NCBI GenBank assembly: GCA_028820635.1
Contig: JAPPIG010000109.1
Location: forward strand, 149,711-213,710
Direction of reading: 5' to 3'
Origin: Candidatus Poribacteria bacterium
Lineage (GTDB): Bacteria > Poribacteria > WGA-4E > WGA-3G
DNA: 64,000 nt
Made by a program: the position numbers and the translations under genes. Below are positions 1 through 64,000 of the stretch, in pieces. The notes under the pieces are model-generated. The model was not told the DNA's origin. It made no database searches and was given only the letters and a program-made list of their open reading frames with translations. Every line of letters begins with the position of its first letter. Position 1 is the stretch's first letter.

Positions 1-81
1 AAATTTGCACCACCGGGATATTATGGTGTGATTTTTGAACCAGAGACAGGGGAAATTATTGATTGCGAACCACAGCGGTGA
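1..81 (+). CDS. C-terminal end of a CDS truncated by the window edge (…KFAPPGYYGVIFEPETGEIIDCEPQR*)
   Basis: Open frame from base 1 to TGA at 79-81. Confidence 0.5.
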   Translation, partial: KFAPPGYYGVIFEPETGEIIDCEPQR

Positions 82-210
82 TACGTAATATACTATTTGC
101 TTGGAACAATTATAATTCAAACATCCTTATAGGAAAATTACCGAATTAAATCCTTAAAATTCATATTGGCAACCCTGCCGAAATCCAATATCTAAAAATG
201 GAGAAAAGAC

Positions 211-1752
211 ATGAAGCGAGACGCTATTGTCGTTTTAGACTTTGGCTCGCAATACACGCAGTTAATTGCTCGGCGCATTCGGGAGCAGCAGGTTTACTGC
301 GAAATTCAACCTTATACTTTGCCGCTTAGCGATATTGAGAAAATGTCACCTAAAGGGATCATACTTTCTGGTGGTCCCGCAAGTGTGTACGAGGAAAATG
401 CGCCAAAGATAAATGCTTCTCTTTTCACACTTGGTATTCCAGTGTTGGGCATCTGCTACGGCATGCAACTCATTGCTTTTCTCTTAGAAGAGGGTAAAGT
501 CCATCCCGCAACAGAACGGGAATATGGGAATGCACAACTTCAAGTTATCTCCACATCAGACCCATTATTTACTGACTTACCATCCGAATTGTCTGCATGG
601 ATGAGCCATGGAGATAAAATTGACAAACTTCCGAAGGAGTTCCGCACAATCGCCCAAACACCAAACTCGCCTATCGCAGCGATGGTCAACTCCGATGGCA
701 CTTTGTACGGATTGCAATTTCACCCTGAAGTTGAGCATACACGAGATGCTGACAAAATCCTTCACAACTTTGTCCGACATATCTGTGGATGTAATGCAAC
801 TTGGACGATGGATACATTTATTGCAGAAGCCATAACAGACATCCGATCAACGGTGAAGGACGAAAAGGTGCTATGTGCTGTCAGCGGTGGCATAGACTCA
901 ATGGTGCTTGCGACACTCCTTCATGAGGCGATAGGTGATGCGTTAGTATCCGTTTTTGTAGATAATGGACTTTTACGCCAAAATGAGGTGGAACAGGTTT
1001 TAGCAACTTGTAAAGCGTTGGGAATAAAAATTGAGTTCGTGGATGCGGCAGAATCTTTCTTGAATGCGTTGGCAGGTATCGTAAATCCAGAACAGAAACG
1101 CAAGGTTATCGGTGCACAGTTTATTGAAACCTTCAGGGCAAAAGTAAAGCAGCTCGGACCTTGCCGTTTTCTGGCACAAGGCACTCTCTACCCAGACGTC
1201 ATAGAGAGCGTTTCCACCAAAGGACCTTCTGCTACGATTAAAACACACCACAATGTCGGTGGACTCCCACCTGACATGCCGTTTGAACTTATTGAACCTT
1301 TTCGTGAACTTTTCAAAGACGAGGTGCGAGCCGTGGGTGCTGAATTAAACGTTCCACCCCATGTGCTTGGTAGACACCCGTTTCCTGGGCCAGGGCTTGC
1401 TGTGAGAATAATCGGTGAGGTAACACCGGAACGGTTAGCAGTGCTAAGATCGGCTGATGCAATTTTTATCAATGAAATTAAGGCTGCAGGATTGTACGAT
1501 GAAATTTGGCAAGCGTTGGTAGTACTGCTGCCTGTTAAGAGTGTTGGTGTGATGGGGGATGAACGGACGTACGAAAATGCGGTTGCCTTACGTGCTGTTA
1601 CCAGTAGTGATGCTATGACAGCGGATTGGGCGAGAATCCCCGATGATGTTTTAGCAAAGATTTCTACCCGAATCATCAATGAAGTCCAGGGTATCAACCG
1701 TGTTGTCTACGACATTAGCTCAAAACCACCGAGCACGATTGAATGGGAGTGA
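211..1752 (+). CDS. guaA: GMP synthase (glutamine-hydrolysing)
   Basis: Class I GATase motif GICYGMQ, PP-loop SGGIDS, C-terminal dimerisation domain ending KPPSTIEWE. Confidence 0.97.
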
Positions 1753-1757
1753 TTCGG

Positions 1758-2582
1758 ATGAAAATCCGGAATTATGCGGATGTTACGGATCGCATTCTTG
1801 AGGCTCTTAGGAAGTCTGACCGTCTCACAGTTTGGCACCAAGAGTATACTACTTCCACTTATCCTTTATACTGTTTGCGTTATACTGCTCAACAAAAAAG
1901 TTCTCCCCTGATTTATGTATCAGCTGGAATCCACGGAGATGAACCAGCGGCCGTTGAATGTGCGCTGCGCCTTGTTGAACTGCTTGTTGATAGTGATCTA
2001 CATAACCGTTTCCCATTTCCATTAAACGAATACAATTGGCTCATCTCACCTTGTGATAATCCTTACGGGTACGAAAGAGACATCCGTGAAAATTCTGCTG
2101 GGTTTGATCTTAATCGGATGTTTGAAACACCAACCCAGTGTCCAGAAACAGCGTTCATCGCAGAATCACTTCAACGTAAACAGTGCGCGCACCCACAAAA
2201 TACACGCAGTAATAATACTATAAGGAAAAGAGGGAAAATTGAACTTGCGTTGGACTTACATGAAGATAGCGAAAGCGATGGGTTTTATTTGTGGGAACGT
2301 CGCACTTCACAATGCCTACCAATCGGCAATGTAATTGTGAAAAACGTAGCAGGATTATGCTCTATCAATCAAGAACCCTTGATAGAAGATCATCGCAATG
2401 AAAATGGAGTGGTCACACTGCTTGATCAAGTTACGACTAAGGGATGGACACGCGGAAGGTATTTAGCTGAACAAGTAAATACACGTTGTTTAATTCTGGA
2501 AACACCAACGCAGCTTGACTGGGAAACACGAATCGCTGCACATCTGATGGCTATCCAGACAGCAGCCAAACATGCTTTATAG
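1758..2582 (+). CDS. M14-family metallocarboxypeptidase / succinylglutamate desuccinylase-like protein
   Basis: HGDEPAA zinc-binding motif, NPYGYERD..R..GFDLNR motif; ATG at 1758 more likely than 1743. Confidence 0.75.
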   Translation: MKIRNYADVTDRILEALRKSDRLTVWHQEYTTSTYPLYCLRYTAQQKSSPLIYVSAGIHGDEPAAVECALRLVELLVDSDLHNRFPFPLNEYNWLISPCDNPYGYERDIRENSAGFDLNRMFETPTQCPETAFIAESLQRKQCAHPQNTRSNNTIRKRGKIELALDLHEDSESDGFYLWERRTSQCLPIGNVIVKNVAGLCSINQEPLIEDHRNENGVVTLLDQVTTKGWTRGRYLAEQVNTRCLILETPTQLDWETRIAAHLMAIQTAAKHAL

Positions 2583-2754
2583 TAAAATCTATAATTACTT
2601 TGGTAGGTGCGTTTTCCCGACAAATGCCAAAAAGCGCATTTGTCGTTGATTCACCACACCCTACTGGGTAAAAAAATGGTGCGGTTAGAAAACGACACCT
2701 ACAGGTCATGGGGAAACTGGCTTTACCGAATCATTTTTTAACTTCAACAAGTAT

Positions 2755-3990
2755 TTAACTGTTCTGATAAACTGCAGCCGCCGCACTAACAGCAGTTCCA
2801 GTATCAACTTTGTATCCAAACTCAATAAGTAGAGTTTCAATTGCGTTTAGAACAAGTAAGACATTCTGTTCGTTAGCAGCATCACCCATAAGTCCAATTC
2901 GCCACGCTTTACCAGCAAAAATCCCCAAACCACCACCAATTTCAATGCCGTAGTCTTGAATAAGACGTTTTCGTATCGTAACATCATCAATTCCATCTGG
3001 AATGAGCAGTGTAGTTAACATCGGAGCGCGATGATTTTCTATTGCGGCAGGTTGTAAACCGATAGCTTCAGCACCAGCAATCAAAGCTTTTGCATTGCGT
3101 TCATGTCGTTGGTAGCGTGGCGATACGCCTTCCTCTATTACAACCCGTAGTGCCTCGCGCAGGGCATAAATCATGGACATGGATACGGTATGATGATATT
3201 TTCGTGAGTCCCCCAACCAATATTCTGCAAGCAGTGTTGCATCCAAATAAAAACTCCGAATTTTCGTTTTACGGTTCCGAATCACTTCGACTGCACGGTC
3301 ACTAAAACTGATTGGCGAAAGTCCGGGAGGACCCGCAAGACATTTCTGTGTACAACTGTAGGCAATATCAATGCCGCGCTCATCAAGTTCAACAGGTTGT
3401 CCCCCAAGCGACGTGACACAATCCGCCAGAAACAATGCCTCCTTTTCATTGGCAATGTCAATTATCTGTTCTAACGGTTGTAGAATACCGGTCGACGTTT
3501 CACCATGGACAACTGCCACAAGTTTCGGTGTGACTTTGCTGCATGCTTCGGCAATCTGCTCCGGTTCAATAATATTTCCCCATTCAGCGTGGACAGGTGT
3601 AACATGTGCACCACACCGTTCCGCAATTTCTGCTATCCTGCCGCCGAAGTAACCGTTAATCCCTACGATTACAGAATCCCCCGGTTCAATAATGTTGGTG
3701 AGTGCTGTTTCCATGCCTGCAGTACCGGTGCCAGAAACAGGAAAGGTAAGGGAATTTTGGGTGCCGTAGACTTGCTGTATCAAGGCAACAGTATCATCCA
3801 TTACATCAACAAAATCTGCATCTAAGTACCCAAGCATAGGGGTCGTCATTGCTTTGAGGACGCGTGGATTTGCTATGCTGGGTCCTGGACCGAGTAGGAT
3901 ACGCGGGGGTACTCTCAATTCATCATACACTTGCAGTAACTCCTCTGATTGCCTTTTATACTCTTGAGGACTCAGCCGCAAGACAGACAA
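2755..3990 (-). CDS. Class V aminotransferase (serine-pyruvate / alanine-glyoxylate aminotransferase family)
   Basis: LLGPGPS..P.VL.AM, SGTGTAGMET, DCVTSLGG, SCTQKCLAGPPGLSP PLP-lysine region. Confidence 0.92.
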   Translation of the reverse strand: MSVLRLSPQEYKRQSEELLQVYDELRVPPRILLGPGPSIANPRVLKAMTTPMLGYLDADFVDVMDDTVALIQQVYGTQNSLTFPVSGTGTAGMETALTNIIEPGDSVIVGINGYFGGRIAEIAERCGAHVTPVHAEWGNIIEPEQIAEACSKVTPKLVAVVHGETSTGILQPLEQIIDIANEKEALFLADCVTSLGGQPVELDERGIDIAYSCTQKCLAGPPGLSPISFSDRAVEVIRNRKTKIRSFYLDATLLAEYWLGDSRKYHHTVSMSMIYALREALRVVIEEGVSPRYQRHERNAKALIAGAEAIGLQPAAIENHRAPMLTTLLIPDGIDDVTIRKRLIQDYGIEIGGGLGIFAGKAWRIGLMGDAANEQNVLLVLNAIETLLIEFGYKVDTGTAVSAAAAVYQNS

Positions 3991-4076
3991 TTAATTCGGT
4001 TTTAAAGATAAGGTAGGTATTTTACGTAAAGCGATATTGTTTGTGAACACATAATTGCCCTACGTATAAAATAGGA

Positions 4077-4103
4077 TAGGGACAGGTATAAGACCTGTCC
4101 CTA
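4077..4103. terminator. Intergenic hairpin between the 4129-8841 TPR gene and the aminotransferase gene
   Basis: Perfect 11-bp stem TAGGGACAGGT-ataag-ACCTGTCCCTA; no clear U-tract. Confidence 0.45.
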
Positions 4104-4128
4104 CGAATACAGTGTTCGTTAGCCCAAG

Positions 4129-7100
4129 TTATTCGCTACCGTTCTCAGGTTCTCCCTGCAATGGCTCAATATTCTTAGACTTCATGTAAGCTTGAATCTC
4201 ATTAGACTTAAGAATACAGTAGTTAATTGCATCCTCAACTTGGGTGTCAGTTGGGCTATCAGTTGCATACTTCTTAGGCAAGAATTGGAAATAATACAAT
4301 GCATACGGAAAATAGTTTTCCTCTTTATTCGCGAGCATTGTATATGCTTCCCCTAACTTACCGTAAGAAAGATCAGCATATTTGGTTTCTGAATAAACTT
4401 TTGTGATCGCTTTGAAGAGATCAATTGCATCTTCAATGTCAGACTTTTTGGATGCTCTTTGAGCCTTACCAAGTGATGCGTTAGCATACTTATATTCATT
4501 AAGCGCGAGAAAACTCTCGGTCTCATTAAGGAAACCCTCTGCAGTGTTTTTGGACTCTGCACTGAGACCGGGCGCTGCGAGCGCGCGCCTGTAGTTTTCA
4601 ATCGCCTGTCGGAAAAGTTCAATTTGCTCAGTTGCCTCAAGTTCTGGATCCAAAGCGGCGTTATAGTGCTTATTGCCAATGTTGATGAACGCCTCACCAG
4701 CGAACTTGCTATTGTTATATTCCTTGACAAGTATCTCGTTTGTTTCGAATAGTTTGTCAAGAAACGCTTTTTCAGCATCTGTATTACCTGCGTCTTTCGC
4801 TGTTTCAGAGAGAAATTGATAACAAGTAGCGATAGCGTATAAGGATTCAGGAGCTTTTTCATGCGTCTTGTTAACCCGTCTGACCTTATCATATTCAACA
4901 ATAGCTTTTTCAAACTGCTCTGTTGTATAGTAAGCTTCGCCAGCTTGATACTGCCAGAGTGCAGCATCTTTGGCATTTGGATAACGTTTGACAAGATCAT
5001 TGAAAACCTTAACAGAAGCGTCAAAATAAGCAACAGCTTGCGGAGACATCTCTTCGTCTAATCCAACTTGCATCCGTCCCAAGTCAAAGTTAGCAGAGGC
5101 TAAATAAGTTAATGAAGTCTCCACGTCCCCTGATAGATCCTTTGAGGCAGGGAATATACCTGCATCCGCATATTTAACAAACTCTGTAAGTGGATCAATG
5201 GCGAGTAACAACTCTGCACGCCTCTTAAATCCGGCACCAAGTGAATAGTATATCTGGCCGGCTTGGAAAAGCGAATTTTGCACATACGGAATGACCGATT
5301 GTTTATCCGCCTTCTCTATAGGCGAAGCAAGTTTGCTAACTTCAAAGAAAGAAGAAGCGGCTAACCCACTCGTGTCAATATAGGGCTTAAGATCAAATCC
5401 TTGGGGTAGATCCTCAGGATAGTGGGTGCGCGCTTTATCTGAATAGAGAAATCCGAGGGTATATAGCGCAGCAACTTTTTGCGCAACAGTTGCAGTCGGA
5501 CTTGTCTTAAGTGCTTCTACTGAACTTATTGAATCAGCGATAGCCTCGTCTAAGCGATCCAATTTCACAAACAGTTCAGAACGGCGGAGACCCGCATCAG
5601 CAACCATAGAAGCAACACCGGTATTCTGTTCCGTACTATAGTTGGCAATCAAGTTTTGGAAAACTTCCAATGCTTTATCAAGTTTGTTGAGTTTTTCTTG
5701 ATAAATCAAACCCATCCTATAATAGGACTGTGCCTTCACCAGATTATCAGCTAACTGAATAGCGTTCTGATAGTTTGTCAATGCATCATCATACATCTTA
5801 AGATGTTCGTCTTGTGCATAAGCCATTGCAAAATAGGAACGTCCTCGTAAGTCAGCATCTTCGCTATTAGCAATAATGTACTGATACTCTTTCACAGCGT
5901 CCTTATAATTACCAACGTTATTGAATAATTCAGCAAGTCGCGAGTGCGCTTGAGAGATCAGATTCTTGCGATTTTCGTCCTCGGTTTGACCTTCAAAGGA
6001 AGTGACCTGCTTGAAGGCATCAATTGCACCTTGCGTATCCTTTAACCCAAACTTTGATAAACCGAGCGTATAATTTGCGCTAATGAGGTTATCAACGTTA
6101 TCTGTCATTCCGAGAACTTTTTCTGCTTCACTGGCAGCATTGGTATACGCGAGTTGTGCTGCATCAGCATCTTCAGCTTTCTGAGCTATCTGGTAATAAC
6201 AGACAGCAGATTGAAATTGTGCAGTTGGTGCAATTTCGCTATTTGGGAATTTTTCGACGAATAATTTATACGCAGCGAGAGCTTCTTCAAAACGTTCTTT
6301 ACTGTAGTAAGTATGCCCAATCTTAAGTTGTGATCGGATGCGAGCATCTTCGCGTGCTCCAGAGTTATTAACAACTTGCTGTAGACTCGCGACAAGACCT
6401 TCAATATCATCAGCGTTTATGTTTTCAAGGGCAGTTGCTTTGATAAGATCAATTTGTCCGAGTGTTTGGAGAACCAACTCTTCACTACTGTCAGCGAACT
6501 TTTCGGTTGCTGCGTCTGCTGTCTGAACAATTAGTGACCATTTCGTTGTATCACCATGTTTTTGGGCAGCATCTTGGTAAACAAGTGCCAAGCCATAATA
6601 GGCTTCAATGGCGTTTGGACTATCCGCGTATTCCGCAACAACCTTATTGAAAGCCTCTGCAGCTTTTTCAATAAGCTCAGGTTTCTCCGATGAAGCATGA
6701 TAGTAGCAAAGACCGACAAAGTACAATGCATCATCTGCATATTCACCTGTTGGGTTACCATCAACAACATCTTGGTATTCGGCAGCCGCTTCTTCAAACC
6801 GTTCTTCAGCACGCAGCAGATCTGCAAGCTTAATTTCTGCCAATGAAAGATTGTTTTTATCTTCAAGTTTTGACATTATTGAATTGTAATAAGTGATAGC
6901 TTGGGGTTTGTCCCCCTGCCTCACATAACTGTTTGCGGTGAGCAAAAGTGCACGTTCATAGTAGTTACTGGCTTCAGGAATCATAGCGTAGCGTTGTCGC
7001 GCTGTATCCCATGCCCCCAGCATCTCGTGTGAGAGAGCTTCGTTCATGAGACATGCTTCAACCTGGGCAATACGTTCTGAGAAGTCTTGGTAACGCCCTT

Positions 7101-8841
7101 CTTCAATGCCAGGACGAAAAGATTCATCAGAAAACATGTTGATAGCGTCTTGGTATGCCTCAACAGATTTTTGGAGATATTCCGCATTGAAATTTGTGGT
7201 AGTATCACCTTCTTGATAACCTTCAGGTTTCGCGGCTTCATAGTAGGAACGACCTTCAAAGAATTTGCCCATTAACTTGATAAGATGGAATTTTGGAAGT
7301 GGACGGTATTCCCACAATTTAGCGTATTCTTCTGCGGCTTCAACGTATTGCTTAAATTCGGTGCGTTTAATGTCAGCAAAGCGGAGTTGTACCTCTGCAG
7401 CAAGGATATCAAATTCGTTATCGTTACGATTTTTTTCAATAAAATCGCCAGCAATTTTCTCCAATTCTTCCTTGCGTTCCAAGTCATTCAATGTCCAGAT
7501 TGCACCATATAGTGCATGCGGCACAACAGGGTTTTCTGGGAAATCGTCAACGGTTTTCAGGTACCATTCTAACGCGAGTTCAAGCGTCGCTGCCCCTTCC
7601 TGCGTCTCACCAGCATCGCGTTGATTAGTTCCAAGTTTGTAATATGCTTCACCAACTTGTAAAGAGCAATAAGGTGTTAAACTGAGTTCAGCGGCTTCTT
7701 CGGATTGCATTTCACTTTTTTCATGTTCAATAACCGATTGATATGAAGTGATAGCATCACTCCAACGATCCAATCGGAACTGACTATCGGCTATACCGAG
7801 TTTTGCATCACCGATGAATGCACTCTCTGGATATTCGTCTAACAGTTTTGTGTAAGATACAATTGCGTTTTCATAGTCAGCTTGATCAAAGTATGTTTGC
7901 CCAATGGCAGACTGAATTTCGGATTGGAGGCCACGGTCTGCTGTATTTTGGAGTGCTAACTCAAAGTTAACGCGTGCATTGTCATAGTCCTTCTGTTTAG
8001 CATAAATATGACCTTGGTCGAAGTATGCCGCCGTAACAAGTTGATGTTCCGGAAATTGTGTAATGAAGTTTGTATAACGACTAATCGCTTCATCATCTCT
8101 ATTAAGTTGATTCAAACAGAAAGCGGCTTTATACATCGCTTCGGCATGCAGTTCTGGAAAATTCTTAAACTCATCAGTTGCAAATTTATCAAATTCCGGG
8201 TAAGCTTGTTCGTAATTGCTTTCGTCAAGGAACGATTGAGCGATGAGAAGCTGCGCGTCATCCTTGAATTCAGAGTTAGGAAAACCGACAAGAATATTGT
8301 TAAAAGCGGTCCGAGAACTCTCATAATTTCCTAACTTATAATTCAATTGACCGATTGCGTACCACGCGTTCTCTACTTGTAGACTGTTAGGGAAATTATC
8401 AATCAATTGTGTGAACTTTGCTTCAGCAAGTTCATACTGTTCAGTTCTATATAGAATATGTCCCCAGAGGTATGTTAACCCTTCTTGATGTTTAGCCATA
8501 GTAGCGTTAGGAGCGACTTTTTCAATATACTCAAGCGCTGTATCATAGTGGTTAACATCACCTGTCTGCTCAGCAAGTCGAGAATAAGAAACAGCAATTT
8601 GAAAATTAGCAAGCGTCGTAAAATCTTTGTCAATCACTTCGGTTTTCACACCGCGTTTTTTCGACTCTTCAAGTGCCTCAGTATACTTGGCTATCGCCCC
8701 TTCATAATCCGCTTGTTCATATAGTCCTTTAGCAGATAAATAGAGTTGTTCCACCTTTTTTGAACTTCCCATCATAAAAGGCGAGAGTAGAGCAACGATA
8801 AGGGCGAGACCGCCAATAATGCCCAAAATTCTTGGATTCAT
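4129..8841 (-). CDS. Giant (1570 aa) TPR-repeat protein with N-terminal signal anchor
   Basis: Hydrophobic N-terminus; dozens of TPR-like A..Y..A...Y...I...P repeats. Confidence 0.9.
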   Translation of the reverse strand: MNPRILGIIGGLALIVALLSPFMMGSSKKVEQLYLSAKGLYEQADYEGAIAKYTEALEESKKRGVKTEVIDKDFTTLANFQIAVSYSRLAEQTGDVNHYDTALEYIEKVAPNATMAKHQEGLTYLWGHILYRTEQYELAEAKFTQLIDNFPNSLQVENAWYAIGQLNYKLGNYESSRTAFNNILVGFPNSEFKDDAQLLIAQSFLDESNYEQAYPEFDKFATDEFKNFPELHAEAMYKAAFCLNQLNRDDEAISRYTNFITQFPEHQLVTAAYFDQGHIYAKQKDYDNARVNFELALQNTADRGLQSEIQSAIGQTYFDQADYENAIVSYTKLLDEYPESAFIGDAKLGIADSQFRLDRWSDAITSYQSVIEHEKSEMQSEEAAELSLTPYCSLQVGEAYYKLGTNQRDAGETQEGAATLELALEWYLKTVDDFPENPVVPHALYGAIWTLNDLERKEELEKIAGDFIEKNRNDNEFDILAAEVQLRFADIKRTEFKQYVEAAEEYAKLWEYRPLPKFHLIKLMGKFFEGRSYYEAAKPEGYQEGDTTTNFNAEYLQKSVEAYQDAINMFSDESFRPGIEEGRYQDFSERIAQVEACLMNEALSHEMLGAWDTARQRYAMIPEASNYYERALLLTANSYVRQGDKPQAITYYNSIMSKLEDKNNLSLAEIKLADLLRAEERFEEAAAEYQDVVDGNPTGEYADDALYFVGLCYYHASSEKPELIEKAAEAFNKVVAEYADSPNAIEAYYGLALVYQDAAQKHGDTTKWSLIVQTADAATEKFADSSEELVLQTLGQIDLIKATALENINADDIEGLVASLQQVVNNSGAREDARIRSQLKIGHTYYSKERFEEALAAYKLFVEKFPNSEIAPTAQFQSAVCYYQIAQKAEDADAAQLAYTNAASEAEKVLGMTDNVDNLISANYTLGLSKFGLKDTQGAIDAFKQVTSFEGQTEDENRKNLISQAHSRLAELFNNVGNYKDAVKEYQYIIANSEDADLRGRSYFAMAYAQDEHLKMYDDALTNYQNAIQLADNLVKAQSYYRMGLIYQEKLNKLDKALEVFQNLIANYSTEQNTGVASMVADAGLRRSELFVKLDRLDEAIADSISSVEALKTSPTATVAQKVAALYTLGFLYSDKARTHYPEDLPQGFDLKPYIDTSGLAASSFFEVSKLASPIEKADKQSVIPYVQNSLFQAGQIYYSLGAGFKRRAELLLAIDPLTEFVKYADAGIFPASKDLSGDVETSLTYLASANFDLGRMQVGLDEEMSPQAVAYFDASVKVFNDLVKRYPNAKDAALWQYQAGEAYYTTEQFEKAIVEYDKVRRVNKTHEKAPESLYAIATCYQFLSETAKDAGNTDAEKAFLDKLFETNEILVKEYNNSKFAGEAFINIGNKHYNAALDPELEATEQIELFRQAIENYRRALAAPGLSAESKNTAEGFLNETESFLALNEYKYANASLGKAQRASKKSDIEDAIDLFKAITKVYSETKYADLSYGKLGEAYTMLANKEENYFPYALYYFQFLPKKYATDSPTDTQVEDAINYCILKSNEIQAYMKSKNIEPLQGEPENGSE

Positions 8842-9021
8842 TACATTCTCCTTTGGATATAGATAAAGAAAAGTTGGGGGAATAAAGAAAATCTTCCACC
8901 CATTGATTTTTCAAAATATGGACGGAATACAATAACCGCCCTGTCTTTTGTAAATCTGTCTTGATAGCACATCAAGACTATATTATGAAGTATCAAAACA
9001 CTTCGTTTGATTTGAAAGCAG

Positions 9022-10011
9022 TTACAATTTACTTAAGTCGTAGAGTTCTGGCATATTAAGTACTTCTGAAGATACGTTTTCTGAAGACACGTTCATTAAT
9101 TTGTCAACATACCGGGATAACCTACGGTGCTTTCGCTGGTATTTCTCTGAAAAGGGGGCAACTTGAAGTTCCAACGGAAGCGAGGCATAATTATCCTCTT
9201 GTAGAGGTGATTTCCTGCTTAAAACGTCAGGTTGTGCATAAACAATAAGTTCAGAATCCGCAGCATCACTCGGAACAGAACGATCATTACTGAGATGCAT
9301 AACAATTATATGGCCTTCGGTTTCAGTAGTTAAAGGTTCTGTCAATTTCCAATAGCCTATTTTCTCTGAATTTGCTGCGGGAGTTGGTGAACTAACTTCT
9401 CCAGGTGCCTTCCGTTTGGTTTTACGATCATTGTAAATGTCTTGTCGCAACTTTGATTTTGCGTTGACAGCAGATGATTCGTTGGATAGAACCGTTTCAC
9501 CTGCTTGTTGTAGATATACCTTAGGCGGTGGTGAAACTTCTTGTTTCAGCAAATGCGTTACCACAAATCCTGTAGTTATTAACACCAAAAGCACCCCTAA
9601 TGGTAACGCATTCATCCTGATGAAACTATATCGTCCAAAACTTTGACGAAGTTGCGTTAGCAAAGACCAAGTAAACTGCAACAACGAAGTCTTTAGCCGT
9701 TGGTTTAGCGGGATGGGTCCCTTATTTTCAATACAACGGTGCAATTCTACCTCAAATTGATGAAAATAACTATCAGGTGTTTCGGGTTCAACATAAAAAT
9801 CAACAACAAGATCACGCGTCTTTTTGAGAGCATTGACTTCATGTTGACATATTAAACAACTCTGGAGATGTGCTTCAACCTTTGCAGCGTCGCGCGCTGA
9901 AAGCGTATCATCTATGTAGTCTGATATAAAACGTTGTATAGCGTTACATTTCAGTTTCATAACTTTTGCCGATTTCCTCGTTTTGTTACACTTATTGGAA
10001 ACCGCTCCCAC
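9022..10011 (-). CDS. Anti-sigma factor with zinc-finger (zf-HC2) domain and one TM helix
   Basis: H..C..C motif (VEAHLQSCLICQHEV), TM segment PLGVLLVLITTGFVV; downstream of ECF sigma gene. Confidence 0.85.
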   Translation of the reverse strand: MGAVSNKCNKTRKSAKVMKLKCNAIQRFISDYIDDTLSARDAAKVEAHLQSCLICQHEVNALKKTRDLVVDFYVEPETPDSYFHQFEVELHRCIENKGPIPLNQRLKTSLLQFTWSLLTQLRQSFGRYSFIRMNALPLGVLLVLITTGFVVTHLLKQEVSPPPKVYLQQAGETVLSNESSAVNAKSKLRQDIYNDRKTKRKAPGEVSSPTPAANSEKIGYWKLTEPLTTETEGHIIVMHLSNDRSVPSDAADSELIVYAQPDVLSRKSPLQEDNYASLPLELQVAPFSEKYQRKHRRLSRYVDKLMNVSSENVSSEVLNMPELYDLSKL

Positions 10012-10059
10012 AAGTTTTTAACACTTATTCAATTTTACCGACAATAGTGGGAAAACTTA

Positions 10060-10683
10060 TTAAAAATCGGAGTTTGCATCAACGTACGGTTTTAACAACG
10101 TTCTGAGATGTTTTCGGGCATAGTGTAAACGTGATCGGACTGTTCCCTCGGAACAATTTAATATTGACGCTATCTCGGGATGTGTTAACCCTTCTAATTC
10201 ATGAAGAATAACTACAATCCGATGTTTAAGTGAGAGGCTGTTGACCGCCTTTGTTACCCAATACCGTAGTTCAGTTTTCTCCGCTTGAATTTGTGGATCA
10301 CTCGCCATCTCCGCTTTTTGTCGCGCATCTGGATGAAATTCGGATTCATCTGTAGTAACAAGCGGAGATTCACGACGCCGTTTACGCCGTTTGACGAAGT
10401 TGAGTGCCTCATTGACAGCTATTTTATAAACCCATGTTTCAAAAGCTGCCTCTTGCCGAAAGGTATGAATTGACTGATACACCTTTATAAAGGTTTCCTG
10501 CATTACATCATTAGCATCCTCGTAATTTTGGGTGATTTGCATCGCGAGACGGTGCACCATTCGCTTATATTTTTCAACCAACGGTGCTAATGCTGTTTCA
10601 TCTCCTTCACGAAGATGGTCAATGAGTAAGGCTTCAGTCCTTTCCACGAAAAAATCTCCTTTGGCTTCTTTCATGTTAGACAA
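10060..10683 (-). CDS. ECF RNA polymerase sigma factor (sigma-70 family)
   Basis: Region 2 NYEDANDVMQETFIKVYQ and region 4 LEGLTHPEIASILNCSEGTVRSRLHYARKHLR. Confidence 0.95.
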   Translation of the reverse strand: MSNMKEAKGDFFVERTEALLIDHLREGDETALAPLVEKYKRMVHRLAMQITQNYEDANDVMQETFIKVYQSIHTFRQEAAFETWVYKIAVNEALNFVKRRKRRRESPLVTTDESEFHPDARQKAEMASDPQIQAEKTELRYWVTKAVNSLSLKHRIVVILHELEGLTHPEIASILNCSEGTVRSRLHYARKHLRTLLKPYVDANSDF

Positions 10684-10925
10684 CGCTATTTCAAAAACCG
10701 TTCAATTTTCTTCAAACATTATAGCATATATTGATTATTTGTGTTAAAAAAAGTGGATTTGTAAGGTGTGTAAATATTTTATCACATGGTTCAATTTGCA
10801 AAGGGGACGTTGTGTTTTTCTACTTTAGGGTGGACAAGAGTCGGTGCCTATAACTGGTGTGTGTTGACTTGACAAAGACTTTACATACCCATTTTGTTAT
10901 TCAATCTCACAGCTTGCATCCATAA

Positions 10926-10960
10926 AAAAGGACAGCGTATCTTAGATACGCTGTCCTTTT
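10926..10960 (-). terminator. Rho-independent terminator downstream of the 10980-11639 gene
   Basis: Perfect palindrome AAAAGGACAGCGTATCT-T-AGATACGCTGTCCTTTT with U/A tracts. Confidence 0.85.
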
Positions 10961-10979
10961 AAGCGAAATAGTCGAAAAT

Positions 10980-11639
10980 TTACTCTTTAGCTTTAGTAAC
11001 AAAAGTGAGGCTAATTTCGGCTTCGTTCCCAGCACTGTCTTTGACCGTACCTGCAATTTCGTACTCGGTTTCGTTGCTGAGTTCTTGACCGGCATTCCCT
11101 GAAAGCATGATTTTGTTGCCATCCGCCTTAGATGTCCAACCAACATCATCATCGCCGTCCATCAGCATAAGATCGCCAGTGACGGGTTCGTTGAAGGTAA
11201 CTTCTATACCATCTTCAAACACCTTCGCGGGATCAACGCCTTCAGCGCCATCTTTAGGATTGCTACCTGTGACTTCCGGCGCGGCTTCATCAGCTGCGAC
11301 AACGGTATAGTTTAGTGTGTGGCTACCATCACCGTTTACCCAGGTTAATGTAATAGCGAGGGCACCAGCAGGATAGCCAGCCGCGGGGGGTGCGATATTC
11401 CGAGTTTTACCAGATGTTGAGACTGTACCGCCTCCAGTTACTGTGACTTCACCCGGGTTGTTGTCAAATGTGACACTGATACTACCGTTTGCTGCGAGCT
11501 CACCACCACTTGCGGGTGTAGCACTTACAAACGCTGCAGCTTCAGGTTCAGGATCATCACCACCATCACCACAACCAACCATATAAACGGCAAACAAGGC
11601 TGCCATGACTATTGCCAAGGTTCTAAAAAAAAGTTTCAT
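10980..11639 (-). CDS. Secreted lipoprotein with bacterial Ig-like domains
   Basis: Lipobox-like AVYMVGCGD; repeats 'SATPASGGELAANGSISVTFDNNPG', 'GSNPKDGAEGVDPAKVFEDGIEVTFNEPV'. Confidence 0.8.
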   Translation of the reverse strand: MKLFFRTLAIVMAALFAVYMVGCGDGGDDPEPEAAAFVSATPASGGELAANGSISVTFDNNPGEVTVTGGGTVSTSGKTRNIAPPAAGYPAGALAITLTWVNGDGSHTLNYTVVAADEAAPEVTGSNPKDGAEGVDPAKVFEDGIEVTFNEPVTGDLMLMDGDDDVGWTSKADGNKIMLSGNAGQELSNETEYEIAGTVKDSAGNEAEISLTFVTKAKE

Positions 11640-12154
11640 GAGTAGGTAACTCCTTAATTAAGGTTTATCAGAATGTAAGGTACCCGAAAATCGGGCACAG
11701 ATTAAAAACTTCATAATATAGATAACATTTCCGTGTCGTTATATGTTAATTTCTACGATAGTGCCGGAAACTGTCATCATGTCCATGTTTAGTCAAGTAA
11801 TCTTCAGACTATTTCGTTTGCCTTCCTCCGTGAAGTCCAGAGGATAGGCGACGCTTTGAGAATAAAACTTTCTGCGGAACCGTCACCTTTAACTTAATAC
11901 CATTGGATAGGTTATTTTCAGTTCCGAAAGTCAACACCCAAATTCTGTACCTTTAAGTTTAGCAAAATTTGCAAAATCTGTAAAGGTAAAAATCGATTTT
12001 CGCTGATTATTATACAAAATTTTGTTTTTTTTGTAAAGCGAAAACCAATAATTTTAATAAATTTGCTATAGATTAACATAAATTAAAATGTATATCAAGT
12101 AAAAATGATACATTATTCATTAAAATTTTGCAAATTTGGAGATATTTAGCTTTC

Positions 12155-13141
12155 CTAATGTTCAAATAATGTCATCTGTTCAATTGAAGTTCCGATAATG
12201 TGGTTTTGAAGACGGTCAGGGTGTGTTAGTATATCAACAACTGTATCAAGTTGGTCAGGTAAAAAAGGCAAAGCACCACTTCTAATCAGTTGACGTGTTC
12301 CTTCGTTATGTTGATTATATGAGTTCCACTGACATGCCAAAACAGGACGGTCTTGTAGTTGCGCGTATCGCGCAGTGTGCATTGCCCCTCCCTCTTTTGA
12401 GGTTTCAACTACCACTGTAGCCTTAGAAAGCCCGCTGATAATCCGATTGCGTAAAACAAGATTGGCAGGTGTTGGTGAGGCAGGAAACGGGTGTTCTGAA
12501 AAAACATAACCTGTTTCACATATTTTCATAGCAAGCTCATGATTTTCGGGTGGATAAATAGACGAGAGATCAGTTGATACAACACCAATAGTTGTTCCAT
12601 TTACTCCTAACGCGCCGTAATGTGCATTGGTATCTATACCACTTGCAAGTCCGCTCACTATTGTAAAACCTGCTTCAACTAAGCGTATTGAAAGTCCAAG
12701 TGTTACATTAATACTGTCAACTGTCGGACGGTTGCTTCCCACAATTGCCACACACTGTTCATTCATCTCAGATAATTCACCTATTCTGCAAAGGACTGTC
12801 GGCGCGTCCGGCACAGATCTCAAAAGGGCAGGATATTCAGCATCTTTTGGAAAGATAACTTCTATACCTTGGTTATTTAGTGCCTCTAATTTTCGACGCA
12901 ATTCGGCAAACCTATTGCGTACAGTAAGTATCCGTGATGCTAAGATAGGATTGAAGTGTGGTAACTGTGCAATTTCAACCAGTTCCGCATCAAAAATGCG
13001 GTCAGCACTACCGAAACGTGTCAACAAACGTTTGAGGCGAACCGCACCAATGCCTTCAACCGAAGCAAGCGCGAATAAATATTCCCGATGTTTCTCTTGA
13101 TCTGTTTCGGTTGAATACGACATATCAACAGCAGAAACCAT
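12155..13141 (-). CDS. dprA: DNA processing protein DprA
   Basis: Rossmann-like ARGOS: CVAIVGSNRPTV, IVSGLASGIDTNAHYGAL, GGAMHTARYA. Confidence 0.93.
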   Translation of the reverse strand: MVSAVDMSYSTETDQEKHREYLFALASVEGIGAVRLKRLLTRFGSADRIFDAELVEIAQLPHFNPILASRILTVRNRFAELRRKLEALNNQGIEVIFPKDAEYPALLRSVPDAPTVLCRIGELSEMNEQCVAIVGSNRPTVDSINVTLGLSIRLVEAGFTIVSGLASGIDTNAHYGALGVNGTTIGVVSTDLSSIYPPENHELAMKICETGYVFSEHPFPASPTPANLVLRNRIISGLSKATVVVETSKEGGAMHTARYAQLQDRPVLACQWNSYNQHNEGTRQLIRSGALPFLPDQLDTVVDILTHPDRLQNHIIGTSIEQMTLFEH

Positions 13142-13326
13142 CCAAAAATGTTAATCATGAAAGTAATTTACAAGAGAGAAATTTCTATCTCAGAATATCT
13201 ACTATTTTCTTTATTCTACAAGTACAATATTAATGTAACATATTATTAACAATTTTTTCAACTGCAAAATGCTATAAAGCAGAATCATAGAATTCTTATA
13301 GTAGTTTCAATCTTCTGTCAAATATC

Positions 13327-13405
13327 TCTTTCTGTAGGAGCGATCTCCTGGTCGTGACCTATCTAAAATATTAAGAAAAACCTAAAAACTGAATGGTTCG
13401 GTGCT
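13327..13405. repeat. Dispersed intergenic repeat (copy A), similar to 21337-21411
   Basis: TGTAGGAGCGATCTCCTGGTCGTGACC…CTAAAATATTAAGAAAAACC…AAACTGAATGG. Confidence 0.75.
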
Positions 13406-13465
13406 AAAAAGAGCAGGGTTATTTATAGTAAAGTTTAGAATTAATGATACATATTTATGATTTCA

Positions 13466-13570
13466 TCTATAGCTATATCTGCTTGTATTCACGGAGGCGT
13501 TTGATATTGGCAAAGTCGTGTTCAATCAGGTTGTAGTCCGGCGAATAAGGCGGTAAAAATAATCGCAATT
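13466..13570 (-). pseudogene. IS630-family transposase C-terminal fragment
   Basis: Minus-strand translation FLPPYSPDYNLIEHDFANIKRLREYKQI* (IS630/DDE_3 C-terminal signature), not in the ORF track. Confidence 0.75.
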
Positions 13571-14130
13571 AGTAGTTTTGGACTTAGATTTTTCAGTTTT
13601 TTCCAAGCGTTCCATTTTACGCCAGTGAACCAACATGCTTTCATTGATAAACTTTGAGAAGATGTCTCTATTTCTATAGTTATACTTGTAGCAGGCTTCA
13701 GCAACGTAAAGTGGTGTGTATCCTGTTTCATAATGGTGATGTGAACCGAACCATGCACGCTTCAATAAAGACCAAAATCCTTCAATAGTGTATTTATATG
13801 GGTATCCCCATCAGTAAACCGTTCATTGTGATTGATAACTGTGTGCTTCATTTCCTTGCCGATGAGTTTGTAAGCTTGATATTCGCCTGTTATCAGTTCA
13901 GATTCCTTTAGGTTTGCGACACTGCGAATAAACTTGAGTATACTGCGTCCTGTCAGTTGTTCAGCGACTTGTGCGACAACCTTACCGCCTCTTTGGATTG
14001 CACCGATAATCGCAGTTTTCTCTGTGCCACGACCGCGTTTACTCGGTTCGTCATCCTCACGCTTGTTCGGTTTGCGGGGTTTACCGCCAATGTAGGTCTC
14101 ATCTGCTTCTATGATACCTTTGCCAGTTGT
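13570..14130 (-). pseudogene. IS1595-family (ISXO2-like) transposase remnant, frameshifted
   Basis: GIIEADETYIGGKPRKPNK… and, after a frameshift near 13770, TIEGFWSLLKRAWFGSHHHYETGYTPLYVAEACYKYNYRN. Confidence 0.8.
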
Positions 14131-14633
14131 GGATAATCTTTGTAAACACAACCCACTTTCGTCTCTTTCCAGCCATCAGGTGAGTTGGTATGAGTGCCAT
14201 CACAACTCACATACTAACGCTCATTTTCCAAAAGTTTTTGGATTGCCACCTGTTCACAAACGCTCAAGTCTGATGACCACTCAAGCACTTTTGCGCGCAT
14301 TGTCGTATGGCTCGCTTCTATCCCCAAAAAAGATAACTCTTTCGCTGCTGCTCTATAGTCAAAATGTGCTGCCAAATAACACACCCGCTCTATAACACAA
14401 CGCGTCCATTTACCTTTCAACCTTTGACACACATCCCAATGTCTATGATAATGACCCGACGGACATTCATACACCCAACGATGCACACGGATCTTGCCAC
14501 AGAGTGTCGTGATATTCACACCTCGTTTTTGTATCGGACAACACGCCTGTTCACATTGTGGACATTCAACAGGTGCTGCGGATTGTTCAGAAGCTGCTTC
14601 GGATACACATACTTGTAGCAACTTTTTGACCAC
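14130..14633 (-). pseudogene. ISKra4-family-like transposase N-terminal remnant with in-frame stop
   Basis: Cys-rich N-terminus ECPQCEQACCPIQKRG; after an amber at 14214 the frame continues YVSCDGTHTNSPDGWKETKVGCVYKDYPQLA (DGT…GWKE.K.G motif). Confidence 0.65.
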
Positions 14634-14908
14634 TTCTCAGCATGAGGTCTCGCACACGGGTCTCTGCCTCTTCTAACGGGACACAAGAGGTCGATAAAAG
14701 TTCGCTACAAACCTCAGCGATCTTTTCTAAAATCTCCTTGACTTCGGGGTATCTGATGGTATACTTATATTTATATTGAGCATTGGTATCCTCTCCTACA
14801 AATAGTAATTATTAGGATAGGATACCATTTTTTTATGTACCTCGCAACATCTCATCTCTTTACACACCCGTTATACTATTTCTAATTGACAAATTGTCAT
14901 AATAAACT

Positions 14909-14996
14909 GTAGGTCGGGTAGAGCGTCAGCGAAACCGACATGAACACCCTATCAAATCCTACGTGTCGGGTTTCGCTGACGCTCTACCCGACCTAC
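14909..14996. repeat. Long inverted repeat / hairpin element
   Basis: GTAGGTCGGGTAGAGCGTCAGCGAAACCGACA (14909-14940) vs TGTCGGGTTTCGCTGACGCTCTACCCGACCTAC (14964-14996), one extra G. Confidence 0.85.
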
Positions 14997-15050
14997 GAAA
15001 TAATGCTATATAATCATTTAGAAATGGTATTACTTGCAAATTGCATTTAT

Positions 15051-16043
15051 TTAGAGGATAGTCAATTCATCATCTTCTCCACTTTCCTGCAACACTGTAT
15101 CTAATTCAGTTGCGACAGCACCGAACGCTGCAGATTGTGGTGACTCAGGATGTCCAGCAACAATCGGCACACCGAGATCTCCTGCCGTGCAAACTTCAGC
15201 ATCAAGCGGAATCTCTCCCAAAAAAGCGACACCGAACCGTTCACTCGTGTTTTTTCCGCCATCTGCTCTGAAAATCTCTGTCTTTTCATTACAGTGCGGA
15301 CAAAGGAAATAACTCATATTTTCAATAATTCCCAAGATCGGTACGCCGAGACGTTCAAACATAGCAACCCCGCGTCGCACATCTGCCAAAGCAACATCCT
15401 GCGGCGTCGTCACAATAACTGCCCCTGTGAGTGGGATTGCTTGCGTTAAAGTAAGCGCAACATCTCCAGTTCCGGGAGGCAGATCAATGATGAGATAATC
15501 CAATTCACCCCAATCCACATCGCTTAGAAATTGACGGATAGCACTGTGCAGCATCGGTCCGCGCCAGATCATTGCTTGTTCTTCAGGTACCATAAGCCCA
15601 ATTGACATCAATTTAATATCGTGTCGCACAAGAGGGATGAGTTTTCGCTCTGGACTTGTCTTTGGATTCTCCTGAATACCCATCATTGTGGGGATACTCG
15701 GTCCGTAAGCGTCAGCGTCCATCAATCCGACTGCGGCACCAGTCTTTGCAAGTGAAATCGCCAAATTCGTAGCAACGGTAGACTTTCCGACACCCCCTTT
15801 TCCACTTGCGATGGCAATTTTATACTTTATATTTGGCAGTGTTATGTTCTGTTGCGGCGTTTGAGTTTGTTGCTGCGGGTTAGGTTGTTGCGCACGTTTA
15901 CCAGAAATCTCAGACCCACTGATAACCTGTAATTCTGGATGCGGTTTTGCCGTCGGATCAGTTCTTTCCGTATTTTTTTCGCCTTTTTTAAAAAATTTCA
16001 ATACCTTTCTCCTTCTCCAAATCTCTTTACATAATAATGCCAT
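15051..16043 (-). CDS. Mrp/NBP35-type P-loop ATPase (Fe-S carrier)
   Basis: Deviant Walker A GKGGVGKSTVATNLA, LPPGTGDVALTLTQ, C-P-H-C; true start probably downstream of 16043. Confidence 0.93.
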   Translation of the reverse strand: MALLCKEIWRRRKVLKFFKKGEKNTERTDPTAKPHPELQVISGSEISGKRAQQPNPQQQTQTPQQNITLPNIKYKIAIASGKGGVGKSTVATNLAISLAKTGAAVGLMDADAYGPSIPTMMGIQENPKTSPERKLIPLVRHDIKLMSIGLMVPEEQAMIWRGPMLHSAIRQFLSDVDWGELDYLIIDLPPGTGDVALTLTQAIPLTGAVIVTTPQDVALADVRRGVAMFERLGVPILGIIENMSYFLCPHCNEKTEIFRADGGKNTSERFGVAFLGEIPLDAEVCTAGDLGVPIVAGHPESPQSAAFGAVATELDTVLQESGEDDELTIL

Positions 16044-16139
16044 AAAAAGTTGTGGTTTGCCAATCTTTTTTGGATCTGTTGATTTGTTAGTACTTTAACG
16101 TTCATTATTCGCTGGGTGTGTAAAGTTTTGGTTACTTCT

Positions 16140-16262
16140 CTGAACCAGGATTTTCAGGATTTTTCTCATCGAATCTTATTTTAAAAGATGACACCAATGC
16201 ACATCAAAAAAACTTGATATGGTAATCCTGAAAATCTGGAAATCCTGCAAATCCTGGTTCAG
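16140..16262. repeat. Inverted-repeat intergenic element
   Basis: CTGAACCAGGATTTTCAGGATTT (16140-16162) vs AAATCCTGCAAATCCTGGTTCAG (16240-16262), 22/23 complementary. Confidence 0.75.
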
Positions 16263-16312
16263 ACAAGGGACAAAACTTAAAAAAGGACCTAATTCTACAA
16301 AACATTAGTATA

Positions 16313-16463
16313 ACCTAAGTTGCCACCTATTATTTGTTGGAGGGGTTTCTAAACCGATTGATAAGAGAAAATAGAAAAACAACAAATTTTGATGCGAATT
16401 GTCATAAATCGGGGTTAGAAACCCCTCCAACAAGAGTATTCTAAAGTAGGTGGCAACTTAGGT
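16313..16463. mobile_element. MITE-like element, 151 bp, with TIR and 7-bp direct repeats
   Basis: Termini ACCTAAGTTGCCACCTA / TAGGTGGCAACTTAGGT; flanked by TAGTATA at 16306-16312 and 16464-16470; internal palindrome GTTGGAGGGGTTTCTAA/TTAGAAACCCCTCCAAC. Confidence 0.75.
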
Positions 16464-16514
16464 TAGTATAGTAAAAGTAGAAATTAATAGGACATTTTTT
16501 TGTTTTATGATATC

Positions 16515-17759
16515 CTATTCACTCGTTTCTGCTTCCGCAGCTAACTTTTCTGCTTCCGCAGTTAACTGTCTGATCTTTTTGAATTCTTTTTGTACAGCCT
16601 GCCTTGTCCGTTCATCAGTGTTGTGGCGATTCATCCTATCTTCAAGTACTCCAATTGATGTTTCAAAATCATTTATAATGGGGTTTCCCGGCTCACCCAG
16701 ATAATCTAGTGCAGCTCTATACGCAGCTGACTGTTTGACCTTTATTATCTCGTATGGTATACCTTCCTTTTTCGATTCCTCAGTGGTGTGATTCATCAAC
16801 TTTTCAAATGCTTCAATTGATTTGTCAAAATCACCTATAGAAAACCTAACACCCATATCTGAATACGTAGCACCCAGACAATATAGTGCATTTTCAAAGG
16901 TGTCATTGCTATCCGGGTACTTTTCAATGACAGTTTGTAAGTACTTAACAGCATTTTTCCCATATTTTTCAGCGTTTGAGAGACTACTCTGAATCTTACT
17001 TGCGTAAGTGGCTCCGATTTCCAAGTGTAGATTAGGAAGTAAACCCGTCGTATTTTCCGGGTCTTTATCTAAGACCTTTTGACTATATGGAAATGCCTTC
17101 TCAATCTGTCCTTGCTCCAGATACGTCACTGCAAATTCGTAATTTAATTTCACATCGTCAGGCATCATTTCACTTATTTTGAGTGCCTTCTCCATTTCAT
17201 TCTTACTGAGATAGAAGATACCGAATTCTCGGTTTAGATCCATATCATCAGGTATCACTTCACGAATCGGTTCTGCTTTCTCAATTTGGTGTCGTTGGAC
17301 ATAGAGAATTGCGATTTCACGGTTCAACTTAACATCATCAGGCATCTTCTTCAATTTTGCTAATTTCTCCTGAAATGCCTTCTCTTTTTTCAACGTTTCT
17401 TGCATCACAGGTAAGAATTTCTCTGGTGGTGCGTAACCACTATGGTATTTCGTAATGAGACCACCATCCGGACTTACAAAAAGGATAGTGGGATAATAAC
17501 TAACGCCGAACTTGTTGTTTGTTTCTGCGTTGGTGGGTTGTTCTTTAATGTTTGGATTAACTTTGACTGTAATGAACTTATCAGAAAGGGTGATAACATC
17601 CGCGTTGGTATAGGTGTCGGCATCCAGCCGCTTACACCAGTATCACGAGTCTGTATAGAAGTCCATCATAACCGGTTTACCGGTTTCAGCAGATTGTTTC
17701 ATTGCCTCTTCAATAGACGTTCCCCATTTGACTTGGGCTTTTTCCGCTTTTTGAAACAT
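16515..17759 (-). CDS. Thioredoxin-fold/TPR protein, candidate selenoprotein (UGA at 17643-17645 read as Sec, U-Y-W-C motif)
   Basis: Frame continuous from ATG (17757-17759, SD AAGGAGAG upstream) to stop at 16515 except one TGA: MFQKAEKAQVKWGTSIEEAMKQSAETGKPVMMDFYTDS-U-YWCKRLDADTYTNADVITLSDKFITVKVNPNIKEQPTNAETNNKFGVSYYPTILFVSPDGG…; 1245 nt = 415 codons. Confidence 0.75.
17613..17638 (-). promoter_or_regulatory. bSECIS-like hairpin just downstream of the in-frame UGA
   Basis: GGUGU-(AAG bulge)-CGGC-[UGGAU loop]-GCCG-ACACC; 16 nt between UGA and the apical loop; G at loop position 2. Confidence 0.55.
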
Positions 17760-18185
17760 TAATTCTCTCCTTATTTAGGACAATACATGAAAGTATCTCC
17801 TAAACGCTTTGAATAGAGACACAATCAGTATCGTTTCTGTTATTAAGAACATAATACTACATTTTAGATTTATTGTCCAAAAAAAGAAGATTAGGGTGTA
17901 TAAAGTAATTGTCACCGTTTTTGTCTGAATCGCGGATTACGCGGAGAACACGGAAGACGCGGAAGGGGGTTTCGGGAATTTCAAGGTGTTTTCACAACCA
18001 TCAGGTACTCTGAAAACTAAGGACAGAGGAAATTGCTGATTTCACGCCTCTATTGACGAAAACTTTATGCACCAGAATCATATATTGACAAAAACTTTAC
18101 ACACCTTTATTCGCTTTTATGTTACCATTTTTCCTAAAATCCTATATAATATCCAACAAATTGCAACCTCCGAAAGGAAAATACA

Positions 18186-18851
18186 ATGAACATACTCATG
18201 TTACGCCATTCTGCTGGCTTTGAACATAGTTATTTACCGAATGCCGAAGTAGCATTGAAAGAAATCGGTGCAGCAAACGGATGGAGAGTTAACACAACCC
18301 ATCGCTGTGACAGAATCACCGAAGATAATTTAGCAAAACAAGACATTGTTGCATTCGCGACAACAGGGAATTTGCCGTTTGACGATTCACAGAAAGAAGC
18401 ACTGCTCAACTTTATCCGCAACGGCAAAGGCTTCTTCGGAATCCACAACGCTACTGACACCTTTTACGATTGGCCAGAATATGGCGAAATGCTTGGCGGC
18501 TATTTCAACGGACATCCGTGGCACGAAGAGGTCAACGTCATCGTTGAAGATACAGAGCATCCTGCTACACGTATGCTCGGTGAAAGTTTTAAAGTTGTTG
18601 ATGAAATCTACACATTCAAAAGTTGGTCACGTGAAAAAACACATGTCCTAATGCGTTTAGATAATGATTCTATTGATGTTTCGCGTGGTAACCGAGACGA
18701 TAACGATTACGCGCTCGGTTGGTGTCATACCTATGGTGAAGGACGTGTCATGTACACTGCACTCGGACACCCTGACGTTCTTTGGAGTCAATCGTGGTTC
18801 CACGAACACATTGCCGGATGTATCAAATGGGCAGGTGGTTTGGAAGATTAG
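18186..18851 (+). CDS. ThuA-like domain protein (class I GATase-like fold)
   Basis: GKGFFGIHNATDTFYDWPEYGEMLGGYFNGHPW … THVLMRLD … GEGRVMYTALGHPD. Confidence 0.9.
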   Translation: MNILMLRHSAGFEHSYLPNAEVALKEIGAANGWRVNTTHRCDRITEDNLAKQDIVAFATTGNLPFDDSQKEALLNFIRNGKGFFGIHNATDTFYDWPEYGEMLGGYFNGHPWHEEVNVIVEDTEHPATRMLGESFKVVDEIYTFKSWSREKTHVLMRLDNDSIDVSRGNRDDNDYALGWCHTYGEGRVMYTALGHPDVLWSQSWFHEHIAGCIKWAGGLED

Positions 18852-18950
18852 GCTAAGTTCCCAGTTATCGGTTATCGGCTATCAGTTAAGACATGTTATC
18901 TGTCATGATTTTCTTGCACTGAAAACCGAAAACTGATAACTGAAAACCCT

Positions 18951-19958
18951 TTAAATAACCCCCGTTGCTCTCAAAAGTGTCTCTTGCACTAACAATTCAT
19001 GTGATACGGGTCTATCAGGCGGTTGCGTGCCTGCAATAGTCGCCAAAAACGCATCTAACTCCAATTCATATAAGCGTTGACGGCTTTCACCATCTATCTT
19101 AACAATCTGTTCACCTTGTGAATACCCTTCCTTTGCACTTTGTAAACACAGCCGAATCGTATGTCCAGGTTCAAAAGGTTCAACGATGATAGCACTCCCC
19201 TCCGTGCCGTAAACTTCAAACCGCCGCGCCATTGGACGCGGTTCCAAAGCAGAAATCGTGATAAACGCCATGCCTTGTTCATATTCATAAACAGTAAGCG
19301 TATTATCTTTGAAAGGTTCCGTCGAACCGCCATCGTTACGTAGAAAACTGGTGACCTTCTCAGGTCTTCCTAACATCCAAACGATTTGATCCAGCACATG
19401 TCCACCTAAATCAAAGAAGATACCACCGATATGTTGACTAATTCGTTTACGTGATTCCTCAGATATATTGGTCGACATGTGGGCACGCACGGAAAACACA
19501 TTTCCCAAAAAACCGGATCTTGCCCACTCTGTCACCAGCTTAAAACTGGAATGATACCGCAGCATATATCCTAACTGAACCAATAGCGATTTTTCTTGGG
19601 CGGTATTAATTACGCGTTGCCACTGTTCCCAGTTTTCACCTGCAGGTTTATCGTACCACACGTGTTTACCAGCATTCACAATTTCTTCTGTCTGATCTAA
19701 ACTTTCAGCGTTGTTCCCTTCAGAGGCAACAGCAACAATCGATTCATCTTCAAGCATCTCCGCTGCATCTGCAAACCAGTGGATGTCGTCAGACCAACTG
19801 TCGCTTGCCTGAAGTTGTGATCGTAGTTCTTTATCAGGTTCAAATACACCCGCCACCTCAACATCGGGATTAACAAGCATTGCTTGCATTTTCCCGCGTG
19901 CGTGTCCGTGTTTAGTGCCATATTGTGCCATTCGTATTTTTGCCATATTCTCCTCCAC
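18951..19958 (-). CDS. Gfo/Idh/MocA family oxidoreductase
   Basis: GxxGxxR-like N-terminus, EIVNAGKHVWYDKPAGE, GGHVLDQIVWMLGRPEKV. Confidence 0.9.
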   Translation of the reverse strand: MEENMAKIRMAQYGTKHGHARGKMQAMLVNPDVEVAGVFEPDKELRSQLQASDSWSDDIHWFADAAEMLEDESIVAVASEGNNAESLDQTEEIVNAGKHVWYDKPAGENWEQWQRVINTAQEKSLLVQLGYMLRYHSSFKLVTEWARSGFLGNVFSVRAHMSTNISEESRKRISQHIGGIFFDLGGHVLDQIVWMLGRPEKVTSFLRNDGGSTEPFKDNTLTVYEYEQGMAFITISALEPRPMARRFEVYGTEGSAIIVEPFEPGHTIRLCLQSAKEGYSQGEQIVKIDGESRQRLYELELDAFLATIAGTQPPDRPVSHELLVQETLLRATGVI

Positions 19959-20096
19959 AATTCATAATCGTTGTTTTTATTGTATATACCTCTTGTTGAA
20001 TGTCAAGAAAAATATAGGTATGGAAATCATTTTCCATTTGACAATTCGGTAATTCTATATTAGAATTCCTGCTACACTATCCGTAAGGAGCAATTC

Positions 20097-21302
20097 ATGA
20101 AACAGATAGATGGCGGGATTACTGCTGTCTCAGGTGTTCAAGCTGCCGGTATCCACGCTGGCATCAAGAAAGCGGAATTGAAAGATTTAGCACTCATCGT
20201 TACCGATGCACCTGCGGCGGCTGCGGGTGTTTTTACCAAAAACAGTGTAACCGCTGCACCTGTACTGGTCTGTCGTCAACACCTTAGCGATTCAGTAGCA
20301 CAAGCAATTATAATCAATAGCGGTAATGCTAATGCTTGCACGGGCGAACTCGGCATGTCAAACGCACAAAGGATGGCATCTACAACAGCAGAACAACTCG
20401 GCATAGATGAAAATCTTGTCCTCGTTTCCTCTACGGGTGTCATCGGACAACAATTGCCGATGAATAAAATTGAAAACGGGATTCAACTCGCTGCTAACGC
20501 TCTCAGCACCGAAGGCGGTGCCAAGGCTGCAGAAGCCATTATGACGACCGATACACATCCCAAGTCTATTGCTGTTGAAATAGAAATTGATGGTAAACCT
20601 GTGAGAATCGGTGGGATTGCCAAAGGCTCTGGCATGATTGCACCAAATATGGCGACTATGCTCTCCTATCTAACAACAGATGTTAACATCAATAGTGAAA
20701 CGCTCCAGTCCGCCTTAAACCGTGTAGTAAATGACACCTACAACCTTCTAACCGTTGACACTGACCGCAGCACAAATGACACTGTGATTATTCTTGCCAC
20801 AGCCAACGCGGAAAATACCGAAATAGCCGAAGCGAAAGGGACACATTATGAGGCATTTTGTGAAGGATTGCAATTCGTCTGCACCGAATTGGTAAAGATG
20901 CTGGCACGCGATGGTGAAGGTGCTACTAAACTTGTTGAAGTTATCGTCAAACATGCGAAAAACCGTAGCGATGCGGAAAAAGCAGCACGTGCAGTTGCAG
21001 AATCGCCCCTCGTCAAAACTGCCGTTTTTGCTAACGATGCTAACTGGGGACGAATTATGATGGCAATCGGCAAATCTGGTGCCGAATTTGATGCATATCA
21101 GGTGGATGTACTACTTGCAGATTACCCGCTTGTGAAAAACGGTATGGATGCTGGCTATGACGAGGAAAAAGCCACCCAATTGTTTGATAACGATCCGGTT
21201 CGGATTACAATTGACCTGCGCGCTGGTGATGCTGAGATAACCATGTGGACATGTGATTATTCTTACGATTATATCCGAATCAATGCTGACTACCGTACCT
21301 AA
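20097..21302 (+). CDS. argJ: Bifunctional glutamate N-acetyltransferase / ornithine acetyltransferase
   Basis: Autocleavage region IAKGSGMIAPNMATMLSYLTTD, NSGNANACTG, DANWGRIMMAIG. Confidence 0.97.
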   Translation: MKQIDGGITAVSGVQAAGIHAGIKKAELKDLALIVTDAPAAAAGVFTKNSVTAAPVLVCRQHLSDSVAQAIIINSGNANACTGELGMSNAQRMASTTAEQLGIDENLVLVSSTGVIGQQLPMNKIENGIQLAANALSTEGGAKAAEAIMTTDTHPKSIAVEIEIDGKPVRIGGIAKGSGMIAPNMATMLSYLTTDVNINSETLQSALNRVVNDTYNLLTVDTDRSTNDTVIILATANAENTEIAEAKGTHYEAFCEGLQFVCTELVKMLARDGEGATKLVEVIVKHAKNRSDAEKAARAVAESPLVKTAVFANDANWGRIMMAIGKSGAEFDAYQVDVLLADYPLVKNGMDAGYDEEKATQLFDNDPVRITIDLRAGDAEITMWTCDYSYDYIRINADYRT

Positions 21303-21336
21303 CTCACTTTCAACAAGTCAAGATTCTTAAAAAAGT

Positions 21337-21411
21337 CTCTTCTTGTAGGAGCGACCTCCTGGTCGCGACCGTGCTAAAATATTGAAAAAAACAAGAAAAC
21401 TGCATGGCTCT
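21337..21411. repeat. Dispersed intergenic repeat (copy B), similar to 13327-13405
   Basis: TGTAGGAGCGACCTCCTGGTCGCGACC-N-CTAAAATATT-AAAAA-AAAACTG-ATGG. Confidence 0.75.
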
Positions 21412-21513
21412 GGGAATCTAAGGAAATTAATTTGACATTTATATGATAATATGTTACAATAAATTCGCTTTAAGGTATGTGTCATTTCTTTATCACTAAT
21501 CTTAAAAGATTGT

Positions 21514-21585
21514 GCGGGAGTAGCTCAGCGGTAGAGCTCCACCTTGCCAAGGTGGAGGTCGCGGGTTCAAATCCCGTCTCCCGCT
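21514..21585 (+). tRNA. tRNA-Gly (anticodon GCC)
   Basis: GCGGGAG…CTCCCGC acceptor, anticodon loop TTGCCAA, GGTTCAAATCC T-arm. Confidence 0.97.
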
Positions 21586-21633
21586 TCTATACCAAATATT
21601 TTTGGTAGGTGCGCTTTGTAAGCGCGCACATTC

Positions 21634-21708
21634 GGTGGCGTAGCCAAGTGGTAAGGCACGAGTCTGCAAAACTCCTATTCGTCGGTTCGATTCCGACCGC
21701 CACCTCCA
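21634..21708 (+). tRNA. tRNA-Cys (anticodon GCA)
   Basis: GGTGGCG…CGCCACC acceptor, anticodon loop CTGCAAA, GGTTCGATTCC, encoded CCA. Confidence 0.97.
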
Positions 21709-21719
21709 TTCCTAAATAC

Positions 21720-21793
21720 GGGCGGTTAGCTCAGGTGGCTAGAGCGTTTGCTTGACATGCAAGAGGTCACAGGTTCAAGTCCTGTACCGCCCA
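21720..21793 (+). tRNA. tRNA-Val (anticodon GAC)
   Basis: GGGCGGT…ACCGCCC acceptor, anticodon loop TTGACAT, GGTTCAAGTCC. Confidence 0.97.
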
Positions 21794-21869
21794 TCCTTCC
21801 TAAGATTGAGATTGAATAGTGGTGTTCTAAACTTGTTAACTAAAACAACGAATATTGGAGACCCTGTTT

Positions 21870-23552
21870 ATGAAAGCCAATCAGATTATCACAACAATCT
21901 TTTTGATTAGTGTTTTTGTTTTACCAAAAACCTTTGCAGCGGATGCACCACATACTATTCTTGAAGGGCATACCGATGCGGTATATAGTGTTGCATTTAA
22001 CTCTGATGGTGACATGCTTGCAAGTAAGAGCAAAGAGGGAACCATTAAGATATGGAATCCTATCACAAGACAACCCTTAAGTACTATAAATACAAATACG
22101 GGTGGAGACATCGTATTTAGTCCTGATGGGCGTCTGCTCGCAAGTGGTGACGAAAAAGGCAAAGTTGTTAATTTGTGGAATCCGAATACTGGTGAAGTAA
22201 TAAAGACTATTAAGGAACACAAGGGAGAAGTCAGCAGCCTTGCATTTAGTCCTCATGGAACTGTACTCGCCATCGGAACTCGTGATAACAAAATCTATCT
22301 ATGGAACTACGACACAGACGAACTTTTGCGAATTTTGGGAACACAAAAACCGAGCAGTCTTTCTTTCAATACTGATGGAAGTAGCCTTGCTAATAGGGTT
22401 ACCGGAGATAGGCAAGTCAAAGTGTGGAATACCAATACAGGAGAATCCCTATACACGTTTGAACCGAAGGTGGAACTTGTCTTTGATATTGCGTTCAGTC
22501 CTGAAGGACACATGCTGGCGAGTGCTGGCTGGGGTGGAATAGACCTATGGGATGCCAACACAGGCGAACTATTACGATCTTTTCCCAGACAAAGTGGCAG
22601 GTTTATAATATGTGTTGCATTTAGTCCAGATGGACGCGTGCTTGCAGGTGGAAGGGATGATAAAAAAATAGACTTGTGGGATGTAGATAATGCTCTATTC
22701 TTGGAAACACTTACCGGACATACAGGAGATAGTAGAGATGGTGACACGGCGTATGTCTATGATGTTATGTTTAGTCCTGATGGACACATCTTAGCAAGTG
22801 CTGGTGGTGATAAAACTGTACGTCTCTGGGAAATTACGCCACAAGAAGAGGTAGAACCACCACAACCGCCAGATTTTTTAACAAATGAGAATCTGAAAAC
22901 GTGGACTGAGGATTTCAACGCAGGGCATCTCAATTCGTGGAAAAAACGTGAACTTCAACGCGAAAGGGTTACTTGGCAAGCACAAAATGATCGCTTGCAT
23001 GTACGAACTAAACCTTTTTGTAATGGGCAATTGAACGTCGGCAATCGCCTGGAAGAACAAACCAATTACACGCTTAGATTCACAGCTTTACCTATTAATG
23101 TTGATCAGGTCCGTGTCAAACTTAGTGTTGTATCTACACACAATGCCAACGTCGGCATTTTCATTGGCAAGGACCCTCAGGATGAATTAAGCCACCCTTT
23201 TGAATATGCTTATCAATTTGCTGACCATACACTTGGTAGTCCTGAAAAAGGACCTCGGACATCAGCACCACGTATTGCATTGAACAACTTAGACGAGATA
23301 GATGTAGTATTTGATCGTGGACATTTTTATCTTTATTCTAATGATGAATACATAGTTGATTTCAAAGTTGATACTTTAGAAACAATCGATCTTCTTGGAA
23401 TAGCTGTTTTCCCGAAGGTATGTAGACAAGTTGCCGATGTCGTCGTGGATGATTTCATCATTTCGGGGACATCAATTCCTGATGCAGTCAGTCTAAATGT
23501 GCATGCTAAAGGTAAAGTTACTGTTTTATGGGGTAAGTTGAAACAGAACTAA
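21870..23552 (+). CDS. Secreted WD40 beta-propeller protein with C-terminal concanavalin/LamG-like domain
   Basis: Repeated FSPDG..LASG..D..I.LWD.NTGE; C-terminus shares TWxEDFN…DDFIISG…KGKVTVLWGKLK with the next two genes. Confidence 0.88.
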   Translation: MKANQIITTIFLISVFVLPKTFAADAPHTILEGHTDAVYSVAFNSDGDMLASKSKEGTIKIWNPITRQPLSTINTNTGGDIVFSPDGRLLASGDEKGKVVNLWNPNTGEVIKTIKEHKGEVSSLAFSPHGTVLAIGTRDNKIYLWNYDTDELLRILGTQKPSSLSFNTDGSSLANRVTGDRQVKVWNTNTGESLYTFEPKVELVFDIAFSPEGHMLASAGWGGIDLWDANTGELLRSFPRQSGRFIICVAFSPDGRVLAGGRDDKKIDLWDVDNALFLETLTGHTGDSRDGDTAYVYDVMFSPDGHILASAGGDKTVRLWEITPQEEVEPPQPPDFLTNENLKTWTEDFNAGHLNSWKKRELQRERVTWQAQNDRLHVRTKPFCNGQLNVGNRLEEQTNYTLRFTALPINVDQVRVKLSVVSTHNANVGIFIGKDPQDELSHPFEYAYQFADHTLGSPEKGPRTSAPRIALNNLDEIDVVFDRGHFYLYSNDEYIVDFKVDTLETIDLLGIAVFPKVCRQVADVVVDDFIISGTSIPDAVSLNVHAKGKVTVLWGKLKQN

Positions 23553-23607
23553 ACACACCAATTCCTGCAGGCTGATGTGATCGCTTTTCTAAAAAAGGAG
23601 GCATCGA

Positions 23608-24324
23608 ATGAACCGAATCTTTTCTTTATGTCTAATTCTTTGTGTCCTGTTATTTGCTACCACCGTTGTGTTCGCCAAAACATGGGTAGAGGATTTCAAC
23701 ACTGCCTCTTTTGATTCTTGGACGAAGCATGATCCTGAAAACAGAAGCACATGGCAGCCAAAAGATGGTCGCTTGGATGTATGGGCACAACCACCACCTC
23801 CACCCGGACTACCTGACAGATATGTGCTGGAATTCACGGGGTTTCGGTTTGATGTTGAAAAACTTAGTGTCAAAGTCAGGATTCTTGAGGCTCGCAATAC
23901 AGGTGTGGGAATTCTTATCGGACAATACGATGGGCAGGGAAGTATAACCCTCCGAACTATTGCATTTCTCCACAGATCTGTATTCTCAGTAATTTGGAAA
24001 CCCAAGGGTTTTGAATTAATCCGAGAAGCAAAAAACGAAAATCCTACACCCGCTCCTCTTGAAGCTATGGAAATTTCATTCAATAAGGGAGATTTTGAGG
24101 TTTTGACAAAGGGAAAATTCATCGTTAAATACCATGTGCCACAACTCCCAACAATTAATTGTATCGGGTTAGTTTCTATAGTTGGTCGAGGAAGAGGCGT
24201 AGTTGCACATTCTGTGTTAGACAACTTTGTAATTTCTGGTCCCAATGTCCCAGCGCACGGCACCCTAAATGTGCGTCCTAAAGGCAAGGCTACGGTCTTA
24301 TGGGGAGAGTTGAAACAGCACTAA
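23608..24324 (+). CDS. Secreted paralog of the WD40 protein C-terminal domain
   Basis: Signal peptide; KTWVEDFNTASFDSWTKHD…LDNFVISGPNVPAHGTLNVRPKGKATVLWGELKQH. Confidence 0.8.
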   Translation: MNRIFSLCLILCVLLFATTVVFAKTWVEDFNTASFDSWTKHDPENRSTWQPKDGRLDVWAQPPPPPGLPDRYVLEFTGFRFDVEKLSVKVRILEARNTGVGILIGQYDGQGSITLRTIAFLHRSVFSVIWKPKGFELIREAKNENPTPAPLEAMEISFNKGDFEVLTKGKFIVKYHVPQLPTINCIGLVSIVGRGRGVVAHSVLDNFVISGPNVPAHGTLNVRPKGKATVLWGELKQH

Positions 24325-24384
24325 AGCCATCAAGAATAAGACTACAATGTCCAAATAATGCTGTCATAATTGAAAGAGTATCTG

Positions 24385-25173
24385 ATGGACCGATTTCACA
24401 CACTATTTCTGATTCTTTGTACGTTACTTTTTATTCAAGGACAAATGATGCTTGCCGAGACTTGGATAGAAAATTTTAGTAATAACCTTGATTCATGGAA
24501 AGAATATGATGACCATTTTGATGGAGGCATTTGGGCACCCAAAAAAGTAATCTGGCAAACAAAAAATGGGAAATTAGATGCCTGGATAGATCCCCCTCCC
24601 ACTCCCGGAATCTTTGAAGAATTTCCGATCGAATTTGTTGGTTTTCCAATTATGGCTAAAGAACTCAATGTCAAAGTTAAGATTCTTCAAACAAATCTTG
24701 ACAGAATTGGAATTGACAGAATTGGAATTCTAATAGGACAGCATGATGAAAGAGGTGGTGTAATAGGCGATACGTTTCATTTTCTTAACGGTTCTTTTAT
24801 ACCTTTAAATAGAACTCCCTTTAGAAATGGTGTAATACAAACACCACCACTACATACATTTGAAATAACGGAAATCGCCCATCAAGTTAATTCAGATCAT
24901 TTTCCTCTTGAAGAAATGGAAATTTCATTTAACAATGGACACTTTAAGTTTTTGTCCAAAGGTGATCTATTAACTGAATTCAAGTGTCCACAAATGACAA
25001 CAATTGATTGTCTCGGGATAATTGCGTATGTAGAACGGGGATTAGGGCACATAGGAACATTTGTATTAGATGACTATGTAATTACAGGTCCTAATGTCCC
25101 AGCACAAGGCTTAACGAACGTCCGCCCTAATGGTAAGGCTGCGGTTTTGTGGGGAGAGTTGAAGCATCAGTAG
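24385..25173 (+). CDS. Secreted paralog (second tandem copy)
   Basis: Signal peptide; ETWIENFSNNLDSWKEYD…LDDYVITGPNVPAQGLTNVRPNGKAAVLWGELKHQ. Confidence 0.8.
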   Translation: MDRFHTLFLILCTLLFIQGQMMLAETWIENFSNNLDSWKEYDDHFDGGIWAPKKVIWQTKNGKLDAWIDPPPTPGIFEEFPIEFVGFPIMAKELNVKVKILQTNLDRIGIDRIGILIGQHDERGGVIGDTFHFLNGSFIPLNRTPFRNGVIQTPPLHTFEITEIAHQVNSDHFPLEEMEISFNNGHFKFLSKGDLLTEFKCPQMTTIDCLGIIAYVERGLGHIGTFVLDDYVITGPNVPAQGLTNVRPNGKAAVLWGELKHQ

Positions 25174-25224
25174 AGCCATCAAGCCCGATTTATAACGAAG
25201 TTCGGTGTAGTATATATCAGAATT

Positions 25225-25302
25225 GAGATAGGATGTATCAGATGAACCGGCATTACGCACTATTTTTGATTTTCTCTGCACTTGTGCAGCAACATACCTT
25301 AT
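25225..25302 (+). pseudogene. Truncated start of a further tandem paralog (signal peptide only)
   Basis: GTATCAGATGAACCGGCATTACGCACTATTTTTGATTTTC resembles GTATCTGATGGACCGATTTCACACACTATTTCTGATTCTT upstream; MNRHYALFLIFSALVQQHTL*. Confidence 0.6.
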
Positions 25303-26261
25303 AACTGTCTTAACAGAAACTGTTCAACGTCCGAATGCGTTGGTAGGGCGGGAATTACACCAACTTTCTGTGTTGCTAATGCCCCTGCAACATTTGCATA
25401 TCGCATGATAGCATCAAGTTGATCTTTTTCAAGCGACACAAGGTCCTTATGCTGCATGAGTTGAGTAAGCATAGCAGCAACAAACGCGTCGCCTGCGCCA
25501 AGCGTATCTATTACTTCAACGGCAAAGCCATCAACATAACCATTGACGTTACCGTTTGTATAATAGCACCCGCGTTCCCCTAATGTGACAACGAGTAACT
25601 TCACACCGAGTCTAAGAATCTGTTCAATACCACTCTCTAATTCAACATCTCCTGTAACAAATCCCCATTCCTCTTCAGAAATTTTGACGACATCGGCATA
25701 AGGCATCACTTCCCATATCCAATGCTTAGCGTCGTCAGCATTGTCCCATAACATCAACCGCAGATTGGGATCATAAGAGATGAATGCGCCTGCGGATTTT
25801 GCAGATTGGATCGCTTTGAGCGTTGCCTCACGGGTCGGTGAATGGCTGAGACTAACAGAACCGTAATGAAACAATTCTGCCGATTGGATATAATCAATGT
25901 CAATCTCATCAGGTGAAAGTTGGATGTCAGCACCGGGATGTCTATAGAAGGTAATGTCTTTCATGCCATCTGAGCGCGTGGCGACGAAGGCTAATGTAGT
26001 ACGAGACGCTTCTCCTGCGATGAGATAAGTTGTATCAACGTTGTTCTGTTGAAGCGTTTCAGTTAGGAAATCACCAAACGGATCTGCACCAACTTTGCCG
26101 ATGAACCCGGAATCCATACCGAGTTTAGCTAACCCGACAGCGACGTTAGCGGGGGCACCGCCAGGTGCCTTAACAAATCCCGGTGTTTCGGCAAGAGTTA
26201 CATCAGGTGTTGTGGATACGAAATCGATGAGAAGTTCACCGATACATAACGCTTTTGGCAT
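25299..26261 (-). CDS. PfkB-family carbohydrate kinase (fructokinase-like)
   Basis: GGAPANVAVGLAKLG, DTLGAGDAFVAAML anion hole/ATP motif. Confidence 0.94.
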   Translation of the reverse strand: MPKALCIGELLIDFVSTTPDVTLAETPGFVKAPGGAPANVAVGLAKLGMDSGFIGKVGADPFGDFLTETLQQNNVDTTYLIAGEASRTTLAFVATRSDGMKDITFYRHPGADIQLSPDEIDIDYIQSAELFHYGSVSLSHSPTREATLKAIQSAKSAGAFISYDPNLRLMLWDNADDAKHWIWEVMPYADVVKISEEEWGFVTGDVELESGIEQILRLGVKLLVVTLGERGCYYTNGNVNGYVDGFAVEVIDTLGAGDAFVAAMLTQLMQHKDLVSLEKDQLDAIMRYANVAGALATQKVGVIPALPTHSDVEQFLLRQL

Positions 26262-26364
26262 GGGTTGACGTTCCTAAGTATTTAAGGTGTGCATAAATAA
26301 TTCAATGTCATAATATGTGCTTAAAGGTAGTAGGCACACGCCGTGTGCCGTTCACACTTATAGA

Positions 26365-27489
26365 TTAAAATGTGGTCCGTAAAGTTTGCGCTTGTCCTGA
26401 CTCAGCTGATCGGTATCCCGCATCAAAAATTTCTATGACATGCCTTGCATGTTCTGCTGTAACAATGCTGGGTTTATCCTCACGTATCCAATCAACAAGC
26501 TGCATGATGTCTTCATATACATGTGCTTCTTGTATGTTGCGATGCGGTCCCACGACGTGTGGTAGTTCTCTTTTTGGTGCATCAATCGGTTTGCCGTTGA
26601 TGGTACTGCCCTCAATTGCCCCTGCTGTTCCGTTAATTGATAGTCCTCCCTTGATAGCGTGTCCCGCCGCCGCACCATAGATGAAACCGAAAAATGCATC
26701 ACCAAAATCAAGCAGAATAAAGGTGTTATCGTCCATGTCGCATGGAAGCATCTCGCCTCTGAATTCACGTTCTTTAACGCGCACACCAGAGAAAGCAGTC
26801 ACCCGCTTGACGGGACCAAGTATACCGGTCATCGTATGCAACCCGTACACTGTCATATCGTAGAGTGGGCCGCCGCCTGGTTTGCGAAAATACCACGCGG
26901 GGTTGATATTAGAGAGGACATCATCTCCTTGGCGAACAGATTCACTTTCGTGGTATCTGCCGAAGGAGGAACCTGTTGCAGCCCACGTCAGCGTTCCAAT
27001 TGCGCCATCATCAATAAGTCTCTTAATCTCTTGATGTATCGGACGCAGCATCTGTCCGGGGGAAGCGACTAATTTGATGCCTTTGCGCTTTGCCGATTCA
27101 ATTAGGTCATCTGCCTCATCAACGGTCGTTGTCATCGTTTTATTGAAATGTGCATGCAGACCGTGTTCAATAGCAAGTTTTCCTTGCTCATAATGGAGAC
27201 CGATTGGCGATGCGATGCTGACAGCATCCACATGTCCGTCTGCTAAGAGTTCTTCAAATATTTCATAAGCGTGCGGCACGTTAAATTTTTCGGATGCGGC
27301 TTCTGCTCTGCCGGGGACAGGGTCGCAGACAGCAGTTACTTGCAACCTATCTTGAACATCATCCTGTGTGAGGTGCGGAAGGATGCCGCGCACCGATATA
27401 CTACCAACACCGACGACACCAATACGTACTCTATCATTAGTTGCCATGATATTTCCTCCACGATGTTTTGTGTTGCCACCCAACAGCAT
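26365..27489 (-). CDS. Gfo/Idh/MocA family oxidoreductase
   Basis: RIGVVGVGSISVRGILPHL, AIEHGLHAHFNKTMTTT; start likely at MATNDRV (~27447). Confidence 0.92.
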   Translation of the reverse strand: MLLGGNTKHRGGNIMATNDRVRIGVVGVGSISVRGILPHLTQDDVQDRLQVTAVCDPVPGRAEAASEKFNVPHAYEIFEELLADGHVDAVSIASPIGLHYEQGKLAIEHGLHAHFNKTMTTTVDEADDLIESAKRKGIKLVASPGQMLRPIHQEIKRLIDDGAIGTLTWAATGSSFGRYHESESVRQGDDVLSNINPAWYFRKPGGGPLYDMTVYGLHTMTGILGPVKRVTAFSGVRVKEREFRGEMLPCDMDDNTFILLDFGDAFFGFIYGAAAGHAIKGGLSINGTAGAIEGSTINGKPIDAPKRELPHVVGPHRNIQEAHVYEDIMQLVDWIREDKPSIVTAEHARHVIEIFDAGYRSAESGQAQTLRTTF

Positions 27490-28333
27490 TTTTGAGTTTG
27501 TCGCAATTGATAAATGATTGATGTTCTTTCAGCGTTCGGACTTTTGGCAGAAATTCTGGTTTAAAACGTTCAACTAATTCAAGGGAGGGTTCTAAAGCAG
27601 AAGTATCATTTGCGTTGAGGAAATAGACATCGTGAGGCGGCAGTGTATCCGCTTTCTCCATAATCAAACGATGTGCACTTGCAACATCTTCACTTCCTAC
27701 CCAACACCAGAGCCATGGAGTCCAACCGTTTGTCGGTTTTGCATTTTCTGCCATCTGTTTTCTGCGTTCTTCTGGCGTGATACCTGCAGGACGGGTGACG
27801 TAGGTTCGGATACCGTAGGCACGCGTATAACTCGCCAGTAGGTCTTCACCACAACGTTTGGAAAAACTATAGGAATCTTCGGGATAGCACGGATGCTCCT
27901 CGTCTAAAGGCAGGTAATCAATCGGCATGTGTGTTTTGCTTATGCGGAACCCATGCCCTAATGCGCAATTACTGCCGGACATCACCACCGTTTTTACGTC
28001 CGCCTCAATTGCTGCTTGCATGAGATAGTATGTGCCGAGCATATTGGTTTTGAAAGTTGCATCAAACGGGATACCCCTCTCTGCGGCACCTGCACGCATA
28101 TCTGGATGGTCTACAGGACCGGGCTGTGCGCCGAGGTGTTGAATTGCACCTACGCCTTCTACTGCACGTTGGCAATCTTCAAAATTGTTTAGATCGCCTT
28201 GAATAAATGGTAGTTTAGAAAATTCATCAGAAGGTTGTCTACGAGACATGAGAACAAGTGTATGTTTTTCTGTCAATTCTCGGATGAGATATGCTCCGAG
28301 TCTACCGCTTGCACCAGTTATCAATACTTTCAT
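27437..28333 (-). CDS. NAD-dependent epimerase/dehydratase (SDR)
   Basis: VLITGASGRLGAYLIREL, YSFSKRCGEDL (YxxxK). Confidence 0.93.
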   Translation of the reverse strand: MKVLITGASGRLGAYLIRELTEKHTLVLMSRRQPSDEFSKLPFIQGDLNNFEDCQRAVEGVGAIQHLGAQPGPVDHPDMRAGAAERGIPFDATFKTNMLGTYYLMQAAIEADVKTVVMSGSNCALGHGFRISKTHMPIDYLPLDEEHPCYPEDSYSFSKRCGEDLLASYTRAYGIRTYVTRPAGITPEERRKQMAENAKPTNGWTPWLWCWVGSEDVASAHRLIMEKADTLPPHDVYFLNANDTSALEPSLELVERFKPEFLPKVRTLKEHQSFINCDKLKNAVGWQHKTSWRKYHGN

Positions 28334-28475
28334 GAAAATCCTTTCATATCAATTCAACGATAGTTGAATGGAAGAATTCAGTTGACAGGTGTGAATGTGT
28401 TGTCTATTATGATTATATTATAGCACTACTGCGAATTTTGTCAAGTGAACCGTATTTGTAGAGGAGAAAACCGTA

Positions 28476-29510
28476 ATGTATAACGCAGAAAAACATTTTG
28501 GAAACTTATACGCTACTGTCCCACGGAAATATGAATTTCATGAAACGACACGAGAAGGGTTGGTAGCATGGCAAGCCAATTTTCGTCCGGAGTTGCGGAA
28601 AATTCTCGGTTTAGACAACATGGAATCTGGCCTTGCTGGTTATGTTCCGAAAGCAGAACAGTTGGAAACCCTGGATATGGACAATCATGTTCGAGAAAGT
28701 TGGTATCTGTGGGTAGAGCCGACAGTGCCGCTGCCGTTTTACCTACTTCGTCCGAAAACAATTGAAGGGAAAGTTCCGTTAATCCTTGCACCGCATGGAC
28801 ATAACCATCCGCATATCTACGCTGGTATTGCTCACTCTGAAAAAGAGGAGCAGGAGATGATAGAAGGTGAACGTGACATCGCTCGGCAAGCTGCTGTGGA
28901 AGAGGGATATATCGCTATTGCACCGACGACCCGTGCGTTCGGTGAAACGCGCACCGAAGCGGACAAGCAGAACAATAACACACACTCATGCCGACATCAG
29001 TTAGTTCATAGTGTCCTTGTTGGTCGGACTCCGATTGGTGAGCGGGTGTGGGATATGTCGCGCCTCATTGATTGGGGAATAGAAAATTTACCTATAGACG
29101 CTGATCGGATAGCAATTACTGGCAATTCTGGTGGTGGAACGGTATCGCTTTTCGCGGCGGCGTGTGAAACCCGCATTGCTGTGGCTGTACCAAGTTGCTA
29201 CTATTGCACGTTTGAAGGGAGCATCGGCACTATTCGGCATTGTGATTGCAACTATGTGCCCGGTGTGATGCGGTTAGGTGAGATGTATGATGTTGCGGGT
29301 TTAATTGCACCGCGTCCATTTTGTGCAATTGCTGGACGAGACGACAGGATTTTTCCGATTGACCACGTCAAGTTTGCATACCAACGTTTGAAAGAAATTT
29401 ACACGGTTGCTGGTGTTGCGGATAGATGTGAACTCTTTATCGGTGATGGTGGACATCGCTATTACAAGGCGGGCGCATGGCCTTTTGTGCGGCGATTTTT
29501 TGATGAATAA
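28476..29510 (+). CDS. Alpha/beta hydrolase (acetyl-xylan-esterase/dienelactone-hydrolase-like)
   Basis: Nucleophile elbow ITGNSGGGTVSLFAAA, GRDDRIFP, GDGGHRYY. Confidence 0.85.
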   Translation: MYNAEKHFGNLYATVPRKYEFHETTREGLVAWQANFRPELRKILGLDNMESGLAGYVPKAEQLETLDMDNHVRESWYLWVEPTVPLPFYLLRPKTIEGKVPLILAPHGHNHPHIYAGIAHSEKEEQEMIEGERDIARQAAVEEGYIAIAPTTRAFGETRTEADKQNNNTHSCRHQLVHSVLVGRTPIGERVWDMSRLIDWGIENLPIDADRIAITGNSGGGTVSLFAAACETRIAVAVPSCYYCTFEGSIGTIRHCDCNYVPGVMRLGEMYDVAGLIAPRPFCAIAGRDDRIFPIDHVKFAYQRLKEIYTVAGVADRCELFIGDGGHRYYKAGAWPFVRRFFDE

Positions 29511-29511
29511 A

Positions 29512-30909
29512 CTACCGAGAGCCTTTTTTGATTGCCCACAATGTTTTCATAATAATTTTTATATCTAACGCGAGCGACCAGTTTTCAATATAGTATCGGT
29601 CATAGTTAACCCGATCTTCAAGAGATGTGTTGCCACGCAAACCGTTGACTTGTGCCCAGCCAGTCATACCTGATTTAACGCGCTGCCGTGCAAGATAGTG
29701 CGGTATTGACTCTTGGAATACATCAATCAATCCTGACATCTCTGGACGCGGTCCAACGAGACTCATATCACCCTTGAGTACATTAAAAAATTGGGGCAAT
29801 TCGTCCAGACTCCAACGTCTTAGAAATTTTCCGAGTGCAGTTTGCCGCGGATCATCGTTTTTGGCCCATACATGCCCGATTTTTTCTTCAGCATTGGCAC
29901 GCATAGAGCGGAATTTATAGATTTTGAACCGCTTTCCTGCTCTGCCAACGCGTTCTTGTCGGAAAATTGCTTTGCCGGGGGAAGTTAAGCGGATTGTTGC
30001 CGCGATAATTAACATAAGCGGACTTAGTACTATCAACGCAAATAGACTAAAAACGATGTCTATTAAACGTTTTATGATGCCACTTACCCCTTGCATTGGT
30101 GTTTCGCGTAGCTGCAGTACAGGTATACCGTCGAAAAACGTAACTGCTGTTCCACCACTAATAAATTCAGAGAGTTCTGGTAGCACATTGATTTGAACAG
30201 GAACACCTTCGCAAGCATGGAGAATCTTCAGGATAGTATCATTCGGTACCGTAGGAGATGCGATGAAGAGCATATCAAGGCGTTGTGCTTGCACGATTTC
30301 AAGTATCTCTTCACTATTGCCCAGATGCGGTACACGGTTTAATTCTGCGTTTGCATCAATTATACCGACTAATTCGTATCCGCTATTTGGTTTTTCATCT
30401 AAAGCGTTGATAATTTTTTTTTCGCGTTTGTCATACCCTACGAGTGCTACACGGCTAACACCGACTCCCTGTGCCTGAACTGCTTGACGAAATCGGTGAA
30501 GAACAAGTCGTCCGAGGAACAACCAAACGAGACTAAACCCTGTGGCAAGCAGCATTACCCACCGTGAATATGCATCGTGGTGGTAAACAAAAAAGAGTAC
30601 GGCTAAAGTAGCAATGAGTGCGACAACTGAAGCTTTACAAAGCGCCCAAAATGCTGAAAGCGTTGCATTGTTTTCTGGACGGTAGCGTTTGAAACCTTTT
30701 AATGTTAATAACCAGATTATTGCTGTTACAGGAATAAGCCTTAAGTAGTCATCAAAGGGTGGTGTGCCGCCTTTGTGTACTGCTAAAGCGTCAAGCCAAC
30801 CTGATTCAAATCGCAACCAATATGCAATGACGATCGCGGTGGCAATGAAACAGAGATCGCATAAAACTGTAAGTGCTATTAGCAGATGATCAAGCGTTTT
30901 TTTGCTCAT
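29512..30909 (-). CDS. Undecaprenyl-phosphate sugar phosphotransferase (WcaJ/PglC-type polyprenyl glycosylphosphotransferase)
   Basis: N-terminal TM helices; C-terminal RLIDIVFSLFALIVLSPLML…RQERVGRAGKRFKIYKFRSM…GKFLRRWSLDELPQFFNVLKGDMSLVGPRPE. Confidence 0.96.
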   Translation of the reverse strand: MSKKTLDHLLIALTVLCDLCFIATAIVIAYWLRFESGWLDALAVHKGGTPPFDDYLRLIPVTAIIWLLTLKGFKRYRPENNATLSAFWALCKASVVALIATLAVLFFVYHHDAYSRWVMLLATGFSLVWLFLGRLVLHRFRQAVQAQGVGVSRVALVGYDKREKKIINALDEKPNSGYELVGIIDANAELNRVPHLGNSEEILEIVQAQRLDMLFIASPTVPNDTILKILHACEGVPVQINVLPELSEFISGGTAVTFFDGIPVLQLRETPMQGVSGIIKRLIDIVFSLFALIVLSPLMLIIAATIRLTSPGKAIFRQERVGRAGKRFKIYKFRSMRANAEEKIGHVWAKNDDPRQTALGKFLRRWSLDELPQFFNVLKGDMSLVGPRPEMSGLIDVFQESIPHYLARQRVKSGMTGWAQVNGLRGNTSLEDRVNYDRYYIENWSLALDIKIIMKTLWAIKKGSR

Positions 30910-31129
30910 GAGTGGTGTTTGAAGGTCCCCGCAATTTGTCTGTTAAACCTGCCTCTTACATGTCATGGAAGGCTTCATTATTATACCGTGTTCTGTTTTA
31001 GAAATCAACTGAAGTCTTGATCAAATGGAAGGCTTTTTTCTATAAGAAACCTCGCTTAAATAGGAACTTTGCTGAAAAATTACTGACGATGTGTTATGCT
31101 ATTTCTATATTTAATCAGGAGATATACAC

Positions 31130-32218
31130 ATGGCGAATAAAATAAAGGTGGGGATTGTGGGGGCACATCGAGGCAGTTCTTATTTTCAACCTTTTAACAC
31201 AATATCAGAAACCGATGTCACGGCAGTATGCGACATCAATGAGGCTACACTTCAAAGCATTGGCGAAAGGTTTAACGTTCCACATCAATTTACAGATTAT
31301 TCAGAGATGTTAGACGCAGTAGACCTTGTTGTGCTTGCGACACCTGAGAATTTGCACGTTCCGCAGTCAATTGAAGCGTTAGAAGCGGGAAAACATGTTA
31401 TCAGTGAAGTAACGGCTGCTGTCAAGTTAGAGGAATGTTATGACCTTGTTCGTGCAGTTCGTAAGTCGTCTGCTAAGTATACGATGGCTGAAAATACTTG
31501 CTACTCTAAGCACAATGTGTTAATCCGTAGTATTGTAGAGGCAGGCATGTTTGGTGATGTGTATTTCGGGGAGGGAGAATATGTCCATAACATCAAATCA
31601 CTTCATCACGATGCGGATGGTAACCCGACGTGGCGTTACTATTGGCAGGTAGGGATCAATCGGTGTAATTATGCGACACATAGCCTCGGTCCCGTACTGC
31701 AGTGGTTTGGGGAACGTGTCGTGAGTGTTTGTTGTCTCGGCACAGGGGTTAATACCGATCCGGAGCATGCGATGGAAGATACTGTGATGATGCTATGCAA
31801 AACTGAGGGCGATGGGTTAATCAAGATTCGGATAGACATGCTCTCGAATCGTCCAGCGAATTCATATTTTAGTTTGCAAGGAACAAAAGGGTGTTATGAG
31901 AGTTCACGCGGACTGGGTGCTGCACCGAAACTCTGGTTGAGTGAGTTTGGCATAAGCGAGCAGTGGAGACCGCTCTCTCAATTTGAAGACTTGCTGCCTG
32001 AACGGTGGAAAAACCCACCTGCTGAGGCACAGAATGTTGGTGATCTCGGTGAGTATTTTAAGGTGCGCGATTTTGTTGATAGTATCCTCAAGGATACTAC
32101 GCCACCGTTAGATGTCTATGCAGCGATGGATTTTACGGTGCCGGGGTTGGTTTCAGAGCAATCTATTGCAAACGGGGGCGCACCGGTGGAAGTTCCAGAC
32201 TTTCGGGAGATTGAATAA
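31130..32218 (+). CDS. Gfo/Idh/MocA family oxidoreductase
   Basis: KVGIVGAHRGSSYFQPF, EALEAGKHVISEVTAAV. Confidence 0.92.
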   Translation: MANKIKVGIVGAHRGSSYFQPFNTISETDVTAVCDINEATLQSIGERFNVPHQFTDYSEMLDAVDLVVLATPENLHVPQSIEALEAGKHVISEVTAAVKLEECYDLVRAVRKSSAKYTMAENTCYSKHNVLIRSIVEAGMFGDVYFGEGEYVHNIKSLHHDADGNPTWRYYWQVGINRCNYATHSLGPVLQWFGERVVSVCCLGTGVNTDPEHAMEDTVMMLCKTEGDGLIKIRIDMLSNRPANSYFSLQGTKGCYESSRGLGAAPKLWLSEFGISEQWRPLSQFEDLLPERWKNPPAEAQNVGDLGEYFKVRDFVDSILKDTTPPLDVYAAMDFTVPGLVSEQSIANGGAPVEVPDFREIE

Positions 32219-32235
32219 TCTGATTGAGTTACAGC

Positions 32236-32427
32236 TTAATCGGAAACGACCTTTGCCTCTTCCTCTACAGGTTTAAAGACAAGACCACAGCTGCTACAGC
32301 GGTATCCACTTTCGGGTTTAGACTCAATAACAGGGAATAGCATACCACAACAGGTTGGACAAGGTTCATCAATTTCCATTTCTGCCTGCTCCATATCACC
32401 AGAGCGGTTTTCAAATTCAACGATCAC
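32236..32427 (-). CDS. Small zinc-ribbon protein
   Basis: CPTCC…YRCSSCGLVF two CxxC knuckles. Confidence 0.6.
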   Translation of the reverse strand: MIVEFENRSGDMEQAEMEIDEPCPTCCGMLFPVIESKPESGYRCSSCGLVFKPVEEEAKVVSD

Positions 32428-33014
32428 GGATGTCCTCCTCTTGATTCAGTAATTGTAACGCGCATATAGATGTCACGCAAGGATATCTTGCATCCGATTG
32501 AGGTAAGCGTCAGCACATCTTCAGGTGCACGCAATTCGGTGTGTTCCCACTGTCGATCTTGCCGGCAATAATGTTCAACACAGAACTTGTGTTGTGAAAC
32601 AAGGATGTAGTCTTGCAACGACGTCAGTTGCTTATAGTGCGAAAATTTCTCCTCTCGGTCATAGGCTGCAGTGGAAGGTGAAAGCACCTCTACGATAACA
32701 ATCGGGTTCAGAAGTGTGTCAAAAACATCATCCTCAAAACGAGGTTCATCGCAGGCAACAACGACATCTGGATAGAAGTAGGCTATTGGACTCGGCTGCA
32801 CACGCATATCACTGGAATGGACTTCACAATCTGACCCCGTTAATTGGTTGTAAAGTCTATTGAATATGTTTCCTGTGATAAGACTATGTGCGCGACTTGC
32901 CCCAGACATTGCAAATATCTGTCCCTTGAGATATTCGCTTTTGTGCAGTGCTTTTCGTTCTTGGGTGATGTACTCCTCAGGGGTAAAGAGGGTTTGTGCA
33001 GGAAGAGATGCCAT
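32424..33014 (-). CDS. Uma2-family (DUF820) putative nuclease
   Basis: TPEEYITQERKAL…YLKGQIFAMSGAS..H..I..N…YPDVVVAC…NPIVIVEVLSPSTAAYDREEKFSHYKQL. Confidence 0.93.
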   Translation of the reverse strand: MASLPAQTLFTPEEYITQERKALHKSEYLKGQIFAMSGASRAHSLITGNIFNRLYNQLTGSDCEVHSSDMRVQPSPIAYFYPDVVVACDEPRFEDDVFDTLLNPIVIVEVLSPSTAAYDREEKFSHYKQLTSLQDYILVSQHKFCVEHYCRQDRQWEHTELRAPEDVLTLTSIGCKISLRDIYMRVTITESRGGHP

Positions 33015-33121
33015 GCGTATTTCCTTAATAGCAGTAATGTTAACGATATGATACTATATTCTTAGGCAAAAATCAATCCTTTTTATCCGTTTTAAAAATG
33101 CTGAATTCATTGGGAAAGACG

Positions 33122-33460
33122 TTAACTATAGCGCTTCAGGGTCGGATCAATTTGGACTGCCCACTGGTCAATCCCACCAGCAAGGTTTTTTGTATCGGTA
33201 AATCCGTTTTGATGTAGATAGGCAGTAGCGTAGAGACTTCGCTGTCCATGATGACAGTAGACAATAATTTCTTGGTCTGATGGGAGACTGTCTATATGAT
33301 GCGGCAATGTGTTGAGTGGGACTAACCGCGCACCTTCAATATGCACGATGTCGTATTCACTCTGTTCACGCACGTCTAATAAAAACACAGACTCATTTTC
33401 GTCTAATTTCTGTTTCAGTTCTTGTGGTGAGATTTCGGGGAGTGAGGGTTTTGTCTGCAT
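33122..33460 (-). CDS. Rhodanese-like domain protein
   Basis: LLDVREQSEYDIVHIEGARLVPL, VYCHHGQRS active-site Cys. Confidence 0.93.
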   Translation of the reverse strand: MQTKPSLPEISPQELKQKLDENESVFLLDVREQSEYDIVHIEGARLVPLNTLPHHIDSLPSDQEIIVYCHHGQRSLYATAYLHQNGFTDTKNLAGGIDQWAVQIDPTLKRYS

Positions 33461-33846
33461 TATTCAGTTTCTTCCTGGTTTTGAATAGGTGGCAACGGCA
33501 TACATTCCGGACACGGACAGGTTTCGCGTAGAATTTCAAACGGATAGATGCCGGTATTGTGCCCATCATCCCAACTGAATTGGAGTGCATAACGACCAAC
33601 TAACTGGATATCAAGCGGTTGAATATCGTCTGAAACCTCTATTAGCGTTATGTCACCATCGCCTTGTGGTGAAAAGAGGGAATGGATATCCTTACCTTCG
33701 TGTCTGATGATCGCACATTCGGCACACGGACACATCTGCCTGAGATAACGATACGGATACCAACTCACATGTGCATCCTTCCATTCAATCTGAAAGGCGT
33801 TGTCATGTTTTTTAAGAGTTTTCGGACTTTTACTAACTGTATTCAT
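33460..33846 (-). CDS. DUF971 (gamma-butyrobetaine hydroxylase-like N-terminal) protein
   Basis: WKDAHVSWYPYRYLRQMCPCAECA…GRYALQFSWDDGHNTGIYPFEILRETCPC. Confidence 0.88.
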   Translation of the reverse strand: MNTVSKSPKTLKKHDNAFQIEWKDAHVSWYPYRYLRQMCPCAECAIIRHEGKDIHSLFSPQGDGDITLIEVSDDIQPLDIQLVGRYALQFSWDDGHNTGIYPFEILRETCPCPECMPLPPIQNQEETE

Positions 33847-33855
33847 TGTGAAGAC

Positions 33856-34212
33856 CTACAGTATTTTTAAGAGAACTCCGATTCTTTCTAAAACGGCATC
33901 TACTGTCTCTGTCGGTAAAGAACAAATAAATTCTGCGTTTCTCGCCCGCCAATCCATAGTCCTAATCTGGTCTGCAAGAATAACCCCATCAACTTCTAAC
34001 CCTTCAGGAATGGCAATTGCAAACGGATTTCTCCGTTCTCTTACACTGCTCCGAGTAATCGGACAAAGAACCATTAAACTGGTTTTATCGTTAAAATCTT
34101 TAGTAGTTAGCACAATTGCAGGTCGACGACCAGCTTGTTCATGTCCAGTTTGAGGATTGAAGTCAATCCATACCACATCTCCGCGCAGTGGAACGTTTGT
34201 TAACCCTACCAT
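33856..34212 (-). CDS. mazF: MazF/PemK-family mRNA interferase toxin
   Basis: RGDVVWIDFNPQTGHEQAGRRPAIVLTTKDFN…CPITRS…VILADQIRTMDW. Confidence 0.92.
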   Translation of the reverse strand: MVGLTNVPLRGDVVWIDFNPQTGHEQAGRRPAIVLTTKDFNDKTSLMVLCPITRSSVRERRNPFAIAIPEGLEVDGVILADQIRTMDWRARNAEFICSLPTETVDAVLERIGVLLKIL

Positions 34213-34589
34213 ACTTCATTGCCCACCGGCGGCCCGGTGTCTATTTCATCATGTGAACTATCTTTTACCTGGTCCAATAGGTCTTTCAGTGTATAATCAG
34301 GGCGTTTTATAGAACCACTCCCTTTTTCTGTCCGCGGGGGACCGAATGAAGCATCTTTTGCCTTCTTGCGGTTTGCACCATCCTCTGGTATTTGTGCCAA
34401 CAAGTCTTCTAACGTATAGTTGGGGCGTTTTATAGAATCACTTCCTTTTTCGTTACGAGGTGGGCCAAACGCATCCGCTTCTTTTTTTGTTGGAAGTTGA
34501 TCAGTCTGTTCTCGGTTAATGGACTGTAGATAACAGAGATATGCTATAACGATCAAGCATTCAGTGAAAGTAAACGTTTTTTCTGACAT
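34206..34589 (-). CDS. Atypical MazE-like antitoxin with duplicated C-terminal-like segment
   Basis: C-terminus YTLKDLLDQVKDSSHDEIDTGPPVGNEVW resembles the MazE tail; two repeats FGPPR.EKGS.SIKRP.YTL.DLL.Q; 7-nt overlap with mazF; SD AAGGAGAAG. Confidence 0.75.
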   Translation of the reverse strand: MSEKTFTFTECLIVIAYLCYLQSINREQTDQLPTKKEADAFGPPRNEKGSDSIKRPNYTLEDLLAQIPEDGANRKKAKDASFGPPRTEKGSGSIKRPDYTLKDLLDQVKDSSHDEIDTGPPVGNEVW

Positions 34590-34633
34590 GATTCTTCTCC
34601 TTATACGTGTATGCTTGCAAATGACAGGAACTA

Positions 34634-34857
34634 TTAATAGGGAAAGTGTTGCACGACTATCCCACTCTGGATATTTTCTGGCAATGAACGTCCTAATTCT
34701 TGATAGAGTTCCATCACTGCTTTAAAAGCGTCTTTGACGTTTTCTAACGACTCGTCTAACGAATCACCCTCGGCAACCAACTCAGGCAACAGTGGAGAAG
34801 TTACTGTATAGCCTCCCTCAGGTTGTGTGTCAGAACAAGGGGGATTTTGTATTCCAT
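34634..34857 (-). pseudogene. HicB-like antitoxin remnant with a frameshift
   Basis: MEYKIPLVLTHN then -/+1 frame QPEGGYTVTSPLLPELVAEGDSLDESLENVKDAFKAVMELYQELGRSLPENIQSGIVVQHFPY*; 224 nt, not a multiple of 3. Confidence 0.7.
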
Positions 34858-34875
34858 CAGGACCTCATAAATTTG

Positions 34876-35175
34876 TTAAAAGATACCGAGTTCATCCTTT
34901 GCGTCTTCGCTCATCATTTCGGGGGTCCAACGCGGATTCCAGACAACATTGACATTAACTTCTTCAACACCATCCATCTGTTGCGTAACGTGCTGTGTGC
35001 CGTTGACAATTTGTCCGCCTGCGGGACATCCAGGACTTGTTAGGGTCATCGTAATATCAACAGTTGTGTCATCAATGTCAACGCCGTAGATAAGTCCCAT
35101 ATCCACGATGTTAATACCGATTTCGGGGTCAATAATTTCTTTGATAGATTCTAATACAGATTCTTCTGTTACCAT
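34876..35175 (-). CDS. MIP18/DUF59 family Fe-S assembly protein (SufT-like)
   Basis: SIKEIIDPEIGINIVDMGLIYGVDID, TLTSPGCPAG. Confidence 0.9.
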   Translation of the reverse strand: MVTEESVLESIKEIIDPEIGINIVDMGLIYGVDIDDTTVDITMTLTSPGCPAGGQIVNGTQHVTQQMDGVEEVNVNVVWNPRWTPEMMSEDAKDELGIF

Positions 35176-35225
35176 TTCTTTTCCTCCTATAGTGGCTATG
35201 GTAATCCACTCTGATGAGGTAGTGG

Positions 35226-35537
35226 TTAATCGATGCTAACTAATATTTCGTCGTCCTCAATTTTGACGGGAAAGCATTCTATATCTTCAACGGCGGGCAT
35301 GCAAAGGGCTTTTCCAGTTTTGACACAAAATCGTGCGCCGTGCCGTGGGCATTCTATCTCATCACCGTCTAAAAAGCCTTCACCTAAAGGACCGCCATCA
35401 TGTGTGCAGACATCCTCCATCGCGTAAAACTCGCCTTCCACGTTAAAGAGTAGCACGGGGACGAAATCTACTTCAACCAATTTTTTCGTGCCGGATGGCA
35501 CTTCACCAACTTTCGCTACTTTATAGAATTCTGCCAT
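35226..35537 (-). CDS. Rieske-type [2Fe-2S] ferredoxin
   Basis: CTHDGGPLGEG…CPRHGARF. Confidence 0.93.
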   Translation of the reverse strand: MAEFYKVAKVGEVPSGTKKLVEVDFVPVLLFNVEGEFYAMEDVCTHDGGPLGEGFLDGDEIECPRHGARFCVKTGKALCMPAVEDIECFPVKIEDDEILVSID

Positions 35538-35548
35538 CTGTTCCTTTC

Positions 35549-35938
35549 TTATTCATCTTCCTCACCGGGCCAGCCTTTAATGCCGTAAGCACCCGCTTTG
35601 AGAACTTTGAGTGCCAATAAAGCACATTTTACACGGACGGGTCCCAACGGAATGCCAACCATATCCAAAATGTCGTCTCTGGAGAGTTTTTTTACTTCTG
35701 TGAGTGATTTACCTACAATCTCTTCGGTCAGCATAGAAGCGGCGGCTAAACTAATGGTACAGCCGTGACCAGAAAAACGCACCTCTTTGATAATGTCATC
35801 CTCAACAATTAAGTCAATCCGAATCTTGTCACCACATAGTGGATTATCCTCTTCGTGTGAGATATCTGGGTTTGGGAGTGTTCCGTAGTTGCTTGGGTTT
35901 TCGTAGTGATCCAACAGTTCTTCCTGATATATGTTCAT
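35549..35938 (-). CDS. sufU: SUF system scaffold SufU (NifU-like)
   Basis: YQEELLDHYENPSNYG, NPLCGDKI, GHGCTISLAAASML, C near C-terminus (VKCALLAL). Confidence 0.93.
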   Translation of the reverse strand: MNIYQEELLDHYENPSNYGTLPNPDISHEEDNPLCGDKIRIDLIVEDDIIKEVRFSGHGCTISLAAASMLTEEIVGKSLTEVKKLSRDDILDMVGIPLGPVRVKCALLALKVLKAGAYGIKGWPGEEDE

Positions 35939-37194
35939 TTATTTCTCCGGGTCATGAGAGTCTGTGCTTTTTGCAGTCCTTCGTATAAACGATCTACATC
36001 CTCAAGTGTGTTGTATAAGTAAAAACTGGCACGTGCAGTGGCGATAACATCTAACTTTTTCATCAGTGGTTGCGCGCAGTGATGCCCTGCACGGATAGCA
36101 ACGTTATGCGTATCCAAAATGCCAGCAATATCATGCGGATGGATGCCCTCCATATCAAAGGAGATAACGCCTGCTTTCTGATGCGGTGCTGGACCATATA
36201 TAGTAATGCCTTCAATCTCTTGTAGACGTTCATGTGCATATTTCAGGAGTTCCTGTTCATGCACATGAATTGATGCTAATCCCGCTTGCGTGAGGTAATC
36301 TACGGCAGCACCAAGTCCGATTGCCTCAGCGATGCTTGGCGTGCCTGCCTCAAATTTCGCGGGCACATCTGCGTAGGTTGATATATCGCGTTCAACAGAG
36401 CGAATCATTGAACCGCCGCCGAGAAAGGGTGGCATATCGTCAAGCAGTTCCGATTTGCCGTATAGCACACCGACACCAGTCGGACCGCACATCTTATGCC
36501 CAGAAAATGCAAGAAAATCGCAGTCCAACTGCTGCACGTCAACGTGAAAATGTGGCACGGATTGTGCTGCATCTACGATGACCTTTGCACCTGCAGTATG
36601 TGCAGCGTCTATAATAGACTGAATCGGGGTAATTGTGCCGAGAACATTAGAGACGTGCGTTATCGCTACCAGTTTGGTTTTGGGGGACAACACATCGCGG
36701 AGTTGTGTGAAGTCAAGCAAACCTTCATCGGTTATCTCAAGAAATCTAAGTGTCGCGCCAGTGCGTTGTGCAAGCAGCTGCCACGGAACAAGGTTGCTAT
36801 GGTGTTCAAGGTCGGTGAGTACAATCTCATCGCCTTGCTGGATATTTAGACTTCCCCAACTGTATGCAACAAGGTTGATGGACTCCGTTGTATTCCGTGT
36901 GAAGACAACTTGACTTGTACGCGGTGCGTTAATGAGTTGTGCGACTTTCTGCCGTGCTTTTTCATATTGGTCTGTCGCCTCTTCTGAAATACGATAAACG
37001 CCGCGATGGATATTGGAACGATAGGTATCATAATATGCGTCCATTGCCTCAACGACAGGGCGTGGTGTTTGTGTTGACGCAGCACTGTCAAGGAATGCTA
37101 ACGGCGGCGTGTCCGCGAAGATTGGGAAATCTCCACGAATGGCTTGGACATCAAGTGGACGAAAGTCGGAGGTGTGTTTTGTTTTTTGTGTCAT
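35935..37194 (-). CDS. sufS: Cysteine desulfurase SufS
   Basis: FLDSAASTQTP, ITHVSNVLGTI, DFLAFSGHKMCGPTGVGVLYGK, IRAGHHCAQPLM. Confidence 0.96.
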   Translation of the reverse strand: MTQKTKHTSDFRPLDVQAIRGDFPIFADTPPLAFLDSAASTQTPRPVVEAMDAYYDTYRSNIHRGVYRISEEATDQYEKARQKVAQLINAPRTSQVVFTRNTTESINLVAYSWGSLNIQQGDEIVLTDLEHHSNLVPWQLLAQRTGATLRFLEITDEGLLDFTQLRDVLSPKTKLVAITHVSNVLGTITPIQSIIDAAHTAGAKVIVDAAQSVPHFHVDVQQLDCDFLAFSGHKMCGPTGVGVLYGKSELLDDMPPFLGGGSMIRSVERDISTYADVPAKFEAGTPSIAEAIGLGAAVDYLTQAGLASIHVHEQELLKYAHERLQEIEGITIYGPAPHQKAGVISFDMEGIHPHDIAGILDTHNVAIRAGHHCAQPLMKKLDVIATARASFYLYNTLEDVDRLYEGLQKAQTLMTRRNK

Positions 37195-37211
37195 ATTATA
37201 TCCAAATAGAT

Positions 37212-38006
37212 TTAATTATCGTTTTGACGGTTTGCAAGTTGTGCACGGAGTCGTTCTAATTCTGCTTCTAATTCTTGTCGTCTCTGCACTTCTTCTTCTA
37301 CACGTGCTTCTGCTACCTTACGAAGTTGCTGTTCTTCTATTCGGATGTGTTCTTCTTCCATAGAAGTTGCTATCGGTGTGCCATCAGGTAGAGACGGACG
37401 TAAAAGTCTAACATGGTTTCGATGTTTCTCCCATCGAAACCAAAGATTTAACGCTTCGCTGAACAAACCACCTTCCGCATCTGGTAACATCTCAACAATT
37501 TCACCTGATGGAGTCCGTTTCCACCCACGAAACTCTGGCGGCTTCTCCATTTCCGGTTGATGAATAAAGTATTCTTGAACACCTATATCATTTAGATACA
37601 GTTCAACTTTTTCATGTCGATCCTGATTCGCAGTCGAATCTGAAAGAAACTCAAATATTGCTACAGGAACAGCGCCTTCTGACCACGTATAAAAACTGCG
37701 ACGCCCAATGTCTTGACTAACTCCAAACACAACGTAAATATCAGGAGCAACCGACTTAGTTATGTCACCTTCAACGTAATAGATGAAACTATCGACACCG
37801 ATAAATATCTCTTCATTGATAGCAAAATATCTCGAAAGTTGGTCATAAAAAATATTAATTTGCACACCGTGAAATATAGTTGCTGCCATCGGTTCATCGT
37901 CCTCACACGGATAGCCTTCAATATAGACAGTTGGTTTGCCACTCGCTTTTGGAAAGACGGGCATATATTTTCGCTGTTTGATTTCAAAGTCTTTTATGGT
38001 ATCCAT
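37212..38006 (-). CDS. Uma2-family (DUF820) putative nuclease with C-terminal coiled coil
   Basis: VAPDIYVVFG…VPVAIFEFLSDSTANQDRHEKVELYLNDIGVQEYFI; charged helical tail. Confidence 0.85.
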   Translation of the reverse strand: MDTIKDFEIKQRKYMPVFPKASGKPTVYIEGYPCEDDEPMAATIFHGVQINIFYDQLSRYFAINEEIFIGVDSFIYYVEGDITKSVAPDIYVVFGVSQDIGRRSFYTWSEGAVPVAIFEFLSDSTANQDRHEKVELYLNDIGVQEYFIHQPEMEKPPEFRGWKRTPSGEIVEMLPDAEGGLFSEALNLWFRWEKHRNHVRLLRPSLPDGTPIATSMEEEHIRIEEQQLRKVAEARVEEEVQRRQELEAELERLRAQLANRQNDN

Positions 38007-38076
38007 GATTTTCTCCGTTGCGCATTATACCAACTTAAACCAGATATGATTGTTCTACTATCTAACGTTTAGCATT

Positions 38077-38385
38077 CTATTGTGCGGCATGTTCCTGAAG
38101 AATCTCAACAATTTTAGAGGCAATTGGTCTTAGTTTTTCTTCTAACACATTGTCATCAATAGAGAGGAATATGCCTTTGTCAACATCCAACGGAAAAGCT
38201 TTATCTTGTTTTACACCATTCAGGGCATAACGGACACGCACAAATGGGCTATATCTACGACCTTCCCGATAAGGTTCTTCCACACTTAAAAACTCAATTG
38301 AGTCAGTACCGGGGATGCGCCCTTCCAAGTCTATGGTCTTGAATGTGAGTTCAAGTTTGTTGACATTATCAACTATATGTTTCAT
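38077..38385 (-). CDS. Hypothetical protein (102 aa)
   Basis: Intact ORF 15 nt downstream of the ART-like gene. Confidence 0.6.
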   Translation of the reverse strand: MKHIVDNVNKLELTFKTIDLEGRIPGTDSIEFLSVEEPYREGRRYSPFVRVRYALNGVKQDKAFPLDVDKGIFLSIDDNVLEEKLRPIASKIVEILQEHAAQ

Positions 38386-38400
38386 GAAAGTGCTCCTTAT

Positions 38401-39000
38401 TTATTGTGAGGGATGCATATCAACATAAACATCAAAACAGTTCACGACACAAGTTGCGGGAATTGTTCCATAAGCAAGAATTTCGGCATCTCGTAAGGCT
38501 CTGACTAATGTTTCCAATTCAAGTGTCAAATTAGGTGGACGAGGCGTGCCTTCGCTCAACGGAGGCTGTGGCGAATGTCGCACTAAAAAATGCCCCATAT
38601 TTCTTGGATTTACAACGCCTAACAGAAATTCTTGGGATCCGTCGTGCTGGTAAGCGGGCCCAATAGTAGGTGGAGGTGGTAATGTCTGGGCAACCTCCTT
38701 AACCGGATCTAACACTTTGAGTCCAGAAGGTAACGGATCCTGAAACTCTATTTCATACACATAGGCAGGTTTGCTCGGTGTTGGAATCTCTGGACTACTT
38801 AATAGTGCATAGTCTCGAGCTACCGCGTATGAGAGTGTTAGCGAAATAAAAGGACTGTTGTTAGTTCCTCTTGAAATATGCTGCATTAGACGAGCAGTTG
38901 TGGGGGACACTTCCGGTGCTCTTGCTGTAAAACCACTATCTGTCGGATTGTGGAGATGCCAGTAAGTATCAATACCCGCTCCTCTATAAAATATCGACAT
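38401..39000 (-). CDS. Hypothetical protein, possible ADP-ribosyltransferase-like fold
   Basis: FYRGAG…NNSPFISLTLSYAVARDYA…YVYEIEF…DGSQEFLLGVV spaced like R / S-x-T / E elements of ART domains; fold not demonstrated. Confidence 0.5.
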   Translation of the reverse strand: MSIFYRGAGIDTYWHLHNPTDSGFTARAPEVSPTTARLMQHISRGTNNSPFISLTLSYAVARDYALLSSPEIPTPSKPAYVYEIEFQDPLPSGLKVLDPVKEVAQTLPPPPTIGPAYQHDGSQEFLLGVVNPRNMGHFLVRHSPQPPLSEGTPRPPNLTLELETLVRALRDAEILAYGTIPATCVVNCFDVYVDMHPSQ

Positions 39001-39032
39001 AAACCGTCTTTAAGCATATTTACATTAGTAAT

Positions 39033-39054
39033 GGCGAGGCATGAACGCCTCGCC
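39033..39054. repeat. Intergenic hairpin in the suf operon between glutaredoxin and ART-like genes
   Basis: GGCGAGGC-atgaac-GCCTCGCC perfect 8-bp stem. Confidence 0.6.
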
Positions 39055-39070
39055 TACGGTAAAAAGACAA

Positions 39071-39412
39071 TTATCTGCTTGGGAAACCGATATTGACAGG
39101 AGCTGTATCGTGGCTTTCGCATGCCTGATCAGTTGGGACATCAGTTTCAGCATCGTTGGCTGCGACAATGCCCTCCTCAAGCAGATATGCTTCCACTTCA
39201 TCGCCGCTGACATCGGCAAGCATGATGTTGTCAATTTGGACGCACGGCTGATAAGGTTGCCGTGTTTTCTGCACCATTTCACGATAGTTGTCTTCGTTGT
39301 TGATGATGTCTCTGTCTTCATATTCCAAATTGTATTTGGCGAAAATGGCACGGACACCGTTGCTCCAGCCACAGACAGGTTTCATGTAAGCGATAATTTT
39401 GGGTTGATCCAT
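39071..39412 (-). CDS. Glutaredoxin-fold protein
   Basis: KIIAYMKPVCGWSNGVRAIFAKYNLEYEDRDI…QPCVQIDNIMLADVSGDEVEAYL; monothiol-like CGWS. Confidence 0.8.
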   Translation of the reverse strand: MDQPKIIAYMKPVCGWSNGVRAIFAKYNLEYEDRDIINNEDNYREMVQKTRQPYQPCVQIDNIMLADVSGDEVEAYLLEEGIVAANDAETDVPTDQACESHDTAPVNIGFPSR

Positions 39413-39509
39413 TGTAGTTACTCCTTTCTATTGTGGCAACGTCTTATGACGTGCTTCATATTTTAAATCGAGCTTACAAAGCCCTCCAACGATTATGAAA
39501 TAGACTGTA

Positions 39510-40871
39510 CTATGTTTCTAACTTGCGTGAGACAAATTCTTGTAGTTCTTCTCGTACCGATTCCATCGGCACGCGTTCCATGACAGGTTCAAAAAATCCG
39601 TCAACAATCAGTTTTTCTGCTTGTGCGTAAGTTAAACCACGACTCATCAAATAGAAAACTTGATCGGTATCAATCTTTCCTGCGGTTGCACCGTGTGTGC
39701 AACGGACTTCATGTGCCTGAATTTCTAATCCGGGCAACGTATCTGCATGCGCGCGTTCGCTGAGCAACAGATTGTCATTTTTCTGATACGCATCGGTATA
39801 GTTCGCCGCAGGGTAAACATATATGTTCCCACCCCAAGCCGTCTGCGATCTATCCTTCAGGACAGTCCTGTATAGCAGATCACTTGAGGTATGCGGTGAA
39901 ACGTGTTCTTGTGCGGTGCTAACATCTAAATGTTGACGCGCATCGGTGAAAGCCAAACCTAACATTTGCGCGTTCGCTCCGTTCCCTTCTAACACAATCG
40001 CTTGGTTTAGTTTGTTCAACCTACCACCAAAAGTGGCTGTGACCCAGCAGAGGTGCGCGTCTTTACTGACCACGGCTCGGTGTGAAGCGAAATTCCAGAC
40101 CTGCCGATTCCAGTTTTGAACTTGCACATAAGTCACATTCGCATTCTGACCAGCGAAAATCTCTACTGCACCACTATGTAGACCGCCTGCCTCTTGGTTC
40201 ATAGATGAGTTGTCTTCCAAAATCACGACTTCGCTGTTCTCTTCAGCGATGACAAGTATATGTGACAAGTCAGCGTGTTGTTCTTCGGCAAGTCTAATAT
40301 AAACCCGCAACGGCACTCCAACTCTGACACCTTTTGGAACATATAAGACATAACCACCTTGCCAGAATGCGCCATGCAGTGCGTCAAACTTGTTACGAGT
40401 GGCGATATTCCCACTTTTTAACGTTGTTTCTAACGTGACTGCCTTTGTCATAAAGTAGTCACGGAGCAGTTCGTCGCGTTCCTTTAGTGCCGTGTTGAGG
40501 TCAGCAAAATAGACATCCTGTTTTTCTAATTCAGCAGACAAGGATGTGTGTTGATGTTGTCCATCTAACTGAAGAATGACACCCGCAGCATCTTCAGAAT
40601 CTTTAGGCACTTCAACCGATGTGTCACCATTCAGTCCGATAGCGGGATGATAATTCTCCACTGCAAAGCCACGGAGATGTCGCCGAGTTCGCCGCCAGTA
40701 ATCCTGTGTCCGCATATCAACGGTGCGCCGCCATATATCGTCTTCGGTTGTATGTGGCATCGGCAACGATTCATAGAGTGCGTACGCCTCTAACCGTCTC
40801 TCACGCATCCACTGCGGCTCATCTTGCGCTATTTTCTCAACAAAATCTTTTGAAAAATCACCTTTTTGCAA
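39510..40871 (-). CDS. sufD: Fe-S cluster assembly protein SufD
   Basis: SufB/D core: [60 protein letters not shown]. Confidence 0.95.
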   Translation of the reverse strand: MQKGDFSKDFVEKIAQDEPQWMRERRLEAYALYESLPMPHTTEDDIWRRTVDMRTQDYWRRTRRHLRGFAVENYHPAIGLNGDTSVEVPKDSEDAAGVILQLDGQHQHTSLSAELEKQDVYFADLNTALKERDELLRDYFMTKAVTLETTLKSGNIATRNKFDALHGAFWQGGYVLYVPKGVRVGVPLRVYIRLAEEQHADLSHILVIAEENSEVVILEDNSSMNQEAGGLHSGAVEIFAGQNANVTYVQVQNWNRQVWNFASHRAVVSKDAHLCWVTATFGGRLNKLNQAIVLEGNGANAQMLGLAFTDARQHLDVSTAQEHVSPHTSSDLLYRTVLKDRSQTAWGGNIYVYPAANYTDAYQKNDNLLLSERAHADTLPGLEIQAHEVRCTHGATAGKIDTDQVFYLMSRGLTYAQAEKLIVDGFFEPVMERVPMESVREELQEFVSRKLET

Positions 40872-41007
40872 TTTCTTGTCCTTTATTCGTTTTCAGTTAA
40901 GAAGTATCGGCATAACAATTTACTACTTCTTGGGCTACTCCAAGTTTGGGCAGATTGTTACAAAGTGTCTCTTAGCCGACGACTGACAACTGACAACCGA
41001 TAGCCAC

Positions 41008-42426
41008 TTAACCGACTGAACCTTCCATCTGAAGTTGAATGAGACGGTTCATCTCAACAGCATATTCCATCGGAAGTTCCTTGACAAGCGGTTCAATGAA
41101 TCCGTTGACAATCATGGTAGATGCTTCCTCTTCCGAAAGTCCACGACTCATCAGGTAGAAAAGCTGCTCTTCACCGATTTTGCTAACACGTGCTTCGTGC
41201 TCAATGTTGGTATCGTTTTCATTGATCTCAATGACAGGATAGGTATCTGAACGTGAATCTCTGTCAAGAATGAGGGCATCACAAACGACGTGCGACTTAC
41301 AACCCTTTGCGCCTTTTGCGACATCAACCCAACCACGATAGCTGGAACGTCCACCATCTTTACTGATGGACTTTGACGTAATCTGCGATGTGGTGTGTGG
41401 CGCGCAATGGTAGACTTTCGCACCCGCATCCTGATGTTGCCCTTTGCTTGCGAACGCAATGGAGAGAATTTCACCCCGCGCACCGGGTTCCATCATGTAG
41501 ACACTCGGATACTTCATCGTCAACTTACTACCGAGATTGCCATCAACCCATTCCATCTGCGCATCTTGGTAAGCCATCGCACGTTTAGTGACGAGGTTGT
41601 ATACATTCCCCGCCCAGTTCTGGATTGTGGTATAACGCACCCGCGAACCTTTCATACAGACAATTTCAACAACCGCACTATGCAAGGATTCACTGCTAAA
41701 CGTTGGTGCGGTGCAGCCTTCAACATAATGCACCTGTGAACCTTCGTCAGCGATGATAAGTGTGCGTTCAAACTGCCCCATGTTTTCGCTGTTGATGCGG
41801 AAATAGGCTTGCAGTGGGTATTCAACCTTTACGCCGGGAGGCACATAAACGAAACTACCACCACTCCAGACAGCACTGTTCAGCGCGGCGAATTGATTAT
41901 CCGCAGAAGGAATGATAGTCCCGAAGTATTTCTTCACAAGGTCGGGATATTCTTTGACTGCGGTATCAGTATCAAGGAAAACGACCCCGATTTTATCCAA
42001 TTCCTCAACGATATTGTGGTAAACCACTTCGGAATCGTATTGTGCGCCGACACCTGCGAGGAACTTCCGTTCCGCTTCCGGTATACCGAGTCGGTCAAAG
42101 GTTTTCTTGATGTCTTCTGGCACATCGTCCCAACTTCGTTCACTTCGGTCAGAGGCTTTGACATAATAGTAAATATCGTCAAAATCAAGTTGGGAAAGAT
42201 CGCCACCCCACTTTGTCATCGGCTTCTGCTTAAAGATTTCATAGGCTTTAAGCCTATACTCGCGCATCCAATCCGGTTCCTCTTTGATGTCGCACATCTG
42301 ATTGATGACCTCTTCGTCCAACCCTTTTCGGGATTTGAACGTTGGCTTCACATCATCGTGGAACCCGTATTGATAGTCTTTACTAATTCCGATTTCGTCA
42401 ACTTCTCTCGTTTCAGGGGTTGCCAT
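41008..42426 (-). CDS. sufB: Fe-S cluster assembly protein SufB
   Basis: [64 protein letters not shown]. Confidence 0.97.
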
Positions 42427-42441
42427 TTTGTATTCCTCCTC

Positions 42442-43245
42442 TTAAATTGTATTTTCTTGAACAGTTTCAGCAATGCCGTATTTTTCCCGCATTGGATCGT
42501 AGCCTTCTGCTTCTAACACCTGTGTAAGTTCCCATCCACCGGATTCAACGATCCTACCATCAAGCAATATATGCACAAACTGCGGACGGATGTAGTCCAA
42601 CAATCGAGGATAGTGTGTGATAATCAGGACACCGAGTTCAGGTCCAACCAAGCTGCTGACACTTTCACCGACAATGCGCACAGCATCAATATCAAGTCCA
42701 GAATCTGTTTCGTCAAGGATAGCGATTTTTGGTTCAAGCATTGCAAGTTGCAGGATTTCCGCACGTTTCATTTCGCCGCCAGAGAATCCATCGTTGAGAT
42801 AACGTCTTGCGAAGGAATCGTCCACGCCGAGTTGTGTCATTTTTGCACGTAGTTCTTTACGGAATTCCCGCATCGGTATCAGTTCGTTGTTTTCGGAACC
42901 GTTTGTTTCTGCAGAACGGACAGCACTGGCAGCAATCCGTAGGAAGTTCGCTAAACTTACGCCTGGGATAGCAGTTGGATATTGAAAAGCGAGGAAAAGT
43001 CCTAATTTTGCGCGTTCATTCGGTTCCAATTCCAGCACATCAATGCCGTTAAAGATCACCTCACCAGAATCAACTTCATAGAACGGGTGTCCCATCAACC
43101 CTTTGGCAAGTGTGCTTTTACCGGACCCGTTTGGTCCCATAAGGGCATGCACCTCGCCCTGTTTGACGGTTAAATTTAATCCTTTGATAATCGGATTTCC
43201 TTGCACACTGACATGTAAATCTTGAATTATTAGGTCGTTGCACAT
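42442..43245 (-). CDS. sufC: Fe-S cluster assembly ATPase SufC
   Basis: Walker A GPNGSGKSTLAKGLMGHP, GFSGGEMKRAEILQLAMLEPKIAILDETDSGLDIDA. Confidence 0.97.
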   Translation of the reverse strand: MCNDLIIQDLHVSVQGNPIIKGLNLTVKQGEVHALMGPNGSGKSTLAKGLMGHPFYEVDSGEVIFNGIDVLELEPNERAKLGLFLAFQYPTAIPGVSLANFLRIAASAVRSAETNGSENNELIPMREFRKELRAKMTQLGVDDSFARRYLNDGFSGGEMKRAEILQLAMLEPKIAILDETDSGLDIDAVRIVGESVSSLVGPELGVLIITHYPRLLDYIRPQFVHILLDGRIVESGGWELTQVLEAEGYDPMREKYGIAETVQENTI

Positions 43246-43377
43246 CTCTTGGTTTCGGACTCCTTATTTATATAAATTTAGAATATTTAGTGCTTGCTAT
43301 TGATTTTTCATCTGTTTTAATTTTTGTTTTGCGTTGCCATTGTGAACGCATTTTGCATCACTATAGTTGTTAATCGA

Positions 43378-43749
43378 TCAATTTTCCACTACATGTGCCG
43401 ATGTGTTTTGTGTCTCTAACGCATCGGTATAGGTCCCATGATTACGGTTTTCAAGGTTTATCGGTTGGATTGAGAGTTGATATCCAAGTGCCTCAAGAAC
43501 AATTCCGACTGCATCAATCAAAGGGACATCCTCACTGGTAATCATTTTTGAAAGAACTTGCGGGTCCATATCTACCTGCTTTGCTAATGCAAAAACACCA
43601 CCTTGCGCTTCAACGACAGTTTGGAGTGATCTTTGAACTGCAGCAGGATTCTTGTAGATTTGGTAGTCTTCAAGGATTGCTTGTAGATAGGCAATTGCAC
43701 TTTTCTGGTCAGCAATCTGTTCAATAAGACATTCGCGCCATGTTCTCAT
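43378..43749 (-). CDS. HigA-2-type addiction-module antidote-like HTH protein (orphan)
   Basis: SLQTVVEAQGGVFALAKQVDMDPQVLSKMITSED…VGIVLEALGYQLSI HTH pattern. Confidence 0.65.
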   Translation of the reverse strand: MRTWRECLIEQIADQKSAIAYLQAILEDYQIYKNPAAVQRSLQTVVEAQGGVFALAKQVDMDPQVLSKMITSEDVPLIDAVGIVLEALGYQLSIQPINLENRNHGTYTDALETQNTSAHVVEN

Positions 43750-43999
43750 AGATGTTCTCTCTTATATTCCAGCCAATAGGTTTATAAGTTGGATTAAACA
43801 TCGTGAAACCTATTAGAGTCAATTTAGCATGTCAATTAACAGGAGTTTCTGTATAGATAGGAAATTGTTTTTATCTATTTTTTGTGTTCTAAACCCCTTA
43901 AACAAGGAAAACAGAGAAACCTGTGAATTCATGAAAGTAGACTTAATACCGAACCCACGTTATTGTTTAGCAAGTTGTCTTCTCTCCTCTTTGAGATGA

Positions 44000-45616
44000 C
44001 TATTGAGAATGAAATTCTATTTCTTCCAATTCTTCGTGGATTATATCTTGTATTTCTACCATCTCATCAGGTTCAAATTGAGAATAATGTTCCATTTCTT
44101 CCAACTCGTCCAATTGGTCGTACTCCTCGTAGTACCCGTAAGATGGATAAAACCCATATAATTCTTCTGCTTCTTCCCACTTCAATTCATTCAAATATCC
44201 TTCATACAATTCTTCCTCGTATGAAGGAGAAGAATCAGGTTCTGTTTCTATTGGTTCCAAATATGCGGACTCTGGCCCCAAAGATATCTCCATTAATTTT
44301 CTGTGTCCCTCATCCGAATTCCAGTATTCCGCCTCGTCTGCAGCACGCTTGGCCTCTGTCTCATCATACGATTCCTCTGCCATTAAGTACTCGCTTGTTG
44401 ACAATGCTATCTCCAAACTTTCCCAAATAAGACTGTAGTTTTCCGCTGAATTCAACGGAAAACAATGATAAAGTTCTAATGCCTGGGAGTGTTTGCCTTC
44501 CAAAAATAAACCTATAGTAACGACTACCTGCCAAGGCCATTCGCGAATTTGTGCTAGAATATCGCTTGAGTATCGTAGAGTGTCAAACACTTTTAACTCT
44601 TCTGAGGACTCAGAATAATCAATACTGTCTGAAAGCTGAAACAGATTCTCAATACTAGATTTTAATTTCCCAGATTCTAATGAAGTCTTCACTTTTAGAT
44701 AGTACGATTCTGCTAAAGAATTTAAAAAGTTATAGTAGGAATCTTCCTCTAACCATTTCTCTTCAATAACTTCTAAAAGGTCTTGGGTTGGTTGATACGT
44801 TGAATCAATTCGTAAGGCTTCTTGAACTATTTTTGTTGCCACAGTTAGAAAAATACCCCAGTCAGGTATCCTCATAAGTATATGAGGATACTGATATCGG
44901 GTTTCTATTACTAATGTGGGTATGATATATCCTAAACCCCATCTTACATCCACCAAGAATAAGGCTTCAATTAAATTATCTATTCCATTTTCCCGCATAC
45001 ATTTTACATGGGCATGCTTTAATTCACTTCTTTCTTGTTTACCCAAGTACCAATCGTGATCAATGCCAATAGAATCTAAAAAATCGTACTGTGCTTCTTT
45101 TTCTACCCGTTTTTTTATATCTGCTAATAGGTTTTGAGCTTGTTGATGTGTTGGATTAATTTGTAAAGCTTCCGAAACCAATTTCGATGCCATCACTAAG
45201 GGTGTTATGCGTTTTGAAATATATGTGATTGCATCAACTTCCTCTGTTTCGCTTTCTTCTTCATCTAGTTGTCTAAGATATACGCGACCGAGTTCACAAT
45301 ATGTTTCTATGAAAGTTGGATCAATTGCGATAGCACATTGGAATGATCGAATTGCATCGTTAAATTGGTTTTCTTTTAGACAAGTGAGTCCAAAAATTAA
45401 GTATTCTTGTTTTATAGTTTCTAAAAGCACATGAGCGGGATGATAGTTTGAATTAATTTCTAATGCTTTCATTGCTGCTTTTATTGCGAATTCAAGTTCA
45501 CCTATTTTCAGATATCCGACAGCACTATTGAAGTAAGCTTCAACCAATTTTATGTCAATCTCAGCGAAATCATCTTGAGTTTTTTGTAAATGTCCTATAT
45601 CTTTTTTCTTTTCCAT
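44000..45616 (-). CDS. TPR protein with long acidic/Tyr-rich C-terminal tail
   Basis: TPR motifs (YFNSAVGYLKIGELEFAIKAAMKALEINSNYHPA); tail EEAEELYGFYPSYGYYEEYDQLDELEEME…. Confidence 0.8.
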   Translation of the reverse strand: MEKKKDIGHLQKTQDDFAEIDIKLVEAYFNSAVGYLKIGELEFAIKAAMKALEINSNYHPAHVLLETIKQEYLIFGLTCLKENQFNDAIRSFQCAIAIDPTFIETYCELGRVYLRQLDEEESETEEVDAITYISKRITPLVMASKLVSEALQINPTHQQAQNLLADIKKRVEKEAQYDFLDSIGIDHDWYLGKQERSELKHAHVKCMRENGIDNLIEALFLVDVRWGLGYIIPTLVIETRYQYPHILMRIPDWGIFLTVATKIVQEALRIDSTYQPTQDLLEVIEEKWLEEDSYYNFLNSLAESYYLKVKTSLESGKLKSSIENLFQLSDSIDYSESSEELKVFDTLRYSSDILAQIREWPWQVVVTIGLFLEGKHSQALELYHCFPLNSAENYSLIWESLEIALSTSEYLMAEESYDETEAKRAADEAEYWNSDEGHRKLMEISLGPESAYLEPIETEPDSSPSYEEELYEGYLNELKWEEAEELYGFYPSYGYYEEYDQLDELEEMEHYSQFEPDEMVEIQDIIHEELEEIEFHSQ

Positions 45617-45643
45617 GACAATCCTTTGAATTTCCTTAGGTGT

Positions 45644-46660
45644 TTATCCCCCAATCCTTGACATATTCCGCTCAGGTTTGACAAAATCCGCAGCATTAAT
45701 TTTATGTCCCGCCTCTTTTTTCGCCACTGCATCAATTATTAAGTTTTCAATCGTTTCATCGTCTGCACCTTCGCGTAGTGGCGTGAGTAAATCAGTTTCA
45801 GTTAGCGAGAAAAGGCACGTTCGGAACTTCCCATCAGCAGTAAGACGGATACGGTTGCAGCTTTCACAGAACGGTTCGCTTACCGAAGGTATAACACCAA
45901 GCTCAGTACCGTTATCTGCAAAACGGAAACGTTGTGCCGTATCGCTCTTGGCATCGCCATTCAGCGTCATTCTTTCCAATGGATAGACGCTGCTAATTTT
46001 ATCTATAATTTCTTTGCCGGGGATGAACATGTTACGTCCCCAAATATCATCGGCATCAAGCGGCATAAACTCTATGAACCGCAGCTGATAACTGTTTTGA
46101 CGGGCGAAGGTGGCTAAATCCACGATTTCATCGTCGGTAAACCCGCGCATTGCAACGGCGTTGACTTTAATCGGATTGAACCCGCAGTCGTGTGCTGCTT
46201 TGAGTCCTTCAATTACACGCGAGAGGACTTTGCGTCGCGTCATCTGCTCAAACTTCTCTTCGTTGAGCGTATCCAAACTGACATTGATACGTCTTAATCC
46301 AGCATCGTAGAGTGCCTGCGCTTGGGTAATCAGTCCAATGCCGTTAGTCGTCAAACTGATGTCTTTCAACGCATCTATCTGCCCAAGTTGTTCAATGAGG
46401 TGCGGCACACCGGGACGGACGAGCGGTTCGCCTCCCGTGATCCGAATCTTGTTAACCCCTAACCCGACAAAGATACGTGTGAAATGCAGAATCTCATTAT
46501 AAGTCATCAGCGCTGAATCTGGCATAAATACCATGTCTTCAGGCATACAGTAGATGCACCGAAAGTTACACACATCTGTAACGGAGATTCTGAGGTTTGT
46601 ATGGACACGTCCAAAACTGTCAAGCAGTTGCTTTTTCATCGTTAAATAAACCGACTTCAT
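45644..46660 (-). CDS. moaA: GTP 3',8-cyclase MoaA (radical SAM)
   Basis: DVCNFRCIYCMPED CxxxCxxC, GGEPLVRPGV, SEPFCESCNRIRLTADGKFRTCLFS. Confidence 0.97.
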   Translation of the reverse strand: MKSVYLTMKKQLLDSFGRVHTNLRISVTDVCNFRCIYCMPEDMVFMPDSALMTYNEILHFTRIFVGLGVNKIRITGGEPLVRPGVPHLIEQLGQIDALKDISLTTNGIGLITQAQALYDAGLRRINVSLDTLNEEKFEQMTRRKVLSRVIEGLKAAHDCGFNPIKVNAVAMRGFTDDEIVDLATFARQNSYQLRFIEFMPLDADDIWGRNMFIPGKEIIDKISSVYPLERMTLNGDAKSDTAQRFRFADNGTELGVIPSVSEPFCESCNRIRLTADGKFRTCLFSLTETDLLTPLREGADDETIENLIIDAVAKKEAGHKINAADFVKPERNMSRIGG

Positions 46661-46841
46661 TTTTTAATAGTATAGCATGTTGTTATCTGGTTTGCAAGTA
46701 TTTTTTATAGTAAATACTATAAAAAAGATTTTGGGCGATTTTGCCGATTGTGTTGTCTAAACATTAGTTATTTTTCAATTGACACGAATAGGGATTTATG
46801 TATAATTGTCTCATATCTTTAAAAAATTAGGAAGAAAAATC

Positions 46842-47210
46842 ATGGATGAAAAAGTATTCCACGCAGGTGGTGTTGAATTCCACGTGGACAACCGTAATTT
46901 CGGTGAAGATGGTGGTCCCTCCGTGCGTGTTTTCGGAAAAGCGGATGGCGAAAATGTGCAACTGCTACGTTTTGACTGCTTCCGTAAAAACCCGCACTAT
47001 CATTACGACCCTTCTGGGAAAAACGACCATCGAAATCTTGATAAAGCAGAAGTGCCGGATTCGGTTGCGTGGACAATTGAGCAACTCAGGCAAAATCTCG
47101 CTGAAATGATACAGACCGCAGGTTATGCAAGCATCGCTGAACAGGTTGACCAAGCAGCTGTGGTGCAAATACTACCTAAAATAGAATCTCTTATGCGAGG
47201 AGAAAGTTAA
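46842..47210 (+). CDS. Conserved hypothetical protein
   Basis: ATG at 46842 preceded by AGGAAG; intact ORF MDEKVFHAGGVEFHVDNRNFGEDGG…. Confidence 0.7.
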   Translation: MDEKVFHAGGVEFHVDNRNFGEDGGPSVRVFGKADGENVQLLRFDCFRKNPHYHYDPSGKNDHRNLDKAEVPDSVAWTIEQLRQNLAEMIQTAGYASIAEQVDQAAVVQILPKIESLMRGES

Positions 47211-47256
47211 TCATATAAGGCGTGCCTATAAGCAAGCGCGCAAAGGAGGATTTTAC

Positions 47257-47922
47257 GTGAACAGAGTGATTTTTGTAAATGTAGTCTTAATGACAATGCT
47301 AATAGGGTTTAGTGCTTTTGCAGGCACCCCACAAGAATTAGGAAAATGGGAAAAAGGCGAACTACTGCTTGAAAACCATAGTTTTGAAGATGATTTAGCC
47401 GCCTGGGAATTAGAGGATGGCCAGTGTTGTGATCGGGGTGGAGAGTATCAGATGGAAATTGACAAGAAAAATCCACAGCACGGGGACAAATGCCTCAAAG
47501 TCATCGGTATCAAAGCAACCGGCACAAATTGGCACGCTAAGGTTAAGCAACTAAATGTCTCAATGGAAAAAGGTGAAACATACACTGTTATCTTCTGGGC
47601 ACGTTCTGAAAAACCACGTCAGGTGAGTTTAAATATTCAAGAGCAACAGGACCCGTGGACATTCTGGCAAGGTGGTGATATCAACCTTACAGGTCCGGAG
47701 TGGGAAGAATACTTTGTCACCTTCACAGCAAAAGAAACTGTTGCCAGAAACATGTGGGTAGGTTTATCTGTTGCGCAATCGGATGTTGATTTCTGGCTGG
47801 ATAACTTCCGTTATTTTGAAGGTGAACCTGAAGACGATTTGTCTCGCGATGAACCGTTCCCCGTTGATGCGAAAGAAAAATTGACGACGCAATGGGCATC
47901 TGTTAAGACAGAACGTTTCTAA
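47257..47922 (+). CDS. Secreted protein with CBM4/9-like (galactose-binding) domain
   Basis: Signal peptide; LLLENHSFEDDLAAWELED…KGETYTVIFWARSEKPRQVSLNIQE; tail DAKEKLTTQWASVKTERF. Confidence 0.82.
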   Translation: MNRVIFVNVVLMTMLIGFSAFAGTPQELGKWEKGELLLENHSFEDDLAAWELEDGQCCDRGGEYQMEIDKKNPQHGDKCLKVIGIKATGTNWHAKVKQLNVSMEKGETYTVIFWARSEKPRQVSLNIQEQQDPWTFWQGGDINLTGPEWEEYFVTFTAKETVARNMWVGLSVAQSDVDFWLDNFRYFEGEPEDDLSRDEPFPVDAKEKLTTQWASVKTERF

Positions 47923-47984
47923 CTATCCTCGTTTTATAAGGCGCGGTCTCCCGACCGTGCCGCATTCCCAAGCATTTTTAAGTA

Positions 47985-48623
47985 TCATTCTATAATCACT
48001 TTTCTAAACGTTAACGAGACACGCCTCTCCCTTTCATGTTTTTCACCTTCCCACGGATCTGATTTTCTTGCGGCAATACCATGCAACCACTTATATCTTG
48101 CTTCACCACTTAGAACAACAAGACTCCTTGGTGCCAACCATGCCGGAATCTTTTGTGTTTTATCATCTTTGTTTGTGAAATCCATTACACAACCCGAACC
48201 TAAACTCAGAGAAGCAATCGTATCTCTAAAACATGGCTCACAATCAATGTGTCCTGCTATGCCTTGTCCTGGCTCGTATTCATTGACAATCACCTGATCC
48301 GCTACTTCTGGCATGTGTCCATCTTCGTGTAATTTTTTACTTAACCTCTCCAACCACTCTGGCAAATCACCAATACGCATATCACGGTTCACTTTCCGAG
48401 CTTTGTAATCATATTTAAAACCGTAATGCTGAACTCTCCGCTTTAAGTCATCAAGCCAAGGTTGTTTGTCGATCTAATCTAACAACCAATCATGTTGAAC
48501 CTCATTGATATATTCTGGTATATATTTTAATCCATGGATTACATTAATTGTAAACTCTTCTTTAAATTTAGGTTGTGGTTGAGAACTTTGCTGATCAAGG
48601 TCAAACAGGGATAACTGTTGCAT
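47985..48623 (-). pseudogene. AlkB-like 2OG-Fe(II) oxygenase paralog interrupted by an amber codon
   Basis: MQQLSLFDLDQQSSQPQPKFKEEF…VQHDWLLD*IDKQPW… in one 213-codon frame; the paralog has HDWLLDQIDKQEW; downstream HID…R core intact. Confidence 0.8.
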
Positions 48624-48706
48624 GGTTAGTACTCCATTGGATCAATTTACTCGTAGTAAGTATATCACAATAGACCTTACAATATCCGCCTCGTCAAGAA
48701 AATTAG

Positions 48707-49357
48707 TCATCCTTTATATTCTATGATCGCCCGTCTAAACGTTAATGATATTCTTCGCTGCCGTGGAAACTTACGTCCATCCCACACATCCGATTTTCTG
48801 GCGGGAATACCGTGCAGCCATGTATATCTCGCTGCCTCCCGCAATACAGCAACACTTCGCCGCGCAAGCCAAACAGGAACCTTTTTCGTTTTGTTGTATC
48901 GGCTGGTAAATTCCATAATACAACTTGATCCCAAACTCAGATTGACAATCGTATCCTTAAACCATGGTTCTTTATCAATATGTCCTCCAATGCCTTGCCC
49001 GGGTTCATATTCATTGATAAGCACCTGATTTGGCACCTCCGGTATGTGTCCATCTTTATGTAATTTGTTCGCAAGTCTATTTAGCCATTCCGGTAAATCG
49101 CTCATCTGCATACCATCTTTCAACTTTCCCGTTTCGTAGTTAAACTTAGGTCCGTAATGTTGATAGCGACGCTTGGAAAAGTAGTGCCATTCTTGTTTGT
49201 CAATCTGATCTAACAACCAATCATGTTGGAACTCAGTGATATAGTCCGGTATATACCGTAACCCACGTATCTTATCGACAGCTTCTTCATTTTTTGGCGG
49301 CGGCTGGGGTTGAGAAAATTGCTCTTCTGATAAGGGGAATAAGGTAATTTGTTCCAT
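48707..49357 (-). CDS. AlkB-like 2OG-Fe(II) oxygenase
   Basis: INEYEPGQGIGGHIDKEPWF, ARYTWLHGIPARKSD, RRISLTFR. Confidence 0.93.
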   Translation of the reverse strand: MEQITLFPLSEEQFSQPQPPPKNEEAVDKIRGLRYIPDYITEFQHDWLLDQIDKQEWHYFSKRRYQHYGPKFNYETGKLKDGMQMSDLPEWLNRLANKLHKDGHIPEVPNQVLINEYEPGQGIGGHIDKEPWFKDTIVNLSLGSSCIMEFTSRYNKTKKVPVWLARRSVAVLREAARYTWLHGIPARKSDVWDGRKFPRQRRISLTFRRAIIEYKG

Positions 49358-49387
49358 TGTCGGTACTATTAAATCAATTACTATGGA

Positions 49388-50626
49388 TTATGTTTTTGGA
49401 TTTACGTCCAATTCGCTGTGATATGCAAGGAGAATTGCTACTGCAATGCACGTTCCAACAATACCAACTGGGGAAAAGTTACCGCCTGTGTCTACTAACC
49501 ATCCCAGCAATGGTGCCAGAATAATCATAGCCAACGATTTGGATTGTGACTCAATAGATAAAATCGTTGCGCCCATTTCGGGTGTGGACTGCGCGTCAAA
49601 TCTACTAATCAAACCGGGTCTCCAGAAGTTTTGAAGGAGTGCTAATCCGACAAAAAGTGCAATAATTGCAGGATACCAACTGAACCAAAGCGCCGGAATC
49701 AAGAGCGCAAAAAGTGCTAAATCTATCCACCACATAAATTGCGCTGCACCTTCGTCGCCACCCCGCCAATCTGATACTCTATGAGAATTCCGAGAAGCAA
49801 AGGAGGCTAAAAGAAAAAGCACGAAATATACACCCAAGACAAGCAGTGCTGTCCGTTTCGATTCATCTAAAGCTATAAGAATAGGTAATGCAACAGCTGT
49901 ATTCTTGAGGATTGGTTGGAGGAAATCCTTACTGGCTTTATACATTCCCTCAAAACCCATTCCCTCAAAAACTAAACGGCGAAGAGGCGGAAATTGCACT
50001 GACTGCTTCAACGCGTTGCCGAGCAAGTGGGAAACTGCTTTAAGAGAGAACTCGTTCTGCCTATCTCCATCCAACTTAGCTGGATAACCGAAGAAATTAA
50101 TGATGTTAAACAGGTAGGGAATAATTGAAAACCAGAAAATGTCTGTGAAATTACCACGATAAAAAACTAAAGCACCTGCGATAAGAACAGAAACTGCGGA
50201 ACCCATTTGAGACCAAGAACGCGTAAAGCCGTATATTTTTGTTTTTTCGTCCGATCTACCTTGCTGACGAAGCCAGTCAAAAATCATCGCCTTATGCGTG
50301 CCAGTGCGAAACGCATCGCCTAACCCAAAGAAAAACATACCACAGAACAGCATCAGGATCGATTCGCTCACAGCAAATATAGCAAAAGAAGTGATATAGG
50401 CACAAAACGAAAAAATCATGGCGCGTCGTCTGCCATAAAGGTCGGCGACTGCACCGGAAGGTATTTCAAAGATGTTGGTGCATATCTCCCGAAATCCGAT
50501 AAGAAGACCATACAAGAAATATGACACACCCTTCTCACGAAATGCTAAAAGCAGAAAATGCTCAAAGTAACGTTGATTTTTTAAGAATCCATATAGCGAA
50601 AAACGGAAGAGCATCGGTATGCGCAT
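49388..50626 (-). CDS. MFS transporter
   Basis: 12-TM pattern; EIPSGAVADLYGRRRAMIFSF motif A. Confidence 0.92.
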   Translation of the reverse strand: MRIPMLFRFSLYGFLKNQRYFEHFLLLAFREKGVSYFLYGLLIGFREICTNIFEIPSGAVADLYGRRRAMIFSFCAYITSFAIFAVSESILMLFCGMFFFGLGDAFRTGTHKAMIFDWLRQQGRSDEKTKIYGFTRSWSQMGSAVSVLIAGALVFYRGNFTDIFWFSIIPYLFNIINFFGYPAKLDGDRQNEFSLKAVSHLLGNALKQSVQFPPLRRLVFEGMGFEGMYKASKDFLQPILKNTAVALPILIALDESKRTALLVLGVYFVLFLLASFASRNSHRVSDWRGGDEGAAQFMWWIDLALFALLIPALWFSWYPAIIALFVGLALLQNFWRPGLISRFDAQSTPEMGATILSIESQSKSLAMIILAPLLGWLVDTGGNFSPVGIVGTCIAVAILLAYHSELDVNPKT

Positions 50627-50644
50627 AAATTAACTTTCGCTATC

Positions 50645-51148
50645 TTACTGTTTCTCCCAGATTTGCACGTTATGTCTTGGCAAATCAAAAGGATATTGAC
50701 CGTATTCAAGGATTGGGATACCGTTATCATCTACGGTGACAATAGCGTGGAGTTGGTGGGGAGAAACACTTGTGTCTACACGTTCAAGGAATTGCCACTT
50801 ATCTCCTTCAGCGGTTATAAGCCTTATTTTTGTCCAGAGAATGCCTTCACCATCAGCGTATGTTCCATCTGATGTTTGTAGAATAGGTTGTGGATCTGCA
50901 GGCAGGGTAAAACTTTCACCGATTGTGGACGTTGAATTATGGTGAGTGTGTGATACCAATACCCACGTTCCCGGCACTGGAACCTCAACACCGTTCTGAT
51001 CAACAGGCCATACATGGTCGCGTGCCTCCATCGGTGTTGGAGTTTCTATCTGAGAATCCATGACTTGCGGGATCCGTTCACAACCGGAAAACCCAATAAC
51101 TAAAACGGTAATAGCCAATATAAAAGTGAGTTTTGTGATTGTTTTCAT
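50645..51148 (-). CDS. Lipoprotein of unknown function
   Basis: Lipobox LVIGFSGCER; lipocalin-like GTWVLVSHTHH. Confidence 0.7.
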   Translation of the reverse strand: MKTITKLTFILAITVLVIGFSGCERIPQVMDSQIETPTPMEARDHVWPVDQNGVEVPVPGTWVLVSHTHHNSTSTIGESFTLPADPQPILQTSDGTYADGEGILWTKIRLITAEGDKWQFLERVDTSVSPHQLHAIVTVDDNGIPILEYGQYPFDLPRHNVQIWEKQ

Positions 51149-51184
51149 AAATACGTTGAATTCCTTTGTTTTTCTAAAGTATTA

Positions 51185-51568
51185 CTATAGTTTGGACAAT
51201 TTTTCAAACATGGGTTTATATAAGAAATTATTTCGCCCCTTATGTCACTAAGTGAACACAACGGACAAAACGGTAATCCTCTTTGCTCCAGCGGAGCAAT
51301 ATGTTTATAGCCCATTGATGAAACGACATCTCCGCTCCGGGGAATGCCTAAATGGCATTCATACCGTTGATTTGGCGGAGCGGTATGTGATTCCGACACA
51401 TAGCACTCCGCTGGAGTGCTACAAGATATGAAATTGTTTTCTATAAACATAGCACTCCGCTGGAGTGCAGCATTTATTGCAGTGTTCCACTGATATGTGG
51501 AACTCGTAGAAAAATAGTTCTTCCGTTGAAACTCAACTGCCACGAGACAAAAAGTGTCCAAACTATAG
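51185..51568. mobile_element. MITE-like element (384 bp) with TIR and 10-bp target-site duplication
   Basis: TIR CTATAGTTTGGACA (51185-51198)/TGTCCAAACTATAG (51555-51568); TAAAGTATTA at 51175-51184 and 51569-51578; internal TAGCACTCCGCTGGAGTGCTA palindromes. Confidence 0.85.
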
Positions 51569-51601
51569 TAAAGTATTACAGAAAAGTAAAGTTAAATGAA
51601 T

Positions 51602-51934
51602 TTATAACAGGATAAGTAATCCTTGATCTGGATTTCTTGCAAAGGCCTGGATATCCGAGTAGTAATCTGTCAATATCTCTTCAACAGTATTTGTAGAACA
51701 ATTTCCTCGCCTAAGCCAAATTACCTTAGGAGGATGCCCATGCATTGCACTTTTATCACCGAAGTCTGTATCCTTCGACACAATGAGATAGTCGTTATCA
51801 CTGGCGTAATTCCACAATTCGGAATCTGGTGCAGTATCTAACCCAATATCTTGTGCATGGATAGAATTAGGAAACAAATTTTCAAGTCGAGTCACCAGTT
51901 GGGGGGACAGGTTCTGATCGAATAGAAGTTTCAT
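51602..51934 (-). CDS. DUF5615 PIN-like toxin
   Basis: MKLLFDQNLSPQLV…SIHAQDIGLDTAPDSELWNYASDNDYLIVSKDTDF. Confidence 0.9.
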   Translation of the reverse strand: MKLLFDQNLSPQLVTRLENLFPNSIHAQDIGLDTAPDSELWNYASDNDYLIVSKDTDFGDKSAMHGHPPKVIWLRRGNCSTNTVEEILTDYYSDIQAFARNPDQGLLILL

Positions 51935-52157
51935 TCGTGTAAACAACCATTTGTGCTTTTTCTCTATCCGCTGCATACGCAAGACATGCTCGGATATCAG
52001 TCTCGGTTAAATAGGGAAAATCATCAAGAATTTCGTCTACTGTCATGCCCGAAGCAAGATAGTCTAAGACATCGTAAACGGTGATTCGCATTCCCCGAAT
52101 ACACGGTTTTCCGCCACGTTTTCCAGGTTCAATGGTAATAATGTCTCGGTAATTCAT
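51882..52157 (-). CDS. DUF433 antitoxin
   Basis: GKRGGKPCIRGMRITVYDVLDYLASGMTVDEILDDFPYLTETDIRACLAYAADRE. Confidence 0.93.
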   Translation of the reverse strand: MNYRDIITIEPGKRGGKPCIRGMRITVYDVLDYLASGMTVDEILDDFPYLTETDIRACLAYAADREKAQMVVYTNETSIRSEPVPPTGDST

Positions 52158-52356
52158 CTATACGACCTCCCAAATAGTTTTACAATTTCAGATATTGTTT
52201 CCAGTTAGCGGTGTTGATTTACTGCGATGATATTTGAAGTCTTACACCTAACTTACGTTATATTATACCACAATTTTCGCCAATTGTAAAATTTATTTTA
52301 TCATTTGCTTAAATCGCACTTTTTGCTATTCACGAAAAGTAGTAAGTCAATAACGT

Positions 52357-52722
52357 TTAACCGACAGTCTTATCTTTTCGCTGGTGAATGATAACGCTAT
52401 TCCCATCAGGGTCTTTGATTATCGCCCAAAAACATACTGCTGATTCCCCCAGAGGTGAATGTATATGGATTCCTGCTTGTTCTAATTCTTCTATGGTGGC
52501 TTTTACGTTTTCAACAGCAAGTGCAACTGTCCCGCCACCGGGAGAAGTAAAATCATAACCTTGTCCTAATACAAGCGTGCCGGGGTTTATCTCAAATTCT
52601 GCCCATGTGCCTTCATGCACTAAACATGCCAGCGGAATTCCAAGTACATCACGATAAAAAGCGAGCGATTTCTGCATATCGCTCACCCCAAAGAAAGTAA
52701 AGTCAATACCTAATACATTCAA
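52357..52722 (-). CDS. Glyoxalase/VOC family protein
   Basis: DFTFFGVSDMQKSLAFYRDVLGIPL…IIKDPDGNSVIIHQR. Confidence 0.92.
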   Translation of the reverse strand: MNVLGIDFTFFGVSDMQKSLAFYRDVLGIPLACLVHEGTWAEFEINPGTLVLGQGYDFTSPGGGTVALAVENVKATIEELEQAGIHIHSPLGESAVCFWAIIKDPDGNSVIIHQRKDKTVG

Positions 52723-52759
52723 AACTACAATCTCCTCTACTCACTTTTACAATGATGTA

Positions 52760-53713
52760 CTAAGCGGCAAGGGTTTGGATGGGATATTCGTTATCGGATT
52801 CGGGGACTGTCCAGAACGCCCCCCAATCTGTGGCTCGCTCCTTTCCAATATAAAGCGTCTTTCCGATAACTGCCCACGCGGTTCCATCGGATGTAAATGC
52901 AATACAGCCCGTACGAATTCGGTCGGTGGATTCTGTTAGTTGATCGTTGAGTTGAGTCCATGTCTCGCCACCATTCTCCGAATGACAGAGCCAAGCACCA
53001 CCACCTCTTGGTCCATTTTGGACTGTGGCGATCAGTAGGTCTGGGTCTGCTGGATGTACAGCAATAGTAGTGCCGTAGCGAACTGGCAACCCTTCAATCC
53101 GGTTTACCCACGAATTCCCTCGGTCTTTACTGATATAAACACCGTTTTGCGTGTTTGCATAAACTCGATTATCGTCTGCAGGACACGTAGCGACCTGATG
53201 GACATCTTTATGAAGTTCTGGCGTTACAGGTTCCCACGAAATTCCTTCATCGTTGGAACGCATGATACTCCCAACATGGATATCTGCGTAACAAAAACCG
53301 TCTTGGGTTTTAGCAAAAGTCCGCACGGCTGGTGGACCGCCCCACGGCGTATACCAATCTTTTCGACATTCTAATTCGTCAAACGACTTAACCCGTTCAG
53401 CCGGTCCTTCTTCTCCAACGAGGCGATAGACATAAGCCCCCTCATCCGTTCCGATGAGCAGTGTCAACGGGTCCTCACTAATAACGAGCAACGAAGCAAT
53501 TGGATCCTCTATACCTATTGGAATTCGTTTCTCATCACTCTCCGATAAAACCAGTAGCGTTCCATCCGACAAGGCAGACACCACAGCTTGACCTTTTGAC
53601 AGTGAAACCATAGCGCCGTGTTCTTGATGATCTGTTCCTTTGTAAACTTGGACAACTTCTCCATCTCCATTATCTTCAACGGTATAGATAGCATTGTATG
53701 TAGCAATAAACAT
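52760..53713 (-). CDS. BNR/sortilin-like beta-propeller protein
   Basis: Asp-box-like SNDEGISWEPV, SKDRGNSWVN, SENGGETWTQL. Confidence 0.88.
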   Translation of the reverse strand: MFIATYNAIYTVEDNGDGEVVQVYKGTDHQEHGAMVSLSKGQAVVSALSDGTLLVLSESDEKRIPIGIEDPIASLLVISEDPLTLLIGTDEGAYVYRLVGEEGPAERVKSFDELECRKDWYTPWGGPPAVRTFAKTQDGFCYADIHVGSIMRSNDEGISWEPVTPELHKDVHQVATCPADDNRVYANTQNGVYISKDRGNSWVNRIEGLPVRYGTTIAVHPADPDLLIATVQNGPRGGGAWLCHSENGGETWTQLNDQLTESTDRIRTGCIAFTSDGTAWAVIGKTLYIGKERATDWGAFWTVPESDNEYPIQTLAA

Positions 53714-54363
53714 TATGTATTCTCCTCTGTTGTATAGCGTTTGAATATCTTCGTCCCGAAGCGAAAGTGTGGATCGAGTTGTGCTGCTTTTTCAACAGCC
53801 TCTTGCTCTGTATAGGTAGTTGTTGAATAATCGCGGTCCACACCGTCCATTATATAATAGAAAAAATTGGTAAAAAAGACTAATGATGAATCAAGATCAA
53901 CATATATTTCCTCTGGGTCATCGGGATGAAAGGGCGCAATATAGTATTGATAGCCAGATTTTAGAAATGCCTCTGCTATTGGTTCTCTTCCTGAACCACA
54001 CGCTGTAGAAAGCAGCGTGCCATCTCTATTTTGGACGTATTCGGTAATTTTCGTAGGTGTCAGTTCAACAACGACATCATCCCAACCTTTATCGCCAGGG
54101 GTATCGTAATCCCCATCTTCCTGATCGACGACTTCAAGTCTTAGATGCATATCCTCTGGCGTTTCACCTGAGCCGTGGCAAAAGATAATTGTATACGCGT
54201 AGTTGCGTTGTTGTGAAAAGAAATCAAGAATCTGACGTTTTTGGACAAAATAGTGGAAATCGACATGTAATCTGAAACTTTCAAGCACGCCACGGAGTGC
54301 GTCTGCTTCCCGAAGCATCGTGCGATCACAGACAATTGCGACAGGTGTAAATAATCTTAACAT
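53713..54363 (-). CDS. CHAT/caspase-like putative protease
   Basis: H-C dyad context YTIIFCHGSGE … GTLLSTACGSGREPIAEAFLKSGYQYYIAPFHPDDPEE…FFTNFFYYIM; TAATG overlap with the propeller gene. Confidence 0.65.
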   Translation of the reverse strand: MLRLFTPVAIVCDRTMLREADALRGVLESFRLHVDFHYFVQKRQILDFFSQQRNYAYTIIFCHGSGETPEDMHLRLEVVDQEDGDYDTPGDKGWDDVVVELTPTKITEYVQNRDGTLLSTACGSGREPIAEAFLKSGYQYYIAPFHPDDPEEIYVDLDSSLVFFTNFFYYIMDGVDRDYSTTTYTEQEAVEKAAQLDPHFRFGTKIFKRYTTEENT

Positions 54364-54458
54364 TTGAATTTTCTTTATTTTTTGGTAGTGGATAGTCCAT
54401 TCTAAAATTATAGGCAATAATCGGGAATCGGAGTGCTCTCCTACCATAAACAGTCAAT

Positions 54459-54491
54459 CTGTAGGAGCGATCTCCGAATCGCGATCTACAG
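54459..54491. repeat. Short palindromic intergenic repeat
   Basis: CTGTAGGAGCGATCTCCGAATCGCGATCTACAG; related to copies at 13333 and 21343. Confidence 0.6.
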
Positions 54492-54514
54492 TGTAATGTT
54501 GACACTCTATCAGG

Positions 54515-54910
54515 TTAATCCGATTTATCTATAAGACGGTAGTGTTTAAAAAGGTCTCCAGACTTATATGTTTCAACCTTATCCGGTATAATCTCATCTT
54601 CGATTACAGCAATCTGCCACGGATCAATTTCTATTTTCTTGTCCTCTGAGATCTTTGCGGGGTCTACAAAATAGATATAAATCGTCTCGTCAGGCTCAAA
54701 CTGGTCGGGATTTTCAAAGGAAATGGTTCGGTTTGTAATATCTATATTTGAGACTCCTGGTGGTCTTGCTGCACAAGCCAATGCGAAGAGAAAGTCAGGG
54801 GTAAGATAGATCGCTTCCAAAGCTTCTTCTGGAGGTCTCCCAGGTGGCGCGTGCGCTTTACGTTTTCTCAATTTTGGAAAAGACTGCTTACTTCCGTGAT
54901 ATAGATACAT
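54515..54910 (-). CDS. Hypothetical protein, DUF3990/ART-like
   Basis: MYLYHGSKQSFPKLRKRK…EAIYLTPDFLFALACAA. Confidence 0.5.
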   Translation of the reverse strand: MYLYHGSKQSFPKLRKRKAHAPPGRPPEEALEAIYLTPDFLFALACAARPPGVSNIDITNRTISFENPDQFEPDETIYIYFVDPAKISEDKKIEIDPWQIAVIEDEIIPDKVETYKSGDLFKHYRLIDKSD

Positions 54911-55002
54911 TGTTTATTTCTCTATTATCAACGCGTTATAGACAGCAGAGCTTCTTTCTCAGGCATGTAACTTTTTCAGGAATGGTGCTGGTTGTTGTCC
55001 AA

Positions 55003-55878
55003 TCATCGTTCGTCCCCAGCAAAATTCACGAACAGTTTTCGTCCATTCAAAGGTTGTACCGGGCGGTTGTTGTCATGAATAATCGCTTTAAACGCTGCGA
55101 TTTGTGCTTCAGACATCTCAATCGGGGTTGTTAGTACAATCCATTTGACGCCTTCCGAACAAGGCGGGGTTGTTAACGAACCGTCGTAACGGTAGTAATT
55201 CCCGAAACGTGACGGAGCCACATCCTCTACCTGATCATTTGGTGAAAACATAAAACGAGGATCGACTATTAAGCTGTCATCCTCAGTGACATTCTCAATG
55301 CGTTGCGTTTCACCTGGAACTGCGGGTAGATGGGACCAGATAGGATCAAATACGAACTTGTGACGACCTTGCTTAATTAGCAATCCAACGACTGCCAACA
55401 TGCCATCTTCACTTTTGTGAACGAAATGCGCCTCCATATCAAAGGATTTACCTGCCACCGTGTGTTCGCTCGGTGCATGGAAATGGAATTGGAGCAGTTG
55501 ATACCGCGTGCCATCAACCTCAATCCAACTCCCTTCCGGGCATGCAACTTCAATTGTATGGCCAGTGTTTCGGACATTCATACTTGTTGGGCGGTAGTCG
55601 TACGGAATAAGGGGCAATTTTGCTGGTATAGGGTTTACAAGATCAATTGGCGATTGGTGCTTCCCCTCAGCACACAAGACGTATTCCGGACTGAGCTGCG
55701 CCCAAACCCTGGGGCCATTTTCTGCTTTGTAGCCCCATTCCACCTTCCCAGTAGCGGGTGTGACACTCCGTGCTTTTCCACAGCCTGTTAAACACATAAG
55801 TACACACATAATACTTATCAATGAATTTGCAATATGATGCAAACCATGTCCTAAAATTAATTTTTTGTAGTTATCCAC
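55003..55878 (-). CDS. Alpha-type carbonic anhydrase
   Basis: KHQSPIDLVNP, LLQFHFHAPSEHTVAGKSFDMEAHFVHK, GSLTTPPCSEGVKWIVLTTPI. Confidence 0.96.
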   Translation of the reverse strand: MDNYKKLILGHGLHHIANSLISIMCVLMCLTGCGKARSVTPATGKVEWGYKAENGPRVWAQLSPEYVLCAEGKHQSPIDLVNPIPAKLPLIPYDYRPTSMNVRNTGHTIEVACPEGSWIEVDGTRYQLLQFHFHAPSEHTVAGKSFDMEAHFVHKSEDGMLAVVGLLIKQGRHKFVFDPIWSHLPAVPGETQRIENVTEDDSLIVDPRFMFSPNDQVEDVAPSRFGNYYRYDGSLTTPPCSEGVKWIVLTTPIEMSEAQIAAFKAIIHDNNRPVQPLNGRKLFVNFAGDER

Positions 55879-55939
55879 TTTAATATTCCTTGCGGAATAG
55901 ATGCCTTCTACAGATTCTAATATGAGATAAATTTACATT

Positions 55940-57247
55940 CTATTCATACGCCTTAACGAGCAGAGGAAGTTTTTCCCTGTCTTTACCTAATTCATCACGG
56001 ACACCGTTTGGATTCAGCACAGTTATCGTTCCCGTGATATCGTGAAGCGGTAAATCACTGTCCTGTTGCGTAAATGCTATGGCAGGACGATCATAATTGT
56101 CATCAACAAAACAATCAATGAAATCAACGCCTCCCATCGTTTGGACAATATCCGGTTTTGGCAAGGATAACAAAATCGGTACCCATTCATCGTTGAATTG
56201 TTGATCGGTAGCAGCGTTGATGATAGCACAATCCTTGAACTTTAAACGTGCACCCTTGACCGATTTTTCCTGAACTTTAATACCATAACCCATAGTGTTT
56301 TCAACTGTGCAGTGATTAAATTCGATGTTTCCACCCGGACCCTTGTCGCCTATCTTTGACACGCGGATACCCGTCCCGTGTTGACTGCTAATGTAGCAAT
56401 TTTCAAAACGTATTGACACATCTTCAGTCTCATCTGTGGTATGTGCTAAGAAAATTTCAATTCCGTCCCCGGCGTTATCTATGAATTGGCATCCAGAGAA
56501 TATCACGTTTTTGATCCGCTGTTCAATTAGGTCGGGTTCAATGTCTACACCGGATGATGGTGGCGTTCCCCACGTGTTTGCAAATGTGCAGTTTTCAACA
56601 GTTAGGTTTTCAGCACTAATAACGCTGATTCCCTGCCGATAATGGTTATCACAAACGATGTCCCGCAGCAGCACATTTTCAGAGTATTTTTGTTCTTTGC
56701 CGCCATCAACATAGATGCCGTCCCCGCCGCTATCCTTGAGCGTTAAACCAGAGACCTTTACATTTTTGGAACCCCGAATCGACAACGTCATTCGCCATTC
56801 TCCCTTTGGATACTGTCCATACCAGCGATGCCAATCGAATTGCTCAAGCACAAGCCCCGTGATATAGTCCTGTTTCCACATACGGAAGGTTGCACCATAT
56901 CCGCGTATGGTAAGGTTCTCCACATCTTGTGCGGTGAACATTGAATCCCCTTTGCCGCGATATTCACCCCGTTTTGCCGAAACAACTGTCCCTCGCTCAA
57001 AAATCAATTCTTGATTGCTGGCAAGTTTAATAGGACGAATTATCCAATCCGCACACATATTTGGGACAATCAACCGTTTTGCGCCAGAATCAATTGCGGC
57101 TTGCAATCCGACTGTCGCATCCTCTGGGTTAAATCCCCACCATGTTGCATTCGCATCTGTCCTTTTTCTTGATTGAACATCTGCAATCGCCTCAATATTT
57201 TTCATAGTTATGCTCCATAAAGGCAGTACTATTTTTAAATTGCTCAA
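55940..57247 (-). CDS. Right-handed parallel beta-helix (pectate-lyase-like) protein
   Basis: NLTVENCTFANTWGTPPSSGVDIEP…NVIFSGCQFIDNAGDGIEIFL repeats. Confidence 0.9.
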   Translation of the reverse strand: MSNLKIVLPLWSITMKNIEAIADVQSRKRTDANATWWGFNPEDATVGLQAAIDSGAKRLIVPNMCADWIIRPIKLASNQELIFERGTVVSAKRGEYRGKGDSMFTAQDVENLTIRGYGATFRMWKQDYITGLVLEQFDWHRWYGQYPKGEWRMTLSIRGSKNVKVSGLTLKDSGGDGIYVDGGKEQKYSENVLLRDIVCDNHYRQGISVISAENLTVENCTFANTWGTPPSSGVDIEPDLIEQRIKNVIFSGCQFIDNAGDGIEIFLAHTTDETEDVSIRFENCYISSQHGTGIRVSKIGDKGPGGNIEFNHCTVENTMGYGIKVQEKSVKGARLKFKDCAIINAATDQQFNDEWVPILLSLPKPDIVQTMGGVDFIDCFVDDNYDRPAIAFTQQDSDLPLHDITGTITVLNPNGVRDELGKDREKLPLLVKAYE

Positions 57248-57266
57248 AATCAGACAGGTTAGATTA

Positions 57267-57527
57267 TTATGGTGTTTTAGGATCTGTTAAGGTAACTTCA
57301 CGGATAGCATTCCAATCAATTATTGCAACCCACAAACCCTCTTCGTCCGAGTATTGCACTATACCGTCAACTTCCAATTCTTCACTATAAAAGATTAGGT
57401 GTTGGCTATCTCGTAAAGTAATTTTCTGACAGGCAAGGTCAGCCAGAGTTCCAGCGCAATTCAAACGTAATCTACCTTTCGAATCAGCGTTATGAAAATC
57501 TGCAAAGACTCTTGATTTTTTCATCAT
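57267..57527 (-). CDS. Hypothetical protein
   Basis: Intact ORF overlapping the upstream ORF by 4 nt. Confidence 0.6.
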   Translation of the reverse strand: MMKKSRVFADFHNADSKGRLRLNCAGTLADLACQKITLRDSQHLIFYSEELEVDGIVQYSDEEGLWVAIIDWNAIREVTLTDPKTP

Positions 57528-57880
57528 CTTTCTCTCCGCATAGGATTTAGAATCGTTGGTGAAAGGAGTTCACTTGTTTCTTCAGGCGTAAGCCTTGTCA
57601 GCGTTGCATGATATGGGCTTCTACCAGAAGTTCGAATGACATCACCACCAGCTTCCCGAATTTCGCCTACTGTTGTCACTCCAATTTGCCTATGTGGAAT
57701 AGCACGAGAAAGTTCGGCAATTGTCACACCTTCAGCGCTTTCTACCGATACACCACGAATTCCACTGGGATGTGTCCCTATTCCACGTTGAATATCTTCT
57801 ACTCGGTTTTGACCTCCTCTAACAACAAAAGCATCGTTAGCAATTCTGACAGGAAGAATAGTCCGAGTTTTCTCTGTCAT
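57524..57880 (-). CDS. Hypothetical protein
   Basis: Intact ORF, 4-nt overlap with the downstream gene. Confidence 0.6.
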   Translation of the reverse strand: MTEKTRTILPVRIANDAFVVRGGQNRVEDIQRGIGTHPSGIRGVSVESAEGVTIAELSRAIPHRQIGVTTVGEIREAGGDVIRTSGRSPYHATLTRLTPEETSELLSPTILNPMRRER

Positions 57881-57968
57881 TTAGTGTTAATCCTTACCAA
57901 AAGATCAAATTTCCTTTAAATCCATTCACGCTTTTTCTTATACAGCATTAGCGCGTAAGTCTAAGCAA

Positions 57969-59252
57969 CTACAGCGCAAACGTCTTCTCATCATCAAGGT
58001 CCATCATAGCAAACCAAGTATTGATATCTGTAGGATCAGCAGCAAGTTTTTTGAGCATTTTCGTCATCATCGCCTTATGCCGTTCGGTTTCAGGTGTCAT
58101 TTGCGTCATCTTTTCATTAAATGCTTTGATGTCCGCCTCACTCTTTGGGTATTTCTCCTTTAACCATGCCTCAACCTCTGCATCGGTTGACAACGTTTTT
58201 AGTGCCTCAGTAAAATCTGCAGGTGATACTCCCAAAAATCCGAGCGTCATCCTGTCAAGTCCCGACTCCTCTCCATAGAAATAAGCCCCCAAGGTATTGC
58301 CAATAAATGCCCTACCTTTGTCAACCAATCGTGCAAGTTGAACCGTTCCGTAGACATCAGTATTGTAAGGGCTGCGGGGTGAGCTGCGATTGAGATCAAC
58401 AATACCGAAACTCAACTGATCGTCAAGGTCTTGGAGTGCCACCCAAGTGGTGATGTCTGTGCGGCTTGGATCTACCTCTTGGCAACGCGCTTCAAAACGT
58501 TCCCGTGAAGTTTCATCAGGACCACGATTGACCATCGCATGATTGAATGCATCAATCTCCTCATGTGATTTATCGCAGTTTTCCTGCATCCACTCACTTA
58601 TCTCAATATCATTCGGATTGTTAACCGCTGCTTCCTGAAAATCATCAGCAGAAATACCGAGGAATTCTAAAATGCGGACATCCTGTCCAGAAATATCACC
58701 GTATTTATAATCACCAATTTTTCCTGCACGTTCCGCGCGTGCTTTATCTGCCATGCGTGCTACGCCACAGATGCCAGCAACGTCTCTTGCACGTGCACTG
58801 CGCGGCGGACGTTCAGTGAGATCCACCTGCCAAAAACAACCCCAATCGTCCAGTTCAATGGATTGCAATACTGTTTTAATATCTGTGCGATTAGGCGCAA
58901 ACTTAGCGAGTCGTTCTTTCAATAATTGTTGATGTTTTTTGTCGGTTGGCAGTCTGTCCAGTTCCGTTTGGTTGAATGCTACAATCTCCTCATCTGTTTT
59001 CTTACCTTTTTCAAGCATCCAAGAACTGAGTGTCGCATCGTGGTATTCGTCAGCTGCCTCCGCAAAATCGTCTGCTGAGATATTCAAAAACGCTAATATG
59101 CGGCGATCTAAACCTGAATAGTCTCCATAGACAAAATCGCCGAGGGTCTCCTCGTTATGTGCGCGTGCCTTGTCTGTCATGCGTGCTGCACCAACAATCC
59201 CGGCAACACCGAGATTTGATGGGCGACGCGGTGGTTGACGTGTCAAATCCAT
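57969..59252 (-). CDS. Protein with three tandem DUF5069-like domains
   Basis: Three repeats of DLTRQPPRRPSNLGVAGIVGAARMTDKARA…LGDFVYGDYSGLDRRILAFLNISADDFAEA. Confidence 0.82.
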   Translation of the reverse strand: MDLTRQPPRRPSNLGVAGIVGAARMTDKARAHNEETLGDFVYGDYSGLDRRILAFLNISADDFAEAADEYHDATLSSWMLEKGKKTDEEIVAFNQTELDRLPTDKKHQQLLKERLAKFAPNRTDIKTVLQSIELDDWGCFWQVDLTERPPRSARARDVAGICGVARMADKARAERAGKIGDYKYGDISGQDVRILEFLGISADDFQEAAVNNPNDIEISEWMQENCDKSHEEIDAFNHAMVNRGPDETSRERFEARCQEVDPSRTDITTWVALQDLDDQLSFGIVDLNRSSPRSPYNTDVYGTVQLARLVDKGRAFIGNTLGAYFYGEESGLDRMTLGFLGVSPADFTEALKTLSTDAEVEAWLKEKYPKSEADIKAFNEKMTQMTPETERHKAMMTKMLKKLAADPTDINTWFAMMDLDDEKTFAL

Positions 59253-59357
59253 AATTCGTTTCCTTTCAATTTATTTAAAAACGTGGTATCATATCTCCAA
59301 ATGATATTGTATCATATTTAGAGTACGTGTCAAACAAAAACAGGAAATTCACATCTT

Positions 59358-61889
59358 ATGAAATATCGCATCAAACCTTTCTTGAGTTTACTGGTAACCT
59401 TAGGATTTATTCTATCATGTGCACAGGCACCCCAGCAGATTGCAAAAAAAACCTTAGCACCAACAGAAAAAGCAAAAAAATCGACAGTCCGCTTAGTCAA
59501 CCGATTTGGAGATTCAGTTCGTTTTAGTAGTGGTTTCTTCGTGGATAAGGATAAAATTGCTACGAATATCCATGTTGTTGCACAACCCGGACCGATTTTC
59601 GTTGAACTTAGCGATACAGAGAAAACTCTAAAAATTGTAGGTGTTGCAGCGTATGATGTGAAAAACAATCTTGTCATCCTAAAAATTGCGGGCAAAGGTA
59701 AACCCTTGTCTATAGGTGACAGTGATGCGGTTCAAATAGGTGAAACTGTATCTGTTGTGGGATACCTTGATGGCAAATACAAAACCACCACTGGAACTAT
59801 AGACAGCATACAAAAAAGTGATAAATGGTTTTGGATAGAAGCCGCAACTTCTGAGGAAAGTAGCGGTGGTCCCGTGCTAAACAGAAATGGAGAAGTGATC
59901 GGGATTGCCCTCGCGTATGGTGATGATTCAGGCAACTACGCTATACCTTCGAACGCGCTCAGGGTATTGCTTACCCAATCAGTGAAATTGAAACCATTGG
60001 TAGAGTGGCGGAAACGGGAAGTTGTCCGCTCTGAGGTGTACCACAGCCAAGGCGAACAAAAATCCGCTGCCGAACAATATAAGGACGCGATAGTTGACTT
60101 TGATAAAGCCATTACGCTAAATTCTGAGCATGTTCTTGCTTATTATAAACGCGCAAGAGCGAAGTATTACATAGATGACTACACAGGAGCGATAGATGAC
60201 TGCACACATGCTATAAAACTAAACCCTGAACATGCCAGAGCTTATAATGGTCGGGGAATAGCAAAAGTGGAGCTCAGTGAATCTCAATCTAACGATGGTG
60301 ACTTAGAAAAAGCACAACACCTCTATCAAGAAGCGATTGAAGACATTACGCAAGCCATCAAGATTGACCCTGAAGATGCTGATTTCTATAGTAATAGAGG
60401 TATTTCAAAGTGTAAATTGGGAGATATGAAATCGTCGCGAGGTGATGTAGCGAGTGCACAACGGTTGTACCGTGAAGGCATTGTTGACGTTGGTAAATCT
60501 ATCCAACTGAGATATATGGCAGATGTCAATACTCCAATTGCCTTCATAGAATCCGAAAAAGGAATTACATCTATAGTCAGTGTGATAAACTGGAACGGTA
60601 GTATTAACGTTGGAAGCGGCTTCTTCGTGGACACAAACAAGATTGCAACGAATATACACGTTGTTGACAACCCAGGACCTGTTTACGCTAAACTCATTAA
60701 CAACGAGACAATCTGGAAAGTAGAGGAAGTTACTACGTTTGATATGGAATATGATCTCGTTGTCCTAAAGGTTTCCGGTGAAGGCATACCGTTGCCCTTG
60801 GGAGACAGTGATTTAGTTCAAAAAGGAGAACCTGTTGTTGCAGTGGGATATCCCGGTGGGAAATACAAGGTCACAGCTGGAAATGTACACGGCATTCAGA
60901 TTAGTGGCAAATTACTCGGGACGACAGCTGTAACTTCTGAAGGGAACAGTGGTGGTCCCCTCCTAAACGATAAAGGGGAAGTCATTGGGATTAATACCCG
61001 ATCAGGTGATTACAGTTTTGCTATTCCTTCAAACATACTTAAGGTATTGTTAACTCGGTCTGTATCACCAGAACCTTTGACGCAGTGGCAAAAGCGAGAT
61101 CATATCCGCGCCTATGCTTACAGCGGGAAAGGTGAAGATAGATTTGATGCTCAGAATTATACCAAGGCAATAATTAATTTTGATAACGCTATCTTACATA
61201 ACCCTAAATATATTCGTGCTTACAATTGGCGCGGACGAGCAAAGTTTCGCCTTGGTCTAGCTAAAGTAGAGGAAGGGAATGTGGCAGAAGCACAAAAACT
61301 ATATCACGCAGCTATAGAGGACTATACACAAGCCATCAAGATTAAACCTGAATTCACCATCGCCCTTAACAATCGCGGACGGGCAAAGTATCATCTTGGT
61401 CAATCTAAAGCAGATCAAGGTGATGTAGCAGAAGGACAACAACTCTATAAAGCAGCTATAAAAGATTATACGCGCTCGATTAAGATTGACCTGAAGTATA
61501 CCTTTCCTTATTACCATAGAGGAGTAGCGAGATTTGTCCTCGGTCAATCTAAAGCGAATCAAGGAAATATAACAGAAGCACAGCAACTCTATCAAGAGAC
61601 GATTGCTGATTGTACGCACGTTATACAGTTAGAACCAAACGATGCCTATTCCTATAACAATCGCGGGTCAGCAAAGCATCATCTTGGTCAATCTAAAGCT
61701 GATCAAGGTGATGTAATAGAAGCAGAAAAACTTTATCGAGCGGCGATTGATGATTATACGAAGGCAATTAATATCAACCCTAAGTATATAAGCGCATACA
61801 AAAATCGTGGGGTAGTAAATAAAGCACTTGGACAGTCTGATGAAGCGGAAAAGGACTTTACAAAGGCGAAAGAACTGGAATCTAAATAA
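59358..61889 (+). CDS. Secreted protein with two trypsin-like (S1C) domains and TPR arrays
   Basis: IATNIHVV x2, SSGGPV and GNSGGPL, multiple TPR units (KLYHAAIEDYTQAIKIKPEF). Confidence 0.92.
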   Translation: MKYRIKPFLSLLVTLGFILSCAQAPQQIAKKTLAPTEKAKKSTVRLVNRFGDSVRFSSGFFVDKDKIATNIHVVAQPGPIFVELSDTEKTLKIVGVAAYDVKNNLVILKIAGKGKPLSIGDSDAVQIGETVSVVGYLDGKYKTTTGTIDSIQKSDKWFWIEAATSEESSGGPVLNRNGEVIGIALAYGDDSGNYAIPSNALRVLLTQSVKLKPLVEWRKREVVRSEVYHSQGEQKSAAEQYKDAIVDFDKAITLNSEHVLAYYKRARAKYYIDDYTGAIDDCTHAIKLNPEHARAYNGRGIAKVELSESQSNDGDLEKAQHLYQEAIEDITQAIKIDPEDADFYSNRGISKCKLGDMKSSRGDVASAQRLYREGIVDVGKSIQLRYMADVNTPIAFIESEKGITSIVSVINWNGSINVGSGFFVDTNKIATNIHVVDNPGPVYAKLINNETIWKVEEVTTFDMEYDLVVLKVSGEGIPLPLGDSDLVQKGEPVVAVGYPGGKYKVTAGNVHGIQISGKLLGTTAVTSEGNSGGPLLNDKGEVIGINTRSGDYSFAIPSNILKVLLTRSVSPEPLTQWQKRDHIRAYAYSGKGEDRFDAQNYTKAIINFDNAILHNPKYIRAYNWRGRAKFRLGLAKVEEGNVAEAQKLYHAAIEDYTQAIKIKPEFTIALNNRGRAKYHLGQSKADQGDVAEGQQLYKAAIKDYTRSIKIDLKYTFPYYHRGVARFVLGQSKANQGNITEAQQLYQETIADCTHVIQLEPNDAYSYNNRGSAKHHLGQSKADQGDVIEAEKLYRAAIDDYTKAININPKYISAYKNRGVVNKALGQSDEAEKDFTKAKELESK

Positions 61890-63575
61890 ATGAAAAACAA
61901 AACTATTCTCATTATCTCCATACTTGGTGTGCTGCTATCAACAGTCCTAAGCGGTATATATCTAAACTTTTCCTATTTTGAACCCGACACTGTATCGTAT
62001 CTATTCCAAGCCAAGTTGTTTTCTGAAGGCAAAATCTCATTGCCCGCGCCACCCGAATATGGATTCTCGTCTTCACCGCATATCAACATCTTAAACGGTA
62101 AATGGTATTCCAAATACCCGTTTGGCAACGCCTTAATGCTGATGTTTGGGGTGTTTGTTAACGCGCCGTGGCTTATTCCTGCGCTTGCCACAGGCGGTGC
62201 CCTATTTCTCCTATTCCTTTTTGTCAAAGAAACATACAGCAAACCTATTGCACTTATCGCTGCTGTGATTGCGCTTATTTCGCCGGCAACTGCAGGCATG
62301 GGATCCACATGGTTTAGCGAGCCTGTAAGCCGATTTTACCTTGCGCTTTATCTTTTTGCGCTGATCCGCACCCTAAACGGCGCGGGGAATGTTCTCTATC
62401 CGCTTATCTCAGGGTTTGCTTTGGGGTATGCTTTTAATACGAGACCACTTTCGGCTATCGTTTTTGGCGTTGTTGGTGCTGGTTTCGCACTTTATCATCT
62501 GTATAAACCGAGAATAACAGGTGAATCCAACGAAACAGGCGAACAAAATCAGGACAATCCACCTACACGCAAGCAGTTAGTATCTCGGTTGGGAATTTTC
62601 TTAATTCCGTTTGCTGTCATGATCTTGGTGTGTATGGCATGGAACTCACACTTTACAGGCGATCCGTTCACGTTTACGCATACCGCCGCGCAACCTCACG
62701 ATAAAATCGGGTTCGGTAAACGGACGGAAGGCTACGAACCGAACATTGATCAGGCATTTGATTTTAAACCCGAATGGGCAATTAAAAGAACATGGCGACA
62801 CATTCTTCCGTGTATCAGTTTCAACGCATTCGGATGGGGTAATTATCGTCCCAGATTGATTGAAGAAGTTGAGTTTTCTATCGGTTTTATAATCGACTTT
62901 TTGCCGTTACTTCTACCGTGGTTATTTGTCCTCATACCCTTTTTTTATGCATCGCGAAATAGATATGATGTATTGTGTATTGCTTTCATTGTGGGGAGTT
63001 TGTTGCTTTACGCCTTCTTCTATTTTGAAGGGTCAACTTGGGGGTTTACACCGGTCAATGCTCGCTATTACACAGAAGCAATATTCCTTGGTTTCATTCC
63101 GCTTGCAGCGAAGGGTATGTTTATCATCTACGAGCGACTCAAAAAACCGATCTTGGAAAACAAACTTACGGATGCTGCAGTGATACGTTATGTCGCAGTG
63201 ATATTTTATATTGCCGGAGCATGTTCAGTTCTGATTAGTATAAACACGGTGCAAACTTATGTCCGTATCGGGAAAGTGTATCAGAATTGGGGCCATGTCT
63301 ACCAGAAGCTGCCACCAATGGTAGAGGAGCAAAACATTCACAATGCCGTTATCTTCGTGTCTCGACACCGAGGTGCACCGATTGGGGATTATCCTTTTCA
63401 GAGTTTGGAAGAAGCGGATATAATTTACTTTAAACTCGGACCCGCACCACGCTGGAGGTTGACAAATAGCGATTGGAAAAAGGTTTATGCACAGTATTTT
63501 TCCGGCAGCGGTAGAGAAGCGTATCTGTATGAACCGGGACAGAATGAACTAAAACCTCTATCTTTTGATCCATAG
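61890..63575 (+). CDS. Multi-TM glycosyltransferase-like (GT39/ArnT-type) membrane protein
   Basis: FEPDTVSYLFQAKLF after TM1, many TM helices; starts immediately after the 59358 ORF stop. Confidence 0.75.
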   Translation: MKNKTILIISILGVLLSTVLSGIYLNFSYFEPDTVSYLFQAKLFSEGKISLPAPPEYGFSSSPHINILNGKWYSKYPFGNALMLMFGVFVNAPWLIPALATGGALFLLFLFVKETYSKPIALIAAVIALISPATAGMGSTWFSEPVSRFYLALYLFALIRTLNGAGNVLYPLISGFALGYAFNTRPLSAIVFGVVGAGFALYHLYKPRITGESNETGEQNQDNPPTRKQLVSRLGIFLIPFAVMILVCMAWNSHFTGDPFTFTHTAAQPHDKIGFGKRTEGYEPNIDQAFDFKPEWAIKRTWRHILPCISFNAFGWGNYRPRLIEEVEFSIGFIIDFLPLLLPWLFVLIPFFYASRNRYDVLCIAFIVGSLLLYAFFYFEGSTWGFTPVNARYYTEAIFLGFIPLAAKGMFIIYERLKKPILENKLTDAAVIRYVAVIFYIAGACSVLISINTVQTYVRIGKVYQNWGHVYQKLPPMVEEQNIHNAVIFVSRHRGAPIGDYPFQSLEEADIIYFKLGPAPRWRLTNSDWKKVYAQYFSGSGREAYLYEPGQNELKPLSFDP

Positions 63576-63950
63576 CAGATGGTTGTTGGAAAAGGAGATT
63601 CTTGAGTCATACATAAGACTGTGGTTAAATGAAGGTAGATTCTGGAAGAAGGTTTTGAAAAATGGTTCCGAATTTAGGTTGTGCCGGATTATCGAGTGAG
63701 AACCTGCCATCATCGTTAGACAGAGTCAGGATAATGTTAGAGGCTTTGAATACATTCAGCTGTGGACAATCTGGTGTCAGCTCAATGCCTTTGATGCCCT
63801 GATTTTCTTCAGACAGCAATCATCCGTGATGTCCACACCCAGCAGCGAGACATGCAGATAAGGTATTAGATCCCGTTCCCAGCTAACATCGTGTAGAGTC
63901 GGACTGATTCTAACTCACAAATTATAAAAGTTTGCTTAATATATTTTTTA

Positions 63951-64000
63951 CTATAGTTTGGACAATTTTATCTTTTCAGGACTTCCGAACAGGTGTTCAA
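63951..64000. mobile_element. Left end of a second copy of the 51185-type MITE (truncated by the window)
   Basis: CTATAGTTTGGACAATTTT matches 51185-51203. Confidence 0.6.

What the first reader, a model, noticed from the sequence alone, without database searches (positions are those of the whole stretch)
34206..34589. MazE-like antitoxin with duplicated toxin-binding-like segment and no recognisable AbrB domain
The C-terminus (YTLKDLLDQ…TGPPVGNEVW) resembles the MazE toxin-binding tail (E. coli MazE: FTLAELV…WGEPKDKEVW). The N-terminus is a short hydrophobic segment instead of the usual SpoVT/AbrB DNA-binding fold. The segment FGPPR-EKGS-SIKRP-YTL-DLL-Q is present twice. It overlaps mazF by 7 nt. 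One polypeptide may neutralise two toxin units, or act without autoregulation.
Basis: partly seen in the sequence, partly recalled or inferred. Interest (0 to 1): 0.68.

Follow-up and report, generated by a model that had tools for sequence, protein, structure and literature searches.

The report
MazF antitoxin with doubled binding helix
Sponge-associated Poribacteria carry a large, apparently undescribed group of MazF antitoxins that have lost the usual DNA-binding, pairing domain and in most cases carry the toxin-gripping helix twice, so one chain could block both active sites of the paired toxin.

Summary
Window 34206-34589 (-) encodes a 127-aa protein overlapping mazF by 7 nt. It has no AbrB/SpoVT domain by Pfam or AlphaFold2. 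A 29-aa segment occurs twice, and the C-terminal tail is homologous to E. coli MazE. The gene belongs to a family confined to one Poribacteria family. The MazF toxins next to these antitoxins form a single clade (SH-aLRT 96). Of 46 such antitoxins, 33 have the doubled unit and 13 a single one; of 63 AbrB-containing MazE, none has it doubled. The duplicated unit is the part of MazE that binds 'sites III + II' on MazF; the 'site I' tail is present once. Published work shows that the site-II peptide alone inhibits MazF and that a MazF dimer takes two site-II ligands at once. Both copies are under purifying selection, lie about 41 residues apart, and resemble each other within a gene (80%) far more than between genes (42-45%). 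Best explanation: a MazE arm freed from AbrB that clamps both site IIs of its MazF dimer with one chain. Antitoxin role: near certain. Clamp geometry: inferred, untested. A second PemK-antitoxin family in these bacteria shows the same doubling at exactly 41 residues. Verdict: a new variant of a known kind.

The parts
34206..34589 (-). AbrB-less MazE-type antitoxin gene, 127 aa
   Evidence: ORF; no Pfam domain; family alignment A1; no AbrB fold in the AlphaFold2 model
34597..34600 (-). probable Shine-Dalgarno GGAG, 7 nt before the ATG
   Evidence: sequence
34503..34568 (-). N-terminal hydrophobic helix, residues 8-29, in place of the AbrB domain
   Evidence: AlphaFold2 helix 8-29, mean pLDDT 85 for residues 11-20; not conserved across the family; dN/dS 0.32 for residues 1-25
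34383..34469 (-). repeat unit 1, residues 41-69 (FGPPRNEKGSDSIKRPNYTLEDLLAQIPE): equivalent of MazE sites III+II, lacks the site I tail
   Evidence: dN/dS 0.15, its helix 0.089
34347..34382 (-). variable linker, residues 70-81; helix-to-helix spacing about 41 aa across the family
   Evidence: dN/dS 0.36; spacing 40-41 aa in 31 of 36 proteins
34260..34346 (-). repeat unit 2, residues 82-110 (FGPPRTEKGSGSIKRPDYTLKDLLDQVKD): equivalent of MazE sites III+II
   Evidence: the profile aligns this helix with E. coli MazE; dN/dS 0.094, its helix 0.033
34209..34259 (-). single C-terminal arm, residues 111-127 (SSHDEIDTGPPVGNEVW): equivalent of MazE site I
   Evidence: aligns with NLHENIDWGEPKDKEVW of E. 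coli MazE; dN/dS 0.086
33856..34212 (-). MazF endoribonuclease toxin, 118 aa; E25, R30, T53 align with E. coli MazF E24, R29, T52; F40, K43, P63, F64, V113 align with site II residues Y39, K42, P59, F60, V108
   Evidence: PF02452 E=4.5e-29; alignment to E. coli MazF; site II residues as listed in PMC12557383

Best explanation
It is the antitoxin of a type II MazEF module that has lost the AbrB DNA-binding and dimerisation domain and kept only the MazF-gripping arm of MazE, with the helix-bearing half of that arm (sites III+II) duplicated in tandem. Each YTLxDLL helix fits the hydrophobic site II groove at an edge of the MazF dimer, which is also an RNA-cleavage site. One chain lays helix 2 plus the site I tail on one protomer and helix 1 on the other, so a single polypeptide blocks both active sites. 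Avidity between the two linked helices replaces the avidity that canonical MazE gets from dimerising through AbrB. Without a DNA-binding domain the operon is probably not autorepressed in the usual way. Shown by sequence: operon, missing AbrB, MazE-type tail, duplication, selection on both helices, fixed spacing. Inferred: simultaneous occupation of both site IIs, 1 chain per MazF dimer, loss of autoregulation.
For: mazF is adjacent in 48 of 70 related antitoxin ORFs. The tail matches E. coli MazE and the same profile finds ordinary AbrB-MazE upstream of MazF in many phyla. The duplicated unit aligns with MazE residues about 48-67. PMC12557383 reports that MazE 54-67 alone inhibits MazF while 48-53 and 68-82 do not, that site II overlaps the substrate site, and that two 12-mer site-II ligands bind one MazF dimer independently. 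Site II contact residues are largely kept in this MazF. dN/dS is 0.089 (helix 1), 0.033 (helix 2) and 0.086 (tail), against 0.51 (spacer), 0.36 (linker) and 0.13 (MazF). Within-gene repeat identity is 80% against 42-45% between genes (tree), so both copies track one partner. Helix spacing is 40-41 aa in 31 of 36 proteins, while N-terminal lengths range from 27 to 118. The duplication occurs in 33 of 46 AbrB-less antitoxins and 0 of 63 AbrB-MazE. In three related loci mazF is missing, and two of those antitoxins are broken.
Against: No structure of a complex was obtained. The AlphaFold2 job on a read-through antitoxin-MazF fusion (single-repeat, one MazF copy) gave no inspectable contacts. 13 of 46 AbrB-less antitoxins have one unit only, so doubling is not essential for AbrB-less antitoxins in general. 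In canonical MazEF a single arm already inactivates a MazF dimer, and whether helix 1 can bind while the tail crosses the dimer is untested. Conserved spacing could partly reflect shared descent of a 123-nt unit.
Confidence: 0.55

Rival explanations
1. The two units bridge two separate MazF dimers, each helix binding a different dimer, giving chains or closed assemblies. This would restore the two-dimer bridging that the AbrB dimer provides in E. coli MazF2-MazE2-MazF2.
For: Canonical MazE bridges two MazF dimers (PMC12557383). About 30 residues between the helices is long enough. Both copies resemble each other.
Against: Only the second copy carries the site I tail, so the two grips are unequal. 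A near-constant spacing would not be needed for loose bridging.
Confidence: 0.2
2. The first unit is not a grip on the cognate MazF. It binds something else, such as a paralogous MazF in the same cell, the mRNA or operator, or a protease adaptor.
For: Units are rich in Pro/Arg. These genomes hold several PemK-family toxins (7 hits in this genome).
Against: Unit 1 is homogenised with unit 2 inside each gene rather than with other genes' units, and its helix is under strong purifying selection; both point to the same partner.
Confidence: 0.12
3. The duplication is a by-product of a tendency of these genomes to make short tandem duplications, and one unit would do.
For: Other genes in the fetched DNA also carry tandem duplications (Uma2 108 nt, TPR 102/204 nt, WD40 126 nt). 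Single and double forms interconvert at least 5 times.
Against: Helix 1 dN/dS is 0.089 across orthologues. Most of the family stays double. The 123-nt period is found in antitoxins and not in the other repeats seen. AbrB-MazE never shows it (0/63).
Confidence: 0.1
4. The gene is a decaying remnant, or not an antitoxin.
For: Some relatives are solitary or broken (L002, L012, L013).
Against: Intact and conserved in 10 orthologous loci, 9 with mazF; ribosome-binding site and 7-nt overlap with an intact mazF.
Confidence: 0.03

Closest known systems
E. coli MazE-MazF (PDB 1ub4) and MazE in general (AbrB/MazE, PF04014 + C-terminal arm)
   Same: Operon order antitoxin-mazF with 7-nt overlap; C-terminal arm TLxxLLxxI...EIDxGxPxGxEVW; MazF with the catalytic and most site II residues kept.
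   Different: No AbrB domain, so no known dimerisation or DNA-binding part; site III+II segment present twice; highly variable N-terminus.
AbrB-containing MazEF of the same genome (L033) and of other Poribacteria families (L228-L232)
   Same: Arm of the same type (RRTDLQALLAKMPKDYEPEETDWGKPVGKEVW in L033; GLKLDDLLAQVTEHNLHDEVDTGPAVGGEV in L228) and a MazF.
   Different: Keep AbrB, have a single arm unit, and their MazFs fall outside the AbrB-less clade (the L033 branch was in the tree; L228-L232 were not placed in it).
SamF and MazE 54-67 peptides (PMC12557383)
   Same: A site II helix alone, without AbrB, inhibits MazF; two ligands per MazF dimer.
   Different: Artificial peptides, not tethered to each other; the poribacterial protein would be a natural tethered pair plus the site I tail.
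Second poribacterial antitoxin family (e.g. L159:1429-1881, ARGLEGAYDDDEPEYTLDML... x2) with PemK-like toxin
   Same: No AbrB found; unit containing PxYTLDxL duplicated at exactly 41 aa; upstream of a PF02452 toxin.
   Different: No site I tail; unit sequence otherwise different; toxin only distantly MazF-like (E=2.4e-5).

Membership tests
AbrB/MazE antitoxin (PF04014 architecture) | N-terminal SpoVT/AbrB swapped-hairpin DNA-binding and dimerisation domain | tested here: not met
   No Pfam hit; AlphaFold2 shows helices only; the upstream frame holds stops; absent in all 46 antitoxins of the clade
AbrB/MazE antitoxin (PF04014 architecture) | C-terminal MazF-binding arm (site II helix + site I tail) | tested here: met
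   Family profile hits 1ub4_C and 1mvf_D over MazE 49-82, E=0.0014; same profile finds AbrB-MazE in many phyla
AbrB/MazE antitoxin (PF04014 architecture) | Autorepression of its operon by DNA binding | not testable with these tools
   No recognised DNA-binding domain; not excluded for the basic linkers
MazEF type II toxin-antitoxin module | Antitoxin gene directly upstream of a MazF/PemK endoribonuclease gene | tested here: met
   7-nt overlap; PF02452 E=4.5e-29; recurrent in the family
MazEF type II toxin-antitoxin module | Toxin keeps catalytic residues | tested here: met
   E25, R30, T53 align with E. coli MazF E24, R29, T52 (catalytic role of R29/T52 from general knowledge, E24)
MazEF type II toxin-antitoxin module | Antitoxin neutralises toxin activity | not testable with these tools
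   Needs co-expression
Bivalent (two-grip) antitoxin | Two copies of the toxin-binding helix, both under selection | tested here: met
Bivalent (two-grip) antitoxin | Both copies bind the same MazF dimer | tested here: inconclusive
   The fusion model holds one MazF and one helix and gives no contacts; indirect support from homogenisation and spacing

The most novel reading that the evidence does not exclude
Poribacteria evolved a new way of silencing MazF/PemK-fold toxins: a single-chain, unfolded, two-grip antitoxin in which a fixed 41-residue spacing matches the two active-site grooves of the toxin dimer. It arose in two antitoxin families, is kept in register by concerted evolution of the repeats, and in one locus faces a MazF that is itself fused into a single-chain pseudo-dimer.
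Probability: 0.35. Interest if true: 0.75.

Novelty: new variant of a known kind. Interest (0 to 1): 0.62.

Why it matters
Type II antitoxins are usually described as a DNA-binding dimeriser plus a toxin-binding tail, and MazEF control is explained by that dimer. Here a whole clade has dropped the dimeriser and doubled the tail's inhibitory helix, which separates neutralisation from autoregulation and gives a natural test of whether linking two site-II helices replaces dimerisation. It also provides natural templates for tight MazF inhibitors. The within-gene homogenisation of the two copies gives a clear case of partner-driven concerted evolution.

Tried and rejected
Hidden AbrB domain upstream of the ATG: rejected (stops in frame). 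Chance repeat: rejected. Pfam GIDA_C hit (E=0.003, below cut-off): ignored as a disordered-region artefact. A genome-wide 123-nt duplication habit as the cause: not supported, other tandem repeats in the fetched DNA have other periods. Literature searches found no description of AbrB-less, repeat-bearing MazE or of poribacterial MazEF; only open-licence papers were searched.

Full report
WHAT IS THERE. On the minus strand, 34206-34589 encodes 127 aa and its last 7 nt overlap the ATG of mazF (33856-34212). A GGAG precedes the ATG by 7 nt. The repeat stands out in DNA (two 97-nt copies, 70% identical, 123 nt apart) and in protein (residues 41-69 and 82-110, 72% identical, score 114 against at most 31 in 5000 shuffles). 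No Pfam family fits; NCBIfam MazE touches only residues 95-127 at E=0.089. AlphaFold2 with 36 relatives predicts three helices (8-29, 60-65, 101-109), no strands, pTM 0.19: a largely unfolded chain with no AbrB fold. The frame above the ATG is closed by stops.

FAMILY. Searching the 59 held genomes of the same bacterial family gave about 100 related places in 51 genomes. The named collection shows that these are Candidatus Poribacteria. 48 of 70 antitoxin ORFs sit directly upstream of a MazF. In a sample of 20 near-complete genomes, the E. coli-type MazF loci with a recognisable upstream antitoxin were 20 two-unit AbrB-less, 6 one-unit AbrB-less and 6 AbrB-MazE (my count from the table). Outside this family, the five intact arms in other families of the same order sit behind AbrB domains (two further short hits there look broken).

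LINK TO MazE. The family profile matches E. coli MazE 49-82 at E=0.0014. The same profile also finds ordinary AbrB-MazE proteins with tails such as YTLEELVAQITPENRHEEWDTGPPVGKEIW upstream of MazF in Chloroflexi, Planctomycetota, cyanobacteria and others. So the tail DTGPPVGNEVW is a standard MazE tail; what is unusual is the lost AbrB and the duplicated unit.

WHICH PART IS DOUBLED. In E. coli the arm has three segments: residues 48-53 (site III), helix 54-67 (site II), extended 68-82 (site I). The peptide 54-67 alone inhibits MazF; 48-53 and 68-82 do not. Site II overlaps the RNA site. Two site-II ligands bind one MazF dimer independently, whereas full MazE puts one arm on each dimer (PMC12557383). 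The poribacterial unit covers III+II and is doubled; site I is single. Site II contact residues Y39, K42, P59, F60, V108 of E. coli MazF correspond here to F40, K43, P63, F64, V113 (M38 is D39).

SELECTION AND EVOLUTION. Among 9 orthologues, dN/dS is 0.089 for helix 1, 0.033 for helix 2, 0.086 for the tail, 0.13 for MazF, but 0.36 for the linker and 0.51 for the spacer: the first copy is kept for a reason. A MazF tree, which does not use the antitoxin, puts all 46 AbrB-less-linked MazFs in one clade (SH-aLRT 96; the alignment is short, and many inner forks are unresolved), with at least 5 switches between one and two units. AbrB loss thus looks like one event followed by a radiation. Within a gene the two units are on average 80% identical, between genes 42-45%; their DNA identity ranges from 67 to 100%. 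In the repeat tree the units group by gene or by close orthologue group, not as all-first against all-second. Repeated re-duplication or gene conversion keeps them alike, as expected if both must fit one rapidly changing partner. No AbrB-MazE (0 of 63) has a second unit, so doubling goes with AbrB loss.

SPACING. The two helices lie 40-41 residues apart in 31 of 36 proteins, although N-terminal lengths run from 27 to 118 and linkers diverge. A second antitoxin family in the same bacteria, with a different unit (ARGLEGAYDDDEPEYTLDML...) and a PemK-family toxin, is doubled with exactly 41 residues in 16 of 16 cases. Other tandem repeats seen in the fetched DNA have other periods (Uma2 108 nt, TPR 102/204, WD40 126). 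A geometric constraint set by the toxin dimer is an attractive reading; shared descent of a 123-nt unit is not excluded.

MECHANISM. I infer a single-chain clamp: helix 2 plus tail on one edge of the MazF dimer, helix 1 on the other, avidity replacing AbrB dimerisation, and no AbrB-based autorepression. The steps from operon to selection are shown; simultaneous binding, stoichiometry and regulation are inferred. The 13 one-unit relatives show that a single unit can suffice in some lineages. The single AlphaFold2 fusion test was inconclusive.

CONTEXT. The locus is vertically inherited: GBBH-like and rhodanese genes follow it in 12 loci. In three of those loci (L007, L012, L013) mazF is gone, and in two of these the antitoxin is broken, as expected for an antitoxin freed from its toxin.

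VERDICT. By works-like: a MazE. By membership: it fails the AbrB criterion and meets the arm and operon criteria. New variant of a known kind; interest 0.62.

Noticed in passing
L236:1049-1753 (+), with antitoxin L236:384-1055; broken copy L234: Two MazF domains fused in one 234-aa chain; by eye the second half has lost the stretch with the catalytic Glu and Arg. The upstream antitoxin has two units 41 aa apart but a degenerate site I tail. A natural single-chain toxin / single-chain antitoxin pair.
   Followed up: partly
L159:1429-1881, L154:1498-2271, L156, L160-L169; own genome L174:1299-1631 (one unit): Second AbrB-less antitoxin family in Poribacteria with duplicated ARGLEGAYDDDEPEYTLDML unit, always 41 aa apart, upstream of PemK-family toxins; in L104 the toxin has TPR-like repeats in front.
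   Followed up: partly
window 34634-34866 (-): Relic of a HicB-like antitoxin upstream of the antitoxin gene, apparently frameshifted; no HicA seen next to it.
   Followed up: no
L007, L012, L013: Same locus with mazF deleted: antitoxin intact in L007, disrupted in L012 and L013.
   Followed up: partly
L092:881-1552, L087:776-1447: Uma2-like proteins with a tandemly duplicated N-terminal segment (TLEEFLENDVPGYEY), 36 aa apart.
   Followed up: no
L197:1004-1474: Hybrid antitoxin: a different PemK-type antitoxin N-terminus fused to a MazE-arm unit, beside a broken MazF.
   Followed up: no
L031, L052, L063, L055 and L104, L154-L156, L174: A helical N-terminal module (GEDENHxLxPLxxFIGNLIEKYE) is shared between both antitoxin families, suggesting exchange of N-termini.
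   Followed up: no
L100, L103, L133, L134, L141: Chloroflexi loci with two or three AbrB-mazE genes in a row before one mazF; L103 has a mazF fragment between them.
   Followed up: no
L002:1310-1563: Solitary broken one-unit relic of the same antitoxin family elsewhere in the window's own genome, without mazF.
   Followed up: no
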